Shown in pieces: positions 1 to 64,000 of a stretch of DNA of 64,000 bases. Under the pieces are notes generated by a model. That model made no database searches. It had not been told where the DNA came from and worked only from the letters and a program-made list of their open reading frames with translations. Position 1 is the stretch's first letter, and the number at the start of each line of letters is the position of its first letter. This DNA is from Siphonodentalium dalli (Eukaryota > Mollusca > Scaphopoda > Gadilida > Siphonodentaliidae), in NCBI GenBank assembly GCA_032622095.1, contig CP136062.1, forward strand, positions 33,356,918 through 33,420,917. The letters run 5' to 3'. A program made the position numbers and the translations under genes.

Positions 1-620
1 AAAAGTCGCATATGTTATTAATTAGGTAACATTTTGTTCTGAAATTACTAAACAGAGGTACCATGCAGTTCAAAAATTCGAACCGGAGCGGGGTACACAT
101 GGAACTTTCAGAAATTGCATATTTGGGTCTCTCTCAAAGAGGGAGGGTGCAGTTGGAACTTATAAGGTCGACGCCCCCCCCCCCACTCTGACGCCACATA
201 ATGAAACCCCAGCGAAAAAAGAATAAAACTGCACACAAAACGCACATGTGATCGTATCATATCCGCCTAGAATGCATAAAATGTGATAAAGCCGAGTCGT
301 ATGAAGTTCAAGAAGTGTTGATAATGTGATTACAGATTTTCGGTATAGACAAATTATGCTTCACAAGTCTCACGAGGTTGTAATAACAGGGACTTGATGT
401 TTGTAGACGACACATTTCTACGACGCGTCGAGCGTACCTTCCATCTAATCGAGTTTAGTTACTGCGTTCGCCGCGCACCTCCGACAAAATTGAGTTTTAT
501 CACCGAACTCTCTCCTATAATTTCAATTTCTGATGCGTATAGTACACTTTAACCGGTGAGATGCGGTAAACAGTAAGTGGGATGGTGTCCTAGCTATATA
601 TGGCACAGTTGAGCCGATGA
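1..620. other. Non-coding stretch, no gene seen
   Basis: No recognisable gene or repeat boundary. An uninterrupted run of 11 C occurs at 174-184. Base composition matches the rest of the A+T-rich background. Confidence 0.5.
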
Positions 621-623
621 AAA

Positions 624-795
624 TTGTATAACGGGAGCACCATAAGGAACCTCTCATATTTAAGAGAATACACCGGCTTATTCAAGGTCAAGGTAAATAA
701 ATATTGTTTGGCCAATGTGTTATCTTATATGCGAGGCCCCCATCGGGAAACTCGCATATATAAAGGAATGTATTGGGACATGGTTTTAGCAAATT
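624..795. repeat. Decayed copy of the palindrome module found in the TTAA MITEs
   Basis: Two degraded hairpin blocks lie about 75 bp apart. The first is around 650-680 (CTCATATTTAAGAGAATAC). The second is around 711-770, where GGCCAATGTGTTATCTTATA is answered by CATATATAAAGGAATGTATTGG. The layout and words match the two 67-bp palindromes of the intact elements at 1122-1512 and 18212-18602, but with many substitutions and without recognisable ends. The short frame here (624-824) follows from the repeat and is not a gene. Confidence 0.6.
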
Positions 796-834
796 TTCAG
801 GAACCTCCAGTCATCAAGGTTTAATTAGCGGCGT

Positions 835-1075
835 AAAGGGACGCGGGGACACGGGATTTTGGTGTGTGGGGGGTGTCAACCCCAACTTTAGTAAAACTTT
901 CAGCAGTTGGAAAAGTTTCCCACCAATATTAGGTTGAAATTGTTCTCATTGTTTTATTTTCCAACAAGAAATTAATTGGGATTTTGCTGTTTTCTGGTCA
1001 ATTTTGGGACTAAAATGGCCACTAGTGGGAAATGTTCCAACCATATGTAGGGATGTAAGGACGGCAACTTCCAAC
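835..1075. repeat. Possible dispersed repeat, related stretch at 57740-57960
   Basis: The words around CTCATTGTTTTATTTT, followed by CAACAAG/CAACCAG and TTGG-rich text, recur near 57826-57860 with similar surroundings (preceding AGGTTG; G-rich CCCC-AACTTT upstream). Similarity is patchy and boundaries are not visible, so family status is uncertain. Confidence 0.3.
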
Positions 1076-1148
1076 ATTTGGGAAGCTTGACTATACCAGT
1101 TGAACAATACATCCAATTTAACCCTTTACCCAACAGAACGGCCCTTTG

Positions 1149-1215
1149 CCAATGCATTCTCTTATATATGCGAGTCGACCATAGATCGCCTCGCATATAT
1201 AAGAGAATGCATTGG
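1149..1215. repeat. 67-bp palindrome (hairpin 1) of MITE copy 1
   Basis: Arms of 26 bp match perfectly around a 15-nt centre. The centre itself nearly pairs; one base of the inner CGACC/GGTCG stem is changed here. Single-stranded DNA or RNA could form a very stable hairpin. Confidence 0.9.
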
Positions 1216-1295
1216 CTTAACACATTAAAAATTATAAAATTGTTAAAGAATGTAAGAAAAAATGGTAAAAAGTGTTAAAAAAAGATTTTTTTAGG

Positions 1296-1362
1296 CCAAT
1301 GCATTCTCTTATATATGCGAGGCGACCTATGGTCGACTCGCATATATAAGAGAATGCATTGG
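1296..1362. repeat. 67-bp palindrome (hairpin 2) of MITE copy 1
   Basis: Same arms as hairpin 1 in reverse orientation. The centre reads G-CGACC-TAT-GGTCG-A, so the stem continues past one G/A mismatch to a 3-nt loop. Confidence 0.9.
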
Positions 1363-1607
1363 CACAGGGCATAACTGTAACTATCACAATGTGGCCAAGG
1401 AGCCGGTTCCAATGATATCCATATTTGTATGGTTCTATTGAGACAGACCGAAGATATTTTAGGCTGTTGAAGCTTTATTTGGCCGGTTTTGGCCGGTTTG
1501 TTGGGTAAAGGGTTAAGGGACTGCAAATGAAATTTCGTAAAATTTGTAGTTTGGTCTGGCTCAAGTGTATGGGGCGGGGTGGTGGTGCAATTTTAACCAA
1601 TTATTTA

Positions 1608-2384
1608 TTAAAGACATATTATGGACTTGTTCGGGTGCGTTAAACCGTTAAGTTAGTACTCAGGCACTATCCCAATTGGAGGAATGTATAGTATTCTACT
1701 AACATCGCTGAAAATCTCAAACAAATCGACCGTACCACTCCACAGGGAACATCATCTGAACTACGCGCAATTGTAAATATTTACTTCTCGATTCGGGACG
1801 CAACAATCGGCGATAAAGTAACGAACACAATTTCGCCATAGAGTGTCACTGAATTGAATTAATATATAATAATGACGCTGTGTGTTGTCAATGTGGATTA
1901 ATATTTGTAAAAATAACTACTTTAAGCAAGATTATCCTCCATTTCTATTTGATAAAAATTACCGGAGAGTTTCTCGTCACTTTAATTACTCATTGCTGAG
2001 TAGTTCGCTTAAAGTGATGTGAAACACTCCGGTAGGGTGATCAAATAGAAATGGAGAACAATCGTGCTCAAAGTAGTTATTTTTACAAATATTAATCCAA
2101 ATTGACAAAACATGCCGTCATTCTTATAAATTAATTAAATCCAATGACTCTCGATGGCGAAATCATTTGTGTTTGTTTATCGCCGATAGTTGCGTCCCGA
2201 ATCCAGATGTAAATATTTACAATTTACCGTACTTCAGACGATGTTCTCTATGGAATGGTTTGGTCAATTTCTTAGAAGTTTCTTTGCGATGTTAGTAGAA
2301 TGCTATATTTCCCAGGTTGACATAACGCCTTAGTACTAACTTATCAGTTTCACGCACCCGAACAAGTCCATAATATGTCTTTAA
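1608..2384. mobile_element. 769-bp foldback element with TTAA flanks
   Basis: Nearly the whole element (1612-2380) is one inverted repeat centred near 2000, with arms of about 380 bp. Ends are AGACATATTATGG and CCATAATATGTCT, each bordered by TTAA (1608-1611, 2381-2384). The arms have drifted but stay alignable throughout: the GTTCGGGTGCG, GGGACGCAACAATCGG and CATTTCTATTTGAT blocks each have complements in the right arm. No coding capacity is visible. The TTAA target suggests mobilisation by a piggyBac- or Kolobok-type enzyme. A solo right arm lies at 7759-8132. Confidence 0.85.
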
Positions 2385-2826
2385 CAATTAAGAATGCCTT
2401 TTCTGATACATCAGTTGCAGAATGGAATATACATGAGGTTAACAGTTAGCAGCTGCAAGCCATATCTGGCACGTTAGAAGCTAACTCCAATCCTTCATTC
2501 CTTCAGGCGAAGTCAGCCTAAAAGGGAAATAAATGTACATGTTGATGTATGCAATATTCTTTACCCATAATAAAACCATATATCCATGTCTTTAAGTATA
2601 TTTACTATACTTAGTTCAACAAACGTTTATTGAACTTATCATCTGCACATTTCCCACACATGCATATAATTAATTCTAAACTTGCATTGTCTGTCGTCTC
2701 CGCTGTATAATGTTATAAATATTCATTTCGTATAGCAAAAGTTAAAATGGACACACCCATACGGACACCATATAGCCACGTCCATGTGGGGTTACGTAGA
2801 GTATTGGGGGAACAGGTTCGTCAACT

Positions 2827-2979
2827 TAGAATTTTCCATTACACAGCGGAGGCGATTGTGAAATGGATGGCTAACCACCAAGCCACGTCCCTGGCGACTT
2901 ACTTATTTGGTTGTGGGGAAATGGGTGTCCAAATTAGGATTTACCATTACCCAGAGGAAGCGATTGTAAAATGGGATGG
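2827..2979 (+). repeat. Two-copy direct repeat, ~107-bp period
   Basis: TAGAATTTTCCATTAC with downstream GCGATTGTGAAATGG (2827-2871) recurs as TAGGATTTACCATTAC with GCGATTGTAAAATGG (2934-2979). The copies are diverged. Confidence 0.6.
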
Positions 2980-3044
2980 TTACTTCGATGTGTGGGGGAG
3001 CGGCATCCGATAACTTAAATAGAGCAATTTATAGTTTGTGATAG

Positions 3045-3165
3045 GTCAAAATTTGCATTATAATGTATATGTATTGGGAAAATCATACGAACTACAATGT
3101 CTCAAGATAAGTCAAAATTAGCATTATAATGTATTGGGAAAATCATACGAACTACAATGTCATTC
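3045..3165 (+). repeat. Two-copy direct repeat, ~65 bp
   Basis: The block GTCAAAATT-GCATTATAATGTAT-TGGGAAAATCATACGAAC, ending in ACTACAATGTC, occurs twice in a row. The first copy has a 6-bp ATGTAT expansion. Confidence 0.75.
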
Positions 3166-3295
3166 AATATAATCAAGATCAGGTGTTGGCATTGACATGT
3201 AGCCCGTTGAGAAGATAAGTTATGTCTGGATCACAGACACATTCATTTTGCTACCGGATATCCATTTAGTGTTACCCGGCTTAAGTTAGTATACT

Positions 3296-5228
3296 GGGCC
3301 CTGTTTCATGAAGGCAACTTATGACATAGTTGGGACTTAAGATGGTCATAAGTTCAAACTTCAGTCATAAGTGCGTTTCACGAACAAAGTCTTAACCTAA
3401 GATGGTCTTAACTTTGGTCTTAACTTTAAGACTGGTGTGAGGTGTCATAAGATAATCTTAAAGTTAAGACCTACGTTGTGATCCGCAGTTGGTCCGAAAT
3501 GTGGATGGGATCTAGTTCATGTACATATTATTATAAACACATTTAACTGAATAACACCTTGCTAACACGGAGTGGTGTTTCAGAAATGGTAGTAATTAAT
3601 AACCAACTGGTAAGCTATATCAGTGACGTGGCCAGTGGTTGCAAGATTGGCGGGGTGTCCGCTACTAGCTGTAAACCCCCAAGACCGGACTATATATACA
3701 TTTCTAATTGCTGTAACAAAAAGAATATATTTACTTAGAGTTGAACATCATTTGCGATTCAAATCACCCAATCGCACTGTAGACAATAATCATGTTGAGA
3801 CAATTAGTCCGAACATTTTCACATCGAGGATAATAGTGAATGATTTATACTCATTTTTTTTATAAATGCTTATGTCAGCTATTATTATTATTATTATTTA
3901 CTTGCCTTTCTATATTATTATGTTATAATTTGATTGTAAAATGTGTTGTACATGTACCCCGTATATACATCGGCAAGATAATAATACATAATATATGTTA
4001 TTTTATTATTATTATGTATATTATCATAATCTATTAACTATGAAATAAAAAGATATATAGCATGTATATAGTATACGGACCGCGCGGGCACACCGGATCC
4101 GCGAAAGAACATATAATATCACTGTGAACCGGCCCACAGACCCCTGGGGGGAATTACTAAAATACCAATATAGACTATACCAGTGGTATAGTCCATATTG
4201 GTATTTTAGTAATTTTCCACAGGGGCCTGTGAACCGGCCGTCTGTTCACGTGTTGTTAATTATAAACGCTCTTTATTAGAAGTCGTTGATATGGTTTTTA
4301 TTAAAACATACATGCAGAATGTCGTTCAACGTAACGTACTTTCGAAGTTCATACGCAGTTTGTTAATTATAACAGACGTTTAGCACATTTGTCAACAGAA
4401 CCAGAGCAAATGGCATTAACATCATTTATATATGGCTTCTACAAGTATGTCTCAGATTGGGAATAAGTCTATTTGGAGCACGATATGAAGTCCTATTCAC
4501 ATTATAGCAATATAAATAAAGAGCGTTTTGTGTTAGTATTCCATGAATGTTGGCAATCAATAAAGAGCGTTTAGCTCAGTGCTTCCATTGTGTTGTGTTG
4601 TATATGTATGCCGTCGTGGCGACATATTAGGTTTCCTGGTATTATAGATGCTTCAAAGACGTATAATGCATTAGAACCTAATATCAGCATTGAAAGGAGC
4701 GAACATTTGTCTCGCGTCGCCGTTGTGGCGTGTTATATGGGTGAAGGTTCACATTCTGAGTTACGATGTATAAGTCCCTTTAATAACTGAAATAATATAT
4801 TGAGCTCGTTACGTTTGTATAAAATAGGCATTGGAATCATGCAGCTATGTGTGGATGGTGTCTGACGCGAACACACAGTTAACAAGCGCGCTCGTGCAGT
4901 TAAGTATGCACCAGTCATTATACTGATTATCGCCCTTGCATTAAAATATCATAATTATTCTTAGACACGCCCTAGTATCTGTCACCAGACACTGTACCTA
5001 GGCATATAACATACACAGAACCAACATTTTCTGTGCATAGCTGTAATAAATTGTCGAGAGCCAGTCTAAAAGCGCGCGAACTTAAATTACTACTTAAGTA
5101 GGACTTAATCTTGTTTTGTGAAACGGGTTCTTGAAACGGAAAAGTTACATCATAAGATCCACCTTAGATCTTAGATTAAGTCCATCTTAAGATAATCTTA
5201 TGACATTGCTTCATGAAACAGGCCCCTG
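3296..5228. mobile_element. ~1.9-kb inverted-repeat DNA element (GGGCCTGTTTCATGAA ends)
   Basis: The left end reads GGGCCCTGTTTCATGAA followed by TTATGACAT and repeated CTTAAGATGGTC/GTCTTAA words. The right end is the complement: CTTAAGATAATCTTATGACAT, then TTCATGAAACAGGCCCC. The subterminal 150-200 bp on each side is rich in CTTAAG/TAAGAT motifs. The interior is A+T-rich, contains a nested 97-bp palindrome at 4135-4231, and has no recognisable transposase. Flanks are similar (GTATACT/TGGTATAT) but no exact target duplication is evident. It could also be two related short elements flanking unrelated DNA. Confidence 0.6.
4127..4239. mobile_element. 97-bp palindromic MITE with 8-bp target duplication
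   Basis: The element at 4135-4231 is almost entirely palindromic: CACAGACCCCTG... is matched by ...CAGGGGCCTGTG, and the AATTACTAAAATACCAATAT arms are perfect over most of their length. The 8-bp AACCGGCC lies immediately before (4127-4134) and after (4232-4239). An 8-bp duplication fits hAT-type insertion, though the ends are not diagnostic. It sits inside the 3296-5228 element and is therefore younger than it. Confidence 0.85.
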
Positions 5229-5478
5229 GTATATAGGCTTAGAGCAAATCTAATAATATGAACCTGTTGTTTTGATACACTGTCTCGCTTAGCTCCGCTC
5301 AAATAGACAATTACTATATTAGCCTACGTATTGCTATATCGGTGAGTTGCATTGAGTCACCATTGATGAAACAGAAGCGTCTGAATTGGATATATAAATA
5401 TCCCATTATACAATATCGGGTCTCTTCCGGTGTTAGTCGGTTATTGTGTGACGTCATGTGCATATGATCTAACACGAG

Positions 5479-5825
5479 TTAAAGGGGTACTGTTCACATT
5501 TATGGGACCATCTCCTTTTATACTCAACATATTATATGAAACAAATGAGTGAATTTGGGCCATGGATTTGTGCAAATTACACTCCTGTTCTGTATGAACG
5601 ATGCATACAACACGATAAATATAACGAAAGTGAATAAATGGCTGGAGTCATAAGTTCATTTTCATTATAATTACCACGTTTTACATGACTCATTGAGCAT
5701 ATGAGTTTACATGTATGTTTGCACTAATCCATGGCCCAAATTCATTCATTTATAGCATATATTCTGTTGAGTATAAAATGAGATGGTCCCTTAAATGACC
5801 GGATTTAATGTACCTACCCTTTTAA
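5479..5825. mobile_element. Foldback MITE, GGGACCATCTC family, copy 1
   Basis: Ends are AGGGGTA and TACCCTT inside TTAA (5479-5482, 5822-5825). The best-conserved inverted words are GGGACCATCTCcTTTTATACTCAACA (left) and its complement (right). Between them is further imperfect inverted homology (AATGAGTGAATTTGGGCCATGG). No coding capacity. Partial relatives occur at 18085-18200, 31377-31575 and 33895-33990. Confidence 0.75.
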
Positions 5826-6723
5826 GTGTGGAGTGTATTTATATGCCGACAGATTGGCGTTTGTTTTAACACCCATGAATCTACATATGTTTTCTTTTAA
5901 CGACAACATGACGGTAATATCCTGTTTCATAACATATATTATCGTGCCGCTATATATTAGGTCAAAATTTCGTCGTTCCTTATTTAGATCCACGTTGTTT
6001 CCCTTTTAGAATAGAAATAACCTCATCTACATATCGACACCTAATCTATGGAGGTCGTACACATTAAATATCTCAAATCCTGTATACCATGCATGTATAT
6101 AGGTTTATAGATGTACGGTAATCCTGTAGACCATGCAAATAGGGTTATATATGCACGGCAATCTTTCATGTCTTGTTAACATGTGTGTTCCATTCTATTG
6201 TTTTGGAAGAGGGGCTTCGCGAATATCAAAAACGTGTGCCTCAATCCCTTTGTATATTATGCAAATACAATAAAGTTCATGTCAAGGTCATCTAATGACT
6301 ACCATATAAATGCGATATGCGCCGTACATCCTGGACCAAATATGGAGTAATATCAAACGAACAGTTATACATAACGGACCCCGATCCAAAATTAACCCAT
6401 TCTATACTAAAGCGTCATCGATGAGTAGTTATCCCATAAAAAATGTTCAGATAATAAGTTCAACAAACGACCATAGTTTGTTGAACTTATTATCTAAACA
6501 GTTCCCTCAATACATAGGACTCCTTATGTACTTGTATTTATCTGTGGTCTGCTTTCATCACATTAACATCCGTCCAAATGAATAATATACCATTCCGATA
6601 TATATTTTGTAACTGCCTGGAAGAATCAATTTAGTATAGAACGGTCTAAGCCAACATGCAGTTATTTCAAATAGCCAACTTCCGAATCCATGAGTTGACT
6701 TTGGCCAGAGTTTTTGGATATAG
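5826..6723. other. Non-coding stretch with a perfect 20-bp hairpin
   Basis: No gene recognised. Between 6400 and 6450 there is a reverse-oriented piece of the ~68-bp satellite (ATGAGTAGTTATCCC, CATTCTATACTAAAG), which leads into the hairpin at 6449-6495. Confidence 0.5.
6449..6495. repeat. Perfect 20-bp inverted repeat next to a satellite-like monomer
   Basis: AGATAATAAGTTCAACAAAC is answered by its exact complement across a 7-nt spacer. The arm contains the ATCTGAACTTATTA-like words that also appear in the 68-bp satellite, so this may be a fragment of an ancestral element from which that satellite grew. Confidence 0.8.
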
Positions 6724-6890
6724 TCTGATACAAGCCTTGAAATAGTGTGCCTGTCATTTGCAGATTGAGGTTCCCAGAGGGTGAATTTAGTGATGCTAGC
6801 ACGCTGTGCGGGATAGCATCACTAAATTCACCCTCTGTGGACCTTATTCTGTAAATGACAGGCACACTATTTCAAGTCTTGTTCTGATAT
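6724..6890. mobile_element. 167-bp palindromic MITE, relative at 15568-15673
   Basis: Arms run from TCTGATACAAG inward and match from TCTTGTTCTGATAT backward. The 21 inverted bases around CTTGAAATAGTGTGCCTGTCA and the AGAGGGTGAATTTAGTGATGC blocks pair almost perfectly. The centre is GATAGCATCAC opposite GTGATGCTAGC. The frame at 6662-6865 is an accident of this palindrome. Confidence 0.8.
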
Positions 6891-6967
6891 AATAGGGAAA
6901 TAATGCCAGGGGAGGGGTGCCGGAAATCCATGATATGGCCGAGAGTACTGAGGCACCATCGTTATGG

Positions 6968-7090
6968 TATCCACCAATAAACACCATGGCAGCCTCACAT
7001 CAATTATACCTCCAATAAACACCATGGCAGCCTCACATCAATTCTACCTCCAACAAACACCATAGCAGCCTCGCATCATTTCTACCTCCA
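6968..7090 (+). repeat. Short tandem repeat, ~39-bp unit, 3 copies
   Basis: The unit ACCTCCAATAAACACCATGG plus CAGCCTCACATCAATT is repeated three times with a few substitutions (AACAAACACCATAG in the last). Confidence 0.85.
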
Positions 7091-7139
7091 ATGTTTGAAT
7101 TTAATCGGCGGATATTACATTCATTAGAACGGACGGCAG

Positions 7140-7557
7140 TGAATGGAGAGCAGATTTATTCGTGCTTGTCACGCACCAGTTGGTCCGATTTATGAGTCCC
7201 GGGCGATCCCCGGCTCTTTTTGTTTATATGATATTTTACCAGCTTTTGAGTGGTTAATAACATCGGCGGTGGACGCATCAACGAGTCAATATATGGAATT
7301 CACACTCAGGTGTATTGCACTACCACGCATCACCAAAATATACTGTCCGAAAACACACGAAGACACCCGTAATCACCCGGGCTCTCTTATCCAATATCGG
7401 CATTTGTGAGGTTGATAACACCCGCCGAAGACGAGCGAGCGAGTAAAATCCTCTAGGTTGCCCTCAGGTGGTATGTGGCTATCTTAAAACGTCGATATAT
7501 AGTGTCCACGGGCCCGTGGGGGCGCCCGGGCGGTCCCGGGCGGTAATTAGTCACACC
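7140..7557. mobile_element. Decayed end of a Mutator-like element
   Basis: The right boundary reads GCCCGGGCGGT...TAATTAGTCACACC, matching the right terminus of the complete element ending at 26774. Inward it shares the order TATCGGCATTT / GTTGATAACACCCGCCG / GACGAGCGAGCGAGT with the 341-bp repeat units of that element, in decayed form, including the paired CGGCGGTGGACGCATCAACGAG block. No left partner is visible, so this is a solo or truncated end. Confidence 0.65.
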
Positions 7558-7758
7558 GGTTTCTGAGTCTGAGTGCTCTTGGAATACACACAAGCCATAT
7601 ACAGGTATATGCACACATCTGGGAGTAATACGATAATGCCGCTACATGGCAAATTGCCACGCAATGTAAGATTTTTCCGCAGCTAGCCATATTAAGAGGT
7701 GCATGGAGGTTAATGCTATGAGGCAATCTTCTGATCAAATTTTGATTTGACATCCTGT

Positions 7759-8136
7759 GCTTAAAGTGGTGTGAAACACTCCGGTAGGGTGATTAAATAG
7801 AAATGGAGAATAATCTTGCTCAAAGTAGTAATTTTTACAAATATTATATTCAAATTGACAACACGCACTGTCATGCTTATATATTAATTAAATGCAGTGA
7901 CCTTCGATGGCGAAATCGTTTTCGTTAGTTTATCGCCGATTGTTGCGTCCCGAATCGCGAAGTAAGTATTTACAATTGAGCGTAGTTCAGATGATGTTTT
8001 CTATGCAGTTGTACGGTCGATTTGCTTGAGATTTTCGGGGATGTTAATAGAATGCTACATTCCTCCAATACGCATAACGCCTTAGTACTGATTTATCAGT
8101 TTCTCACATCGGAACAAGTCCATGATATGTCTTTAA
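7759..8136. mobile_element. Solo right arm of the 1612-2380 foldback family
   Basis: From GCTTAAAGTGGTGTGAAACA to CATGATATGTCT + TTAA (8133-8136) this follows the right arm of the 769-bp foldback base for base, with scattered changes. The left arm is missing. The break lies at the palindrome centre, a place where foldback DNA is prone to be cut or skipped. Confidence 0.85.
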
Positions 8137-8460
8137 TCGATCAGTTAATATCCTTGTTTTCATACTTGGGTATACCTTGTTTTTGTCTTTGAATACGATG
8201 CATAGCTATTGTCATTAAGCATGAAAGGCACTGTTATAGTCTTGGATAAGTTATCAACTTCAGAATACAAATCACAAGCATCGTATACGTATGTATCATT
8301 AGACTCTAAAATCATCGTCTGAAAATATCCAGTTGGTACTTAGACCCATTTTATGCTACGTGGATCCATCGGTTTATTATTCGTTTTGAGGGATGTTACG
8401 GTGATAAAAGCAGACGAAAGATATATACAAGTGCAGAATGAGCCCTATTTATTGAGTGAA
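8137..8460. other. Short unassigned stretch
   Basis: No gene and no repeat recognised between the solo foldback arm and the satellite. Confidence 0.4.
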
Positions 8461-9518
8461 ATGTTTAGATAATAAGTTCACGAAGAGGAACTTATTATCT
8501 GAAGATTTCATATGGGATAACTACCGTGATCAATTATGCTTTAGCCACTTTAGTAGAGAAAGGATTAAACTTATTATGTGAACATTTCCTATGGAATAAC
8601 TACTCATCGATGACGATTTAGTATAGAAAGGGTTAAATTTAATATCTGAACATTTCCTATGGGATAACTACTCACCAATGATGCTTTAGTATAGAAAGGG
8701 TTAAACTTAATATCTGAACATTTTCTACGGGATAACTACTCATCAATGATGCTTTGGTATAGAATGGGTTAAACCGTTAAACTTAAATAATATCTGAACA
8801 TTTCGTATGGGATAACTACTGATCACTCGTGCTTTACTATATAAAGGATTAAACTTAATATCTGGACAGTTCCTTAGGGATAACTACTCACCAATGATGC
8901 TTTAGTATATACAGGGTTAAACTTATTATCTGAATATTTCCTAAGGGATAACTACTCATCACTGATGCTTTAGTACAGAAAAGGTTAAACATAATATCTG
9001 AACATTTATATGGGATAGCTACTCATAAATGATGATTTAGTATATAAAGGGTTAAACTTAATATCTGAACGTTTCGTAAGGGATAACTACTCATCACTGA
9101 TGCTTTAGTATAGAAAGGGTTATACTTAATATTTGAACATTTCCTATAGGATAACTACTCATTAATGATGCTTTAGTATAGAAAGTGTTAAACTTATTAT
9201 CTGAATATTTCCCGTGGGATAACTACTCATCACTGATGCTTTAGTATATAAAAGGTTAAACTTAATATCTGAACATTTCCTATGGGATAACTACTCATAT
9301 ATGATGCTTTAGTTTACAAAGGGTTAAACTTAATATCTGAACGTGTCTTATGGGATAAGTACTCATCAATGATGCTTTATTATAGAAAGGGTTAAACTTA
9401 ATATCTGAACATTTCCTATGGGATAACTACTCATACATGATGCTTTAGTATATAAAGGGTTTAACTTATTATCTGAACGTATCTTACGGGATAACTACTC
9501 ATCAATGATGCTTTCTTA
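8460..9518 (+). repeat. ~68-bp satellite, left part (~15 units)
   Basis: Units of 67-69 bp (one of 80) read GGGATAACTACTCATCAATG, then ATGCTTTAGTATAGAAAGGG, then TTAAACTTAATATCTGAACA and a short variable TTTCCTAT. The first unit carries a small hairpin (AGATAATAAGTTC/GAACTTATTATCT, 8467-8500). The array is broken at 9516-9518 by a CACTA-type element and resumes at 16201. Single diverged monomers or fragments occur near 6400 and 20703-20745. Confidence 0.92.
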
Positions 9519-9526
9519 CACTACTG

Positions 9527-10090
9527 TACATGCATTCCATTAAAATGCCATGAAAATCCCATTAAAATACCATTAAATTGGCCAAAACCATTAGTTTATA
9601 CCATTAATTCTTGTAACAACAATTTTAATGGGGCTCCACTGAACCCATTAAAACACCATTAATTTTAAAGATTTAATGGCCAGTTCACCATTATAAACAT
9701 TGAATTGGCCATTAAACACACATTCTAATTTTCTAATGCCCATTAAACCCCATTAAAATTTGTATTGACTGAATTTAATGGCAATGATTTGGTATACTTT
9801 TAATGCCAAGTACAATTGTCACGAAATTAATGCCCATGATCTTGATGGCCTCATAGGTAATGGCCATCAACTAACCACATTTAATGCCCATTACATTATT
9901 ATTGCAAATTAATGCCCATCACTCACAACTGTTGTAATATTAATGGCCATGATTTCAATGGCTGCACAGGTAGTGGCCATCAAATGACCACATTTAATGC
10001 CCATTAAATTATTATTGCGAACTAATGCCCATCACTCGGAAATTATTTCAATGGCTGCATAGGTGATGGCCATGAATTGACCATATCCAA
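9527..10090. repeat. Left subterminal motif region of the CACTA element
   Basis: More than twenty copies of CCATTAAA/TTTAATGG-like words (CCCATTAAAAT, TTTAATGGCC, TTTAATGCCCATTA) occur in both orientations. There is a short internal duplication of AATGGCCATCAA-TGACCACATTTAATGCCCATTA around 9870-9900 and 9975-10010. Confidence 0.85.
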
Positions 10091-10136
10091 GGTTTCAACC
10101 AAGAAAAGTACTTATATAGCAGCTACATGTAGTTAA

Positions 10137-10370
10137 CGTCACTTTAAGTGGAAGCTCATAACATGACCTACACAATCAGGCAATGTCAATCATTTATGTC
10201 TATGCTCCACTGAATCAGCCATTTGAATTTCTCGAATGGTGGTTTGTTTTCTTAATTGGTGTTTCACGTCACTTTAAGCAGAAGCTCACATCATGACGCA
10301 ACAGAGGCACAAACTCAGACAATGATGATCATTTATGTATTTCTCTGCTCCACTTTAAGAGAGACTTTTA
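10137..10370 (+). repeat. Two-copy direct repeat, ~131-bp period, inside the CACTA element
   Basis: ACGTCACTTTAAG-GAAGCTCA followed by AATGATCATTTATGT-like and GCTCCACT words occurs at 10137 and again at 10268. Confidence 0.65.
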
Positions 10371-10989
10371 TCTCAAGCAGTGGTTACTGAAGCCCTATTC
10401 TTTCTCATTATGCTAGTCCATGCCTAACCAACTATACAAGTACTACCATGCAGGGCTCTTGCATGGTGGGGAAAATATAAACAAGAAGGTAAATCAAGGA
10501 GGTAAATAAATGAAAAAGCCATGTATGCAATTGAGAAGCAAGACAAACCGGAAACATGGATGTTTTTTATTTTTATTTTGGCCTCATGTATCTTCTTCTG
10601 ATTGTGTATTTTACTGAAGTGAGCCCATTGGTAATTATTTTGGTTGTCAGTTTGACCCCACCATTCAAAATTTTGAATCCATAAGAATCGGAAGCTTCAC
10701 TACGATATAGAATACTCGAAGTTTCCCTGGGCCCTAGTGAGAAGAGACCTTCTATTTTTTATTTGTTTATTAACAATACAAGTAGTATTAGATTATATTA
10801 TTTTTTAATTAATATATTGCATAATCTTTTAAAGTTAGGCCATTAAAAACAAGAGATGGACTGTCGTCCGGTGCATACTCCCTTGTTACATACCGCCTAG
10901 TGTGGGTATCATATAAAATATCAGCATTTTCATATAAACAAAGATGAATAACTATAAAAAAAAAACAAAAAAAACAAGACAAATAGTTG
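10371..10989. other. Non-coding interior of the CACTA element
   Basis: A+T-rich, no gene. The part from about 10840 (AGCATTTTCATATAAACAAAG) is a decayed first unit of the tandem repeat that follows. Confidence 0.45.
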
Positions 10990-11800
10990 AATGTGCCATT
11001 ACATGTCCTCATAATGGTGAACATCCACACCAAATTTCATTGAGATCCGAGCATTACTGTTCAATTTATGACACGAACAGACACCAGACGGACCAAAAAT
11101 CCAACATTTCCAGATAATCGAAGATGTATAACTCTAGAATTGAAAATCCGAACAAAACGATGGAAGATTCTTTTTAATGTCTTCATAGTAGTGAACATCC
11201 ATACCAAATTCCATTGAGATCCCGGTGCAACTGTTGAAGTTATGACATGAACAGACACCATGCATACATACCAAAAAGCCAACATTTCCTGATAAACAAA
11301 GATGAATAACTCTAGAATGGAAAATCAGAAAAAAAATGATGGACCCCTCTATTGCATGTGCCCTCACAGTAGTGAACATCCATACAAAATTTCATTGAGA
11401 TCCGAGCACTACTGTTCAAGTTATGACAAGCACAGACACCAGACGGACCAAAAATCCAACATTTCCAGATAATCAAAAAATGAATAACTCTAGAATGGAA
11501 AATCCGAACAAAACGATGAAACCCTCTATTTAATGTCCTCATAGTTGTGAACATCCATACCAAATTTCATTGACATCCCATCAAAACTGTTGAAGTTACA
11601 ACATGAACTGACACCAGGTATACCATGCAAAAGCCAACATTTCCAGATAAACAAAGATGAATAACTCTAGAATGGAAAATCGAAACAAAACGATGGAACC
11701 CTCTATTTAATGTCCTCATTGTAGTGAAAATCCATACATTGAGATCGGAGCACTACTGTTCAAGTTATGACACGAACAGACATCGGACGGTCGTACGTAC
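10990..11800. repeat. ~177-bp tandem repeat, about 4.5 units
   Basis: The anchor GAACATCCAT(A/C)CCAAATTTCA starts units at 11019, 11193, 11374 and 11549, and a damaged one at 11726. Spacing is 174-181 bp. Each unit carries GAGATCCGAGCA, TTATGACACGAACAGACACC, CCAACATTTCCAGATAA and AATAACTCTAGAATGGAAAA. It ends in a CGGACGG-rich tail at 11785-11830. The minus-strand frames seen in each unit repeat one another because the unit is near a multiple of three; nothing in them resembles a known protein. Confidence 0.9.
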
Positions 11801-12480
11801 GGTCGCACACACAGACGCATGTACGGACGGATAGGTGCAAAACAGTATAACCCACTTTATAAAGGGGGTATAATTAACGCCCGCATCACTAACAGTCCGC
11901 TTCATGGCTGCATCAAAACTATTTATCGCAATCTCAAAACAAACAAAAATCCCCTGAATACGCTAGTGATAGGGACTTATTTTTGGTTCACCGGTCACAT
12001 TTTTAAGAGCACCGGTTATATTTACTTCCGGTAAAAAGCACGTGGTCTGATATTTTATCGTCTGTCCATTTTTTCAATTTTGGACAAATAAAGTTTGTTT
12101 TCTGTGTGCATTACGTCAGGGATCACAGTTATACCGTTGAGTGTATATGGAGGATTAACCAAAGGAACATCTGTTGGTTGGGAACTATTTGCGACAATGC
12201 AATGCAAAAAATTTGATGATTTTGGCGAAATCCGGAAAATTCCAAACGATTTGACATACATTAAACCGAATGCTATATCGGAAACTCGAGTAGTTTCAAC
12301 GGGCAAAAAGTGTTTCCTGGTGCCAAAATAGGTGATCTAATAGAAAAATAAAAATTAAGTTATTCACAAATACTTTCTTCTTCTTGTCAATCTTTGAAGT
12401 ACGTTCCTCCCAATCATTGAAATTGAATTCAACCAATCTATCAGAACTGTCACTTTGACAGCACATGCAGTGATGCACAG
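11801..12480. other. Non-coding interior of the CACTA element
   Basis: Overlapping short frames occur on both strands (12055-12331), but no known domain is recognised and they lack splice or promoter context. I do not call a gene. Confidence 0.4.
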
Positions 12481-13097
12481 ACCTTCTCAAAATAAGTGTC
12501 GCTTTTAATGCGGTTCTCAGAAGTTAACAACGCGGTTGTACCTTCAACACAACGCGGTCGTTGCGTTGATAACGCATTGTTGGTACGTTACGACCGCGTT
12601 GAAGTTTAACACAGACCATGTTTATGTTAAATGCGTTGCGTCAAGGATCAACGCAACACGCGAAGATTACAATCACCGCGCCGAAAAATATACAGACGAT
12701 GAGTCATGTAAAGTAGTTTTTTAACCATTAATTTTTTTGTTTTAAATATAATTTACGATCACATATGACTAATTTAGTGTCATTTTCCCACTCTCTGAAA
12801 ACAGAAAATCACATATCTACGCATTCGATCGTTCCAAATCGGGCAATTTATTTGCAGCTTTTGACGGGTGTTAGGCTTTTTTTAATAATATATATAGGTA
12901 CAATGAACATGTGTATCGCACAAAGCGGTCGTGCGGTTGTGTTTCCCAATGTATGGAGTAAAACACCACGCACGAATATATTGCTATAAATGCCCGCTAC
13001 AAAACTGTTGGGATATATGTACTTGTCGATCATTGCAAACAGAACGATGAATACATTTAATAGGCTTAGTAGCAGTAAATAAACCACAATTGACTAA

Positions 13098-13128
13098 AAT
13101 TCTGGTTTCGTGGTTGACGAAACCAGAA
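13098..13128. repeat. Perfect 13-bp hairpin
   Basis: ATTCTGGTTTCGT and ACGAAACCAGAAT are separated by GGTTG. It lies inside the 2.2-kb nested element. Confidence 0.85.
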
Positions 13129-13653
13129 TAACTTCGTCTAGTATTATATTCATTTCCCGGGCTGGTTTTTTGGCCCAGTCCGCCTCTGTTCTTATATATG
13201 CCGAGTTCTCAAATACTAATAAATATTTTCTGATAAAATTTTTATTGAAATTGTGGGACAGATAATAGAATAAAAAAAAATGGGAGGTGGTGTGTTTAGT
13301 TCTTTATACCGGATTTTATTATTGCGTTGGAGTTGTATGTAGTTTGTGTCATATTTTGAATTGAATTTGAAGATTCTCTGTCTCATTGGCTTACCTGTTG
13401 TCGCGTTTATTCTGCAAAATTATGATGAAAAATCGCTTTCCAAATATTTTAGCTTGTTTAATATGTACGTACATTCATTGCGTTTGGAAGCTTCGGGTTC
13501 ACCGAAGACATGTCCCTATTGGAGTTCATTGACACCGCTGTGAATCATTCGCGGTAGGCTTTTGATCCGCGGCCTGTCAGTAAAAATGGCATATCATTGG
13601 TTATCACGTCAGAGCGCTGCGTGTTTTGCAGGTGTTGAAGAACACATGGATAA

Positions 13654-14119
13654 TTAAAGGTACTCAAGCCGATTAAGCACCCCTAAATTACTATTTCTTT
13701 GGCTTCAGTGGTAAAAAATATTTGATTCGAGTCGAGGAACACATCCATCAAAGCTCAGAGTTGTTAAATATTGATTTTTAAAGTTTGTAACTTTTTCGAG
13801 ATGTGTACTAATAATTGCCCCTAAATTTGTAATTTTCTCGAGACGTGTACTGATAATTTCAACAGGAACACTTATTCAAACAGACGAGGATGGATAACTC
13901 TAAAATCAAGTGTATTAATAAAGCAATTTTGACTGAGAACATCTTTTTGATGGCGTGTTTCTGGGCCAGAAACAATAGAAATAACAAAACTTCAAAAATT
14001 AATATATGATAACTCTGAGCGTTGATAAGTAGGTTCCTCGACTCGAATCAATTATTTGTTATCCCCGAAGCCAAAGACATAGTAATTTATGAGGGCCTGA
14101 TCGGATTGAGTACCTTAAA
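13654..14119. mobile_element. 456-bp foldback MITE with TTAAA flanks
   Basis: Terminal GGTACTCAAGCCGAT and its complement ATCGGATTGAGTACC bound 13659-14114, with TTAAA directly outside each end. The CTTTGGCTTC, GATTCGAGTCGAGGA and GCTCAGAGTTGTTA blocks of the left arm have inverted partners on the right. Another, one-sided copy is at 18718-19090. It is a third-level insertion: foldback within the 2.2-kb element within the CACTA element within the satellite. Confidence 0.8.
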
Positions 14120-14699
14120 TATTTTAAAATTATTTACATCACTGTAGATCTGTCATCGAGTTATATCCTTACAAGGATTTCAAATGACATCGGATCCTTG
14201 GCGTACAGATAATCAACCTTTAATCGAATGTGACGCTGAATATTAAATATTCAAAAATGTATGCACATGTATATTGCGACGTGAACTCAAAAGTGTTTTG
14301 GTTGTTAGAAATCTCAATTGCATCTCTATTAATTCGTGCAGCACGATCAATGCGATCTACAATTATTTATTAGCTTTTTCCAGAAAAATTATAATGAAAA
14401 TGTAAAACATTTAACACCAATCAATCATTTTATCCATACCTCCCACCATGCCAAAATAACATTGTATTATGTTGGCAACATTCCGTTTCGTTGACGATTA
14501 TCTCAACCGCGTTTGTTGCGTTGACAGTCATGCCGACCGCGCTATGTTGCATTGACGGTTACCTCGACCGCATTGAGGAAAATCACAACTGCATTGGAGT
14601 AACGTTACGACCGCGTTCCGTTAACACGAGAATCGCGTTGATGGTCAATTATCAACGCGGTTCCAACGTTTGAGAGGGACACTTATTTTGAGAAGGTAT

Positions 14700-15567
14700 G
14701 TACCCACCTCAGCAGCCATCAGTATAAAAGTATAATGATATAAACCGGTATATATGATTCTTGTGGAACACTAGAAAAATTACATCAGTGTCACTGGGAA
14801 TTGTTCCTGATAGTGGATATCCATGGGCATTGCAGTAAATAAATACATGTAGAGCAATTTATGGCACTGCTACATTTGAATCAGATTTCTCAGAATTCCT
14901 AATATAATTGTCAGAAGTTTTTTGTAATTTGAGTGGTGTGTGTTTCTCTATACATGTATGTGTGGTTACATTGTACAGTTCTGATATTTGATGGGAGACA
15001 TTGAGCGCTTCTGACTTTATAAACCATATCCCTCACACTATCATGAATAGAACCAGACAAAACTCATGCTATACCTTTCCTCAATATCCATTTAGGGCCA
15101 TGCTTTTGGAATTGGGCAACAGAGGTGTCAGAATATTCCCATGTATTGAGCTATACATGTGATTACACAGATACAAGTTGTATTTATACCTGGAATCATG
15201 AAAAAAGATTTAATATTCGATTTTGAGTATGTTTTGAAAAATTTAAAATAAATAATAAATATAAAAAGACTCCCTGCCTTATCAAAACATTTAGACATAA
15301 TTGCTTGTGAACCCAGACTTGAATTTGTAATGGCCTTATATGTGTTTTATTATTATTTCTATCCAATTGTAATTAATTTCAACACAGTTGATGCCCCATT
15401 TAAAAATAGATCATCTTGAGCTATATTGTAGAGAAATGAGGAATCGGGGAGTCCATAAATATACACACAGTACCTACTTGTTAAAGGGACATTCAAGGCC
15501 CCGGGCCATATTCTGGCTATAAACACCTAATTCCGGGCATCATACCCAAGTTTGGAGATAAAGTGTC
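14700..15567. other. Non-coding interior of the CACTA element
   Basis: A+T-rich with several TACATGTA words. No gene or repeat structure recognised. Confidence 0.45.
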
Positions 15568-15673
15568 TAGTCATTTCATGAGGTCCCCAGAGGGCAAATT
15601 TAGTGAAGCTGTCCCACAAAGCGGACCAGCGTCGCCAAACTCACCGTCTGGAGACCTCATTCTGCTTATGACC
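15568..15673. mobile_element. Palindromic MITE related to 6724-6890
   Basis: TCATGAGGTCCCCAGAGGGC with AAATTTAGTGAAGCTG is answered by CAAACTCACCGTCTGGAGAC and CTCATTCTGCTTATGA. Words and order match the 6724-6890 palindrome, but only the inner part is kept. Confidence 0.65.
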
Positions 15674-15689
15674 ATGCCCATCATATTTA

Positions 15690-16192
15690 ATGGGCCTTAT
15701 TATGCCCCATGAACCAACCATTAAATATAGGCTGTATTTAATGGCCATCAATTTTGTGGGCACCCTGCCCCCAGAAATTTAATGGGCATCAAAATTGACC
15801 TCCCAAAATTAATGCCCATTATAATGACCCATTTTTAATGCCCATTATATTTAATGGGCCTTAATATGTAACCTTTCATTGGATTTTAAAGGGTTTTTAA
15901 TGGCAATTAAACACATAATGTTGCCATTAATTTTTTAATGGCCTTTAGTTCCCGCCTTCATTTAATGCCCATTACCCCAGTTAATTTAATGGCCATACAC
16001 ATACCCATTAAAATAATTTAGCTTTAATGGCCGTTAACTTTCATATAATAATGGCAATTTAATGGCTGTGAAAGGTTACATATTAAGGGGGTATTTTAAT
16101 GGGTTTTTAATGGGAAAATCATGGGTTTTTTAATGGATTTGTAATGGTATATCATTAATGGGCCTTTAATGGGCATTTAATTGGTGTGCGCG
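15690..16192. repeat. Right subterminal motif region of the CACTA element
   Basis: Dense TTTAATGGGC/GCCCATTAAA words occur in both orientations, mirroring the left end at 9527-10090, and run to within about 15 bp of the terminal CAGTAGTG. Confidence 0.85.
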
Positions 16193-16200
16193 CAGTAGTG

Positions 16201-16435
16201 TTATATAACGGGTTAAACTTATTATCTGAACGTATCTTATGGGATAACTACTCATCAATGATGCTTTCTTATATAAAGGGTTAAACTTATTATCTGAACG
16301 TATCTTATGGGATAACTACTCATCGATGATGCTTTATTATAGAAAGGGTTAATCTTATTATCTGAACGTATCTTATGGGATAACTACTCATCAATGATGC
16401 TTTCTTATATAAAGTGTTCATTATGAACTGATATC
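16201..16435 (+). repeat. ~68-bp satellite, right part (~3.5 units)
   Basis: The same units continue after the CACTA insertion in the same orientation (GGGTTAAACTTATTATCTGA, GGGATAACTACTCATC). These distal units share the variants CGTATCTTATGGG and GCTTTCTTATATAAAG with the unit just left of the insertion, as expected for formerly neighbouring units. Confidence 0.92.
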
Positions 16436-16562
16436 AAACATAATGTGGAAGATGGCGTCTGATTTTTTAAAGCAACAAACGGCCGGCCCAGTAGTTGCCT
16501 TCAGAATATATCTGCTAATAATTGTGTGACTGGCAGCTGCGGAAAGATTTGCAAAAGCACAA

Positions 16563-17234
16563 AATAGTCCATATTAGTGATTCGTTGGCCTGTGAATAGT
16601 CCATATTAGTGGTGCGTTGGCCTGTGAATGGTCCATATTAGTGATGCGTTGGCCTGTGAATAGTCCATATTAGTGATGCGTTGGCCTGTGAATAGTCCAT
16701 ATTAGTGGTGCGTTGGCCTGTGAATAGTCCATACTAGTGGTGCGTTGGTCTGTGAATAGTCCATATTAGTGATGCGTTGGCCTGTGAATAGTCCATATTA
16801 GTGATGCGTTGGCCTGTGAATAGTCCATATCAGTGGTGCGTTGGCCTGTGAATAGTCCATATTAGTGATTCGTTGGCCTGTGAATAGTCCATATTAGTGA
16901 TGCGTTGGCCTGTGAATAGTCCATATCAGTGGTGCGTTGGCCTGTGAATAGTCCATATTAGTGATGCGTTGGCCTGTGAGTAGTCCATATTAGTGATGCG
17001 TTGGCCTGTGAATAGTCCATATCAGTGGTGCGTTGGCCTGTGAATAGTCCATATTAGTGATGCGTTGGCCTGTGAATAGTCCATATTAGTGATGCGTTGG
17101 CCTGTGAATAGTCCATATCAGTGGTGCGTTGGCCTGTGAATAGTCCACATTAGTGATGCGTTGGCCTGTGAATAGTCCATATTAGTGATGCGTTGGTCTG
17201 TGAATAGTCCATATTAGTGATCCGTTGGCCTGTG
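16563..17234 (+). repeat. 32-bp minisatellite, 21 units
   Basis: The unit AATAGTCCATATTAGTGATG + CGTTGGCCTGTG is repeated 21 times exactly (672 bp). Variants are ordered: from unit 7 to unit 18 the pattern is TTAGTGAT, TTAGTGAT, TCAGTGGT, giving a 96-bp trimeric higher-order repeat. Edge units carry private changes (GATTCG, GATCCG, GGTCTG). Confidence 0.95.
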
Positions 17235-18084
17235 ATCGATTTGCAAACAATATTCCAAGCCATATAAGTATAAGTGTTGATCTGCTGCGGATTTACAAAC
17301 ATGGAACATCTGAGTCGGGCGAGATTGGGGATACACAAACACGATGAACGGGTCTTTCCGAGCTCGGAGTTTTATCATGTCACGTATGCCGGGGTGGGTG
17401 GGTGATCGATAGGACCAACAAACTATTTTTTCCGCAACTCAAAAATATTTTCCCCGCAAGTCTTTTTAACTGTTTTTGCAATGAGTTTGGCTTAAAACAC
17501 ATATATATGTCAATATTTACATTAATGACAAATTTCATGATGATCAGACAAACAGTATAGCCTGTAGCCCATGCTGATGGATTGAATTTTGAATCTAAGA
17601 TGGCTGCTGGCAGCCATGTTTTTTTTTGGACCGAATGACCCCAAAATCACTTATTCCTATTTACATGTCAATGTTAACATCCATGACTAATAGTATGCAC
17701 AAAAATTAATATACAGCTGTTTACAGTGAATTTCCCCCTCCCCGCAAATCTCTGTTTTAGTGTTAAAAGGGGGTGGGTGTCCAAAAATGGTCGCAAAAAA
17801 CAGCCGAAAACGGAAAATAAATTGGACGCGGGGGTGGGTGGGTCCCAACAAGGGTCGAAAGTAAAAAAATCAGCAAACGTGCCTGCAAACTTTTTCAGAC
17901 CCCCCCCCCAATGGAGACTGTACCTACATCCAGCCATCAATGGGACAATCCACTACTATACCCAACAGAAGATACCTAAACACAAGACTTAATATTAAGA
18001 TTGAGAGTTACACAGGACCACGTGTAACGAACAACCTGATACCTATAACGAAAATGAGTAAAAGGCGTAAGCCATACACTCATT
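17235..18084. other. Unassigned stretch with G/C-run-rich segment
   Basis: No gene recognised. The segment 17726-17935 is unusually rich in GGGTGGG/CCCCC runs and open on both strands, but its translation has no known domain. It may be part of a dispersed repeat of unknown kind. Confidence 0.4.
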
Positions 18085-18200
18085 TTCACTATAATTACTA
18101 TGTTGCCTTACATCGTTCATATAGTACATTAGTGTTTGTTGCACTCATGTCTGACTCAAATCCATTCATTTGTTGCATAGTTGCTGTTGAATAGAGTAGG
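18085..18200. mobile_element. Partial copy of the GGGACCATCTC foldback MITE
   Basis: TCATTTTCACTATAATTACTA, GTTTGTTGCACTCATG and AATCCATTCATTTGTTGCAT follow the right half of the element at 5483-5821. The outer ends are missing. Confidence 0.55.
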
Positions 18201-18207
18201 ATATGGC

Positions 18208-18606
18208 TTAACCCTTTACCCAACAGAAGGGCCCTGTGCCAAGGCATTCTCTTATATATGCGAGTCGACCATAGGTCGCCTCGCATATATAAGAGAATGC
18301 ATTGGCTTAACACATTAAAAATTATAAAATTGTTAAAGAATGTAAGAAAAAATGGTAAAAAGTGTTAAAAAAAGATTTTGTTTAGGCCAATGCATTCTCT
18401 TATATATGCGAGGCGACCTATGGTCGACTCGCATATATAAGAGAATGCATTGGCACAGGGCATAACTGTAACCACCACAATGTGGTCAATGAACCGGTTC
18501 CAATGATATCCATATTTGTATGGTGTTATTGAGACAGCCGAAGATATTTTAGGCTGTTGAAGCTTTATTTGGGCGTTTTTGGCCGGTTTGTTGGGTAAAG
18601 GGTTAT
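18208..18606. mobile_element. piggyBac-type double-palindrome MITE, copy 2
   Basis: Spans 18212-18602 (391 bp) with CCCTTTACCCAACA / TGTTGGGTAAAGGG ends. Flanks are TTAA on the left and TTAT on the right, a one-base change. Both 67-bp palindromes are present in opposite orientation. Apart from a handful of substitutions it is identical to copy 1, which suggests recent spread. Confidence 0.88.
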
Positions 18607-18713
18607 ACGATTGCTATATTTAGTAAGTCTCAATTGAAGCCGATGCGACCATCTCTTCGATATATCCACAATAAAACAATGTAATATGTTCTGCCTTTAT
18701 TTTACTTGTTATT

Positions 18714-19090
18714 TAAAGGTACTCAATCCGATTCGATGGTCCCCATATAATCAGATTCCAACAACAACAATATTTTTAGAAATGCCGCTTATCAGAATCG
18801 ATTAATTGGCCAAAAATAATGCTAACCATTGTCAAATATAGTATGAGATTGCCCGAAACGTATTATTTATCAACATGTTGTTCGACGAAATTTGGCAGAG
18901 TTATCCATCTTCACCCGCAATTTGGTCCGAGACCGTCGACTTTTTACTGGGCCACCAATAAGTCTCGATGGTGAAAAATAGTAGATTTAAAAAATCGATA
19001 TATAATAACTCTGAGCTTTGATATATGGAATCCTCGACTCGAATCAAATATTGTTTACCGCCGAATCCAAATAAATACTAAGTGAGGGAT
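18714..19090. mobile_element. One-sided copy of the GGTACTCAA foldback family
   Basis: Begins TTTAAA-GGTACTCAATCCGATT like 13659 and has the inner GAGTTATCCATC...ATAATAACTCTGAGC and CCTCGACTCGAATCAAATAT blocks. The right terminus is degraded (ACTAAGTGAGGGATTATTC). Confidence 0.6.
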
Positions 19091-19555
19091 TATTCATAAT
19101 GTCAGATCAGCATGAACCATTAGCGCGCAGACAATACTCCATTTGGAAGACAATTGTTAATTGATGCCGGCATTAGGAAGCATAGGAGTGTCGTTATATA
19201 TGGTAAAAAACGTATATCGGTCTGCAGTGACATGTCTGGACTGGTGAAACAAATGCATTATCCACCCACCGCAAACGTTTAGCGGTTATAGGGTTATAGG
19301 GAATATAGGGTCAATACTTGTGTACATCCGTCGACCCACCGTCACAATGTCGGAGCTCTCTAACTGAGTCATTATTTAGGTATATGATATAATAAGACCA
19401 TTACGCTAACGCAATTAACGAACCACAGCTAAGTCACATATATAAGGTATATATATGTGGCTTTTTTAATGTTGTAAAAATAAGTTTATTGATACTTATT
19501 CCCATCAAATAAGCTTCACTTAGGCCTTACTTCGTTAGGTGATTATTATAAAGTT
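19091..19555. other. Unassigned stretch
   Basis: No gene recognised. A small A/T hairpin (AAGTCACATATATA / TATATATGTGGCTT) lies around 19431-19465. Confidence 0.4.
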
Positions 19556-19717
19556 ATTATACAATGTTGTGTACAGTATGTGTTTTTCTTGTACGAGTCC
19601 AGGTTGGGGAGAAAAGTCATATTGGACGAGACACGCCAGTGTCGAGTCCAATATGACTTTTCACCACAATCTGGACGAGTACAAGAAAAACTCATACTGT
19701 ACACAACATTGTATAAT
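19556..19717. repeat. 162-bp near-perfect palindrome
   Basis: ATTATACAATGTTGTGTACAGTATG... is mirrored by ...CATACTGTACACAACATTGTATAAT around a small GAGACACGCCAGTGTCGAG centre. The arms hold the word GTCATATTGGAC. Further copies of TCCAATATGAC in both orientations follow at 19868-19930, so the palindrome has shed or gathered extra half-sites. The open frames that cross it (19539-19924) are by-products. Confidence 0.85.
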
Positions 19718-19935
19718 GACATTTTTATTATCCATCTGTATGTTTATCCAAATTTTGGAAATAAAACTAAACTCAATGCGGAAGTGAAACGTCTGCTAAA
19801 ATCCATCAATGTTGCGCGCGCATCACAATTTCACCGATTCGCAATAAAGTTAATTCGTGACGTCACGGAGTCCAATATGAAAAGTCATATTGTACAGTCG
19901 GGAGTCCAATATGACTTTCGGTAGTCCAATATTAC

Positions 19936-21005
19936 TTTTTCCAGGACTATCACGTGGCGGCTTTTGCCCAATCGGAAATGGTGTTAGTGAAGGGATGGAT
20001 AATAATATTAATTACACTCCGGACACAAGGGCTCATCGAAAGAGAGGGGGCCCAAATTAGGTTCCCGCCAAGACAAATGATATCATGATGTCGTTACTTG
20101 TTTTCTGCTAACAAACGTAGGAAACTTATCTAATATGAACAAATTTATTGATAATAACTGTTTATAAATAAATATTTCAATTGTTCATTATTCCGATAGT
20201 AATTCCACTTATTTTGGAATACCAGTAATGGATATACACAGTAACAAAAAAATCCGATTACAACATTAATGCTTCACCCCTACCGATCTGCGACAAAAGT
20301 GGTCGCATAAATTCGAAACAACAGCGTCATATTAAATAATAATTGGTGACGTCACATTATCAGATATAGTATATATTACCCAAAACGTCCGGCTTTGATT
20401 CGTTATTTTCAACTTGAATTATGTTTGTGTAGGAAGGCGATCTAATATTTGTTTTAATTTTATTTATTTTCAACCTAAATTTTGTCTGCAAGATACTATA
20501 TGCCGTGATATCGGATAAAATTATTATCATTAATATCGTTCTTCATATAAACTGATAACTTTTAACAAATTGCATAAAGTTTGTGAAATCGAAGGTGTAA
20601 TCAGTGGCTGAACAACAACATATAATTTCATTTTGATTTCATTTTATCTGCAGACGGCAGATACATACAAGAACAGTTGGAGATCTATTTATTTGGCCGT
20701 TTGTTTAATTTATTATCTGAACATTTCATATGGGATAACTACTCATTGCAAATAAAATAAAAATCAAATATGATACTTAAACTAGACCACAAAAAAACAC
20801 CTACATGTATATGGGTCCATGGCAACTTAATATGTGTGTTTCGATAAGATTCATCTTAAATATATAGAGGATCTCCAACTCGTTGTGAATCAACTTTATC
20901 AAAATGCGTTTCATAAAATCTTATATCCCAACATAACGAGTTGAAGATTTTGTATATCACATGAAAAAATCAAGAGCTTTATACCTTGTTAACAAAACAA
21001 AATCC
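19936..21005. other. Unassigned stretch with one satellite fragment
   Basis: No gene. Positions 20703-20745 (TTATCTGAACATTTCATATG, GGGATAACTACTCATT) are a single fragment of the 68-bp satellite. Confidence 0.45.
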
Positions 21006-21363
21006 TTAACCCTTTACCCAACATAACGGCCCTGTGCCAATGCATTCTCTTATATATAAGAGAATACATTGGCTTAACACATTAAAAATTATAAAAATTT
21101 TAAAGAATGTAAGAAAAAATGTTAAAAAGTGTTAAAAAAAGATTTGTTTAGGCCAATGCATTCTCTTATATATGCGAGGCGACCTATGGTCGACTCGCAT
21201 ATATAAGAGACTGCATTGGCACAGGGCATAACTGTAACCATCACAATGTGGTCAATGAACCGGTTCCAATGATATCCATATTTGTATGGTGTTATTGAGA
21301 CAGACCGAAGATATTTTAGGCTGTTGAAGCTTTATTTGGGCGTTTTGTTGGGTAAAGGGTTAA
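21006..21363. mobile_element. piggyBac-type double-palindrome MITE, copy 3, first hairpin collapsed
   Basis: Spans 21010-21359 (350 bp) between TTAA duplications (21006-21009, 21360-21363), with the same ends as copy 1. The first palindrome is shortened from 67 to about 36 bp: the loop and the inner half of both arms are gone, leaving CCAATGCATTCTCTTATATA directly joined to AAGAGAATACATTGG. The second palindrome is complete. The loss at the palindrome centre fits replication slippage across a hairpin or its cutting. Confidence 0.88.
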
Positions 21364-22693
21364 AAGAAGCTTAAAAGTTCACACATTTCCATCGTTGACT
21401 GAGACGCTTCATAACAGTGTTGGGCGCTCAAGCTAGGGACGGAAAATATAGTTACCCAATTTGCCTCTTTGTCTTGTGTGTTTATTTTCGTCATTGCAGC
21501 GAAGCTGGACAAGAATTTAACTTTAACGAACTCATCAATCATTTCAAATTGCCTTGTGTTGGTGTCATGCGCGACTTTTCGAAATATTATTAATCCGTCT
21601 AAATCAATGAGAAGTTATTTGATTGCGCGATGACGAGATGGCGGAAGCACGCGCCTATTCATCACTAGTGACAGATAAATAACTATGTCATGGATTTTAG
21701 TGACATAATAGGGCTTTCATGTGCGATGTACATATATACTAGTTTCCGTTTCTGATCCTCCCGGAGACACCAGTTACCAATTCGCACATATGACAGCGGG
21801 GATCAGAGCACATGTCCTTCAACTTATCAGCCTTATATCCCAGCTCTGTATAGCACCCACGCATGTCTCAAGGGAATATCTCACAAAGTTCAGGCCACCC
21901 ATACATTCATCAGCTGTCCCACGCGGAAGCACAATTTTTACATTAAGATAACCATTATGTTAGCCCTCGATTGCCACTTACCGCCCTTGGCAATTACCCA
22001 TATGGAATACATATAGAAGAATGATATCAACAGTGGACAGTGCTCGTTATGACCCCAACGCACGTTTGCGTCTTTGCTAGGTAATTAATTATTCGTTCTT
22101 AATTTACAATATAACTATGTGTTGGGGACAATATCAAACACATTTCCTTCCGGCATATAGGATACCTCTTTACACAAATAACGCTCTCGTGTCCCCTAAT
22201 GTCGGATTAAGAAGTGCCGTTTGCTAAATGGAATCTTGTCTGCGAGCTAATGCTTTAGTAAGCATACGACATTAGGGCCCACAATCGCATTCGCAACCCT
22301 TGGGCTTATCGAATTACGATATGGAAACATCTCAATGGGATCGAATTGAAGCCACTCGGAAAGCAACTACAGACAATTATGGTGGGATTCACTGTGCAGC
22401 TATCCGTTAGTGTATACGTTCACACACGCAAAATTTTGCGCCGTATGTTTTGCTGAAATTTCGTTGTAATAGCGTATAGGTCTGTAGAAATAAAACATCA
22501 CTGGAATCGTCGTCAGTTCTGTACCCGGTGATGTAGCGTTTAAGAAGCGTACCATATGCTGCTTGAATATGAATGGAAACATCCATGCATGCACATACAA
22601 TACACTATGAAATAAGAGTTCAGTTGTAGGACATATTATAAACGAAGTTGTGTTACAGTTTAATTACTTCTGAGGAATCACACGATATCAGTA
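21364..22693. other. Unassigned stretch
   Basis: Short frames on both strands (for example 21360-21542 minus, 22400-22600 minus) have no recognisable domain. No repeat structure seen. Confidence 0.4.
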
Positions 22694-22702
22694 TTCAGGG
22701 GC

Positions 22703-23878
22703 GGTGTGACTAATTAGTGCCCGGGCACGCCCGGGCACGCCCGGGCAAGCCCGGGCACGCCCGGGCAGGTCTTGGTGGTCTCATGGGCCCGCAGACAGTC
22801 TAATATGATGCCATATGGTAGTAGGATACAGAATAAGCATATATTAGGAAAATTGACTTGCTGTGTCGTCCACCGGCGGGTTTATTAACCATTTAAATGC
22901 CGATATTGACTAAAAGAACCCGAGAGAGCCCAGACGGACGCATAGACCCGACCATATTATATATTGATGACTAATGGTAGCGAGGCACTTACTAAAGGTA
23001 TATATTGCAAATATTGACTCGCTATCTCGTTCGCGGCCGGCTTCATTAACCCCTTAAATGACGATATGCGCCAGAAGAACATGGCGCAAGCCCGGGCACG
23101 CCCGGGCAGGTCTTGGTGGTCTCATGGGCCCGCAGACAGTCTAATGTGATGCCATATGGTAGTAGGATACAGAATAAGCATATATTAGGAAAATTGACTT
23201 GTGTGTCGTCCACCGGCGGGTTTATTAACCATTTAAATGCCGATATTGACTAAAAGAACCCGGGAGAGCCCAGACGGACGCATAGACCCGACCATATTAT
23301 ATATTGATGACTAATGGTAGCGAGGCACTTACTAAAGGTATATATTGCAAATATTGACTCGCTATCTCGTTCGCGGCCGGCTTCATTAACCCCTTAAATT
23401 ACGATATGCGCCAGAAGAACATGGCGCAAGCCCGGGCACGCCCGGGCAGGTCTTGGTGGTCTCATGGGCCCGCGGATAGTCTAATATGATGCCATATGGT
23501 AGTAGGATACAGAATAAGCATATATTAGGAAAATTGACTTGCTGTGTTGTCCACCGGCGGGTTTATTAACCATTTAAATGCCGATATTGACTAAAAGAAC
23601 CCGGGAGAGCCCAGACGGACGCATAGACCCGACCATATTATATATTGATGACTAATGGCAGCGAGGCACTTACTAAAGGTATATATTGCAAATATTGACT
23701 CGCTATCTCGTTCGCGGCCGGCTTCATTAACCCCTTAAATGACGATATGCGCCAGAAGAACATGGCGCAAGCCCGGGCACGCCCGGGCAGGTCTTGGTGG
23801 TCTCATGGGCCCGCAGACAGTCTAATATGATGCCATATGGTAGTAGGATACAGAATAAGCATATATTAGGACTACGAA
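22703..23878 (+). repeat. Left terminal inverted repeat made of 341-bp tandem units
   Basis: After the terminal GCCCGGGCAC run, units start at GGTCTTGGTGGTCTCATGGG at 22768, 23109, 23449 and 23790 (spacing 341, 340, 341; the last is cut at about 23878). Units are nearly identical. Each carries CCACCGGCGGGTTTATTAAC, GACTCGCTATCTCG and ATGCGCCAGAAGAACATGG, so it holds two related half-units. Confidence 0.9.
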
Positions 23879-23890
23879 CTTGCTCCACAT

Positions 23891-24136
23891 ATGAAGAAAT
23901 TTCGTGTGCTTCATTCACAGTGGACAACTATGACAGACGAGGAGAAATCATGCAAGGTCCGTAAATTTTTAAGCGGTCAATCGATGAAATCAAGCACAGT
24001 AACATCAACAGATGGTACACTAACCGTTCCACGAACAACACCAACGGCACGAAAACTATCCAGAAAAACGTACAAAATCGGCAAAGACATCCAGCGCACC
24101 GAAAAGACAAAACAACTGACAATACTTCTTATTTGA
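23891..24136 (+). CDS. Unrecognised 81-codon frame in the Mutator-like element
   Basis: A small open frame directly after the left tandem repeats. Its product would be rich in Lys, Thr and Ser (MKKFRVLHSQWTT at the start, a KTYKIGKD stretch later) with no membrane segment or known motif. It could be a relic exon of a captured gene or of the original transposase gene, or chance. The opposite strand is also open, which weakens the case for coding. Confidence 0.15.
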   Translation: MKKFRVLHSQWTTMTDEEKSCKVRKFLSGQSMKSSTVTSTDGTLTVPRTTPTARKLSRKTYKIGKDIQRTEKTKQLTILLI

Positions 24137-24708
24137 TAGTGACTATATATAGTGTCTATGTGATTTTAATTTGATAGTTCAATCGATGTTTCAATGTTTG
24201 TTTCCAAGTCCAATGTTGCAATTCTAGTGGTTCTGAATTTTAAACAGTCTGATCGAGCGTGTGATACATACAAATAATGTAATAAGCATTGACAATAACA
24301 TAGTTCGGTCAGTTTTGAAGAGAGAGCATCGTTACTATCCTTAGCGAAAAAAAGGTCATGTATTAAATCACATATATATATATAGTTATATTCCGATTTT
24401 CTTTAGAGTAGCTTACTTTTCTGAAATTTTATTTGAATACTACAATGTCCTGGAATTCACCCATTTACGCAAATTGTTATGCTACAACACCAGGTTTTAC
24501 ATGTTTGATATGTACAGCCAGTAGATAGTATTCTGTTAAAGTTTTAAACATTCGATCAACCTCAGTGTATTTTGAAAATACGTCAATATGGTATCAACTT
24601 CAAATAAGCGATACCATTCTTATACAATATTGCAAACATCTGGCACATCATGGGTCACCCACTAAGACAGGGGCCGTGTAGTAGATGCACATCTAGTTAG
24701 ATCTGTTC

Positions 24709-24793
24709 AATAACATAGCTTTCGGCATCAGGCCTTCATCAGTGATGATATATCATCACTGACGAAGACCTTGTGCAGAAAGCTATGTTATTG
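24709..24793. repeat. 85-bp hairpin
   Basis: CAATAACATAGCTTTC and GAAAGCTATGTTATTG form the outer stem, and CATCAGTGATGATATATCATCACTG the inner one, with a few mismatches between (GGCATCAGGCCTT / AAGACCTTGTGC). Confidence 0.8.
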
Positions 24794-25794
24794 GGTAGAA
24801 CTATGCAAACAGTTTGAAAAAGTTTTGAATTATATATCTATTCACGTGTATGTATATATTATACTTTCAATTGTGCTATTAGTAGGTATGATTGTTATAT
24901 ATCTTGTGGTTCTCATATTTGTTTTGCTTGTTATATATTATTCATAAATTGTTTCATGAACATTCCTGGAAATCATATATGCACGAACTGTGAGAAACAA
25001 ATTAGTTAGAAATCAATCACTCTTGAAGTTTAACATAATTATGAACATTCCGCCAATCACCCAATTGTTACTAACTAGTTTTAGCATCCTTTGTTAACTG
25101 TAAACATTTGAAAATGTCCGATAAATCTTTCGAAAATACACATATATATGGAAGTTCGAGTGATTAGATTTCCGGGAAATGTTCTAAACAATTTGACAAA
25201 ATTATATTCATTTGCCCTATATTGCAAACACGTGTATATATGTGTGGCTTATATAGTACTGTTGGTGGACATTTTTCGTTTCAGCTGTTGTGAGTTTTCC
25301 CCATAAATGCTTTTATACTATCATGTACATATTGTTTCCCGAACATTCCTGGAAATTATACGCGTATACACAAATATTCTGTTTATTTGAGAATTTAGAA
25401 ATTTTAACTGATCTATACACAGAACAACTTATTTGAAGATAGCTATTCTGTTTTTCTCGGACAAAATGTCCTGCAATTTTAAGTTCTATAACTTACCAAA
25501 AGGGAAAATATAGAGATTAATGGAATATAAATTATGCATGACGCATAGTTTCATTTCTGAAATTGAAATGACAATTATTTGGATGGAGTTTTGTTATCGT
25601 ACTTCTGTCTCCATTATAGTAATATCATTCAAGCGATTCTATTTCCGGGAAATGTTGTGCACAGTATGATTTTTACTTGCAAATATATTTATGTATAAAA
25701 TGTTTCAAGGTGATGTGATATATATATATATAAAAAAATAAATTATTTACTGATTTAGATGAAATAAAGTATATAAGTTCTCTAAAACCTTATT

Positions 25795-26775
25795 ATTTAT
25801 TCCCGTAGTTCACTCCGTGTACGTGGTATATCGCCAAACCCGAAGGTATCACCGAACCCGAGAAGTCTCCAGGGTTCTTCTAGTTAATATCGGCATTTAA
25901 ATGGTTAATTAACCCGCCGGTGGACGACACAGCAAGTCAATTTTCATAATCTTTGCTTATTCTGTAAATATCCTACTACCATACGACATCATATTAGACT
26001 GTCCGCGCGCCCATGAGGCCACCAGGGCCTGCCCGGACTTGCCCGGGCTTTCCCGTGCTCCCTTGGTGCAGATCGTCATTTAAGGGATTAATAAAGCCGG
26101 CCGCGAACGAAATAGCGAGTCAATATTTGCAATATACCTTTAGTAAGTGCCTCGATCCCATTATTCATCAATATATAATATGATCGGGTCGCTGTGTCAG
26201 TCGAGGCTCTCCCGGGTTCTTTAAATTAATATCGGCATTTAAAGTGTTAATAAACACGCCGGTTGATGACACAGCAAGTAAATTTGCATGCTTATTAATA
26301 ATCCTACTACCGTACGGAATCATATTAGACTGTCCGCGGGTTCAGGAGGCAGCCAGGGCCTGTCCGGGCTTGCCCGCGCTTGCGCCATGTTCTTCTGGCG
26401 CATATCGTTATTTAAGGGGTTAATGAAGCCGGCGGCGAACGAGATAGCGAGTCAATATTTGCAATATACCTTTAGTAAGTGCCTCGCTACCATTAGTCAT
26501 CAATATATAATATGGTCGGGTCTATGCGTCCGTCTGGGCTCTCCCGGGTTCTTTTAGTCAATATCGGCATTTAAATGGTTAATAAACCCGCCGGTGGACG
26601 ACACAGCAAGTCAATTTTCACAATATATGCTTATTCTGTATCCTACTACCATGTGGCATCATATTAGACTGTCTGCGGGCCCATGAGAACACCCGGACCT
26701 GCCCGGGCGTGCCCGGGCTTGCCCGGACGTGCCCGGGCGTGCCCGGGCGTGCCCGGGCACTAATTAGTCACACCC
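25795..26775 (-). repeat. Right terminal inverted repeat made of ~340-bp tandem units
   Basis: The same units in reverse orientation, with CCATGAGGCCACCAGGGCC at about 26010, a variant at about 26340 and one at about 26680, closing with an alternating GCCCGGGCGT run. These units are more diverged from one another than those on the left, so homogenisation is not equal at the two ends. Confidence 0.85.
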
Positions 26776-27599
26776 TTCAGGGGCGTTCCTTTGGTAAATT
26801 ACTCGTGCCGACGTTTAAAACCTACACTGTTAGAACAAAAACCGTCGCTTTAACGGTCTGAGACCGCGCAATATCGCTGCCAACTTTTGACCGTTAAACA
26901 TACGGTCAGGCCGTAGCATGTTCCACGGAAAAAACGGTTTAAGTAACTGGCAGACTGTAACCTGTAACTGCATGTCAGACCATTGTATTTTTTACGGTTC
27001 AACACCGTTTAATTAATATCAAGACCGTAATTAATAATGGTCACCAATGGTATTTTTCATGGGTCAACAACAATGTTTTGCTCTTAATTTGCTAATTTAC
27101 CATAGAATTAGCCAGGTTCCCATGGTAACAATATGATGTCCCGGTAGGCATTACGATTCATATGTTTTTGAATGGTCGAAAGTAGTATATTCGTAACTGA
27201 AAAATACATCTTAGTTCTTATGTTACGATCATAGTTTTGATGAAATGTATATCCTCAATGCATAAAGTGATAGACAAGCTTGTTATCTGCCTCGTAGAAT
27301 TTAATCCGAAAAAAGGCTGTGTTCGCCTTTCAGTAACTGCTGCATAAATATGGCTGTAAATAAAAAACGATACTAGTAATAGCTGATAAGCCAACCCATC
27401 ACTATTCAGTTATGAGTAATACTAATTTCGACCATTCTAAAACATGAATCGGCATGCCCTTTTAAGCCATAAAAAGAACAAAGCTACATGTTTCACAGTT
27501 AAAACGCAAATTTATGTACATGTAAAGGTTAAATATCTTATTGGCATACTTTTTGGTAACATGTAAGTCACTTGTAAACACAGTTTTTGTTTTAACAGG

Positions 27600-28125
27600 T
27601 GAATCCTTACATCATGACAATACAGTACCAGTCAGAAGAAGTGGTATTTTTAGACGCACCTTTATTGCGAAATTGAGCGTGATTAATTTAGAAAAAGGCG
27701 CGAGTATAGCACAATACCAAAAAACTGTCGCGCTTATTATTACAATATTGAACGCAAAATATTGCGATGCTAAGCGAGCTAACTTTCATACAGACCCGAT
27801 AGTGTTATATTTATATTAGATAAATACTGTGCATATAGTGTACATATAGCATTTACAACTATAATTATATACATATCTAAAACATTGTCTCTATTTATAC
27901 AATAACCAATATAGAACCAATAATTTGATTTAAATGTCACAATTTTGAGCGCAAGATGTCGCAATATTAAGTGCAAAATATTGAGATATTAAGCGCAAAA
28001 TATTGCAATAATATCACAAGCGACATGCTTATAAGCGTTTCCACTTGCAATATTATTGCGATATTGGGCGCGAAAATAGCGTGCTTAATATACCACTTCT
28101 TTTGACTGGTAATGTATATCAATAA
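27600..28125. repeat. Imperfect inverted repeat with ATATTGCG-type motifs
   Basis: TACCAGTCAGAAGAAGTGGT near 27626 is answered by ACCACTTCTTTTGACTGGTA near 28092. Between them are many alternating GCGCAAAATATTGC / GCAATATT words. A frame on the minus strand (27967-28389) overlaps the right arm; its Cys/His content does not form a known motif. Confidence 0.5.
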
Positions 28126-28129
28126 CAGC

Positions 28130-29280
28130 TGGTTGGGATTGGAACCTTCAAGACAACAGCAGATCCCATAATAACTGTGCGGAATGACTTGGCGACAATG
28201 TTCTCCTGTAGTCGCACATTTTCCATGAAATTTTAAAGCATGATACATCAAACTGTAAACTGGTATCACAACACTTAGTTTCAATATCAGTGAGTCAGCC
28301 AAAGAGAGTTTGACAAGAACATCCAACCAATAGTGTACTCCTGGTAAATTGTCGTAATAACTTGATGATAACATGGCGAATGATGACAATGTCTCATATC
28401 CACACGTTTCAATGAAAATTGATGAACACGGGATGAATTGGTCCGTGTAATTGTAAAGTTGGAATTGTAGATATGTGATCGTCCGTCACTGCGCGGCGTC
28501 AGTTCATTGTTTACGGTGTTGTTGTTGACATTGAAGCTCTTGTGAATTACACTGGTGCGTACATTACATGTACATGTATATCCTCTCTTTTAAATGTACA
28601 TGCATGTGAAACAATCAGATTCAGAACACTATCAACTGGATTGTCAACATTCTAATAGTAATAGCTGCTCGTTGAGTCGTTGTTATTATTGTCACTGTTG
28701 GTTAACATCGTGTTAATTGTACCTGTATCCTCTTGTGTCAGTAAATGAGCCAGTGTTTTGATACTAAGTCACAACACTGTCAATTTCAACATCAGCACTG
28801 AGTCGAATGAAGTCAGACCGCGCGGATCATGCCATGATTGATTGGCAGCAATTTCTACTCTCGAATTTAGTGGAAATTGTCAATGATTAAGCCGGTTTTC
28901 GCAGAATTGAAACTTGTCCGGTTATCAAAGGAACCGAAATCAGACCGTCTTAACAACTGTCCACAATCGAAAAGGTAACAGTTTCCTAAAAAACAATAGT
29001 TTGCTATCAAATACGCAACGATAAATGGCGAACAAATGAGCTGAGTGCTAAAGCAGGAACTTAACCCCGGAATGAGAATAACGTACCGTTCTCATGAATA
29101 TACGTACCCGCATAACACAGAATGAATGCCGGATTATAAATACATATTAAATATCAGCAGAGTAAGATTCAGTCATACTGTATGAAGTCATTGCCCTGTA
29201 TAATATGGTCGCCGATAAATATACTATTGAATTTTGACGTCATGACTTTTTATCACGAAAATATTTAATTTAGACAATTT
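28130..29280. other. Interior of the CACTG element, no gene
   Basis: Unassigned sequence with a TACATGTACATGTA word near 28570. No repeat structure recognised. Confidence 0.4.
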
Positions 29281-29391
29281 TCATGGGCACATAAACTAAC
29301 GGTAAAAAACCGTCAAACTGGTGAAACGGTATGGGACGGTAGATTATGACGGGCCGAAACCGTAAAACCGACAGTATTTTCTAACAGTGTA

Positions 29392-30370
29392 ACCACACAT
29401 ATTAAGGATAAAGCCAACGTTTCGGTTACAAACACATCAACATGTTTAGACAAATATGTTTATAACTTAAACGGCGCGACGTGTTTAATACATACATGTA
29501 CATCACTACCCAAATACAATCAATATACGCAATGCTAATATTACAAACGCATCAATGTGTTTAACTAATACACACTTTTGACAGTTTGTGGGCATGTTAC
29601 ACTTTAATTATGCATGGGCCCGTTTATAGACGGTAAGTGTTTTGATTGGGGAGGGGGTGCAGAACAATTCCTTACATGGTGCCGAATGTGTGGGTCATAG
29701 GTCGAGAAAACACGTGTTTTTCCGGTATTTCCAAATGTTTCCCTATGACCTTTCTGCACCTAATTACAAGGTAATTATCCTATACGGTCGTTATTATCGA
29801 TATAACACAGCACTGTAATAATATGTGTTTTGAATCTAAACACATTCTTACACGCAAATGTGTTATACTTTATGCACGCGTATATTTATTTTTTAAAGGG
29901 GTACTTATTACCCGAACAGTACGTTTCAAAATGAATATACAACATTAACATGGTATTTCATTTCTAGACATATTGATGTGTTTTTACCTGAACACCACAT
30001 TTGTGAAATTAAACGCATTGACTGTTTATGGTTTAAACACATTGTAGCAACATATCATTTAGGTTATACAAATAATATTGTGTTTAGTTAATGTGTCGAT
30101 ATGTTTAGGCTAATATACACCAAGGCGTTTATTATATTTTTACACTTTACACACACACGGCCATGTTTATATGGCACAAACTGTTTATAAAATAGAATAT
30201 GTTTATTCAAGTATCAGCATATTTAACAGTAGCAGAATAATATTATGTCAAATGCACATATATGTAACAGCAACAGGCAGTAAAATTAAATAAGATATTC
30301 TCACACATGCTGTTCAATATTTAATTGGAGATATCATGTGCAGTTCCGGCCTGATTGTGATAAACAGTGA
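29392..30370. other. Unassigned stretch with recurring AAACACAT/ATGTGTTT words
   Basis: ATGTGTTT, AAACACAT and TGTTTA words recur every 30-60 bp in both orientations through 29420-30240, without a fixed period. This looks like a decayed motif array, possibly the subterminal region of an old DNA element. No gene. Confidence 0.4.
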
Positions 30371-32129
30371 TCATCCCCGTGTACGTGGTATCGCCAAAGC
30401 CGAGGATATCGCCAAAGCCGAGAAAATGGGAAAGTCATTTTCACGTATATGATATGGGGATATGTTTGTTTCTCATCGTAAAACAGACAACGAACAACTT
30501 ATGTGTATGTCCACATGAAGCAGGGGTATTTATCCAACCGCTGTCAATCAGTTTTCCCAGATCAAACCATTAAAACAAATTTGCGATTGTTTTCAATAGT
30601 GTTTTTACTTTTGCTCACTCAAATTTTCGAGAACATCCACCCACTAGTACAGTTCCTGGACTTCCACGCTGTCAAAGCAAATGTCGCTATATAGTTGAAT
30701 CTGTCAATGAAGCATGGGATTGAACAGAATTTAAAAAATCAGTGCCGTTCTCAATATTCGCGCGATATGGAGTGACCACTGTCGGCACAGAAAGATGTTA
30801 ACGCCGCAGACGAAGATGTCACCAAACGCCGATAATCTGTGCAGTAAATATGCGTAGTACTTAAGGAGTTTTGATGAGTTTTCGAGTGTTTTTATGTGCA
30901 TCTGAGACTGATCAATTGGACTGCGAATGTCATCTGAAATATGAATCCATAAGACCATAACATATTCGAAATATTGTGTACATATATATTATGAATGTAT
31001 TTCAATTTAAATTAATTGAACATTCATCTCGGCATTCAGATTTGCGATCTCAAAAAGGTATATTTTTCTTTATTTAAATAAATCAAAATAAAATAAATTA
31101 AAATACTGACAAAATGCATATCTTCTTCTGGGTCTGCTTGTAAACAAAGCATATATAGCCGTCACTGGATACTAGCTTTATGTATGCCTTTCTTAAAACC
31201 ATTATCGATCTGAAAAATCTTTTAAAATATATATACCATATTTGTTTTTACAAAGCTGTTTTCACAACAAATCGAACTCATGTGGATTCATGCTGATCAT
31301 CAATCACTGACCACTCATCATAGCGTGTCTTTTTATACAGCGGTGAAAGTATCACACGCACGTGTTTATACAAAAGTAAAGGGATTATAGGGGTACATAA
31401 CTAAACACCAAATCCGGCCATTTATGGGACCATCTCATTTTTGTCAAAATTCATATGTTCTTCGCATCGTTCTATAAAGTAGAGAGCATGAGTGTATTTT
31501 GCACTCACCCATGGCTCATATTTATTCATTTGTTGCATACATTCTATTGGGTATAATATGAGGTGGTCCCATGAGCCGGAGGTCCGTAAAAGCCAGGGTC
31601 CGTAAGAGCCAGGGTCCGTATCAGCCGCATACCCAATGGATCAGTCTCAGATACACATAAAAACACTAGAAAACTCATCAGAACTCCTTAAGTACTACGC
31701 ATATTTACTGCACAGATGATCGGCGTTTGGTGACATCTTCGTCTGTGGCGTTAACATCTTTCTTTGCCGACAGTGGTCACTCCATTCTGTTCAATCCTAT
31801 GCTTCATTGACAGATTCAACTATATAGCGTCATTTGCGTTGGCAGCGTGGAAGTCCGGAAACTATACTAGTGGGTGGATGTTCTCGAAAATTTGAGTGAG
31901 CAAAAGCAAAAACACTATTGAAAAAATTCGCAAAAAAATATTAAATGGTTTGATCTGGGAAAACTGATTGCCAGCGGGTGGATAAATACCCCTACTTCAT
32001 GTGGACATGCACATACGTTGTCCGTTGTCTGTTTTACGATGAGAAACAAACATATCCCCATATCATATACATGAAAATTACTTTCCAATTTTCTCGGCTT
32101 TGTCGATATACCACGTACACGGAGGTGAT
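30371..32129. mobile_element. 1.76-kb element with ~500-bp inverted arms
   Basis: The left arm 30371-30920 (CCGTGTACGTGGTATCGCCA at the end) and right arm 31625-32129 (ending TATACCACGTACACGGAGG) are inverted copies. Shared blocks include GATATGGGGATATGTTTGTT, CCACTGTCGGCA, GTGCATCTGAGACTGATC and their complements. The ~700-bp loop holds a separate MITE copy at 31377-31575. No exact target duplication is evident and no transposase is seen. The related end near 25806 shows that the family is dispersed. The arms differ by substitutions and small gaps, so they are not newly made. Confidence 0.75.
31377..31575. mobile_element. GGGACCATCTC foldback MITE copy nested in the 30371-32129 loop
   Basis: GGGGTACATAAC, CCGGCCATTTATGGGACCAT on the left and ATGAGGTGGTCCC on the right match the ends of 5483-5821. 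The middle is shorter and diverged. Confidence 0.6.
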
Positions 32130-32170
32130 GCATCGGGCTAATGTGGGAATCCAGACAACTGCTCACTCAA

Positions 32171-32609
32171 TCTCTCCACTGTCAGTGCCAGGTCCGATTT
32201 TTGTGTCAACCCATATACCCTGTGCCAATGCATTCTCTTATATATGCGAGTCGACCATATGTCGCCTCGCATATATAAGAGAATGCATTGGCCTAACAAT
32301 TTTTCATCATTTGTTATTATTTTTTACAATTTTAATAATTGTTTCTTATATTCTTTAACAGACTTATTTTGTAGGTTTAGTGCCCGGGAATTTTGCGTTT
32401 TTCATGGGCATCAAAATTATTACTATGAACACTTGGTGATAGTTTTGAGTTATAACATGCCCCTAAGGTTTTAACCAGTTTGTTTTTAAATTCGCTATAG
32501 TTCGCTTAAGCAATACTCAAACATATTTCAACCCAAAAAAAAAATATATACAAAAATACCAAAAAATTTTTTTACAGACGAGATCGGCCCCTGGCACTGA
32601 AAGGGTTAA
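32171..32609. mobile_element. TTAA-type MITE with one 67-bp palindrome
   Basis: The right end reads GGCACTGAAAGGG followed by TTAA (32606-32609). The left has the inverted CAGTGCCAGG-CCGAT words at 32183-32197, although its outermost bases and TTAA have decayed. It contains a single perfect 67-bp palindrome (32225-32291) with arms identical to those of the double-palindrome MITEs. The ends differ from that family (CCCTTTCAGTGCC instead of CCCTTTACCCAACA), so this is a sister family sharing the palindrome module. Confidence 0.75.
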
Positions 32610-33180
32610 TAACTCTAATTGAAGGTCACAACTCGAGATTACATTTTTAAATGGACTTTGTGGACGATTTTGGATTGTGCCACTTACAATCATCCAGGGT
32701 GATTAATTCAATGGGCTTTTTTTTGTTGCGATATCTGCTCACTAAGGTCACTAAAAAGCATACAATTTCAAGCTGGGACCACCCCTTACTTTGAAGTAGA
32801 TTGTCCCGGAACAAAGATAAACAAAGAAATATATTCCCTGCCTTGTTTGTTCAATGTTATAAAGTTCCCAGTCAGATCATCAAAAAGCTCCAGGGTTTTG
32901 GTGGAATATGATCTCTATGGGCGTTAACCAGAGTAGAGATTCATGGCATGATCTAACAATTTTACATCATTGAAACGAAGACTCATTCTTATTATCACTT
33001 AGGCCTTGTACCGATCGCATTTTCAACACAATGCTCGTATATTTCCTATCGATTTGTTGATTCCACAATGAAGCAAGCGCACCAACGCGCGCGACACTAA
33101 ATTAAAATAACAAGAGCAATATGTGTCGATGTTACGTGTACTAGAGTCAGGGATATCAAAGGCAACTTTTTCGATTTTGG
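32610..33180. other. Unassigned stretch
   Basis: No gene or repeat structure recognised. Confidence 0.4.
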
Positions 33181-33760
33181 TCATATTTTGATTTTTTCTC
33201 TTTGAAAGGTTAGATAACCAACGATCTTGGACGGCGTCGCATCAGAACTATAAGGTCGTAACTCCATTTTGGCGGGAAATGAGTATTTGATATCATTCGA
33301 ATCGTGAGAAAAAATTAAATCCGATGGGCCAAACTGTTTTTGCATTAGATGGCAAATATTCTCACAAACCAGTGACACAAATGTCGTATCTCCAGCGATC
33401 TTCACAATTATTCGTGCTATAAGGTCGTATGTCCAGCAGCAACCAATCGGATGCTTCAGGTTGTGCACGTGACACTGTTTTGCGTTTGTAAATTCCAAAT
33501 GTGTGCTATATGGTCGTATCTCCATGTACATGTAGTCACGTGATCATTTGGTGATTTAAATTTTGTGATTGTTCCACAAATTTCCGTATGATGATGCACA
33601 TGAGTGAATATTCATAATGTAGAATAGGCACTTTTTAGTTCATAGACACATGCGATTGGCACCATATTTATCTTAATTTGTATTTATTATAACAACTTCC
33701 TTATAGCACGGAAACCAATCGTTGTTGGCGTACGCAAAAGGTCGTATCTCCAAACAAGTT
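33181..33760 (-). repeat. Irregularly spaced GGAGATACGACC motif region
   Basis: Plus-strand words AAGGTCGTAACTCC (33252), TGTCGTATCTCC (33382), AAGGTCGTATGTCC (33421), TGGTCGTATCTCC (33511) and AAGGTCGTATCTCC (33738) recur at 40-230-bp intervals, four of them next to CTATA/GCTATA. On the minus strand 33181-33531 is open for 116 codons and the motif reads as EIRPYS, ELRPYS or GDTT depending on frame. Because the motif appears in several frames, I favour a nucleotide motif over a protein repeat. I do not recognise a gene. Confidence 0.5.
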
Positions 33761-33894
33761 ATTGCTCTTTAAAAGATAACGAGGGAGTAAACAGAAAACA
33801 TATGTGGTTCAATGGACAGCCAATGCCAGGTTTCATTTGGGTTAAATAGAACAATACGTCATGCTTTGTTGTCAACATTATGAGAAATATATTC

Positions 33895-33990
33895 AACAAA
33901 TGAATGAATTTGAGCACCGCGTTAGTGCAAAATACACTCTTGTGCTATATGAACGATGGACACACTATGATCATTATAACAGCCCTGTGT
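33895..33990. mobile_element. Fragment of the GGGACCATCTC foldback MITE
   Basis: CAACAAATGAATGAATTTG, GTGCAAAATACACTC and TATATGAACGATG follow the left half of 5483-5821. The ends are missing. A run of 13 C lies just downstream near 34010. Confidence 0.55.
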
Positions 33991-33999
33991 CTGCAATTT

Positions 34000-34818
34000 T
34001 TCCTGACACCCCCCCCCCCCCCACGCCTACCACCATCTACATTGGCAATACAGTAATGGGTGTACTATACATTTTCTAGAGCTAGAAAATACCTTTGTTG
34101 TGCAAGAATGTAACACAGGTACTTGAAGACAAATATCAGTAGGGTCGTTGAATGTGAAACTACAGAGATATTACTTCTCGTGTCGTTAGCTTTGGTCACG
34201 CTGCATCGTTTTATTGCCGTTCATTTTCCGGCAACATTCGGTTTTCTACGACGAAATGCCTACAATACATACCGTGCAAAATATATTGTGTAATCTTGCG
34301 AGTGTATGGACGTATAGTCTTAGTTAATGTTAATCCACGTGTGTTAACATTTGAGTAACATGGCTGATTTGTCAGCATCAGAACATTTAGCCCGACACAG
34401 CACATAATACGCTCATGATTGGATAGCAGCGGAATATATTTAATCAGGGTTCAAGATTATATAGCGATTGATATTTAAACGAAGTGACAAGCGAGGTCGT
34501 TTTTGGAATACAACCCCATCCTAAACATGTGAATTGTCTCGAAAACTCACGCAGCTTCTTGAAGTCGGCGCCTTGTGTTATACATGTACATGTATAGTCC
34601 CAGGCATGTGCAAATTGCAACGCTCTGCATGTCGCGCGGAGAAATCTAGGTGGATATGACATGCAGCTGTGGCAATTATCTACCATATGCATAGACTATA
34701 GTTTAAACGTAGAAACAGTTTTAAGTGTCATGGATATGAACAGCTGTTGTCCATTTATATAGAACGTATGTGTACATGTCGAACACAGTCGAACGTACGA
34801 TAAGAATAACTTTATCTC
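34000..34818. other. Unassigned stretch with one dispersed-repeat fragment
   Basis: No gene. At 34440-34495 TAATCAGGGTTCAAGATTATATAG + CGATTGATATTTAAACG resembles the repeat end at 61085-61125. The frames at 34211-34405 and 34444-34692 (minus) have no recognisable domain. Confidence 0.45.
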
Positions 34819-36526
34819 AGTGACGAGACTTAGACATACATTGAACTGTAACATGTAGTGACGAGACTTAGACATACATTGAACTGTAACATGTAGTGAC
34901 GAGACTTAGACATACATTGAACTGTAACATGTAGTGACGAGATTTAGACATACATTGAACTGTAACATGTAGTGACGAGACTTAGACATACATTGAACTG
35001 TAACATGTAGTGACGAGACTTAGACATACATTGAACTGTAACATGTAATGACGAGATTTAGACATACATTGAACTGTAACATGTAGTGACGAGATTTAGA
35101 CATACATTGAACTGTAACATGTAGTGACGAGACTTAGACATACATTGAACTGTAACATGTAGTGACGAGACTTAGACATACATTGAACTGTAACATGTAG
35201 TGACGAGATTTAGACATACATTGAACTGTAACATGTAGTGACGAGACTTAGACATACATTGAACTGTAACATGTAGTGACGAGACTTAGACATACATTGA
35301 ACTGTAACATGTAGTGACGAGATTTAGACATACATTGAACTGTAACATGTAGTGACGAGACTTAGACATACATTGAACTGTAACATGTAGTGACGAGACT
35401 TAGACATACATTGAACTGTAACATGTAGTGACGAGACTTAGACATACATTGAACTGTAACATGTAGTGACGAGATTTAGACATACATTGAACTGTAACAG
35501 GTAGTGACGAGATTTAGACATACATTGAACTGTAACATGTAGTGACGAGACTTAGACATACATTGAACTGTAACATGTAGTGACGAGACTTAGACATACA
35601 TTGAACTGTAACATGTAGTGACGAGATTTAGACATACATTGAACTGTAACATGTAGTGACGAGACTTAGACATACATTGAACTGTAACATGTAGTGACGA
35701 GACTTAGACATACATTGAACTGTAACATGTAGTGACGAGATTTAGACATACATTGAACTGTAACATGTAGTGACGAGACTTAGACATACATTGAACTGTA
35801 ACATGTAGTGACGAGATTTAGACATACATTGAACTGTAACATGTAGTGACGAGACTTAGACATACATTGAACTGTAACATGTAGTGACGAGATTTAGACA
35901 TACATTGAACTGTAACATGTAGTGACGAGACTTAGACATACATTGAACTGTACCATGTAGTGACGAGACTTAGACATACATTGAACTGTAACACGTAGTG
36001 ACGAGATTTAGACATACATTGAACTGTAACATGTAGTGACGAGACTTAGACATACATTGAACTGTAACATGTAGTGACGAGATTTAGACATACATTGAAC
36101 TGTAACATGTAGTGACGAGACTTAGACATACATTGAACTGTAACACGTAGTGACGAGATTTAGACATACATTGAACTGTAACATGTAGTGACGAGACTTA
36201 GACATACATTGAACTGTAACACGTAGTGACGAGATTTAGACATACATTGAACTGTAACATGTAGTGACGAGACTTAGACATACATTGAACTGTAACATGT
36301 AGTGACGAGATTTAGACATACATTGAACTGTAACATGTAGTGACGAGACTTAGACATACATTGAACTGTAACATGTAGTGACGAGATTTAGACATACATT
36401 GAACTGTAACATGTAGTGACGAGACTTAGACATACATTGAACTGTAACATGTAGTGACGAGATTTAGACATACATTGAACTGTAACATGTAGTGACGAGA
36501 CTTAGACATACATTGAACTGTAACAT
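34819..36526 (+). repeat. 38-bp satellite, 45 units
   Basis: The unit GTGACGAGACTTAGACATAC + ATTGAACTGTAACATGTA is repeated 45 times with very few substitutions. One position alternates: GAGACTT (C type) or GAGATTT (T type). In the first half the order is mostly C-C-T (114-bp trimer). From about unit 25 it becomes C-T (76-bp dimer), with a few extra or missing units. Private variants (ACACG, ACAGG, ACCAT, GTAATG) mark single units. Confidence 0.96.
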
Positions 36527-38231
36527 GCAGATCGTTCCGTTTGCTTTGATTACCACTTTCTGAAACATGCATTTCGTTTCAAGAGCAGATATATACATGT
36601 AGGAAGCCGATCGATAATGTTGACCAGTGAATGATATTTAATATGGTGTCAATATTTAAGCTGCACTTCTTGTTGGTAAAGCAAGAATATTCCCGAGGCG
36701 GACCAATAATCCGTAATCAACACTTACTCAATGGCAATTTTCAGTTATTTCCATGCATTGTGTACGTTTTATTAGACGATCTAATTTTCGTTACTTTCAA
36801 CTTACGGTCTTGAGACTGTCACTGAATAAATTATTTCAAACTGGAGAAATCCAACCAATACCAAGAGTGCGTTGCTCAACCAACCAATTGCTTCCTGCAA
36901 AACCATTAACTAATATTCACATTCACTCCTCATTCGACAATGATTATTGATACAAGCCCGTCCAATACTTCTAAAAATAATTAAGTAATACGGAAGGCGG
37001 ACGTGATGAATGAAAGCGAGGCTTTGCGATATCCAAATAATCGAAATTGCAATTAAGAACGTATTCCAACAAAAAATAGGTATATATTGACTCGGATTCG
37101 CTGAAACAAGAACAGTGGCATATTATACGTAGTGTATTTATAACTAGAAAATACGGATACGGCAATTCGTTTAAGTTTTTAATTAATGGGGGTTGAAGCG
37201 ACAACCATTGTTATTCACGCATGTATAGAGTTGTCGCACGTCAAACAAAACAGTAAACCTTACTCCCAAGTGTCATCGCACCATCCCTGACATTTGGCCC
37301 ACTGCATGCATTTCCAGTGTTAACGTGCTTTATTTGGAAACATGAATATTAATGAGCTGTCGCGAGAGGGGAATTCCCCGACCATCTCGGAAATGAATTT
37401 AAATACCGGTTTATCTAGACTGAGAGTTGACCGTAAGGAAACCTTGGTTTGGTTATATAATTAAACTGGCATTGTTTGCGGTCAATTGTATTATATATGA
37501 CGGTGAAAGTATGCGAAGAGTCCATTGCCAGAAACAAACTCGTCGTCGACTTGATGACGCTGGTAAAGAACCCTGCTTGTGATCGAACCCTTACTTGCAA
37601 TGCCAATACACCCCTGGTCGAGTTACTTTTTACTTTAAACATATTTTATTCGTATATAAATATACAAAAGGGATCGGGGCACAAGTTATCTCAACATAGG
37701 TAGCCACTCTCCCGTACAACATTGACAATACCTTGTTATAAAATGACAAGAAGGCGATAACAGAAACATTTGTACATGGTGAGAAAACAATTTGAGTTTG
37801 CATTATGTCGAATAACATCTTTCAACGTATGTGTTTATGGATTACCATTAGGACGAGCATAAATCTATGCATATCTATATCTATTTTGGTATAGTAGTGA
37901 ATTTGGCGATTCGCCCGATGACGCCCTTGACTGTTACGCTGGTCGAGTTGTCCTGCTATGCTATATATGATCTGATATTTATTAGCATAAAAACACTCGT
38001 GTGAGCCGAATGCATTACATAATAGAAGACATATAATTTACATAATTATACATACATAGTTCATATAATAAACTTTCAGCATTCAAACTATATTTATACA
38101 ATGTGACTTTGTAGAAACTCCATAATATAAGCGTGCAAATAACCTGTATGCTGACCTATGATATCGTGTGGAATAGAAAATAATTATTAATTCATTCCTC
38201 AATCACGGGCTTCTTCCCTCGTTTCAAAGAA
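36527..38231. other. Unassigned stretch
   Basis: Several short overlapping frames on both strands, none recognisable. No repeat structure seen. Confidence 0.4.
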
Positions 38232-38497
38232 TTATTTGATAGCTCGACTGATCGCATTACTTGTATTTGGTTGGTCGTTTCGCATTATGTATATAAATTT
38301 TGAGATATTACTGGCTCTTATAAATGCGCTGCTTTTATGATTCAGTTCTTCGAATAGACGTTTTCTCAACTTGTCGTATTTAGCACAGTGGAGGACAAAA
38401 TGCTTCTCGTCTTCCACTGAGTTAGCATTGCACATTTTGCATATCCGCTTATCGGCTGGTGTCGGTGGGCGTTTGTGTCGGCCTTTTTCTATGTGCT
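38232..38497 (-). pseudogene. 3' fragment of a LINE reverse-transcriptase ORF
   Basis: Read on the minus strand, the frame gives HIEKGRHKRPPTPADKRICK, then a C-x2-C-x8-EDE-HF-x3-C arrangement (CKMC...VEDEKHFVLHC), then AKYDKLRKRL, and ends soon after at SRAIK-stop. This is the typical C-terminal zinc-binding tail of the ORF of many animal non-LTR retrotransposons, in which ED-HFL..C..Y..LR is highly recurrent. Only about 88 codons remain; the RT and endonuclease domains are absent, as expected of a 5'-truncated insertion. Upstream (higher coordinates) the frame stops at the edge of a MITE at 38511-38890. Exact clade cannot be decided by eye. Confidence 0.85.
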
Positions 38498-38510
38498 ATG
38501 ATGCCGCTGC

Positions 38511-38890
38511 GTCCTGCTGAATTGCTATGACGTTGTTATGGCAAACTGGCGCTGTTAACAAGAAGTACTGTTATATATTTTTCTTTATCGCGGTGTTCCC
38601 ATAATCTGAACATATCCTCGAAAAGCCATTATAGGTATCAAACATTCAAAAACATATTTAATGCGAAATCATTGTTAATACTGGTTGTATTAGTTGTTGA
38701 AATTCGACTGTAATAAAATGGTTATTCACGTCGTTTTAGAAACACGCAGGCAGTATTATATATTTTAATATATGTATGTTCTTGAATGTTTAGCCAAACA
38801 CCGCGAAAATGACAACCTTAGAAAAAATAACGGTACTTTCTCGTAACGGCATCAGTTTGCCATACCCGCGTCATATCAATTCAGCAGGAC
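38511..38890. mobile_element. 380-bp MITE with GTCCTGCTGAATTG ends
   Basis: The left end GTCCTGCTGAATTG-TATGACG...ATGGCAAACTG is mirrored by CAGTTTGCCATACCCGCGTC and CAATTCAGCAGGAC on the right. About 45 bp of terminal inverted repeat. No clear target duplication. It abuts the LINE tail and may have inserted near its truncated 5' edge. Confidence 0.75.
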
Positions 38891-39030
38891 CACGTGACCA
38901 GGGGTGGAATAATATTCATAGCGGGTCATGCATATTACTGCGATACTGGGGGTACAACTGATGCATCTAGACCAAGCATAAATTACCAGTTGAAAAGAAT
39001 AGATGGACAAAAGGAAAAGGTAGTACTGAT

Positions 39031-39420
39031 TTAACCCTTTACCCAACAGAAGGGCCCTGTGCCAATGCATTCTCTTATATATGCGAGTCGACCATAGGTC
39101 GCCTCGCATATATAAGAGAATGCATTGGCTTAACACATTAAAAATTATAAAATTGTTAAAGAATGTAAGAAAAAATGATAAAAAGTGTTAAAAAAACATA
39201 TTTTTTAGGCCAATGCATTCTCTTATATATGCGAGGCGACCTATGGTCGACTTGCATATATAAGAGAATGCATTGGCACAGGGCATAACTGTAACCACCA
39301 CAATGTGGTCAATCAGCCGGTTCCAATGATATCCATATTTGTATGGTTCTATTGAGACAGACCGAAGATATTTTAGGCTGTTGAAGCTTTATTTGGCCGG
39401 TTGTTGGGTAAAGGGTTTAA
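39031..39420. mobile_element. piggyBac-type double-palindrome MITE, copy 4
   Basis: Spans 39035-39415 (381 bp) with TTAA on the left and TTTAA on the right. It has the same ends and both 67-bp palindromes (a single C-to-T change in the second). The short frames around it (38876-39136 minus) are products of the palindrome. Confidence 0.88.
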
Positions 39421-40221
39421 ACTGTGTTTTGTGCAGCAATAGCCCATGTGATGGGTACCATTTTATGATCATACATGTATGCCAAGAGCTGAAATATCTA
39501 TTCAAATTATATATTCCAAAATATTACTGGGATAATCCGAACCGCAATAATTCATTTGTTTTGGAAATATTATATGATAATTGGTAGCGTATAAATTGCT
39601 TGCATAAATTGTTTTTTCATATGTATACTAGCAGGTGACCCGACTTCGTCCTGGCTTTGACCTTGAATTGACCATTTTGAAGGTCAAGGTCAGGTCGGAG
39701 TCACGATTTGACCCGTCCAAAACACTCTCCGGACAAAATTACCCGTCCAGAAGTTTTCCAGGCCATAGCTAACAAACAAACAAACAGACAGAAGTCCCAA
39801 AAATATATATTAGATCATTTGTGGGTACCCGTTGCAAGGTGAAGGTCACCTCGGGCGGAAAAACTGACCCGATGAAAATCTCCCCCATTCCCAGGAACCC
39901 CTAAGTACGAACAGAGAATCACACAACACGCTCATGTATGTACGCACACACAACACGCTCATGTCTGGACAACACACGCTCTTTATCAACGACACTGCGG
40001 ATACGAACGCTCTTTAACCATCACGCGATTAACCCAATGAACTACCCATTGCTGTGGCGGGGGATTGGAGAATGAGTGATCTGACTTTCTCAGAAGCGAT
40101 GCGATGATATTCCATCTGGGATTTTACCCTTAGATAGGAAGTTTGGGCTCAATCCGTCCGACAGTTTTCCCGGCCATAGCTAACAAACAAACAAACAAAC
40201 ATAATTCCCAAAATATAATGT

Positions 40222-41337
40222 ATACTAGCAGGTTAGCCCGCCACTGGCGGCATTCGTCCCATGGCTTTGTTTCAGAAACATGACATTTTTGTAATTATTT
40301 TGTTTTTATTTATTTTTGTTTTTTATTTTTTAATTTGAATTTAATGTTTTTTAAATTTAATTTTTTGTTTCTGGCGGAAAAATTTACCCGTAGAAATCGC
40401 CCCTTCCTAGGAACGACAGACAACGCATTCTTTGTTTCGTGAAATATCTCTACGATAACATTGCATTGAATTGAAATTAAATTTTAAATTGTTTTAATTA
40501 AATTTTTTGTTTCTGGCGGAAAAATTTGCCCGTAGAAATCCCCCCTTCCTAGGAACGACAGACAACGCATTCTTTGTTTCGTGAAATCTCTCTACGATAA
40601 CATTGCATTGAATTTAAAACAAACGCTTCCCGTCGGGAAATCTGTCTTCGGGTCGTTGTTGGCATCACGGCTCCCCGAAAACTCTCACATTGCCGAAAAC
40701 GTGTATTTAGTAATATCGTTGTTGTTGATATTTACGGCTTGGGGGGCTATTTTCTTATTTAGCAAGTTTGAGCTCAATCGGTTAGAGTCTATAAAGGACA
40801 CACTCATATATATGACACTTCCCGTAGGTAGCAAGTTTGAGCTCAATCGGCATTCCCTGGAATTTCCCGTAGATTGGCAGATTCCAGTAGCTTTATAACG
40901 GTATATCTGGGGAGAAATCTGATGCTATATTCGTGATTATCTGGGATGATTTCGGTATATACCGAAGGTATATACTGTAAAATCAAAGCGCGCCATCCGT
41001 GCTCGCAGGGAATAAATTTCGAGCGATAACGTTTGCGTTCCCGTATAACTCTGCAGATGCGAATAACGTTGAATGGGAAACAGACGCTCTTTATAGAGAT
41101 GCGTCAAAAATAAACGCTCATTAAATAATCACTTGATTAACCCCCGCCGTGCCTTTGCGGTGATTTGAGATTGGAGAACGGGTGCTCTGAGCTTCTCTAA
41201 ACCGCTACCACGGTCGTGTCGGTGAAATTTGACACTTACATAGGAAGTTTGATCTCAATCTGTACACGCGTTTTGGATTCTATGAAGTACACACACACAC
41301 ATAACACACACACATATACGAAGTCTCAAAATATATA
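40222..41337 (+). repeat. Cluster unit 2 (long type)
   Basis: Contains the GGCGGAAAAATTTRCCCGTAG...CAACGCATTCTTTGTTTCG block twice (about 40374-40440 and 40515-40580), showing a local duplication. The 105-codon frame at 40581-40898 repeats at 44866-45186 and lies in a region present in all long units. Its reverse strand is also open, so it is not persuasive as a gene. Confidence 0.75.
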
Positions 41338-41415
41338 GTACTAGCAGGTTAGCCCGCCACTGGCGGCATTCGTCTCATGGCTTTGTTTCAGAAACATGAC
41401 ATTTTTTTAATTTAA

Positions 41416-41700
41416 CCAAATTTCAAGTCGATAGCTCCACCCGTTTCCGAGATCAGGTCTGCGCATGCGCGAAGCTTGTGTCGCACGGGCTCGGCGTCCC
41501 GATAAAATTCGTACCCGGGGCAAGATACATTCACATACCAAATTTCAAGTCGATAGCTCCACCGGTTTCCGAGATCTCGTCTGCGCATGCGCGAAGCTGG
41601 CGTCGCACGGACTCGGCGACCCGATAAAATTTGTATCCGGGGCAAGATACATTCACATAGCAAATTTCAAGTCGATAGCTCCACCCGTTTGCGAGATAAC
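41416..41700 (+). repeat. 122-bp tandem block, about 2.3 units (cluster unit 3)
   Basis: CCAAATTTCAAGTCGATAGC + TCCACCCGTTTCCGAGATC with TGCGCATGCGCGAAGC and GGGCAAGATACATTCACATA. Confidence 0.9.
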
Positions 41701-42253
41701 GCATTCTTTGTTTTTAAATGAGTTAATTCATGGTACCCGTCCTCCCCGTCCTAAACTTCAGAGCGGACAGTCAATTAATCCCGTCGTGAAATCCCTCTGC
41801 ATAATATTTCGAGCTCTTGGATCAATTCTGCCTTTTTAGTTGCATTTCGTCCGCATCCGTATTTCGGACGCATGGGGTCAGTCGTTTAGCCACGTCCATT
41901 GGATCCGCATCGGACGCATGGGGTATCGTTTAGCCACGTCCATTGCAATAAAGAGCGTTAATTGTCAAAACCTCCGTATAAGGTATAGATAAAGAGCGTT
42001 ATTGCATTAACCCCCCGCCGTGCCTTTGCGGTGATTTGGGAGTGGATAAAGGGTGCTCAGAGCTTCTCGAAAACACGACTACGGCGGTGTCGGTGTGATT
42101 TTACACTTACATACGAAATTTGATCTCAATATGTACACGCGTTTTGGATTCTATGAAGTACACACACACACACACACACATATATATACGAAGTCTCAAA
42201 ATATATAGTATAGACTAGCCGATGAGCCCGACGTTGTCCGGGCTATTCAAAAA

Positions 42254-43140
42254 CCAAATTTCAAGTCGATAGCTCCACCCGTTTCCGAGATCTGGTCTGC
42301 GCATGCGCGAAGATGGCGTCGCACGGGCTCGGCGACCCGATAAAATTTGTATCCGGGGCAAGATACATTCACATACCAAATTTCAAGTCGATAGCTCCAC
42401 CCGTTTCCGAGATCTCGTCTGCGCATGCGCGAAGATGGCACCGCACGGGCTCGGCGACCCGATAAAATTTGTATCCGGGGCAAGATACATTCACATAGCA
42501 AATTTCAAGTCGATAGCTCCACCCGTTTCCGAGATCTCGTCTGCGCATGCGCGAATCAAGCGCCGCACGGGCTCGCCAATACGACAACGTCGACCGCCTG
42601 GTCAGACTACACACACATACCAAATTTCAAGTCGATAGCTCCACCCGTTTCAAAGATCTCGTCTGCGCATGCGCGAAGCTGGCGTCGCACGGGCTCGGCG
42701 ACCCGATAATTTTTTTATCCGGGCCAAGATACATTCACATACCAAATTTCAAGTCGATAGCTCCACCCGTTTCCGAGATCTCGTCTGCGCATGCGCGAAG
42801 CTGGCGTCGCACGGGCTCGGCGACCCGATAAAATTTGTATCCGGGGCAAGATACATTCACATACCAAATTTCAAGTCGATAGCTCCACCGTTTCCGAGAT
42901 CTCGTCTGCGCATGCGCGAAGCTGGCGTCGCACGGGCTCGGCGACCCGATAAAATTCGTATCCGGGGCAAGATACATTCACATACCAAATTTCAAGTCGA
43001 TAGCTCCACCCGTTTCCGAGATCTGGTCTGCGCATGCGCGAAGCGGGCGCCGCACGGGCTCGCCAATACGACAACGTTCACCGCCTGGTCAAACTACACA
43101 CACGTACCAAGTTTCGTCTCGATCGGTCAAGAATCGTAGA
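42254..43140 (+). repeat. 122-bp tandem block, 7.3 units (cluster unit 4)
   Basis: Unit starts lie at 42254, 42376, 42498, 42620, 42742, 42864, 42985 and 43107, i.e. 122-bp steps with a single 1-bp loss. Two units (from 42498 and 42985) share the CGCCAATACGACAACGT variant in place of GGCGACCCGATAAAATT; it also appears in the last unit of the other blocks, so it marks a 3' end-type unit. The many frames on both strands shift from unit to unit because 122 is not a multiple of three. Followed by (GACA)n at 43152-43180. Confidence 0.93.
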
Positions 43141-43212
43141 TTTGTATTAATGACAGACAGACAGACAGACAGACAAACATACATACAGACAGAGGTCTTC
43201 AAAATATATATG

Positions 43213-44370
43213 AGACTAGCAGGTTAGCCCGCCACTGGCGGCATTCGTCCCATGGCTTTGTTTCAGAAACATGACATTTTTGTAATTATTTTGTTTTTAT
43301 TTATTTTTGTTTTTTATTTTTGAATATGAATTTAATGTTTTTTAAATTCAATATATTTTGTTTCTGAATTGTTTTTTTATTGTTAATTTTTTTTAATTTT
43401 ATATTGTTTTAATTAAATTGTAAATTGTTTTAATTAATTTGTTTGTTTCTGGCGGAAAAATTTACCCGTAGAAATCCCCCCTTCCTAGGAACGACAGACA
43501 ACGCATTCTTTGTTTCGTGAAATCTCTCTACGATAACATTGCATTGAATTTAAAACAAACGCTTCCCGTCGGGAAATCTGTCTGCATAATATTTTGAGTC
43601 TGCGGTACCCGTCGTAATGTCGTCTCTCTGCATAATAGATAACATTGCATTGAATCTGTTGTTGGCATTCAGGGCTTCGGGTCGTTGTTGTTGGCATCAC
43701 GGCTCCCCGAAAACTCTCACATTGCCGAAAACGTGTATTTAGTAATATCGTTGTTGTTGATATTTACGGCTTGGGGGCTATTTTCTTATTTAGCAAGTTT
43801 GAGCTCAATCGGTTCGAGTCTATAAAGGACACACTCATATATATGACACTTCCCGTGGGTAGCAAGTTTGAGCTCAATCGGCATTCCCTGGAATTTCCCG
43901 TAGATTGGCAGATTCCATTAGCTTTATAACGGTATATCTGGGGAGAAATCTGATGCTATATTCGTGATTATCTGGGATGATTTCGGTATATAACTATATA
44001 CTGTAAAAACAAAGCGCGCCATCCGTGCTCGCAGGGTTGGTCAGAAACAAATGTTTTTTAAATTTAATGTATGTTCCGTATATCTCTCTGCAGATGCAAA
44101 TAACGTTGAGTGGCAAACAGACGCTCTTTATAGAGATGCGTCAAAAACAAACGCTCATTAAATAATCACTTGATTAACCCACGCCGTGCCTTTGCGGTGA
44201 TTTGAGATTGGAGAACGGGTGCTCTGAGCTTCTCTAAACCACGACCACGGTCGTGTCGGTGGGATTTGACACTTACATAGGAAGTTTGAGCTCAATCTGT
44301 ATACGCGTTTTGGATTCTATGAAGTACACACACACACACACACATATATACGAAGTCTCAAAATATATAG
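43213..44370 (+). repeat. Cluster unit 5 (long type)
   Basis: Follows the long unit at 45563-46690 closely, including TAATGTCGT, GTTGTTGTTGGCATCACGG and the GTGCTCGCAGGGTTGGTCAG junction. Confidence 0.75.
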
Positions 44371-44469
44371 TACTAGCAGGTTAGCCCGCCACCGGCGGCT
44401 TGTCCGAAACATGACATTTTTTAATTTTTTTTTTTAATTTTTAGCTCCACGCGTTTCAATAAGAAAAAT

Positions 44470-44745
44470 TTGTACCCGGTAGCTCCACCCGTTTCCGAGA
44501 TCTGGTATGCGCATGCGCGAAGCTGGCGTCGCACGGACTCGGCGACCCGATAAAATTTGTACCCGGCGCAAGATACATTCACATAGCAAATTTCAAGTCG
44601 ATAGCTCCACCCGTTTCCGATATCTCGTCTGTGCATGCGCTGCACGGGCGTCGCACGGGCTCGCCAATACGACAGCGACGACCACCTGGTCAAACTACAC
44701 TCACGTACCAAGTTTCGTCCCGATCGGTCGAGGTGTTGGTATCTG
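44470..44745 (+). repeat. 122-bp tandem block, about 2 units (cluster unit 6)
   Basis: Same unit as at 42254-43140, ending with the CGCCAATACGACAGCGACGA variant and the CCAAGTTTCGTCCCGATCGG tail. Confidence 0.88.
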
Positions 44746-45562
44746 ATGCAAAAGACGAAATTGTGAGTGTTGGTCAATAGTCCCCGCCGTGAACCTCATC
44801 GTCGCAAAGAGCGGACAGTCAATTAACCCCGTTGTGAACCTCAATCACCAACGCGACGTAAACATGTGTTGCGTTCTAAAAATAGGAAAGCACTTTCTGT
44901 CTGCATAATTCTGCAGATGCTAACAACGTTGCTCCCCGTAGGTAGCAATATCGTTGTTGTTGATATTTACGGCTTGGGGGCTATTTTCTTATTTAGCAAG
45001 TTTGAGCTCAATCGGTTCGAGTCTATAAAGGACACACTCATATATATGACACTTCCCGTGGGTAGCAAGTTTGAGCTCAATCGGCATTCCCTGGAATTTC
45101 CCGTAGATTGGCAGATTCCAGTAGCTATATCTGGGGAGAAATCTGATGCTATATTCGTGATTATGTGGGATGATTTCGGTATATAACTATATACTGTAAA
45201 AACAAAGCGCGCCATCCGTGCTCGCAGGGTTGGTCAGAAACAAATGTTTTTTTAATTTAATGTATGTTCCGTATATCTCTCTTCAGATGCAAATAACGTT
45301 GAATGGCAAACAGACGCTCTTTATAGAGATGCGTCAAAAACAAACGCTCATTAAATAATCACTTGATTAACCCACGCCGTGCCTTTGCGGTGATTTGAGA
45401 TTGGAGAACGGGTGCTCTGAGCTTTTCTAAACTGCGACCACGGTCGTGTCGGTGTGATTTGACACTTACATAGGAAGTTTGAGCTCAATCTTTACACGCG
45501 TTTTGGATTCTATGAAGTACATACATACATATATATATACGAAGTCTCAAAATATATAGTAT

Positions 45563-46700
45563 AGACTAGCAGGTTAGCCCGCCACTGGCGGCATTCGTCC
45601 CATGGCTTTGTTTCAGAAACATGACATTTTTGAATATGAATTTAATGTTTTTTAAATTTAATATATTTTGTTTCTGAATTGTTTTTTTATTGTTAATTTT
45701 TTTTAATTTTAAATTGTTTTAATTAAATTGTGAATTGTTTTAATAAATTTTTTGGTTTCTGGCGGAAAAATTTACCCGTAGAAATCCCCCCTTCCTAGGA
45801 ACGACAGACAACGCATTCTTTGTTTCGTGAAATCTCTCTACGATAACATTGCATTGAATTTAAAACAAACGCTTCCCGTCGGGAAATCTGTCTGCATAAT
45901 ATTTTGAGTCTGCCGTACCCGTCGTAATGTCGTGAAATATCTCTGCATAATAGATAACATTGCATTGAATCTGTTGTTGGCATTCAGGGCTTCGGGTCGT
46001 TGTTGTTGGCATCACGGCTCCCCGAAAACTCTCACATTGCCGAAAACGTGTATTTAGTAATATCGTTGTTGTTGATATTTACGGCTTGAGGGCTATTTTC
46101 TTATTTAGCAAGTTTGAGCTCAATCGGTTCGAGTCTATAAAGGACACACTCATATATATATGACACTTCCCGTGGGTAGCAGGTTTGAGCTCAATCGGCA
46201 TTCCCTGGAATTTCCCGTAGATTGGCAGATTCCAGTAGCTTTATAAGGGTATATCTGGGGAGAAATCTGATGCTATATTCGTGATTATCTGGGATGATTT
46301 CGGTATATAACTATATACTGTAAAAACAAAGCGCGCCATCCGTGCTCGCAGGGTTGGTCAGAAACAAATGTTTTTTAAATTTAATGTATGTTCCGTATAT
46401 CTCTCTGCAGATGCAAATAACGTTGAATGGCAAACAGACGCTCTTTATAGAGATGCGTCAAAAACAAACGCTCATTAAATAATGACTTGATTAACCCACA
46501 CCGTGCCTTTGCGGTGATTTGAGATTGGAGAACGGGTGCTCTGAGCTTTTCTAAACCGCGACCACGGTCGTGTCGGTGGGATTTGACACTTACATAGGAA
46601 GTTTGAGCTCAATCTGTACACGCGTTTTTGATTCTATGAAGTACACACACACACACACACACATATATACGAAGTCTCAAAATATATAGTATAGATAGAT
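45563..46700 (+). repeat. Cluster unit 7 (long type)
   Basis: The last complete unit. It ends with (AC)n near 46646-46662, CGAAGTCTCAAAATATATAG and a short (GATA)n run before unique-looking DNA. Confidence 0.75.
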
Positions 46701-47290
46701 AGATTAGATATGTTTGGCTGTGTTCCAGCTTAAATGTTGGCTTTTCAAATAAACAATCAATCAACAATCAATCAACAAAAAGAACATAATTAAAAAGAAA
46801 ACTAATGATATAGGTTTCTACAATTATCACTCCCGACCGCTACAATCATAGTGCGGGGTGAAGAACAAATTATAGGCAATTGCAGTCAAATTGGGGGGTT
46901 TACATTGTATAACTCTAATCTGTGCATAGTAACCATAGTAACATGTACTTGACTCCTATAGCTTCCTGTTTTGCAAATGTTGCTTAGACCCAGATTGTTA
47001 CCATCGAACTCCATTAAGGAGGCTTCACAACTCAAGGATATGAAGTAACGTCTGCGCCCAGCTCTTCGTATATTCGTACAATTCCAGTGGGGCCAAAACA
47101 TTTCGTTCCGCAAACGATAACCACGACATATTGTGATCAGCGGACATCGGCAATGCATGAATTATCGATCGCATTAATATATTCCCTTTCCACGACCGAC
47201 ACGATTAAGCACAACGTGTTCAATAATAAATTAATTGACAGTCTGTATCATTAAAAGGGAGGTAATACTGATGTTTACAATGGTATATAT
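46701..47290. other. Unassigned stretch between the dispersed-repeat cluster and the 12-bp array
   Basis: No gene recognised. The frame at 46886-47158 (minus) has no known domain. The last 70 bases (GGGAGGTAATACTGATGTTTACAATGG) resemble degenerate array units and may be the seed from which the array grew. Confidence 0.45.
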
Positions 47291-50200
47291 TCGGAGGCGT
47301 ATAAGGAGGTTTATAATGAGGTTTATAAGAAGGTTTATGGGGAAGTTTATACGGAAATTTATAATGAAGTTTATAAGGAGCTCTACAAGCATGTTTATAA
47401 GGAGGTTTATAAGGAGGTTTATAATGAGGTTTATAAGGATGTTTATAAGTAGGTTTATAAGTAGGGTTATAAGAAGGTTTATAAGGAGGTTTATAAGGAG
47501 GTTTATAAGGAGGTTTATAAGGATGTTTATAAGGATGTTTATAAGTAGGTTTATACGTAGGGTTATAAGAAGGTTTATAAGGAGGGTTATAAGGATGTTT
47601 ATAAGGATGTTTATAAGTAGGTTTATACGTAGGGTTATAAGAAGGTTTATAAGGAGGTTTATAAGGAGGGTTATAAGGATGTTTATAAGTAGGTTTATAA
47701 GGAGGTTTATAAGGATGTTTATAAGTAGGGTTATAAGACGGTTTATAAGAAGGGTTATAAGAATGTTTATAAGGAGGTTTATAAGGAGGTTTATAAGTAG
47801 GGTTATAAGACGGCTTATAAGGAGGTTTATAAGGATGTTTATAAGTAGGGGTATAAGACGGTTTATAAGGATGTTTATAAGTAGGGTTATAAGGAGGTTT
47901 ATAAGGAGGGTTATAAGAATGTTTATAAGGAGGTTTATAAGGAGGTTTATAGGGATGTATATAAGGAGGTTTACAATGAGGTTTATAAGGAAGTTTATAA
48001 GCAGGTTTAAAGGAGGTTTATAAGGAGGTTTATAAGGAGGTTTATAAGGAGGTTTATAAGGAAGTTTATAAGCAGGTTTAAAAGGAGGTTTATAAGGAGG
48101 TTTATAAGGAGGTTTATAAGGAGGTTTATAAGCAGGTTTAAAAGGAGGTTTATAAGGAGGTTTATAAGGAGGTTTATAATGAGGTTTATAAGGAGGTTTA
48201 TAAGGAGGTTTATAAGGAGGTTTATAAGGAGGTTTATAAGGAGGTTTATAAGGAGGTTTACTAAGAGGTTTAAAGGAGATTTATAATGATGTTTATAAGT
48301 AGGTTTATAAGGATGCTTAAAAGGAGGGTTATAAGAAGGTTTATAAGTAGGTTTATAAGTAGGTTTATAAGGAGGTTTATAAGGAGGTTTATAAGGAGGT
48401 TTATAAGGAGGTTTATAAGGAGGTTTACTAAGAGGTTTAAAGGAGATTTATAATGATGTTTATAAGGAAGTTTATTATGAGGTTTATAAGGATGTTTATA
48501 AGGATGTTTATAAGTAGGTTTATAAGTAGGGTTATAAGAAGGTTTATAAGGATGTTTATAAGTAGGTTTATAAATAGGGTTATAAGAAGGTTTATAAGGA
48601 GGTTTATAAGGAGGTTTATAAGGGGGTTTATAAGGATGTTTACCCGGAGGTTTACCAGGAGGTTTAAATGAGATTTATAATGAGGTTTATATGGAAGTTT
48701 ATTATGAGGTTTATAAGGCGGTTTATAAGGAGGTTTATATGAAAGTGTATAAGGAGGTTTATCAGGTGGTTTAAAAGGAGGTTTATAAGGAGGTTTATAA
48801 TGAGGTATATAAGGCGTTTTTTAAGGAAGTTTATAAGGAGGTTTATAAGGAGGTTTATAAGGAGGTTTAAAAGGAGGTTTATAAGGCGGTTTATAAGGAT
48901 GTTTATAAGGATGTTTATAAGGAGGTTTATAAGGAGGTTTATAAGGATGTTTATAAGGATGTTTATAAGGATGTTTATAAGGATGTTTATAAGGATGTTT
49001 ATAAGTAGGTTTATAAGGAGGTTTAAAAGGAGGTTTATAAGGAGGTTTATAAGGATGTTTATAAGAAGGTTTATAAGGATGTTTATAAGGATGTTTATAA
49101 GGATGTTTATAAGGATGTTTATAATGAGGTTTATAATGATGTTTATAAGGAGGTTTATAAGGAGGTTTATAAGGAGGTTTATAAGGATGTTTATAAGGAG
49201 GTTTATAAGGATGTTTATAAGGATGTTTATAAGGATGTTTATAAGGATGTTTATAAGGATGTTTATAAGTAGGTTTATAAGGAGGTTTATAAGGATGTTT
49301 ATAAGGAGGTTTATAAGAAGGTTTATAAGAAGGTTTATAAGGAGGTTTATAAGGAGGTTTATAAGGAGGTTTATAAGGATGTTTATAAGGATGTTTATAA
49401 GTAGGTTTATAAGAAGGTTTATAAGAAGGTTTATAAGGAGGTTTATAAGGAGGTTTATAAGGATGTTTATAAGGATGTTTATAAGGATGTTTATAAGGAT
49501 GTTTATAAGGAGGTTTATAAGGATGTTTATAAGGATGTTTATAAGGAGGTTTATAAGAAGATTTATAAGAAGGTTTATAAGGAGGTTTATAAGGAGGTTT
49601 ATAAGGAGGTTTATAATGAGGTTTATAATGATGTTTATAAGGAGGTTTATAAGGAGGTTTATAAGGAGGTTTATAAGGATGTTTATAAGGAGGTTTATAA
49701 GGATGTTTATAAGGATGTTTATAAGGATGTTTATAAGGATGTTTATAAGGATGTTTATAAGTAGGTTTATAAGGAGGTTTATAAGGAGGTTTATAAGGAT
49801 GTTTATAAGGAGGTTTATAAGTAGGTTTATAAGAAGGTTTATAAGAAGGTTTATAAGGAGGTTTATAAGGAGGTTTATAAGGATGTTTATAAGGATGTTT
49901 ATAAGGATGTTTATAAGTAGGTTTATAAGAAGGTTTATAAGAAGGTTTATAAGGAGGTTTATAAGGAGGTTTATAAGGATGTTTATAAGGATGTTTATAA
50001 GGATGTTTATAAGGAGGTTTATAAGGATGTTTATAAGGATGTTTATAAGGATGTTTATAAGTAGGTTTATAAGAAGGTTTATAAGAAGGTTTATAAGGAG
50101 GTTTATAAGGAGGTTTATAAGGAGGTTTATAAGGAGGTTTATAAGGAGGTTTATAAGGAGGTTTATAAGGAGGTTTATATGGAGGTTTAAAAGGAGGTTT

Positions 50201-53200
50201 AAAAGGAGGTTTATACGTAGGGTTATAAGAAGGTTTATAAGTAGGTTTATAAGGATGTGTATAAGGATGTTTATAAGGAGGTTTATAAGGATGTTTATAA
50301 GGATGTTTATAAGGAGGTTTATAAGGATGTTTATAAGGAGGTTTATAAGGATGTTTATAAGGAAGTTTATAAGGTGGTTTATAAGGAGGTTTATAAGGAG
50401 GTTTATAAGGAGGTTTATATGGAGGTTTATAATGATGTTTATAAGGAGGTTTATAAGAAGATTTATAAGAAGGTTTATAAGGAGGTTTATAAGGAGGTTT
50501 ATAAGGAGGTTTATAATGAGGTTTATAATGATGTTTATAAGGAGGTTTATAAGGATGTTTATAAGGATGTTTATAAGGATGTCTATAAGGATGTTTATAA
50601 TGATGTTTATAAGGATGTTTATAAGGATGTTTATAATGATGTTTATAAGGAGGTTTATAAGGAGGTTTATAAGGAGGTTTATAAGGATGTTTATAAGGAG
50701 GTTTATAAGGATGTTTATAAGGAGGTTTATAAGGAGGTTTATAAGGAGGTTTATAAGGAGGTGTATAAGGAGGTTTATAATGAGGTTTATAAGGAGGTTT
50801 ATAAGGATGTTTATAAGGATGTTTATAAGGATGTTTATAAGGAGGTTTATAAGGAGGTTTATAAGGATGTTTATAAGGATGTTTATAATGATGTTTATAA
50901 GGAGGTTTATAAGGAGGTGTATAAGGAGGTTTATATGGATGTTTATAAGGAGGTTTATAAGGAGGTTTATAAGGAGGTTTATAAGGAGGTTTATAAGGAG
51001 GTTTATAAGGAGGTGTATAAGGAGGTGTATAAGGAGGTTTATAAGGAGGTTTATAAGGAGGTGTATAAGGATGTTTATAAGCAGGTTTATAAGTAGGGTT
51101 ATAATGAGGTTTATAAGTAGGGTTATAAGGAGGGTTATAAGGAGGCTTATAAGGAGGTTTATAAGAAGGTTTATAAGGAGGTTTATAAGGAGGTTTATAA
51201 GGAGGTTTATAAGGATGTTTATAAGGAGGTTTATAAGGAGGTTTATGAGGAGGTTTATGAGGAGGTTTATAAGGAGGTTTATAAGGAGGGTTATAAGGAG
51301 TTTTATATGGAGGTTTATAAGGAGGTTTATAAGGAGGTTTATAACGAGGTTTATAACGAGGTTTATAAGGAGGTTTATAACGAGGTTTATAACGAGGTTT
51401 ATAAGGAGGTTTATAAGGAGGTTTATAACGAGGTTTATAACGAGGTTTATAAGTAGGGTTATAAGGATGTTTATAAGGATGTATATAAGGAGGGTTATAA
51501 GTAGGTTTATAAGGAGGATTATACGGAGGTTTATAAGGAGGTTTATAAGGAGGTTTATACGGAGGTTTATAAGGAGGTTTATAAGGAGGTTTATAAGGAG
51601 GTTTATATGGAGGTTTATAAGGATGTTTATAAGGATGTTTATAAGGAGGTTTATAAGGAGGTTTATAAGGAGGTTTATAAGGAGGTTTATAAGGAGGTTT
51701 ATATGGAGGTTTATAAGGATGTTTATAAGGAGGTTTATAAGGAGGTTTATAAGGAGGTCTATAAGGAGGTTTATAAGGCGGTTTATAATGAGGTTTATAA
51801 GGAGGTTTATAAGGAGGTTTATAAGTAGGTTTATAAGGAGGGTTATACGGAGGTTTATAAGGAGGTTTAAAAGGAGGTTTATAAGGAGGTTTATAAGGAG
51901 GTTTATAGGGAGGTTTATAAGGATGTTTATAAGGAGGTTTATAAGTAGGTTTATAAGGAGGTTTACAAGGAGACTTATAAGCAGGTTTATAAGGAGGTTT
52001 ATCAGGAGGTTTATAAGGAGGTTTATAATGAGGTTTATAAGGAGGTTTATAATGAGGTTTATAAGGAGGTTTATAAGGAGGTTTATAAGGAGGTTTATAA
52101 GTAGGTTTATAAGGAGGTTTATAAGGAGGTTTATAAGTAGGGTTATAAGGAGGTTTATAAGTAGGTTTATAAGGAGGTTTATAAGGATGTCTATAAGGAG
52201 GTTTATAAGTAGGTTTATAAGGAGGTTTATAAGGAGGTTTACAAGGAGGTTTACAAGGAGGTTTATAAGGAGGTTTATAAGGAGGTTTATAAGGATGTTA
52301 TAAGGATGTTATAAGGAGGTTTATAAGGATGTTTATAAGGATGTTTATAAGGAGGTTTATAAGGAGGTTTATACGGGGGTTTATAAGGAGGTTTATAAGG
52401 ATGTTATAAGGAGGTTTATAAGTAGGGTTATAAGAAGGTTTATAAGGAGGTTTATAAGGAGGTTTATAAGGAGGTTATAAGTAGGTTTATACGTAGGGTT
52501 ATAAGGAGGTTTATAAGTAGGGTTATAAGAAGGTTTATAAGGAGGTTTATAAGTAGGTTTATAAGGATGTTTATAAGGAGGTTTATAAGGATGTTTATAA
52601 GGATGCTTAAAAGGAGGTTTATAAGGAGGTTTATAATGATGTTTATAAGGATGTTTATAAGGAGGTTTATAAGGATGTTTATAAGGAGGTTTATAAGGAT
52701 GTTTATAAGGATGCTTAAAAGGCGGTTTATAAGGAAGTTTATAAGGAGGTTTATAGGGAGGTTTATAAGGAGGTTTATTAGGAGGTTTATTAGGAGGTTT
52801 ATATGGAGGTTTATAAGGAGGTTTATAAGGATGTTTATAAGGATGCTTAAAAGGAGGGTTATAAGAAGGTTTATAAGGAGGTTTATAAGGAGGTTTATAA
52901 GGAGGTTTTAAGGGGGTTTATAAGGAGGTTTACAATGAGGTTTATAAGGAGGTTTATAAGGAGGTTTATATGAAGTTTATTATGAGGTTTATAAGGAGGT
53001 TTATAATGACGTTTATAAGGGGGTTTATAAGGAGGTTTACCAGGAGGTTTACTAGGAGGTTTAAAGGAGATTATAATGATGTTTATATGGAGGTTTATTA
53101 TGAGGTTTATAAGGAGGTTTATAAGAAGGTTTATAAGGAGGTTTATAAGGAGGTTTATAAGGAGGTTTATAAGGGGGTTTATAAGGAGGTTTACTTGGAG

Positions 53201-54186
53201 GTTTAAATGAGATTTATAATGATGTTTATAAGGAAGTTTATTATGAGGTTTATAACGAGGTTTATAAGGAGGTTTATAAGTAGGTTTATAAGGAGGTTAA
53301 TAAGGAGGTTTATAAGGAGGTTTATATGGAAGTTTATTATGAGGTTTATCAGGTGGTTTACTAGGAGGTTTATAAGGAGGTTTATAAGGAGGTTTATAAG
53401 GAGGTTTATAAGGAGGTTTATATGGAAGTTTATACGGAGGTTTATAAGGAGGTTTAATGGAGATTTATAATGATGTTTATAAGGAGGTTTATTGTGAGGT
53501 TTATAAGGAGGTTTATAAGGAGGTTTATATGGAAGTTTATTGTGAGGTTTATAATGATGTTTATAAGGATGTCTATAAGGAGGTTTACAATGAGGTTTAT
53601 AAGGAGGTTTATAAGGAGGTTTATATGAAGTTTATTATGAGGTTTATAAGGAGGTTTATAATGAGGTTTATAAGGGGGTTTATAAGGAGGTTTACCAGGA
53701 GGTTTAAATGAGATTTATAATGATGTTTATAAGGAAGTTTATTATGAGGTTTATAAGGAGGTTTATAAGGAGGTTTATATGGAAGTTTATTGTGAGGTTT
53801 ATAAGGCGGTTTATAAGGAGGTTTATATGGAAGTTTATACGGAGGTTTATAAGGAGGTTTATATGAAGTTTATTATGAGGTTTATAAGGAGGTTTATAAG
53901 GAGGTTTATATGAAGTTTATTATGAGGTTTATAAGGAGGTTTATAAGGATGTCTATAAGGAGGTTTACAATCAGGTTTATAAGGAGGTTTATATGAAGTT
54001 TATTATGAGGTTTATAAGGAGGTTTATAAGGAGGTTTATATGAAGTTTATTATGAGGTTTATAAGGAGGTTTATAAGGAGGTTTATACGGAAGTTTATCA
54101 GAAGGTTTATAAGGATGTTTATAAGGATGTTTATGGGGAAGTTTATAAGGATATTTATCATGAGGTTTAGAAAGAAGTTTATAAGC
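47291..54186 (+). repeat. 6.9-kb minisatellite, 12-bp unit (~570 units)
   Basis: The consensus is GGAGGTTTATAA, with three frequent unit types: GGAGGTTTATAA, GGATGTTTATAA and GTAGGTTTATAA, and less often TGAGG, CGAGG or AATGAGG forms. The core (about 48800-52300) keeps a strict 12-bp phase; both edges are more varied and contain longer composite units (GGAAGTTTATTATGAGG, GGAGGTTTAAA-GGAGATTTATAATG). The listed strand has almost no C. Unit types follow longer patterns: the segment starting ATAATGAGGTTTATAATGATG recurs at 49121, 49613 and 50513, i.e. 41 and 75 units apart. Confidence 0.97.
48800..52303 (+). other. 1,167-codon open frame generated by the 12-bp array
   Basis: In this frame the array reads as the tetrapeptide Ile-Arg-Arg-Phe, with Ile-Arg-Met-Phe and Ile-Ser-Arg-Phe variants, for more than 1,100 residues. 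A second plus frame reads Tyr-Lys-Glu-Val (open 50257-51096 and 51607-51828, otherwise stopped by TAG in GTAGG units). The minus strand reads Lys-Pro-Pro-Tyr and Asn-Leu-Leu-Ile, and I see no stop of the TTA/CTA/TCA type in the Lys-Pro-Pro-Tyr register over this interval. Openness on both strands, no non-repetitive domain, no signal peptide and no promoter or splice context argue that this is not a gene. An extremely basic protein of this kind would also be unprecedented as far as I know. Confidence 0.85.
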
Positions 54187-55684
54187 ACCCCTTAACACCC
54201 TGAACACCCCCTAAGGCTGGAACAGTTCCAACTGATATGGAGTTCAGACCAAATTTCGCACTAAATATAGAAAAATTATTTGTCCCGTAGTCTAGTTGTG
54301 AATGTTGAGTTGGCCGTGTACGGGAACAAATGTGAGTCAGGAAGGTTTGCAACTGTTATATTTTAAATAAGTCTCCGTCGGTAAGCACTATGTTTTATAG
54401 ATATCTTGGTGGTAGCAATGTTCAGGGTGAAGTCCAGCTCCCTCTCGAAAACGGGTAGTTATTTCCAAAGCTGGTGGTATCATGTGTCAAAATAAGGTCT
54501 GAGGTATCATGATATCCTTGTTATCTATACTATCACTATAACGTATATCACACTATTGTTACTGGATTATTCTACTCTTCTACTCATACCGTTGCTGTAT
54601 AATGAGTACAACCATTCATCAACAATTAATATATTATCTTGTTAATTATGTGTGTACGCTCGTATTCTATAACTATACTATTGTATGTAATATCGGACAT
54701 ATGCGACTGTTGGTTTAAAAACAACAAATTTCCCATTAATTATTGTTTGGAATAAAAAACAAGGATTGAGAACAACTTATACCTATAATGTTGAGAATCA
54801 TTTACAACGAATGTTTCGTGAGGCATTAAATTTTCCAAACACCCAAAATAAAAATAAAACTCTTACACCCTGGTGATAAATACCTCTCTCACCCTGGTGA
54901 TAATACGACTGTTGTGATGCCTACAGTCTATATTATCTATCCGCTTTAAAACTCAAATCCCAAGCTTGATACATAGCTTGATAGCTGTCAGTCTCTGATG
55001 TGAGCACGGCCGCTTACCTTCTCCAGATTTGCGATACCACTGGGAAATTAACTGCATATGACTTATTCACACAAAGAAAATGATACATCACTGTGAAAGC
55101 TGCATGTTCAAAACATGGTTTGAAATTCGAGTTGCAGAATCCGGTCTTGTTTCCTGTGCATGGTAAATACCTGTATAACCAATCAGCTACCAAGCGCGAA
55201 CATATCGAAGATACAAACACAGCCTGGAGGAGTGGAAATCCATCACAATCGCAGACGACACTTCGATGGTAATGAAGGGTTATAACGTGTACTAATGATT
55301 TGTGTATAGAGCAGATTATCGGTGGGAAAACTCCTCGTTGTGAGTCTCTCTTCCTGAAAAAAATCTATGCCATTGATTTGCACTGATGCTAAGCTGAGCA
55401 TTGTTTTTGAATTTTTGTCACTGTTAATCTCTACTCCGGCTACGCACGTAGACATCATATTCCACTATTTCAACACCTGATAACGTTTTGATGTTCTGAT
55501 GGGGAATGTTGTAACATTAAACTTGCAACGCAGGGAATATATGTATGTGTAAATAACTTTTCCCTAAAACTATATTTCACTGTATGGATTGTACCAGCTC
55601 GGGGGTTGTCTTATCTTTGTGACACCTGTGAGCCGATATCACAATAAACATTAAGTTAATAACAATGGATAAATGGATGATTAT
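54187..55684. other. Unassigned stretch
   Basis: Begins with CACCCCTTAACACCCTGAACACCCCC directly after the array. The short frames at 55014-55220 and 55243-55458 (minus) show no recognisable domain. CACCCTGGTGATAA occurs twice near 54870-54905. Confidence 0.45.
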
Positions 55685-56366
55685 TAGGCCAAAAAAAAAG
55701 TTTTGGTTCTCAGGCCCCGCCGCATTGAATAAAAAGGGCCGCATTAGGCCTCTTTATTGCAATGCCTGATGTTATGACAAAAAACTTACGAAAACATAAA
55801 TTTGAAAAAATTAAAAAAATTTAAACAAATTTGTGTGGTTTTATCAACATGTCCATAGCAGATATGTGTTGAATATTAGTGTGCATTGAGCTCTAACATG
55901 TAATGTGCTAAAAAGTGACTTGCAGGCTTACAACATGAAGTAGATGACTACAATTAAGAAAATGATTGGCTGATCCTCATGCTCTTCTTACAATTAGTCA
56001 TTGTGAACAACTTACACTAATTGTAACTTTATACAATTTAAAGGCACAGGACTAAATTCAGGATCACATATTAGAATGGGGAGGTATCAGTTTTAGACAA
56101 CACTAACAGTAGTTAATGTCAGGGGCATTATATATTGTTAGGTAATCCCAGTCATACACTGGTAGTACAATGTCATTTTTATATAAGACTAAATGAGTTT
56201 ATATGCATAACAGTTCCCTCTACCTTTCTGGTTATTACTAGACAGATGAATGTATCTGTGTCCATGCTTACTATGCGCAGAAAAAAATAAAAATTAAACC
56301 CTCCCTCCCTCATTGATTTAAAAACAAAATTGCCCGAGAACCAAAACACTTTTTTTTTTGGCCTTA
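55685..56366. mobile_element. 676-bp MITE with GGCCAAAAAAAA ends and TTA flanks
   Basis: Spans 55688-56363. The left end GGCC-A9-GTTTTGGTTCTC is mirrored by GAGAACCAAAACAC-T10-GGCC on the right. TTA precedes (55685-55687) and follows (56364-56366). The interior is A+T-rich without a gene. Confidence 0.7.
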
Positions 56367-56861
56367 GCGACGCAAAGTAAAATCGGCTAAACAACGTCAC
56401 CCAAATCACACAACCGCGAACTGTGACCTTCACCTACCGTGAACTACATAATTCTGTCATATGCATTAACTTATACGAAATATATTATCTGTATGTTCAA
56501 TGATATAAACGTCCCTGTTAGAAACGTTCTGAGGTTTTGAACTGGTGGAGTATTATCTCTACTGGCGTAGCCAGCGCAGTCGCATGACATGATCTGCAAA
56601 TTCGAAGGAAATATCTTTAATTAATCACGAGCAAACCACATCTACATAAAAAGAATAAACTACTCCAGTATACTCTTGGCAGTGAGTTTGTGACTATGTA
56701 GTCGATATTGTAGGGTGTCACGGTGGCATGAATCATGAATACACGATGACAGAGTGTGGTGAATCGTGTGTACCGGTTAAGAACACACAGAATACAAGTC
56801 ATAGTTATTTAACACTATAATAATTGACAAACATTTGAGACATTTGAGACTGAATTACATC
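56367..56861. other. Unassigned stretch
   Basis: No gene or repeat recognised. Confidence 0.4.
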
Positions 56862-56999
56862 AACACTGTAAATAACCCACCGTAATTTTTACGGTAGAGT
56901 ACCGGCAGCTCAGTTGCCAGAGTCGTAATTTCGCTAAAATCCGGATTGAGAATCCGAAGCCGATTACGGGGGCGGGGCTAATTCCCGATTCTATGTCAG

Positions 57000-58740
57000 A
57001 TTTTGAAATCCACGTGGTCTCCGAAACTCTCTCACAGCGTCAAACATGGCTCATGTATTTGACACAAATATCTTATATTTATAAAGTGCATGTTTGTTGT
57101 GAAAGTCATGATTTTCTTCTATGTGTATATACACGGCACATAATTTGCTGCCAATCCGACTTAATCGCATCTTTTTTTTTCAAGTTAAAGTGTGTTTATT
57201 GATGATGGCAAGCATATCTAAACATGACAGCTCTATGCGTCCTGAATCAAATTCCGAAGATGTTGTGAAGAACACACGAAACTTGTCAGTTGAACAGGGA
57301 CGTGACGACAGGGGTTGCTTGTGTGTCTCGACCCCCACCCCGAACTTTGGTACAATTTGCTAAGCTGTGCAGTCATTCATACGTGAGGAAAATCAGGATT
57401 ATTTTGACTAACTGTTTCAAATAATGATAGGTACAAACCAACATACGCAACAAACAAACCCGATTTTAAATAAATACATATACAAACTTATGACTAACTC
57501 GGGAGAGGGGTGTCCAGTGATCTGTATATATGTTCAACTTGTTTTGGTAGTCATGTTGCTTTGCCATTACTAATTATTTATTTGTTCAGTGTAATAACAT
57601 ATGGGAGAGGGGGTACCCTTAAGTGAGTCAGTACTTGTCCCCCAATTCCTTTGTATGTATAAACAAATGTATGTGTTATATATCATGTGTTATCTAAATT
57701 TGACATATATATTTGAAATAAATATATCTAAACTAAACTTTGGTACATTCCAGCAGTCGGAAATTTCATGCATGACACAACATTAGTTGGACATTAATTT
57801 GACACCATATATAGGTTGGCATTGGTCTCATTGTTTTATTTTTTTCAACCAGTAAAAGTTGGTAATTTTCCAATCTTAGTGTTTGTCAGATTGGATATTT
57901 CCATGGGGAGCAAATTGAATTCTGCGAACCTGTGAGATTGATGTTTGGCTCAATGGGGGGAATGCAGTTGGCCGGAAATTTGAGGAAACTTCTAGCCACG
58001 TCCCTAGAACATGTGTATGTTGTCTATACAGAGACTATTGTGCAAAACGACTGCATTTAACGAAACAAAACATGTTAAACATGAAATTGCAATAACTTTA
58101 AGACTAGATGATAGTACATACGTGTATCTGATAATCCATCGATACCATATAATCCTACTATTTCTTGAATAAGAAGAAACATTATAATAACGAACACAGC
58201 AGAAGACATATCCATGCAGGTTCATGTGAATTCGGTCAATGGTGACGTATCCGCCGAATTAGAAATCGACATGCGTTCGGGCGGTATTTTAAGCATGGAA
58301 TTATGAAATGGACATAAGAAAGTGACAATCAACAATGATTTGCAATTGCTTCGCCATCAACCGAAGTGCTCCCCCAGCGTTACTATCAATAGCGTTATTA
58401 TTTGGCTAATTTCAGTAATATTCTCCCAGTTTACATTCAATAAAACAAATTTGTCTCCGCATTTAAAATTCTTTGATATAGATCGTTTATATTCTGCAAT
58501 AATGTGTACACAAGAGACGGATTCCTATGTTTTATTGTGTTTTTAAACTCTGAGGTGGCGAAATCTCGGGTTGTTTACATTACGAACATTTGAGTCCGTA
58601 ATCGGAATCCGAATCCCAATCGGATTACCACGAAATTGATATTACGGTCTGTTCGTTTACTGATTCTGCCAATTTCTGGTCTGTTCTTTTACCGAACCAA
58701 GTCGTACGGGGACCAATTTGTAATCTGAATCCAGAATCTG
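57000..58740. other. Interior of the second CACTG element, no gene
   Basis: Unassigned. It includes the stretch (57740-57960) related to 835-1075. The frames at 57121-57363 and 58004-58225 show no recognisable domain. Confidence 0.4.
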
Positions 58741-58786
58741 AATCGGATTTTAGCGAAATAACGCCTCAGTAGTCTACCGTATAATT

Positions 58787-59257
58787 GATTTTGATTGATT
58801 TATTGCACAAGTGACATAACAGTGAAACAAGCAAAACGTATATACACTATGTACACAAGTTCGGATATCACATTCATCAGTGTCCATATGCATATGCATG
58901 TTTATATATACAGCAGTAATTAAATTAGATTACACAATAATAGCCAATAAACTTAACAAGTATGATAATTACATGTGATCACCCATAACAATAAATGATT
59001 TCGCTCATATAGAATAAGACACCTTCTTAAAGGCACACATTAAGAATATGCATAGTCTTTTTATGAGGCTTATATTTTGAAGAGATGGGAGACCATGGAA
59101 TTTCTCTCTCGTAGGGTTCTTCCAAAAGTATTCAAGGATATATTGTTTTCTGATTTCATCCAAATGACTGCATATAATAACTAAATGGTATTCGTCTCCT
59201 AAATATTTTCCACATATGGTGCATATTATATTGTCATCATTTGGAGATTTCTTGACA
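58787..59257 (-). pseudogene. 5'-truncated LINE: C-terminal RT-ORF tail plus 3' UTR
   Basis: On the minus strand, from about 59257 down to the stop at 59005-59007, the translation runs TVKKSPNDDNIICTICGKYL, then GDEYHLVIICSHLDEIRKQY, and later KFHGLPSLQNISLIKRLC and FLMCAFKK before the stop. The C-x2-C-x7-DE-H-x4-C arrangement followed by SHLDEIR and a final ..L..FL..AFKK is the recurrent C-terminus of animal non-LTR retrotransposon ORFs. The start is lost, so no ATG frame marks it. Downstream (58787-59004) is an A+T-rich 3' UTR ending in AATAAATCAATCAAAATC. The word ACCGTATAATT occurs just beyond the 3' end (58776-58786) and beyond the 5' side (59277-59287); it may be a target duplication, although the neighbouring tandem array contains the same word. 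Confidence 0.82.
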
Positions 59258-59650
59258 GTACACCGTATATTCTACTACCGTATAATTATACAATAATACC
59301 GTCAAATATACAGTACACCGTATATTCCACTACCGTATAATTATATAATTATACCGTCAAATATACAGTACACCGTATATTCCACTACCGGATAATTATA
59401 CAATAATACCGTCAAATATACAGTACACCGTATATTCCACTACCGTATAATTATACAATTATACCGTCAATTATACAGTACACCGTATAGTCCACTACCG
59501 TATAATTATAAAATTATACCGTCAAATATACAGTACACCGTATAGTCCACTACCGTATAATTATACAATAATACCGTCAAATATACAGTACACCGTATAG
59601 TCCACTACCGTATAATTATACAATTATACCGTCAAATATACAGTACAGTA
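59256..59650 (+). repeat. 55-bp tandem repeat, 7 units
   Basis: The unit CAGTACACCGTATATTCCAC + TACCGTATAATTATACAATA + ATACCGTCAAATATA starts at 59256, 59311, 59366, 59421, 59476, 59531 and 59586. It contains ACCGT words of the host element's subterminal motif and itself reads as short inverted pairs, so it probably arose by amplification of those motif sites. Confidence 0.95.
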
Positions 59651-60250
59651 CAGTGATCGCGATTGATGTGGGCTTTGAATGACTTATAACATGTGAATAT
59701 GCGAGCACAATTATCAATGCAACATGGATATGTAATATTAGGAATATGTTGGTGCAACTGATAGTGAAATATATATCATTTCAGCAATTCCGTTCCATAT
59801 TTGCATATCTCACATTCAAACATGTTCACTGGTTGATTGCAATTTGGCCGCAAATGATGTAATAACTAAAATTTGAATAAAAACATAGCAGCTACCGTGA
59901 TTTCGAACAATGAGCAATAAATTATTCAACACAAAGCCTTCACAAACACACTAAGAACAACCCAACAACTGTTTTTCTCAACGATTGACTAACACACGAC
60001 TTCACAATCCGAGAAAATGGCGTCGGCGATCAGACGAGGCAAGAAAACACTTTCCAAAATACATTGCGCACACGCGCCATTGACAGTATTACCGTAAATA
60101 TAGATATTACGGTACATACCGTTAAATTAACGGTATTCTACCGTTGAAAATACGGCTATTAATACAGTGAAAGTGCATATGTGTCATAAATAATCAAACC
60201 GTGATCAATAACAATGCGATGCTATAAAAGCTGCGTACCAGCCTTGTTTT

Positions 60251-60802
60251 TGAATCCTGTAAACCTGTAAATATGGTCATATGACTATCAATTAGCAGAG
60301 GGGTATGAATCCTGTAAACCTGTAAATATGGTCATATGACTATCAATTAGCAGAGGGGTGTGAATCCTGTAAACCTGTAAATATGGTCATATGAATCCCG
60401 AGTATTAATTAGCAATGAGCAGAGGGGTATGAATCCTGTAAACCTGTAAATATGGTCATATGACTATCAATTAGCAGAGGGGTATGAATCCTGTAAACCT
60501 GTAAATATGGTAATATGAATATAAATTAGCAGAGGGGTATGAATCCTGTAAACCTGTAAATATGGTCATATGAATCCCGAGTATTAATTAGCAATGAGCA
60601 GAGGGGTATGAATCCTGTAAACCTGTAAATATGGTCATATGACTATCAATTAGCAGAGGGGTATGAATCCTGCAAACCTGTAAATATGGTCATATGAATC
60701 CCGAGTATCAATTAGCAATGAGCAGAGGGGTATGAATCCTGTAAACCTGTAAATATGGTCATATGAATCCCGAGTATCAATTAGCAGAGGGGTATGAATC
60801 CT
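60251..60802 (+). repeat. Mixed 55/69-bp tandem repeat, 9 units
   Basis: GAATCCTGTAAACCTGTAAA + TATGGTCATATGA is followed either by CTATCAATTAGCAGAGGGGT (short unit, 55 bp) or by ATCCCGAGTATTAATTAGCA + ATGAGCAGAGGGGT (long unit, about 69 bp). Long and short units are interspersed. The last unit is cut at GAATCCTGC. Confidence 0.93.
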
Positions 60803-60957
60803 GCATGCGTACCAATTCAAACTTCCGCTGTCCAGACGGAGGGGTGGGCGGGTTTCGCACCCCAACAAACGGACTCGTAGACGTCAATTGTGCGAACTTA
60901 TTTTATGTCGGAGTTCATTTTGCAAAATGTGTCCAATGTCACACAACACGCTCACGA

Positions 60958-61115
60958 GTTGAAAGCGAAAGATATATACTTAATCGAGTTCACGATTAGA
61001 TAGCGAAAGAAACTTAATCGGGCTCACGATTAGTTAGCGAAATATACTTAATCGGGGCTCAGGGTTAGTTAGCGAAATTTACTTAATCGGGGTTCACGAT
61101 TAGACAGCGATTGAT
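60958..61115 (+). repeat. ~42-bp tandem repeat, 4 units
   Basis: Repeated ATACTTAATCGGG-CTCACGATTAGTTAGCGAA with small length changes. It forms the left end of the surrounding inverted-repeat element. Confidence 0.8.
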
Positions 61116-61180
61116 ATCCAAACGCAGTAACAGTGGCACGCGGGGTTAGGATTGAGGCTATAACGCTTGGCACACATACC

Positions 61181-61257
61181 AGCGTATTATCGTATGCGTT
61201 CACACGTATGGGTAAAACGTATGCGAATTTACGCACGAAAACGATACGATAATAACG
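61181..61257. repeat. Imperfect hairpin GCGTATTATCGTAT
   Basis: GCGTATTATCGTATGCGT is answered by ACGATACGATAATAACGC, with inner GTATG-rich alternation (CACACGTATGGG / AAACGTATGCG). Confidence 0.65.
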
Positions 61258-61559
61258 CAGATATGTGTACCTGCCATTTACGTGACGAATCATTTCTCCA
61301 AGATGTCTTCATCGAGTAATGTTCCTAGCTTTACTATTCTTAGTTAAGGATACGGGCGGCGTTGGCGGTGGGTATGCTGTTAAAATATTCAGCTCCTTCA
61401 AAAACCGCCATAAACAGAAAGAATAGTAAAATATAGACAAACTGTGTTCTTATGCCAATCAGAAACATGGCATAAACAGTATGTTATTGTCAAATGTTTT
61501 TCCTTTGTTATGTAAACAAAAGCAAAAAAAACGTTACAGAACCTGGCTTTTGTTTGGAT

Positions 61560-61640
61560 CCGGATATGGTAAACATAAAGAGCGTTATTTGTTACTGTTT
61601 TCATGATACGGAAATAATAAAGAGCGTTTATATAATTTGT
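61560..61640 (+). repeat. Two copies of the ATAAAGAGCGTT word
   Basis: CATAAAGAGCGTTATTTG and AATAAAGAGCGTTTATAT lie about 40 bp apart. The same 12-mer core, in either orientation, occurs at 4265-4277, 4515-4527, 4559-4571, 39976-40016 (twice), 41083, 41946-41999 (twice), and once per long unit of the 39.6-46.7-kb cluster (near 44120, 45315, 46438). Confidence 0.6.
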
Positions 61641-62490
61641 GTGTGATTAACCAATAGAATTGTGCTGTGTTATGTAAACAGAACAAACTTATGTAACACG
61701 AGCATGTTCTTGTTTACGTACACCATCGTACGTCTTGCCGACAATATACTATTTACGCGCTGATTATGTTTGGCATATGAGCAAAACTATACATATTTTA
61801 ATATTCCTTATGTTGATGGTGATTTGAACAAATATGAATATTTCTTCAACGAACGCCGCCCGTGCCTTTAATTGAAATGATGATAACGCTCTTAACAGTA
61901 CTTCTGCATAGCAACTATTTTCCTGCTTGCTTTTATACATATACATACTTTTATACCATGCAGCACGCAACACTCTATGTCGGAGGTGATCTTGAATATT
62001 CACAATGCCTGACTGTATAACTAACACCATTTTAACACATAACACGGGCCCCGTTCTTCGTTTCAGCGCACCACATGACTCGCTCAGCAACTAACAACTA
62101 CAAAAATCATTAAAGGGACACCTCTGGACTCCCCCATACCCCGTATTAAAGCTCGTGGGCTCTTCCCCATACAACATTCAATTCAATTCAACTCAACTTT
62201 TGCCGTGTTCAGACATGACGACTTTCTATGTTCAATATCCTCAAAACAACAAACCGTGGGGTGAAGGAGAAGATCACTCGATCTTTTCGACCATCCCGGG
62301 CGCTTCGCGCCCAACCACTATCGTCTCAACAGTACTTCTTCAAACGTCTCCGTTATTTTGTTATTATCCTTGCCTCAATCCTAACCTCGCGGGGCCCGTA
62401 TTGCTGCGATTTAACATCAATCTAATCCAATATAATATAATAGTGAACCCCGATTAAGTATATATCGCTATCTAATCATGTGCTTATTGC

Positions 62491-64000
62491 AAGATTACCA
62501 ATAACGGAATGAATTGCAATCGAATGGGAGACGAATAAGCAACGCAAGGACAACAGTTGTCCTTAAAACAACGATGACTGGTGACAAATTTGTCAAATAT
62601 TTGTCACCACACTTGTCATGTCACGTGCTTATGTTGTGATCTTTTCATTGAAGACAAACTAATGAAGGAGCTTAACTCTATTGCCATTAGTCTTGCGTCT
62701 CTTGAACGTTATCGTAATGCGTTTCCTGTGTTATGCGCAGCCGAATATTTGTCATTTGCACACGATTCGAATTCAAATGTGCTGATTGCGTGAGTTTTTA
62801 TGCTAGTTTTGACGGACGACAGGATGATTTGCATGCCCGGGAAACCAGCTGCCGTCACAATCCTCACTGTCGACGATCTGTTGTTAAAAAGAAAACATTT
62901 GTCATCATCAGAAACGGCAAATTAAAATTGGATTGTTCGCGCTCCTGACAACATTAGCGGCCATGGTAATTCGTCAGTGTCCAGAGTGCCTGCTGAGACA
63001 GGAGGCGATTATTGCTTTATTTGCACACATTGTCGGCGGTTTTGCTTCTCAATGTTCACGGTTGGGAATCACGTGGTTTCGAGTTGATGAGTATTACGCA
63101 TTCAAAATGGCAGACCAGAAACGAGGAAAAAATTAATAAACTAGGATGATAGTATATTTTGGCAGCTACGAGGGGCATGATAATCTGCGGGATGGAGTGG
63201 AATATGGAATAGAATGAATACAGCACGTATAAGAGGGCTCCGTTTGGTGTGTAACTAAAGGCCGATATTTGCCCCAGCCACACGTATTAAGCCCGCCACT
63301 AACCGGACAGCAGACGTTTCATTATTCGGTCGACGACTGTCCTAACATAAATTGTCGAAATCAAGGCCGTGGAACAGCGTGGAACAGATGTAGAAATGTA
63401 TTTTTACAGCGATAACGCTATGCCTACAAGCAAACCTGGTATTCAAATGAAGTTTATCATATATTGCACAACAACAATCTATTAATGCAAACGAAGTGGT
63501 GATTTGTGTACATCTAGAGACCGAATAATCCACCCATGCGAAGATGCCATGAAACGTGGAAATTGCGTTCGACATCAATGTTTAGAATTTAGATTCATCG
63601 ATGCATACGCTAGCAAACAACATTAGGTCTCAAATGACGAGGTGGAATACTGCGCTTTCGTATTTTGCTACAATGTGGCTGTTTTAGTGCGAATACTGAA
63701 ATGTCGAAAACGCATTCAGTATATATCGACGCGGATGAAAACTGCTAAACAAAAACTCGGTGCTTACAATATCAATATCGATTTCGGCTGATGTATTCCA
63801 TATAATGGGGCGTATCGTATATCAAAATGTAGGAATAGACACAGGAAATGTATTTTTTTCTAATAGGTACACTATGCAGTGAAATTGTTGCAGAAATTCG
63901 TTCCAAGAAAGAGTGTTTTGCTCGTAAACAATAGAATGGCTGACTGAAGTCGTTGTATTGTTCCAACAAAGCCGTTCTTATCCACAAAATGCAGCAATCA
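62491..64000. other. Unassigned stretch to the end of the window
   Basis: Short frames on both strands, none recognisable (62581-62948, 62933-63136, 63342-63578 minus, 63772-63987 minus). A small perfect hairpin, GGTGACAAAT / ATTTGTCACC, lies at 62580-62608. Confidence 0.4.

Follow-up and report, generated by a model that had tools for sequence, protein, structure and literature searches.

The question raised by this locus is whether a 6.9-kb array of 12-bp units, with reading frames open over kilobases on both strands, encodes a protein or has kept those frames through copying alone. The array lies in a window of 64,000 nucleotides, the whole stretch of DNA analysed here (C2:33356918-33420917), from the 2.227-Gb genome of Siphonodentalium dalli, which is assembled in nine contigs. 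Positions are those of this window unless a contig or a fetched locus is named.

Extent and Composition of the Array

47293 to 54185, unit TATAAGGAGGTT on the plus strand: 12-bp minisatellite array of 577 units, identified by TRF and alignment

TRF places the array at 47300-54185 with a period of 12, 575.5 copies and 88% matches. Wraparound alignment to TATAAGGAGGTT moves the left limit to 47293, and the array then consists of 556 full 12-bp units, 19 gapped units and two partial end units. The first-pass annotation, which had put the array at about 570 units of 12 bp, is confirmed in this respect, the repeat being far beyond chance. Its description of the units as a three-letter alphabet is incorrect, since 72 distinct types occur among the 556 full units; the commonest are the consensus GGAGG type (217), GGATG (90), GAAGG (26) and GTAGG (26), the third of these being as common as the type that had been counted among the main three. 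The plus strand is almost without C (80 of 6,896 bases). The array also holds TAAGGAGGT 225 times and AAGGAGGTTTATAATG 12 times, motifs that resemble a bacterial ribosome-binding site before an ATG; by this analogy, the array might undergo accidental translation if cloned in E. coli.

All 70 genome matches to an exact 26-base unit pattern, which would miss diverged copies elsewhere, fall inside the array, and none is found on the other strand. A genome search with an 84-base query built from the unit types likewise gave a match at the array locus alone. Literature searches found no report of the 12-bp repeat of this array, from which we do not claim the absence of any report.

Core, Edges and Growth of the Array

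48676 to 52287: young homogenised core of 301 units and 39 types, with no indel
47293 to 48675: diverged left edge with four gapped units, three of them of the TA-..GAGATT family
52288 to 54185: diverged right edge with 15 gapped units

When the array is divided into blocks of 40 units, the seven middle blocks contain 4-14 unit types each and six of the other eight contain 15-20, while changes per unit range from 0.55 to 0.93 in the middle blocks and from 0.78 to 1.88 in the other eight. The longest exact internal duplication spans 14 units (beginning at 49120 and 49612). The TA-..GAGATT family of gapped units in the left edge is also present in the right edge, and the presence of one indel family at either side points to an older array within which the core expanded. 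A tandem array that grows by slippage or unequal exchange while its centre is homogenised is expected to look like this. The rare unit TATGGGGAAGTT, with two copies in all, is found at both ends (47324-47371 and 54120-54167) and is followed each time by a unit ending in ATT, suggesting that the ends share an old block.

Open Reading Frames and Codon Positions

48743 to 52303, plus strand: Ile-Arg-Arg-Phe (IRRF) frame, 1186 aa from stop to stop, judged non-coding
48821 to 52297, minus strand: Lys-Pro-Pro-Tyr (KPPY) frame, 1158 aa without a Met codon, judged non-coding
48664 to 52308, minus strand: Asn-Leu-Leu-Ile (NLLI) frame, 1214 aa, judged non-coding

Four frames had been claimed to stay open over kilobases, which holds for the three listed but not for the fourth, Tyr-Lys-Glu-Val (YKEV); this frame has 62 stops in the 556 full units and a longest stretch of 283 aa in the list of frames of at least 120 aa, and is therefore non-coding over the array. 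The same count of full units gives one stop in IRRF, none in NLLI and two in KPPY. No frame is open across the whole array, with 20 edge gaps of lengths other than multiples of three shifting every frame. Open frames are not unexpected here, because the unit equals four codons and two of the frames have no stop within one step: the number of stop-making changes among the 36 possible single changes of the unit is zero for IRRF and for NLLI, three for KPPY and four for YKEV, and the consensus unit itself already holds a stop in the two remaining frames. The openness of IRRF and NLLI thus follows from the make-up of the unit. Met codons number 98 in the IRRF frame and zero in the KPPY frame. Pfam searches at an E value of 0.01 returned no match in 20 frames, namely two frames of the array and 18 of the 101 non-array ORFs of at least 75 aa; those 18 gave no recognisable gene in the vicinity of the array, and no RNA family reached the Rfam gathering score.

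Substitution events were inferred with a nearest-commoner-type rule, which overcounts them if exchange reshuffles variants, and the 81 events of the whole array are distributed 25:30:26 over the codon positions in the YKEV phase. The other phases carry the same three numbers in a different order, so that no frame has a clear third-position excess, and synonymous events account for 18 of the 81 in YKEV, 21 in IRRF, 24 in KPPY and 20 in NLLI. Within the core (295 full units), third positions hold 47 of 199 changes in IRRF, 29 in KPPY and 47 in NLLI, and second positions hold 123 of 199 in both IRRF and KPPY; this third-position pattern is not that of a conserved protein. Raw unit counts by YKEV codon position look periodic (130:90:252), which we attribute to repeated copying of a small number of G-to-T unit types, and YKEV is moreover the frame that contains stops. 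Coding in any of the four frames was rejected, as codon positions and stops give it no support.

Phase and Indels

The perfect phase noted earlier over 3.5 kb of the core was recovered as an indel-free stretch of 3,631 bp, the longest in the array. The 20 indel events are confined to the edges, with no length among them divisible by three. The 19 gapped units form about five or six families by the context of their neighbouring units, a grouping that is our own reading; the seven copies of one family are divided between the left and right edges, and another family has six copies on the right side.

Nineteen control arrays, hand-picked from the TRF lists of the same genome rather than comprising every array, place this phase in context. 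Eight of the 19 have no indel, including four of the 12 with a 12- or 24-bp period and four of the seven with a period that is not a multiple of three. Largest among the indel-free controls of the latter kind is a 38-bp array in the window (34819-36527; 45 units), and a 32-bp array of 21 units in the window is also free of indels. Arrays whose period is not a multiple of three can thus keep phase too, so that perfect phase needs no reading frame, and the idea of coding that the strict phase suggests is not supported. The finding that none of the 20 indels is a multiple of three says little, because such indels are rare in the controls as well (4 of 104 events).

Indels are nevertheless scarcer in the core than the pooled controls predict. 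Raw substitutions per indel amount to 25.1 for the whole array versus 1.5-15 across the 11 controls with indels. The core contains 26 kinds of substitution and no kinds of indel, compared with 210 and 46 in the 19 pooled controls and 92 and 16 in the seven whose period is not a multiple of three. The pooled-control ratio predicts four to six kinds of indel in the core, and the crude Poisson P for none is about 0.003 to 0.01, a value drawn from very uneven controls in which eight of 19 have no indel and a few have many; the indel-free core therefore counts mildly against a neutral account. The array's own ratio is about 81 substitution events to five or six indel families, from which two or three independent indels would be expected in a core with 41 events. 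The P for none is then about 0.07 by our own estimate, and on this ratio the indel-free core is not improbable.

Flanking Sequence and Other Arrays in the Genome

54281 to 54667, plus strand: dispersed repeat of about 390 bp, located about 95 bp to the right of the array

The dispersed repeat in the right flank was found in at least 41 other places (40 of 1,253 candidates scored), and the left flank has 11 weak matches elsewhere among the matches listed. None of six fetched copies of the right-flank repeat (of the at least 41) has a 12-bp array within 1.6-1.8 kb, and none of four fetched left-flank matches (of the 11 listed) has one within 1.0-1.1 kb. The possibility that the array is part of a mobile element was rejected, given that the fetched flank copies lack it. 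Separately, the right-flank repeat recurs at steps of about 6.9 kb in two groups on contig C1 (C1:264589351-264610445 and C1:265445235-265473245), with four and five copies among those listed and in opposite orientations, as if within a large tandem repeat.

Tandem arrays are common in this genome, with 36 arrays occupying 11,878 of 144,000 bases in 18 evenly spaced 8-kb samples; eight of the 36 have a period that is a multiple of three. A six-frame genome search with the peptide read at the left end of the array gave 146 matches at the array itself and at least 17 other places (150 of 3,046 candidates scored). Fifteen of the 17 other places were fetched, and every one contains a 12- or 24-bp array according to TRF. 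Coding paralogues elsewhere were accordingly rejected as a candidate for these places; each was judged from its TRF rows and its two longest frames, and may yet hold genes. The peptide search favours arrays rich in Y and V and is therefore uninformative on how common 12-bp units are.

Several of the arrays seen along the way share units or neighbouring sequence. The 12-bp unit AAAGGGTTATAT, or its reverse complement by rotation, occurs in about 326 copies at C2:217633600-217637900 (L014) and in at least about 382 copies at C7:164770000-164774600 (L019), where the array extends beyond the fetched start. Another 12-bp array, of ATTTCATTCCAT, is found at two places on C7, at positions 640-785 and 2318-2475 of locus L008 and as the reverse complement at 894-1075 of L007. 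L007 and the 2318-2475 array of L008 have flanking translated sequence in common, and a dispersed element may therefore carry some of the minisatellites of this genome. At 1236-1283, 18326-18373 and 39149-39196 of the window and at 634-681 of L005 there is a 48-bp stretch of 22-bp period with an identical or near-identical consensus, which is perhaps part of a dispersed element. The window also contains arrays at 34819-36527 (38 bp), 41415-43062 (122 bp), 22745-23871 (341 bp) and 60251-60803 (55-179 bp). Contig C2 begins with 1.5 kb (C2:1-1500; L020) of a 26-bp satellite in about 58 copies, and the telomere repeat is absent from the TRF listing of this locus.

Near-Invariant TA and Alternative Explanations

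Two positions of the unit, T1 and A2, are each changed in one of the 556 full units (at 53299 and 48820, respectively), a count that omits the 19 gapped and two partial units and hence the gapped unit at 52908, which is aligned with A2 missing. The other ten positions are changed in 8-143 units each, and all 30 possible changes occur at them. Of the 57 events inferred at the eight A/T positions, two fall on T1 and A2 (uncorrected P = 1.5e-5). In the strictest count, which takes every kind of change a single time, P is 2.6e-4 for this pair, rising to 0.003 when the 12 adjacent pairs are allowed for and to 0.017 for all 66 possible pairs. Among singletons one step from a commoner unit, two of 28 fall at T1 or A2, which is not clearly short. 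Two unchanged positions are likewise present in the array at L018 (66 units), one example of unchanged positions in other arrays of this genome.

One way to read the core is as a coding exon of a minus-strand protein built from Lys-Pro-Pro-Tyr repeats, of a type likened to those of tyrosine-rich adhesive proteins. The KPPY frame runs for its 1158 aa without a stop, its two stops in 556 units compare with 34.9 expected (sd 5.7) if random change is assumed to be uniform over positions and bases, and the core has fewer indels than the pooled controls predict. The shortage of stops, however, arises because T1 and A2 are near-invariant: the one-step stops of this frame are T1>A, A2>T and A2>C. The only changes seen at the two positions, T1>A and A2>T, are both stop-making in KPPY, and the synonymous A2>G (TAT to TAC) is absent from all 556 units; selection on KPPY therefore does not explain the invariance. 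Third positions of the frame hold just 29 of the 199 core changes, it has no Met codon, and the seven gapped units next upstream on the minus strand (52288-53062) each lose one base, except for one that loses two. We give a KPPY exon the smallest chance of the readings considered here. The same two positions could be constrained as DNA, the array being kept as protein-binding or structural sites in which the TA step is essential. Their near-invariance, set against the 30 changes seen elsewhere in the unit, and the near absence of C from the plus strand are consistent with such sites, but the constraint touches only two of twelve positions, with G6, G7 and G9 varying freely, and both the unchanged positions at L018 and the singletons speak against it. 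Selection for DNA sites is a slight prospect, if a little less so than the exon.

In the YKEV phase the tyrosine codon begins with T1 and A2, and the array might descend from a plus-strand coding tetrapeptide Y-x-x-(V/I/L), with ends that keep the old pattern around a core that is a non-coding expansion. The feature at issue is the following:

47300 to 47452, plus strand: left-end units, in which the YKEV frame reads YKEVYNEVYKKVYGEVYTEIYNEVYKELYKHVYKEVYKEVYNEVYKDVYK up to the first TAG

In this phase the array is Y-x-x-V-like at each of its ends, reading YNGIYSEAYKEVYNEVYKKVYGEVYTEIYNEVYKEL and YTEVYQKVYKDVYKDVYGEVYKDIYHEV, and the changes in 22 end units are distributed 11:4:18 over codon positions 1:2:3. 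This is weakly indicative of coding, being the order expected of it, and the left-end units are weak candidates for a coding relic; the signal comprises 33 changes in a phase that was chosen afterwards. Against such a descent, substitution events over the array as a whole are spread evenly among codon positions, six of the 81 make stops, G, A and D all occur at the V position, and all 15 of the other places fetched from the peptide search carry 12- or 24-bp tandem arrays. Descent from a coding tetrapeptide is accordingly very unlikely, though marginally less so than DNA sites. Taken on its own, the near-invariance of TA could reflect either a binding platform with an essential TA step or the remains of a Y-x-x-V gene with its tyrosine codon bases fixed, which together we regard as improbable; chance among units of shared ancestry is another possible reading.

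Nature of the Array

PMC3152781 defines minisatellites as tandem repeats whose units measure 10 to about 100 bp. The array corresponds to this class in its 577 units of 12 bp arranged head to tail, its single locus, its old diverged edges and its homogenised core, and differs in its two near-invariant positions and in three frames open for more than 1,100 codons. It has the most units of the arrays examined, the next being L019. With protein-coding tandem repeats, of which the tyrosine- and lysine-rich adhesive proteins are an example, it shares a four-codon unit and the 1158 open codons of KPPY. Unlike them, it has frameshifted edges, no Met in KPPY, no frame open from end to end and no excess of third-position or synonymous change; as to indels, 0 of 20 in the edges are multiples of three, and the core has none, fewer than the uneven pooled controls predict. 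A homogenised core and diverged edges are also features of centromeric and pericentromeric satellite DNA, whereas this array is one 6.9-kb locus that contains all 70 exact pattern matches, and searches with the exact 26-base pattern and with the 84-base query revealed neither many nor very long arrays across the genome.

We therefore consider it very probable that the array is an ordinary, non-coding, single-locus minisatellite that evolves neutrally. A short, diverged 12-bp array would have grown in whole units by replication slippage or unequal exchange, with the middle expanding latest and becoming homogenised and older units being left at both edges. An open frame in one unit would persist for as long as units are copied whole, 12 bp being four codons, and with no one-step stop in IRRF and NLLI and three in KPPY, these frames could persist without selection. 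Both this mechanism of copying and the lack of function are what we infer from the pattern. The neutral account, with a recently expanded and homogenised core, was also the one favoured in the first-pass annotation, and it gains support from control arrays that keep phase with periods other than multiples of three, from a centre with fewer unit types than most edge blocks, from edge indels that belong to a small number of families, duplicated along with the adjacent units, and from codon positions without a coding signature. The points contrary to it are a core freer of indels than the pooled controls predict and the near-invariance of T1 and A2.

The presence of long open frames in such a 12-bp array is thus weak evidence for coding, as a four-codon unit with few one-step stops can stay open for kilobases through copying alone, and some arrays of this genome hold their phase equally well with periods that are not multiples of three. 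The near-invariant TA is the one feature of this array that merits specialist attention.
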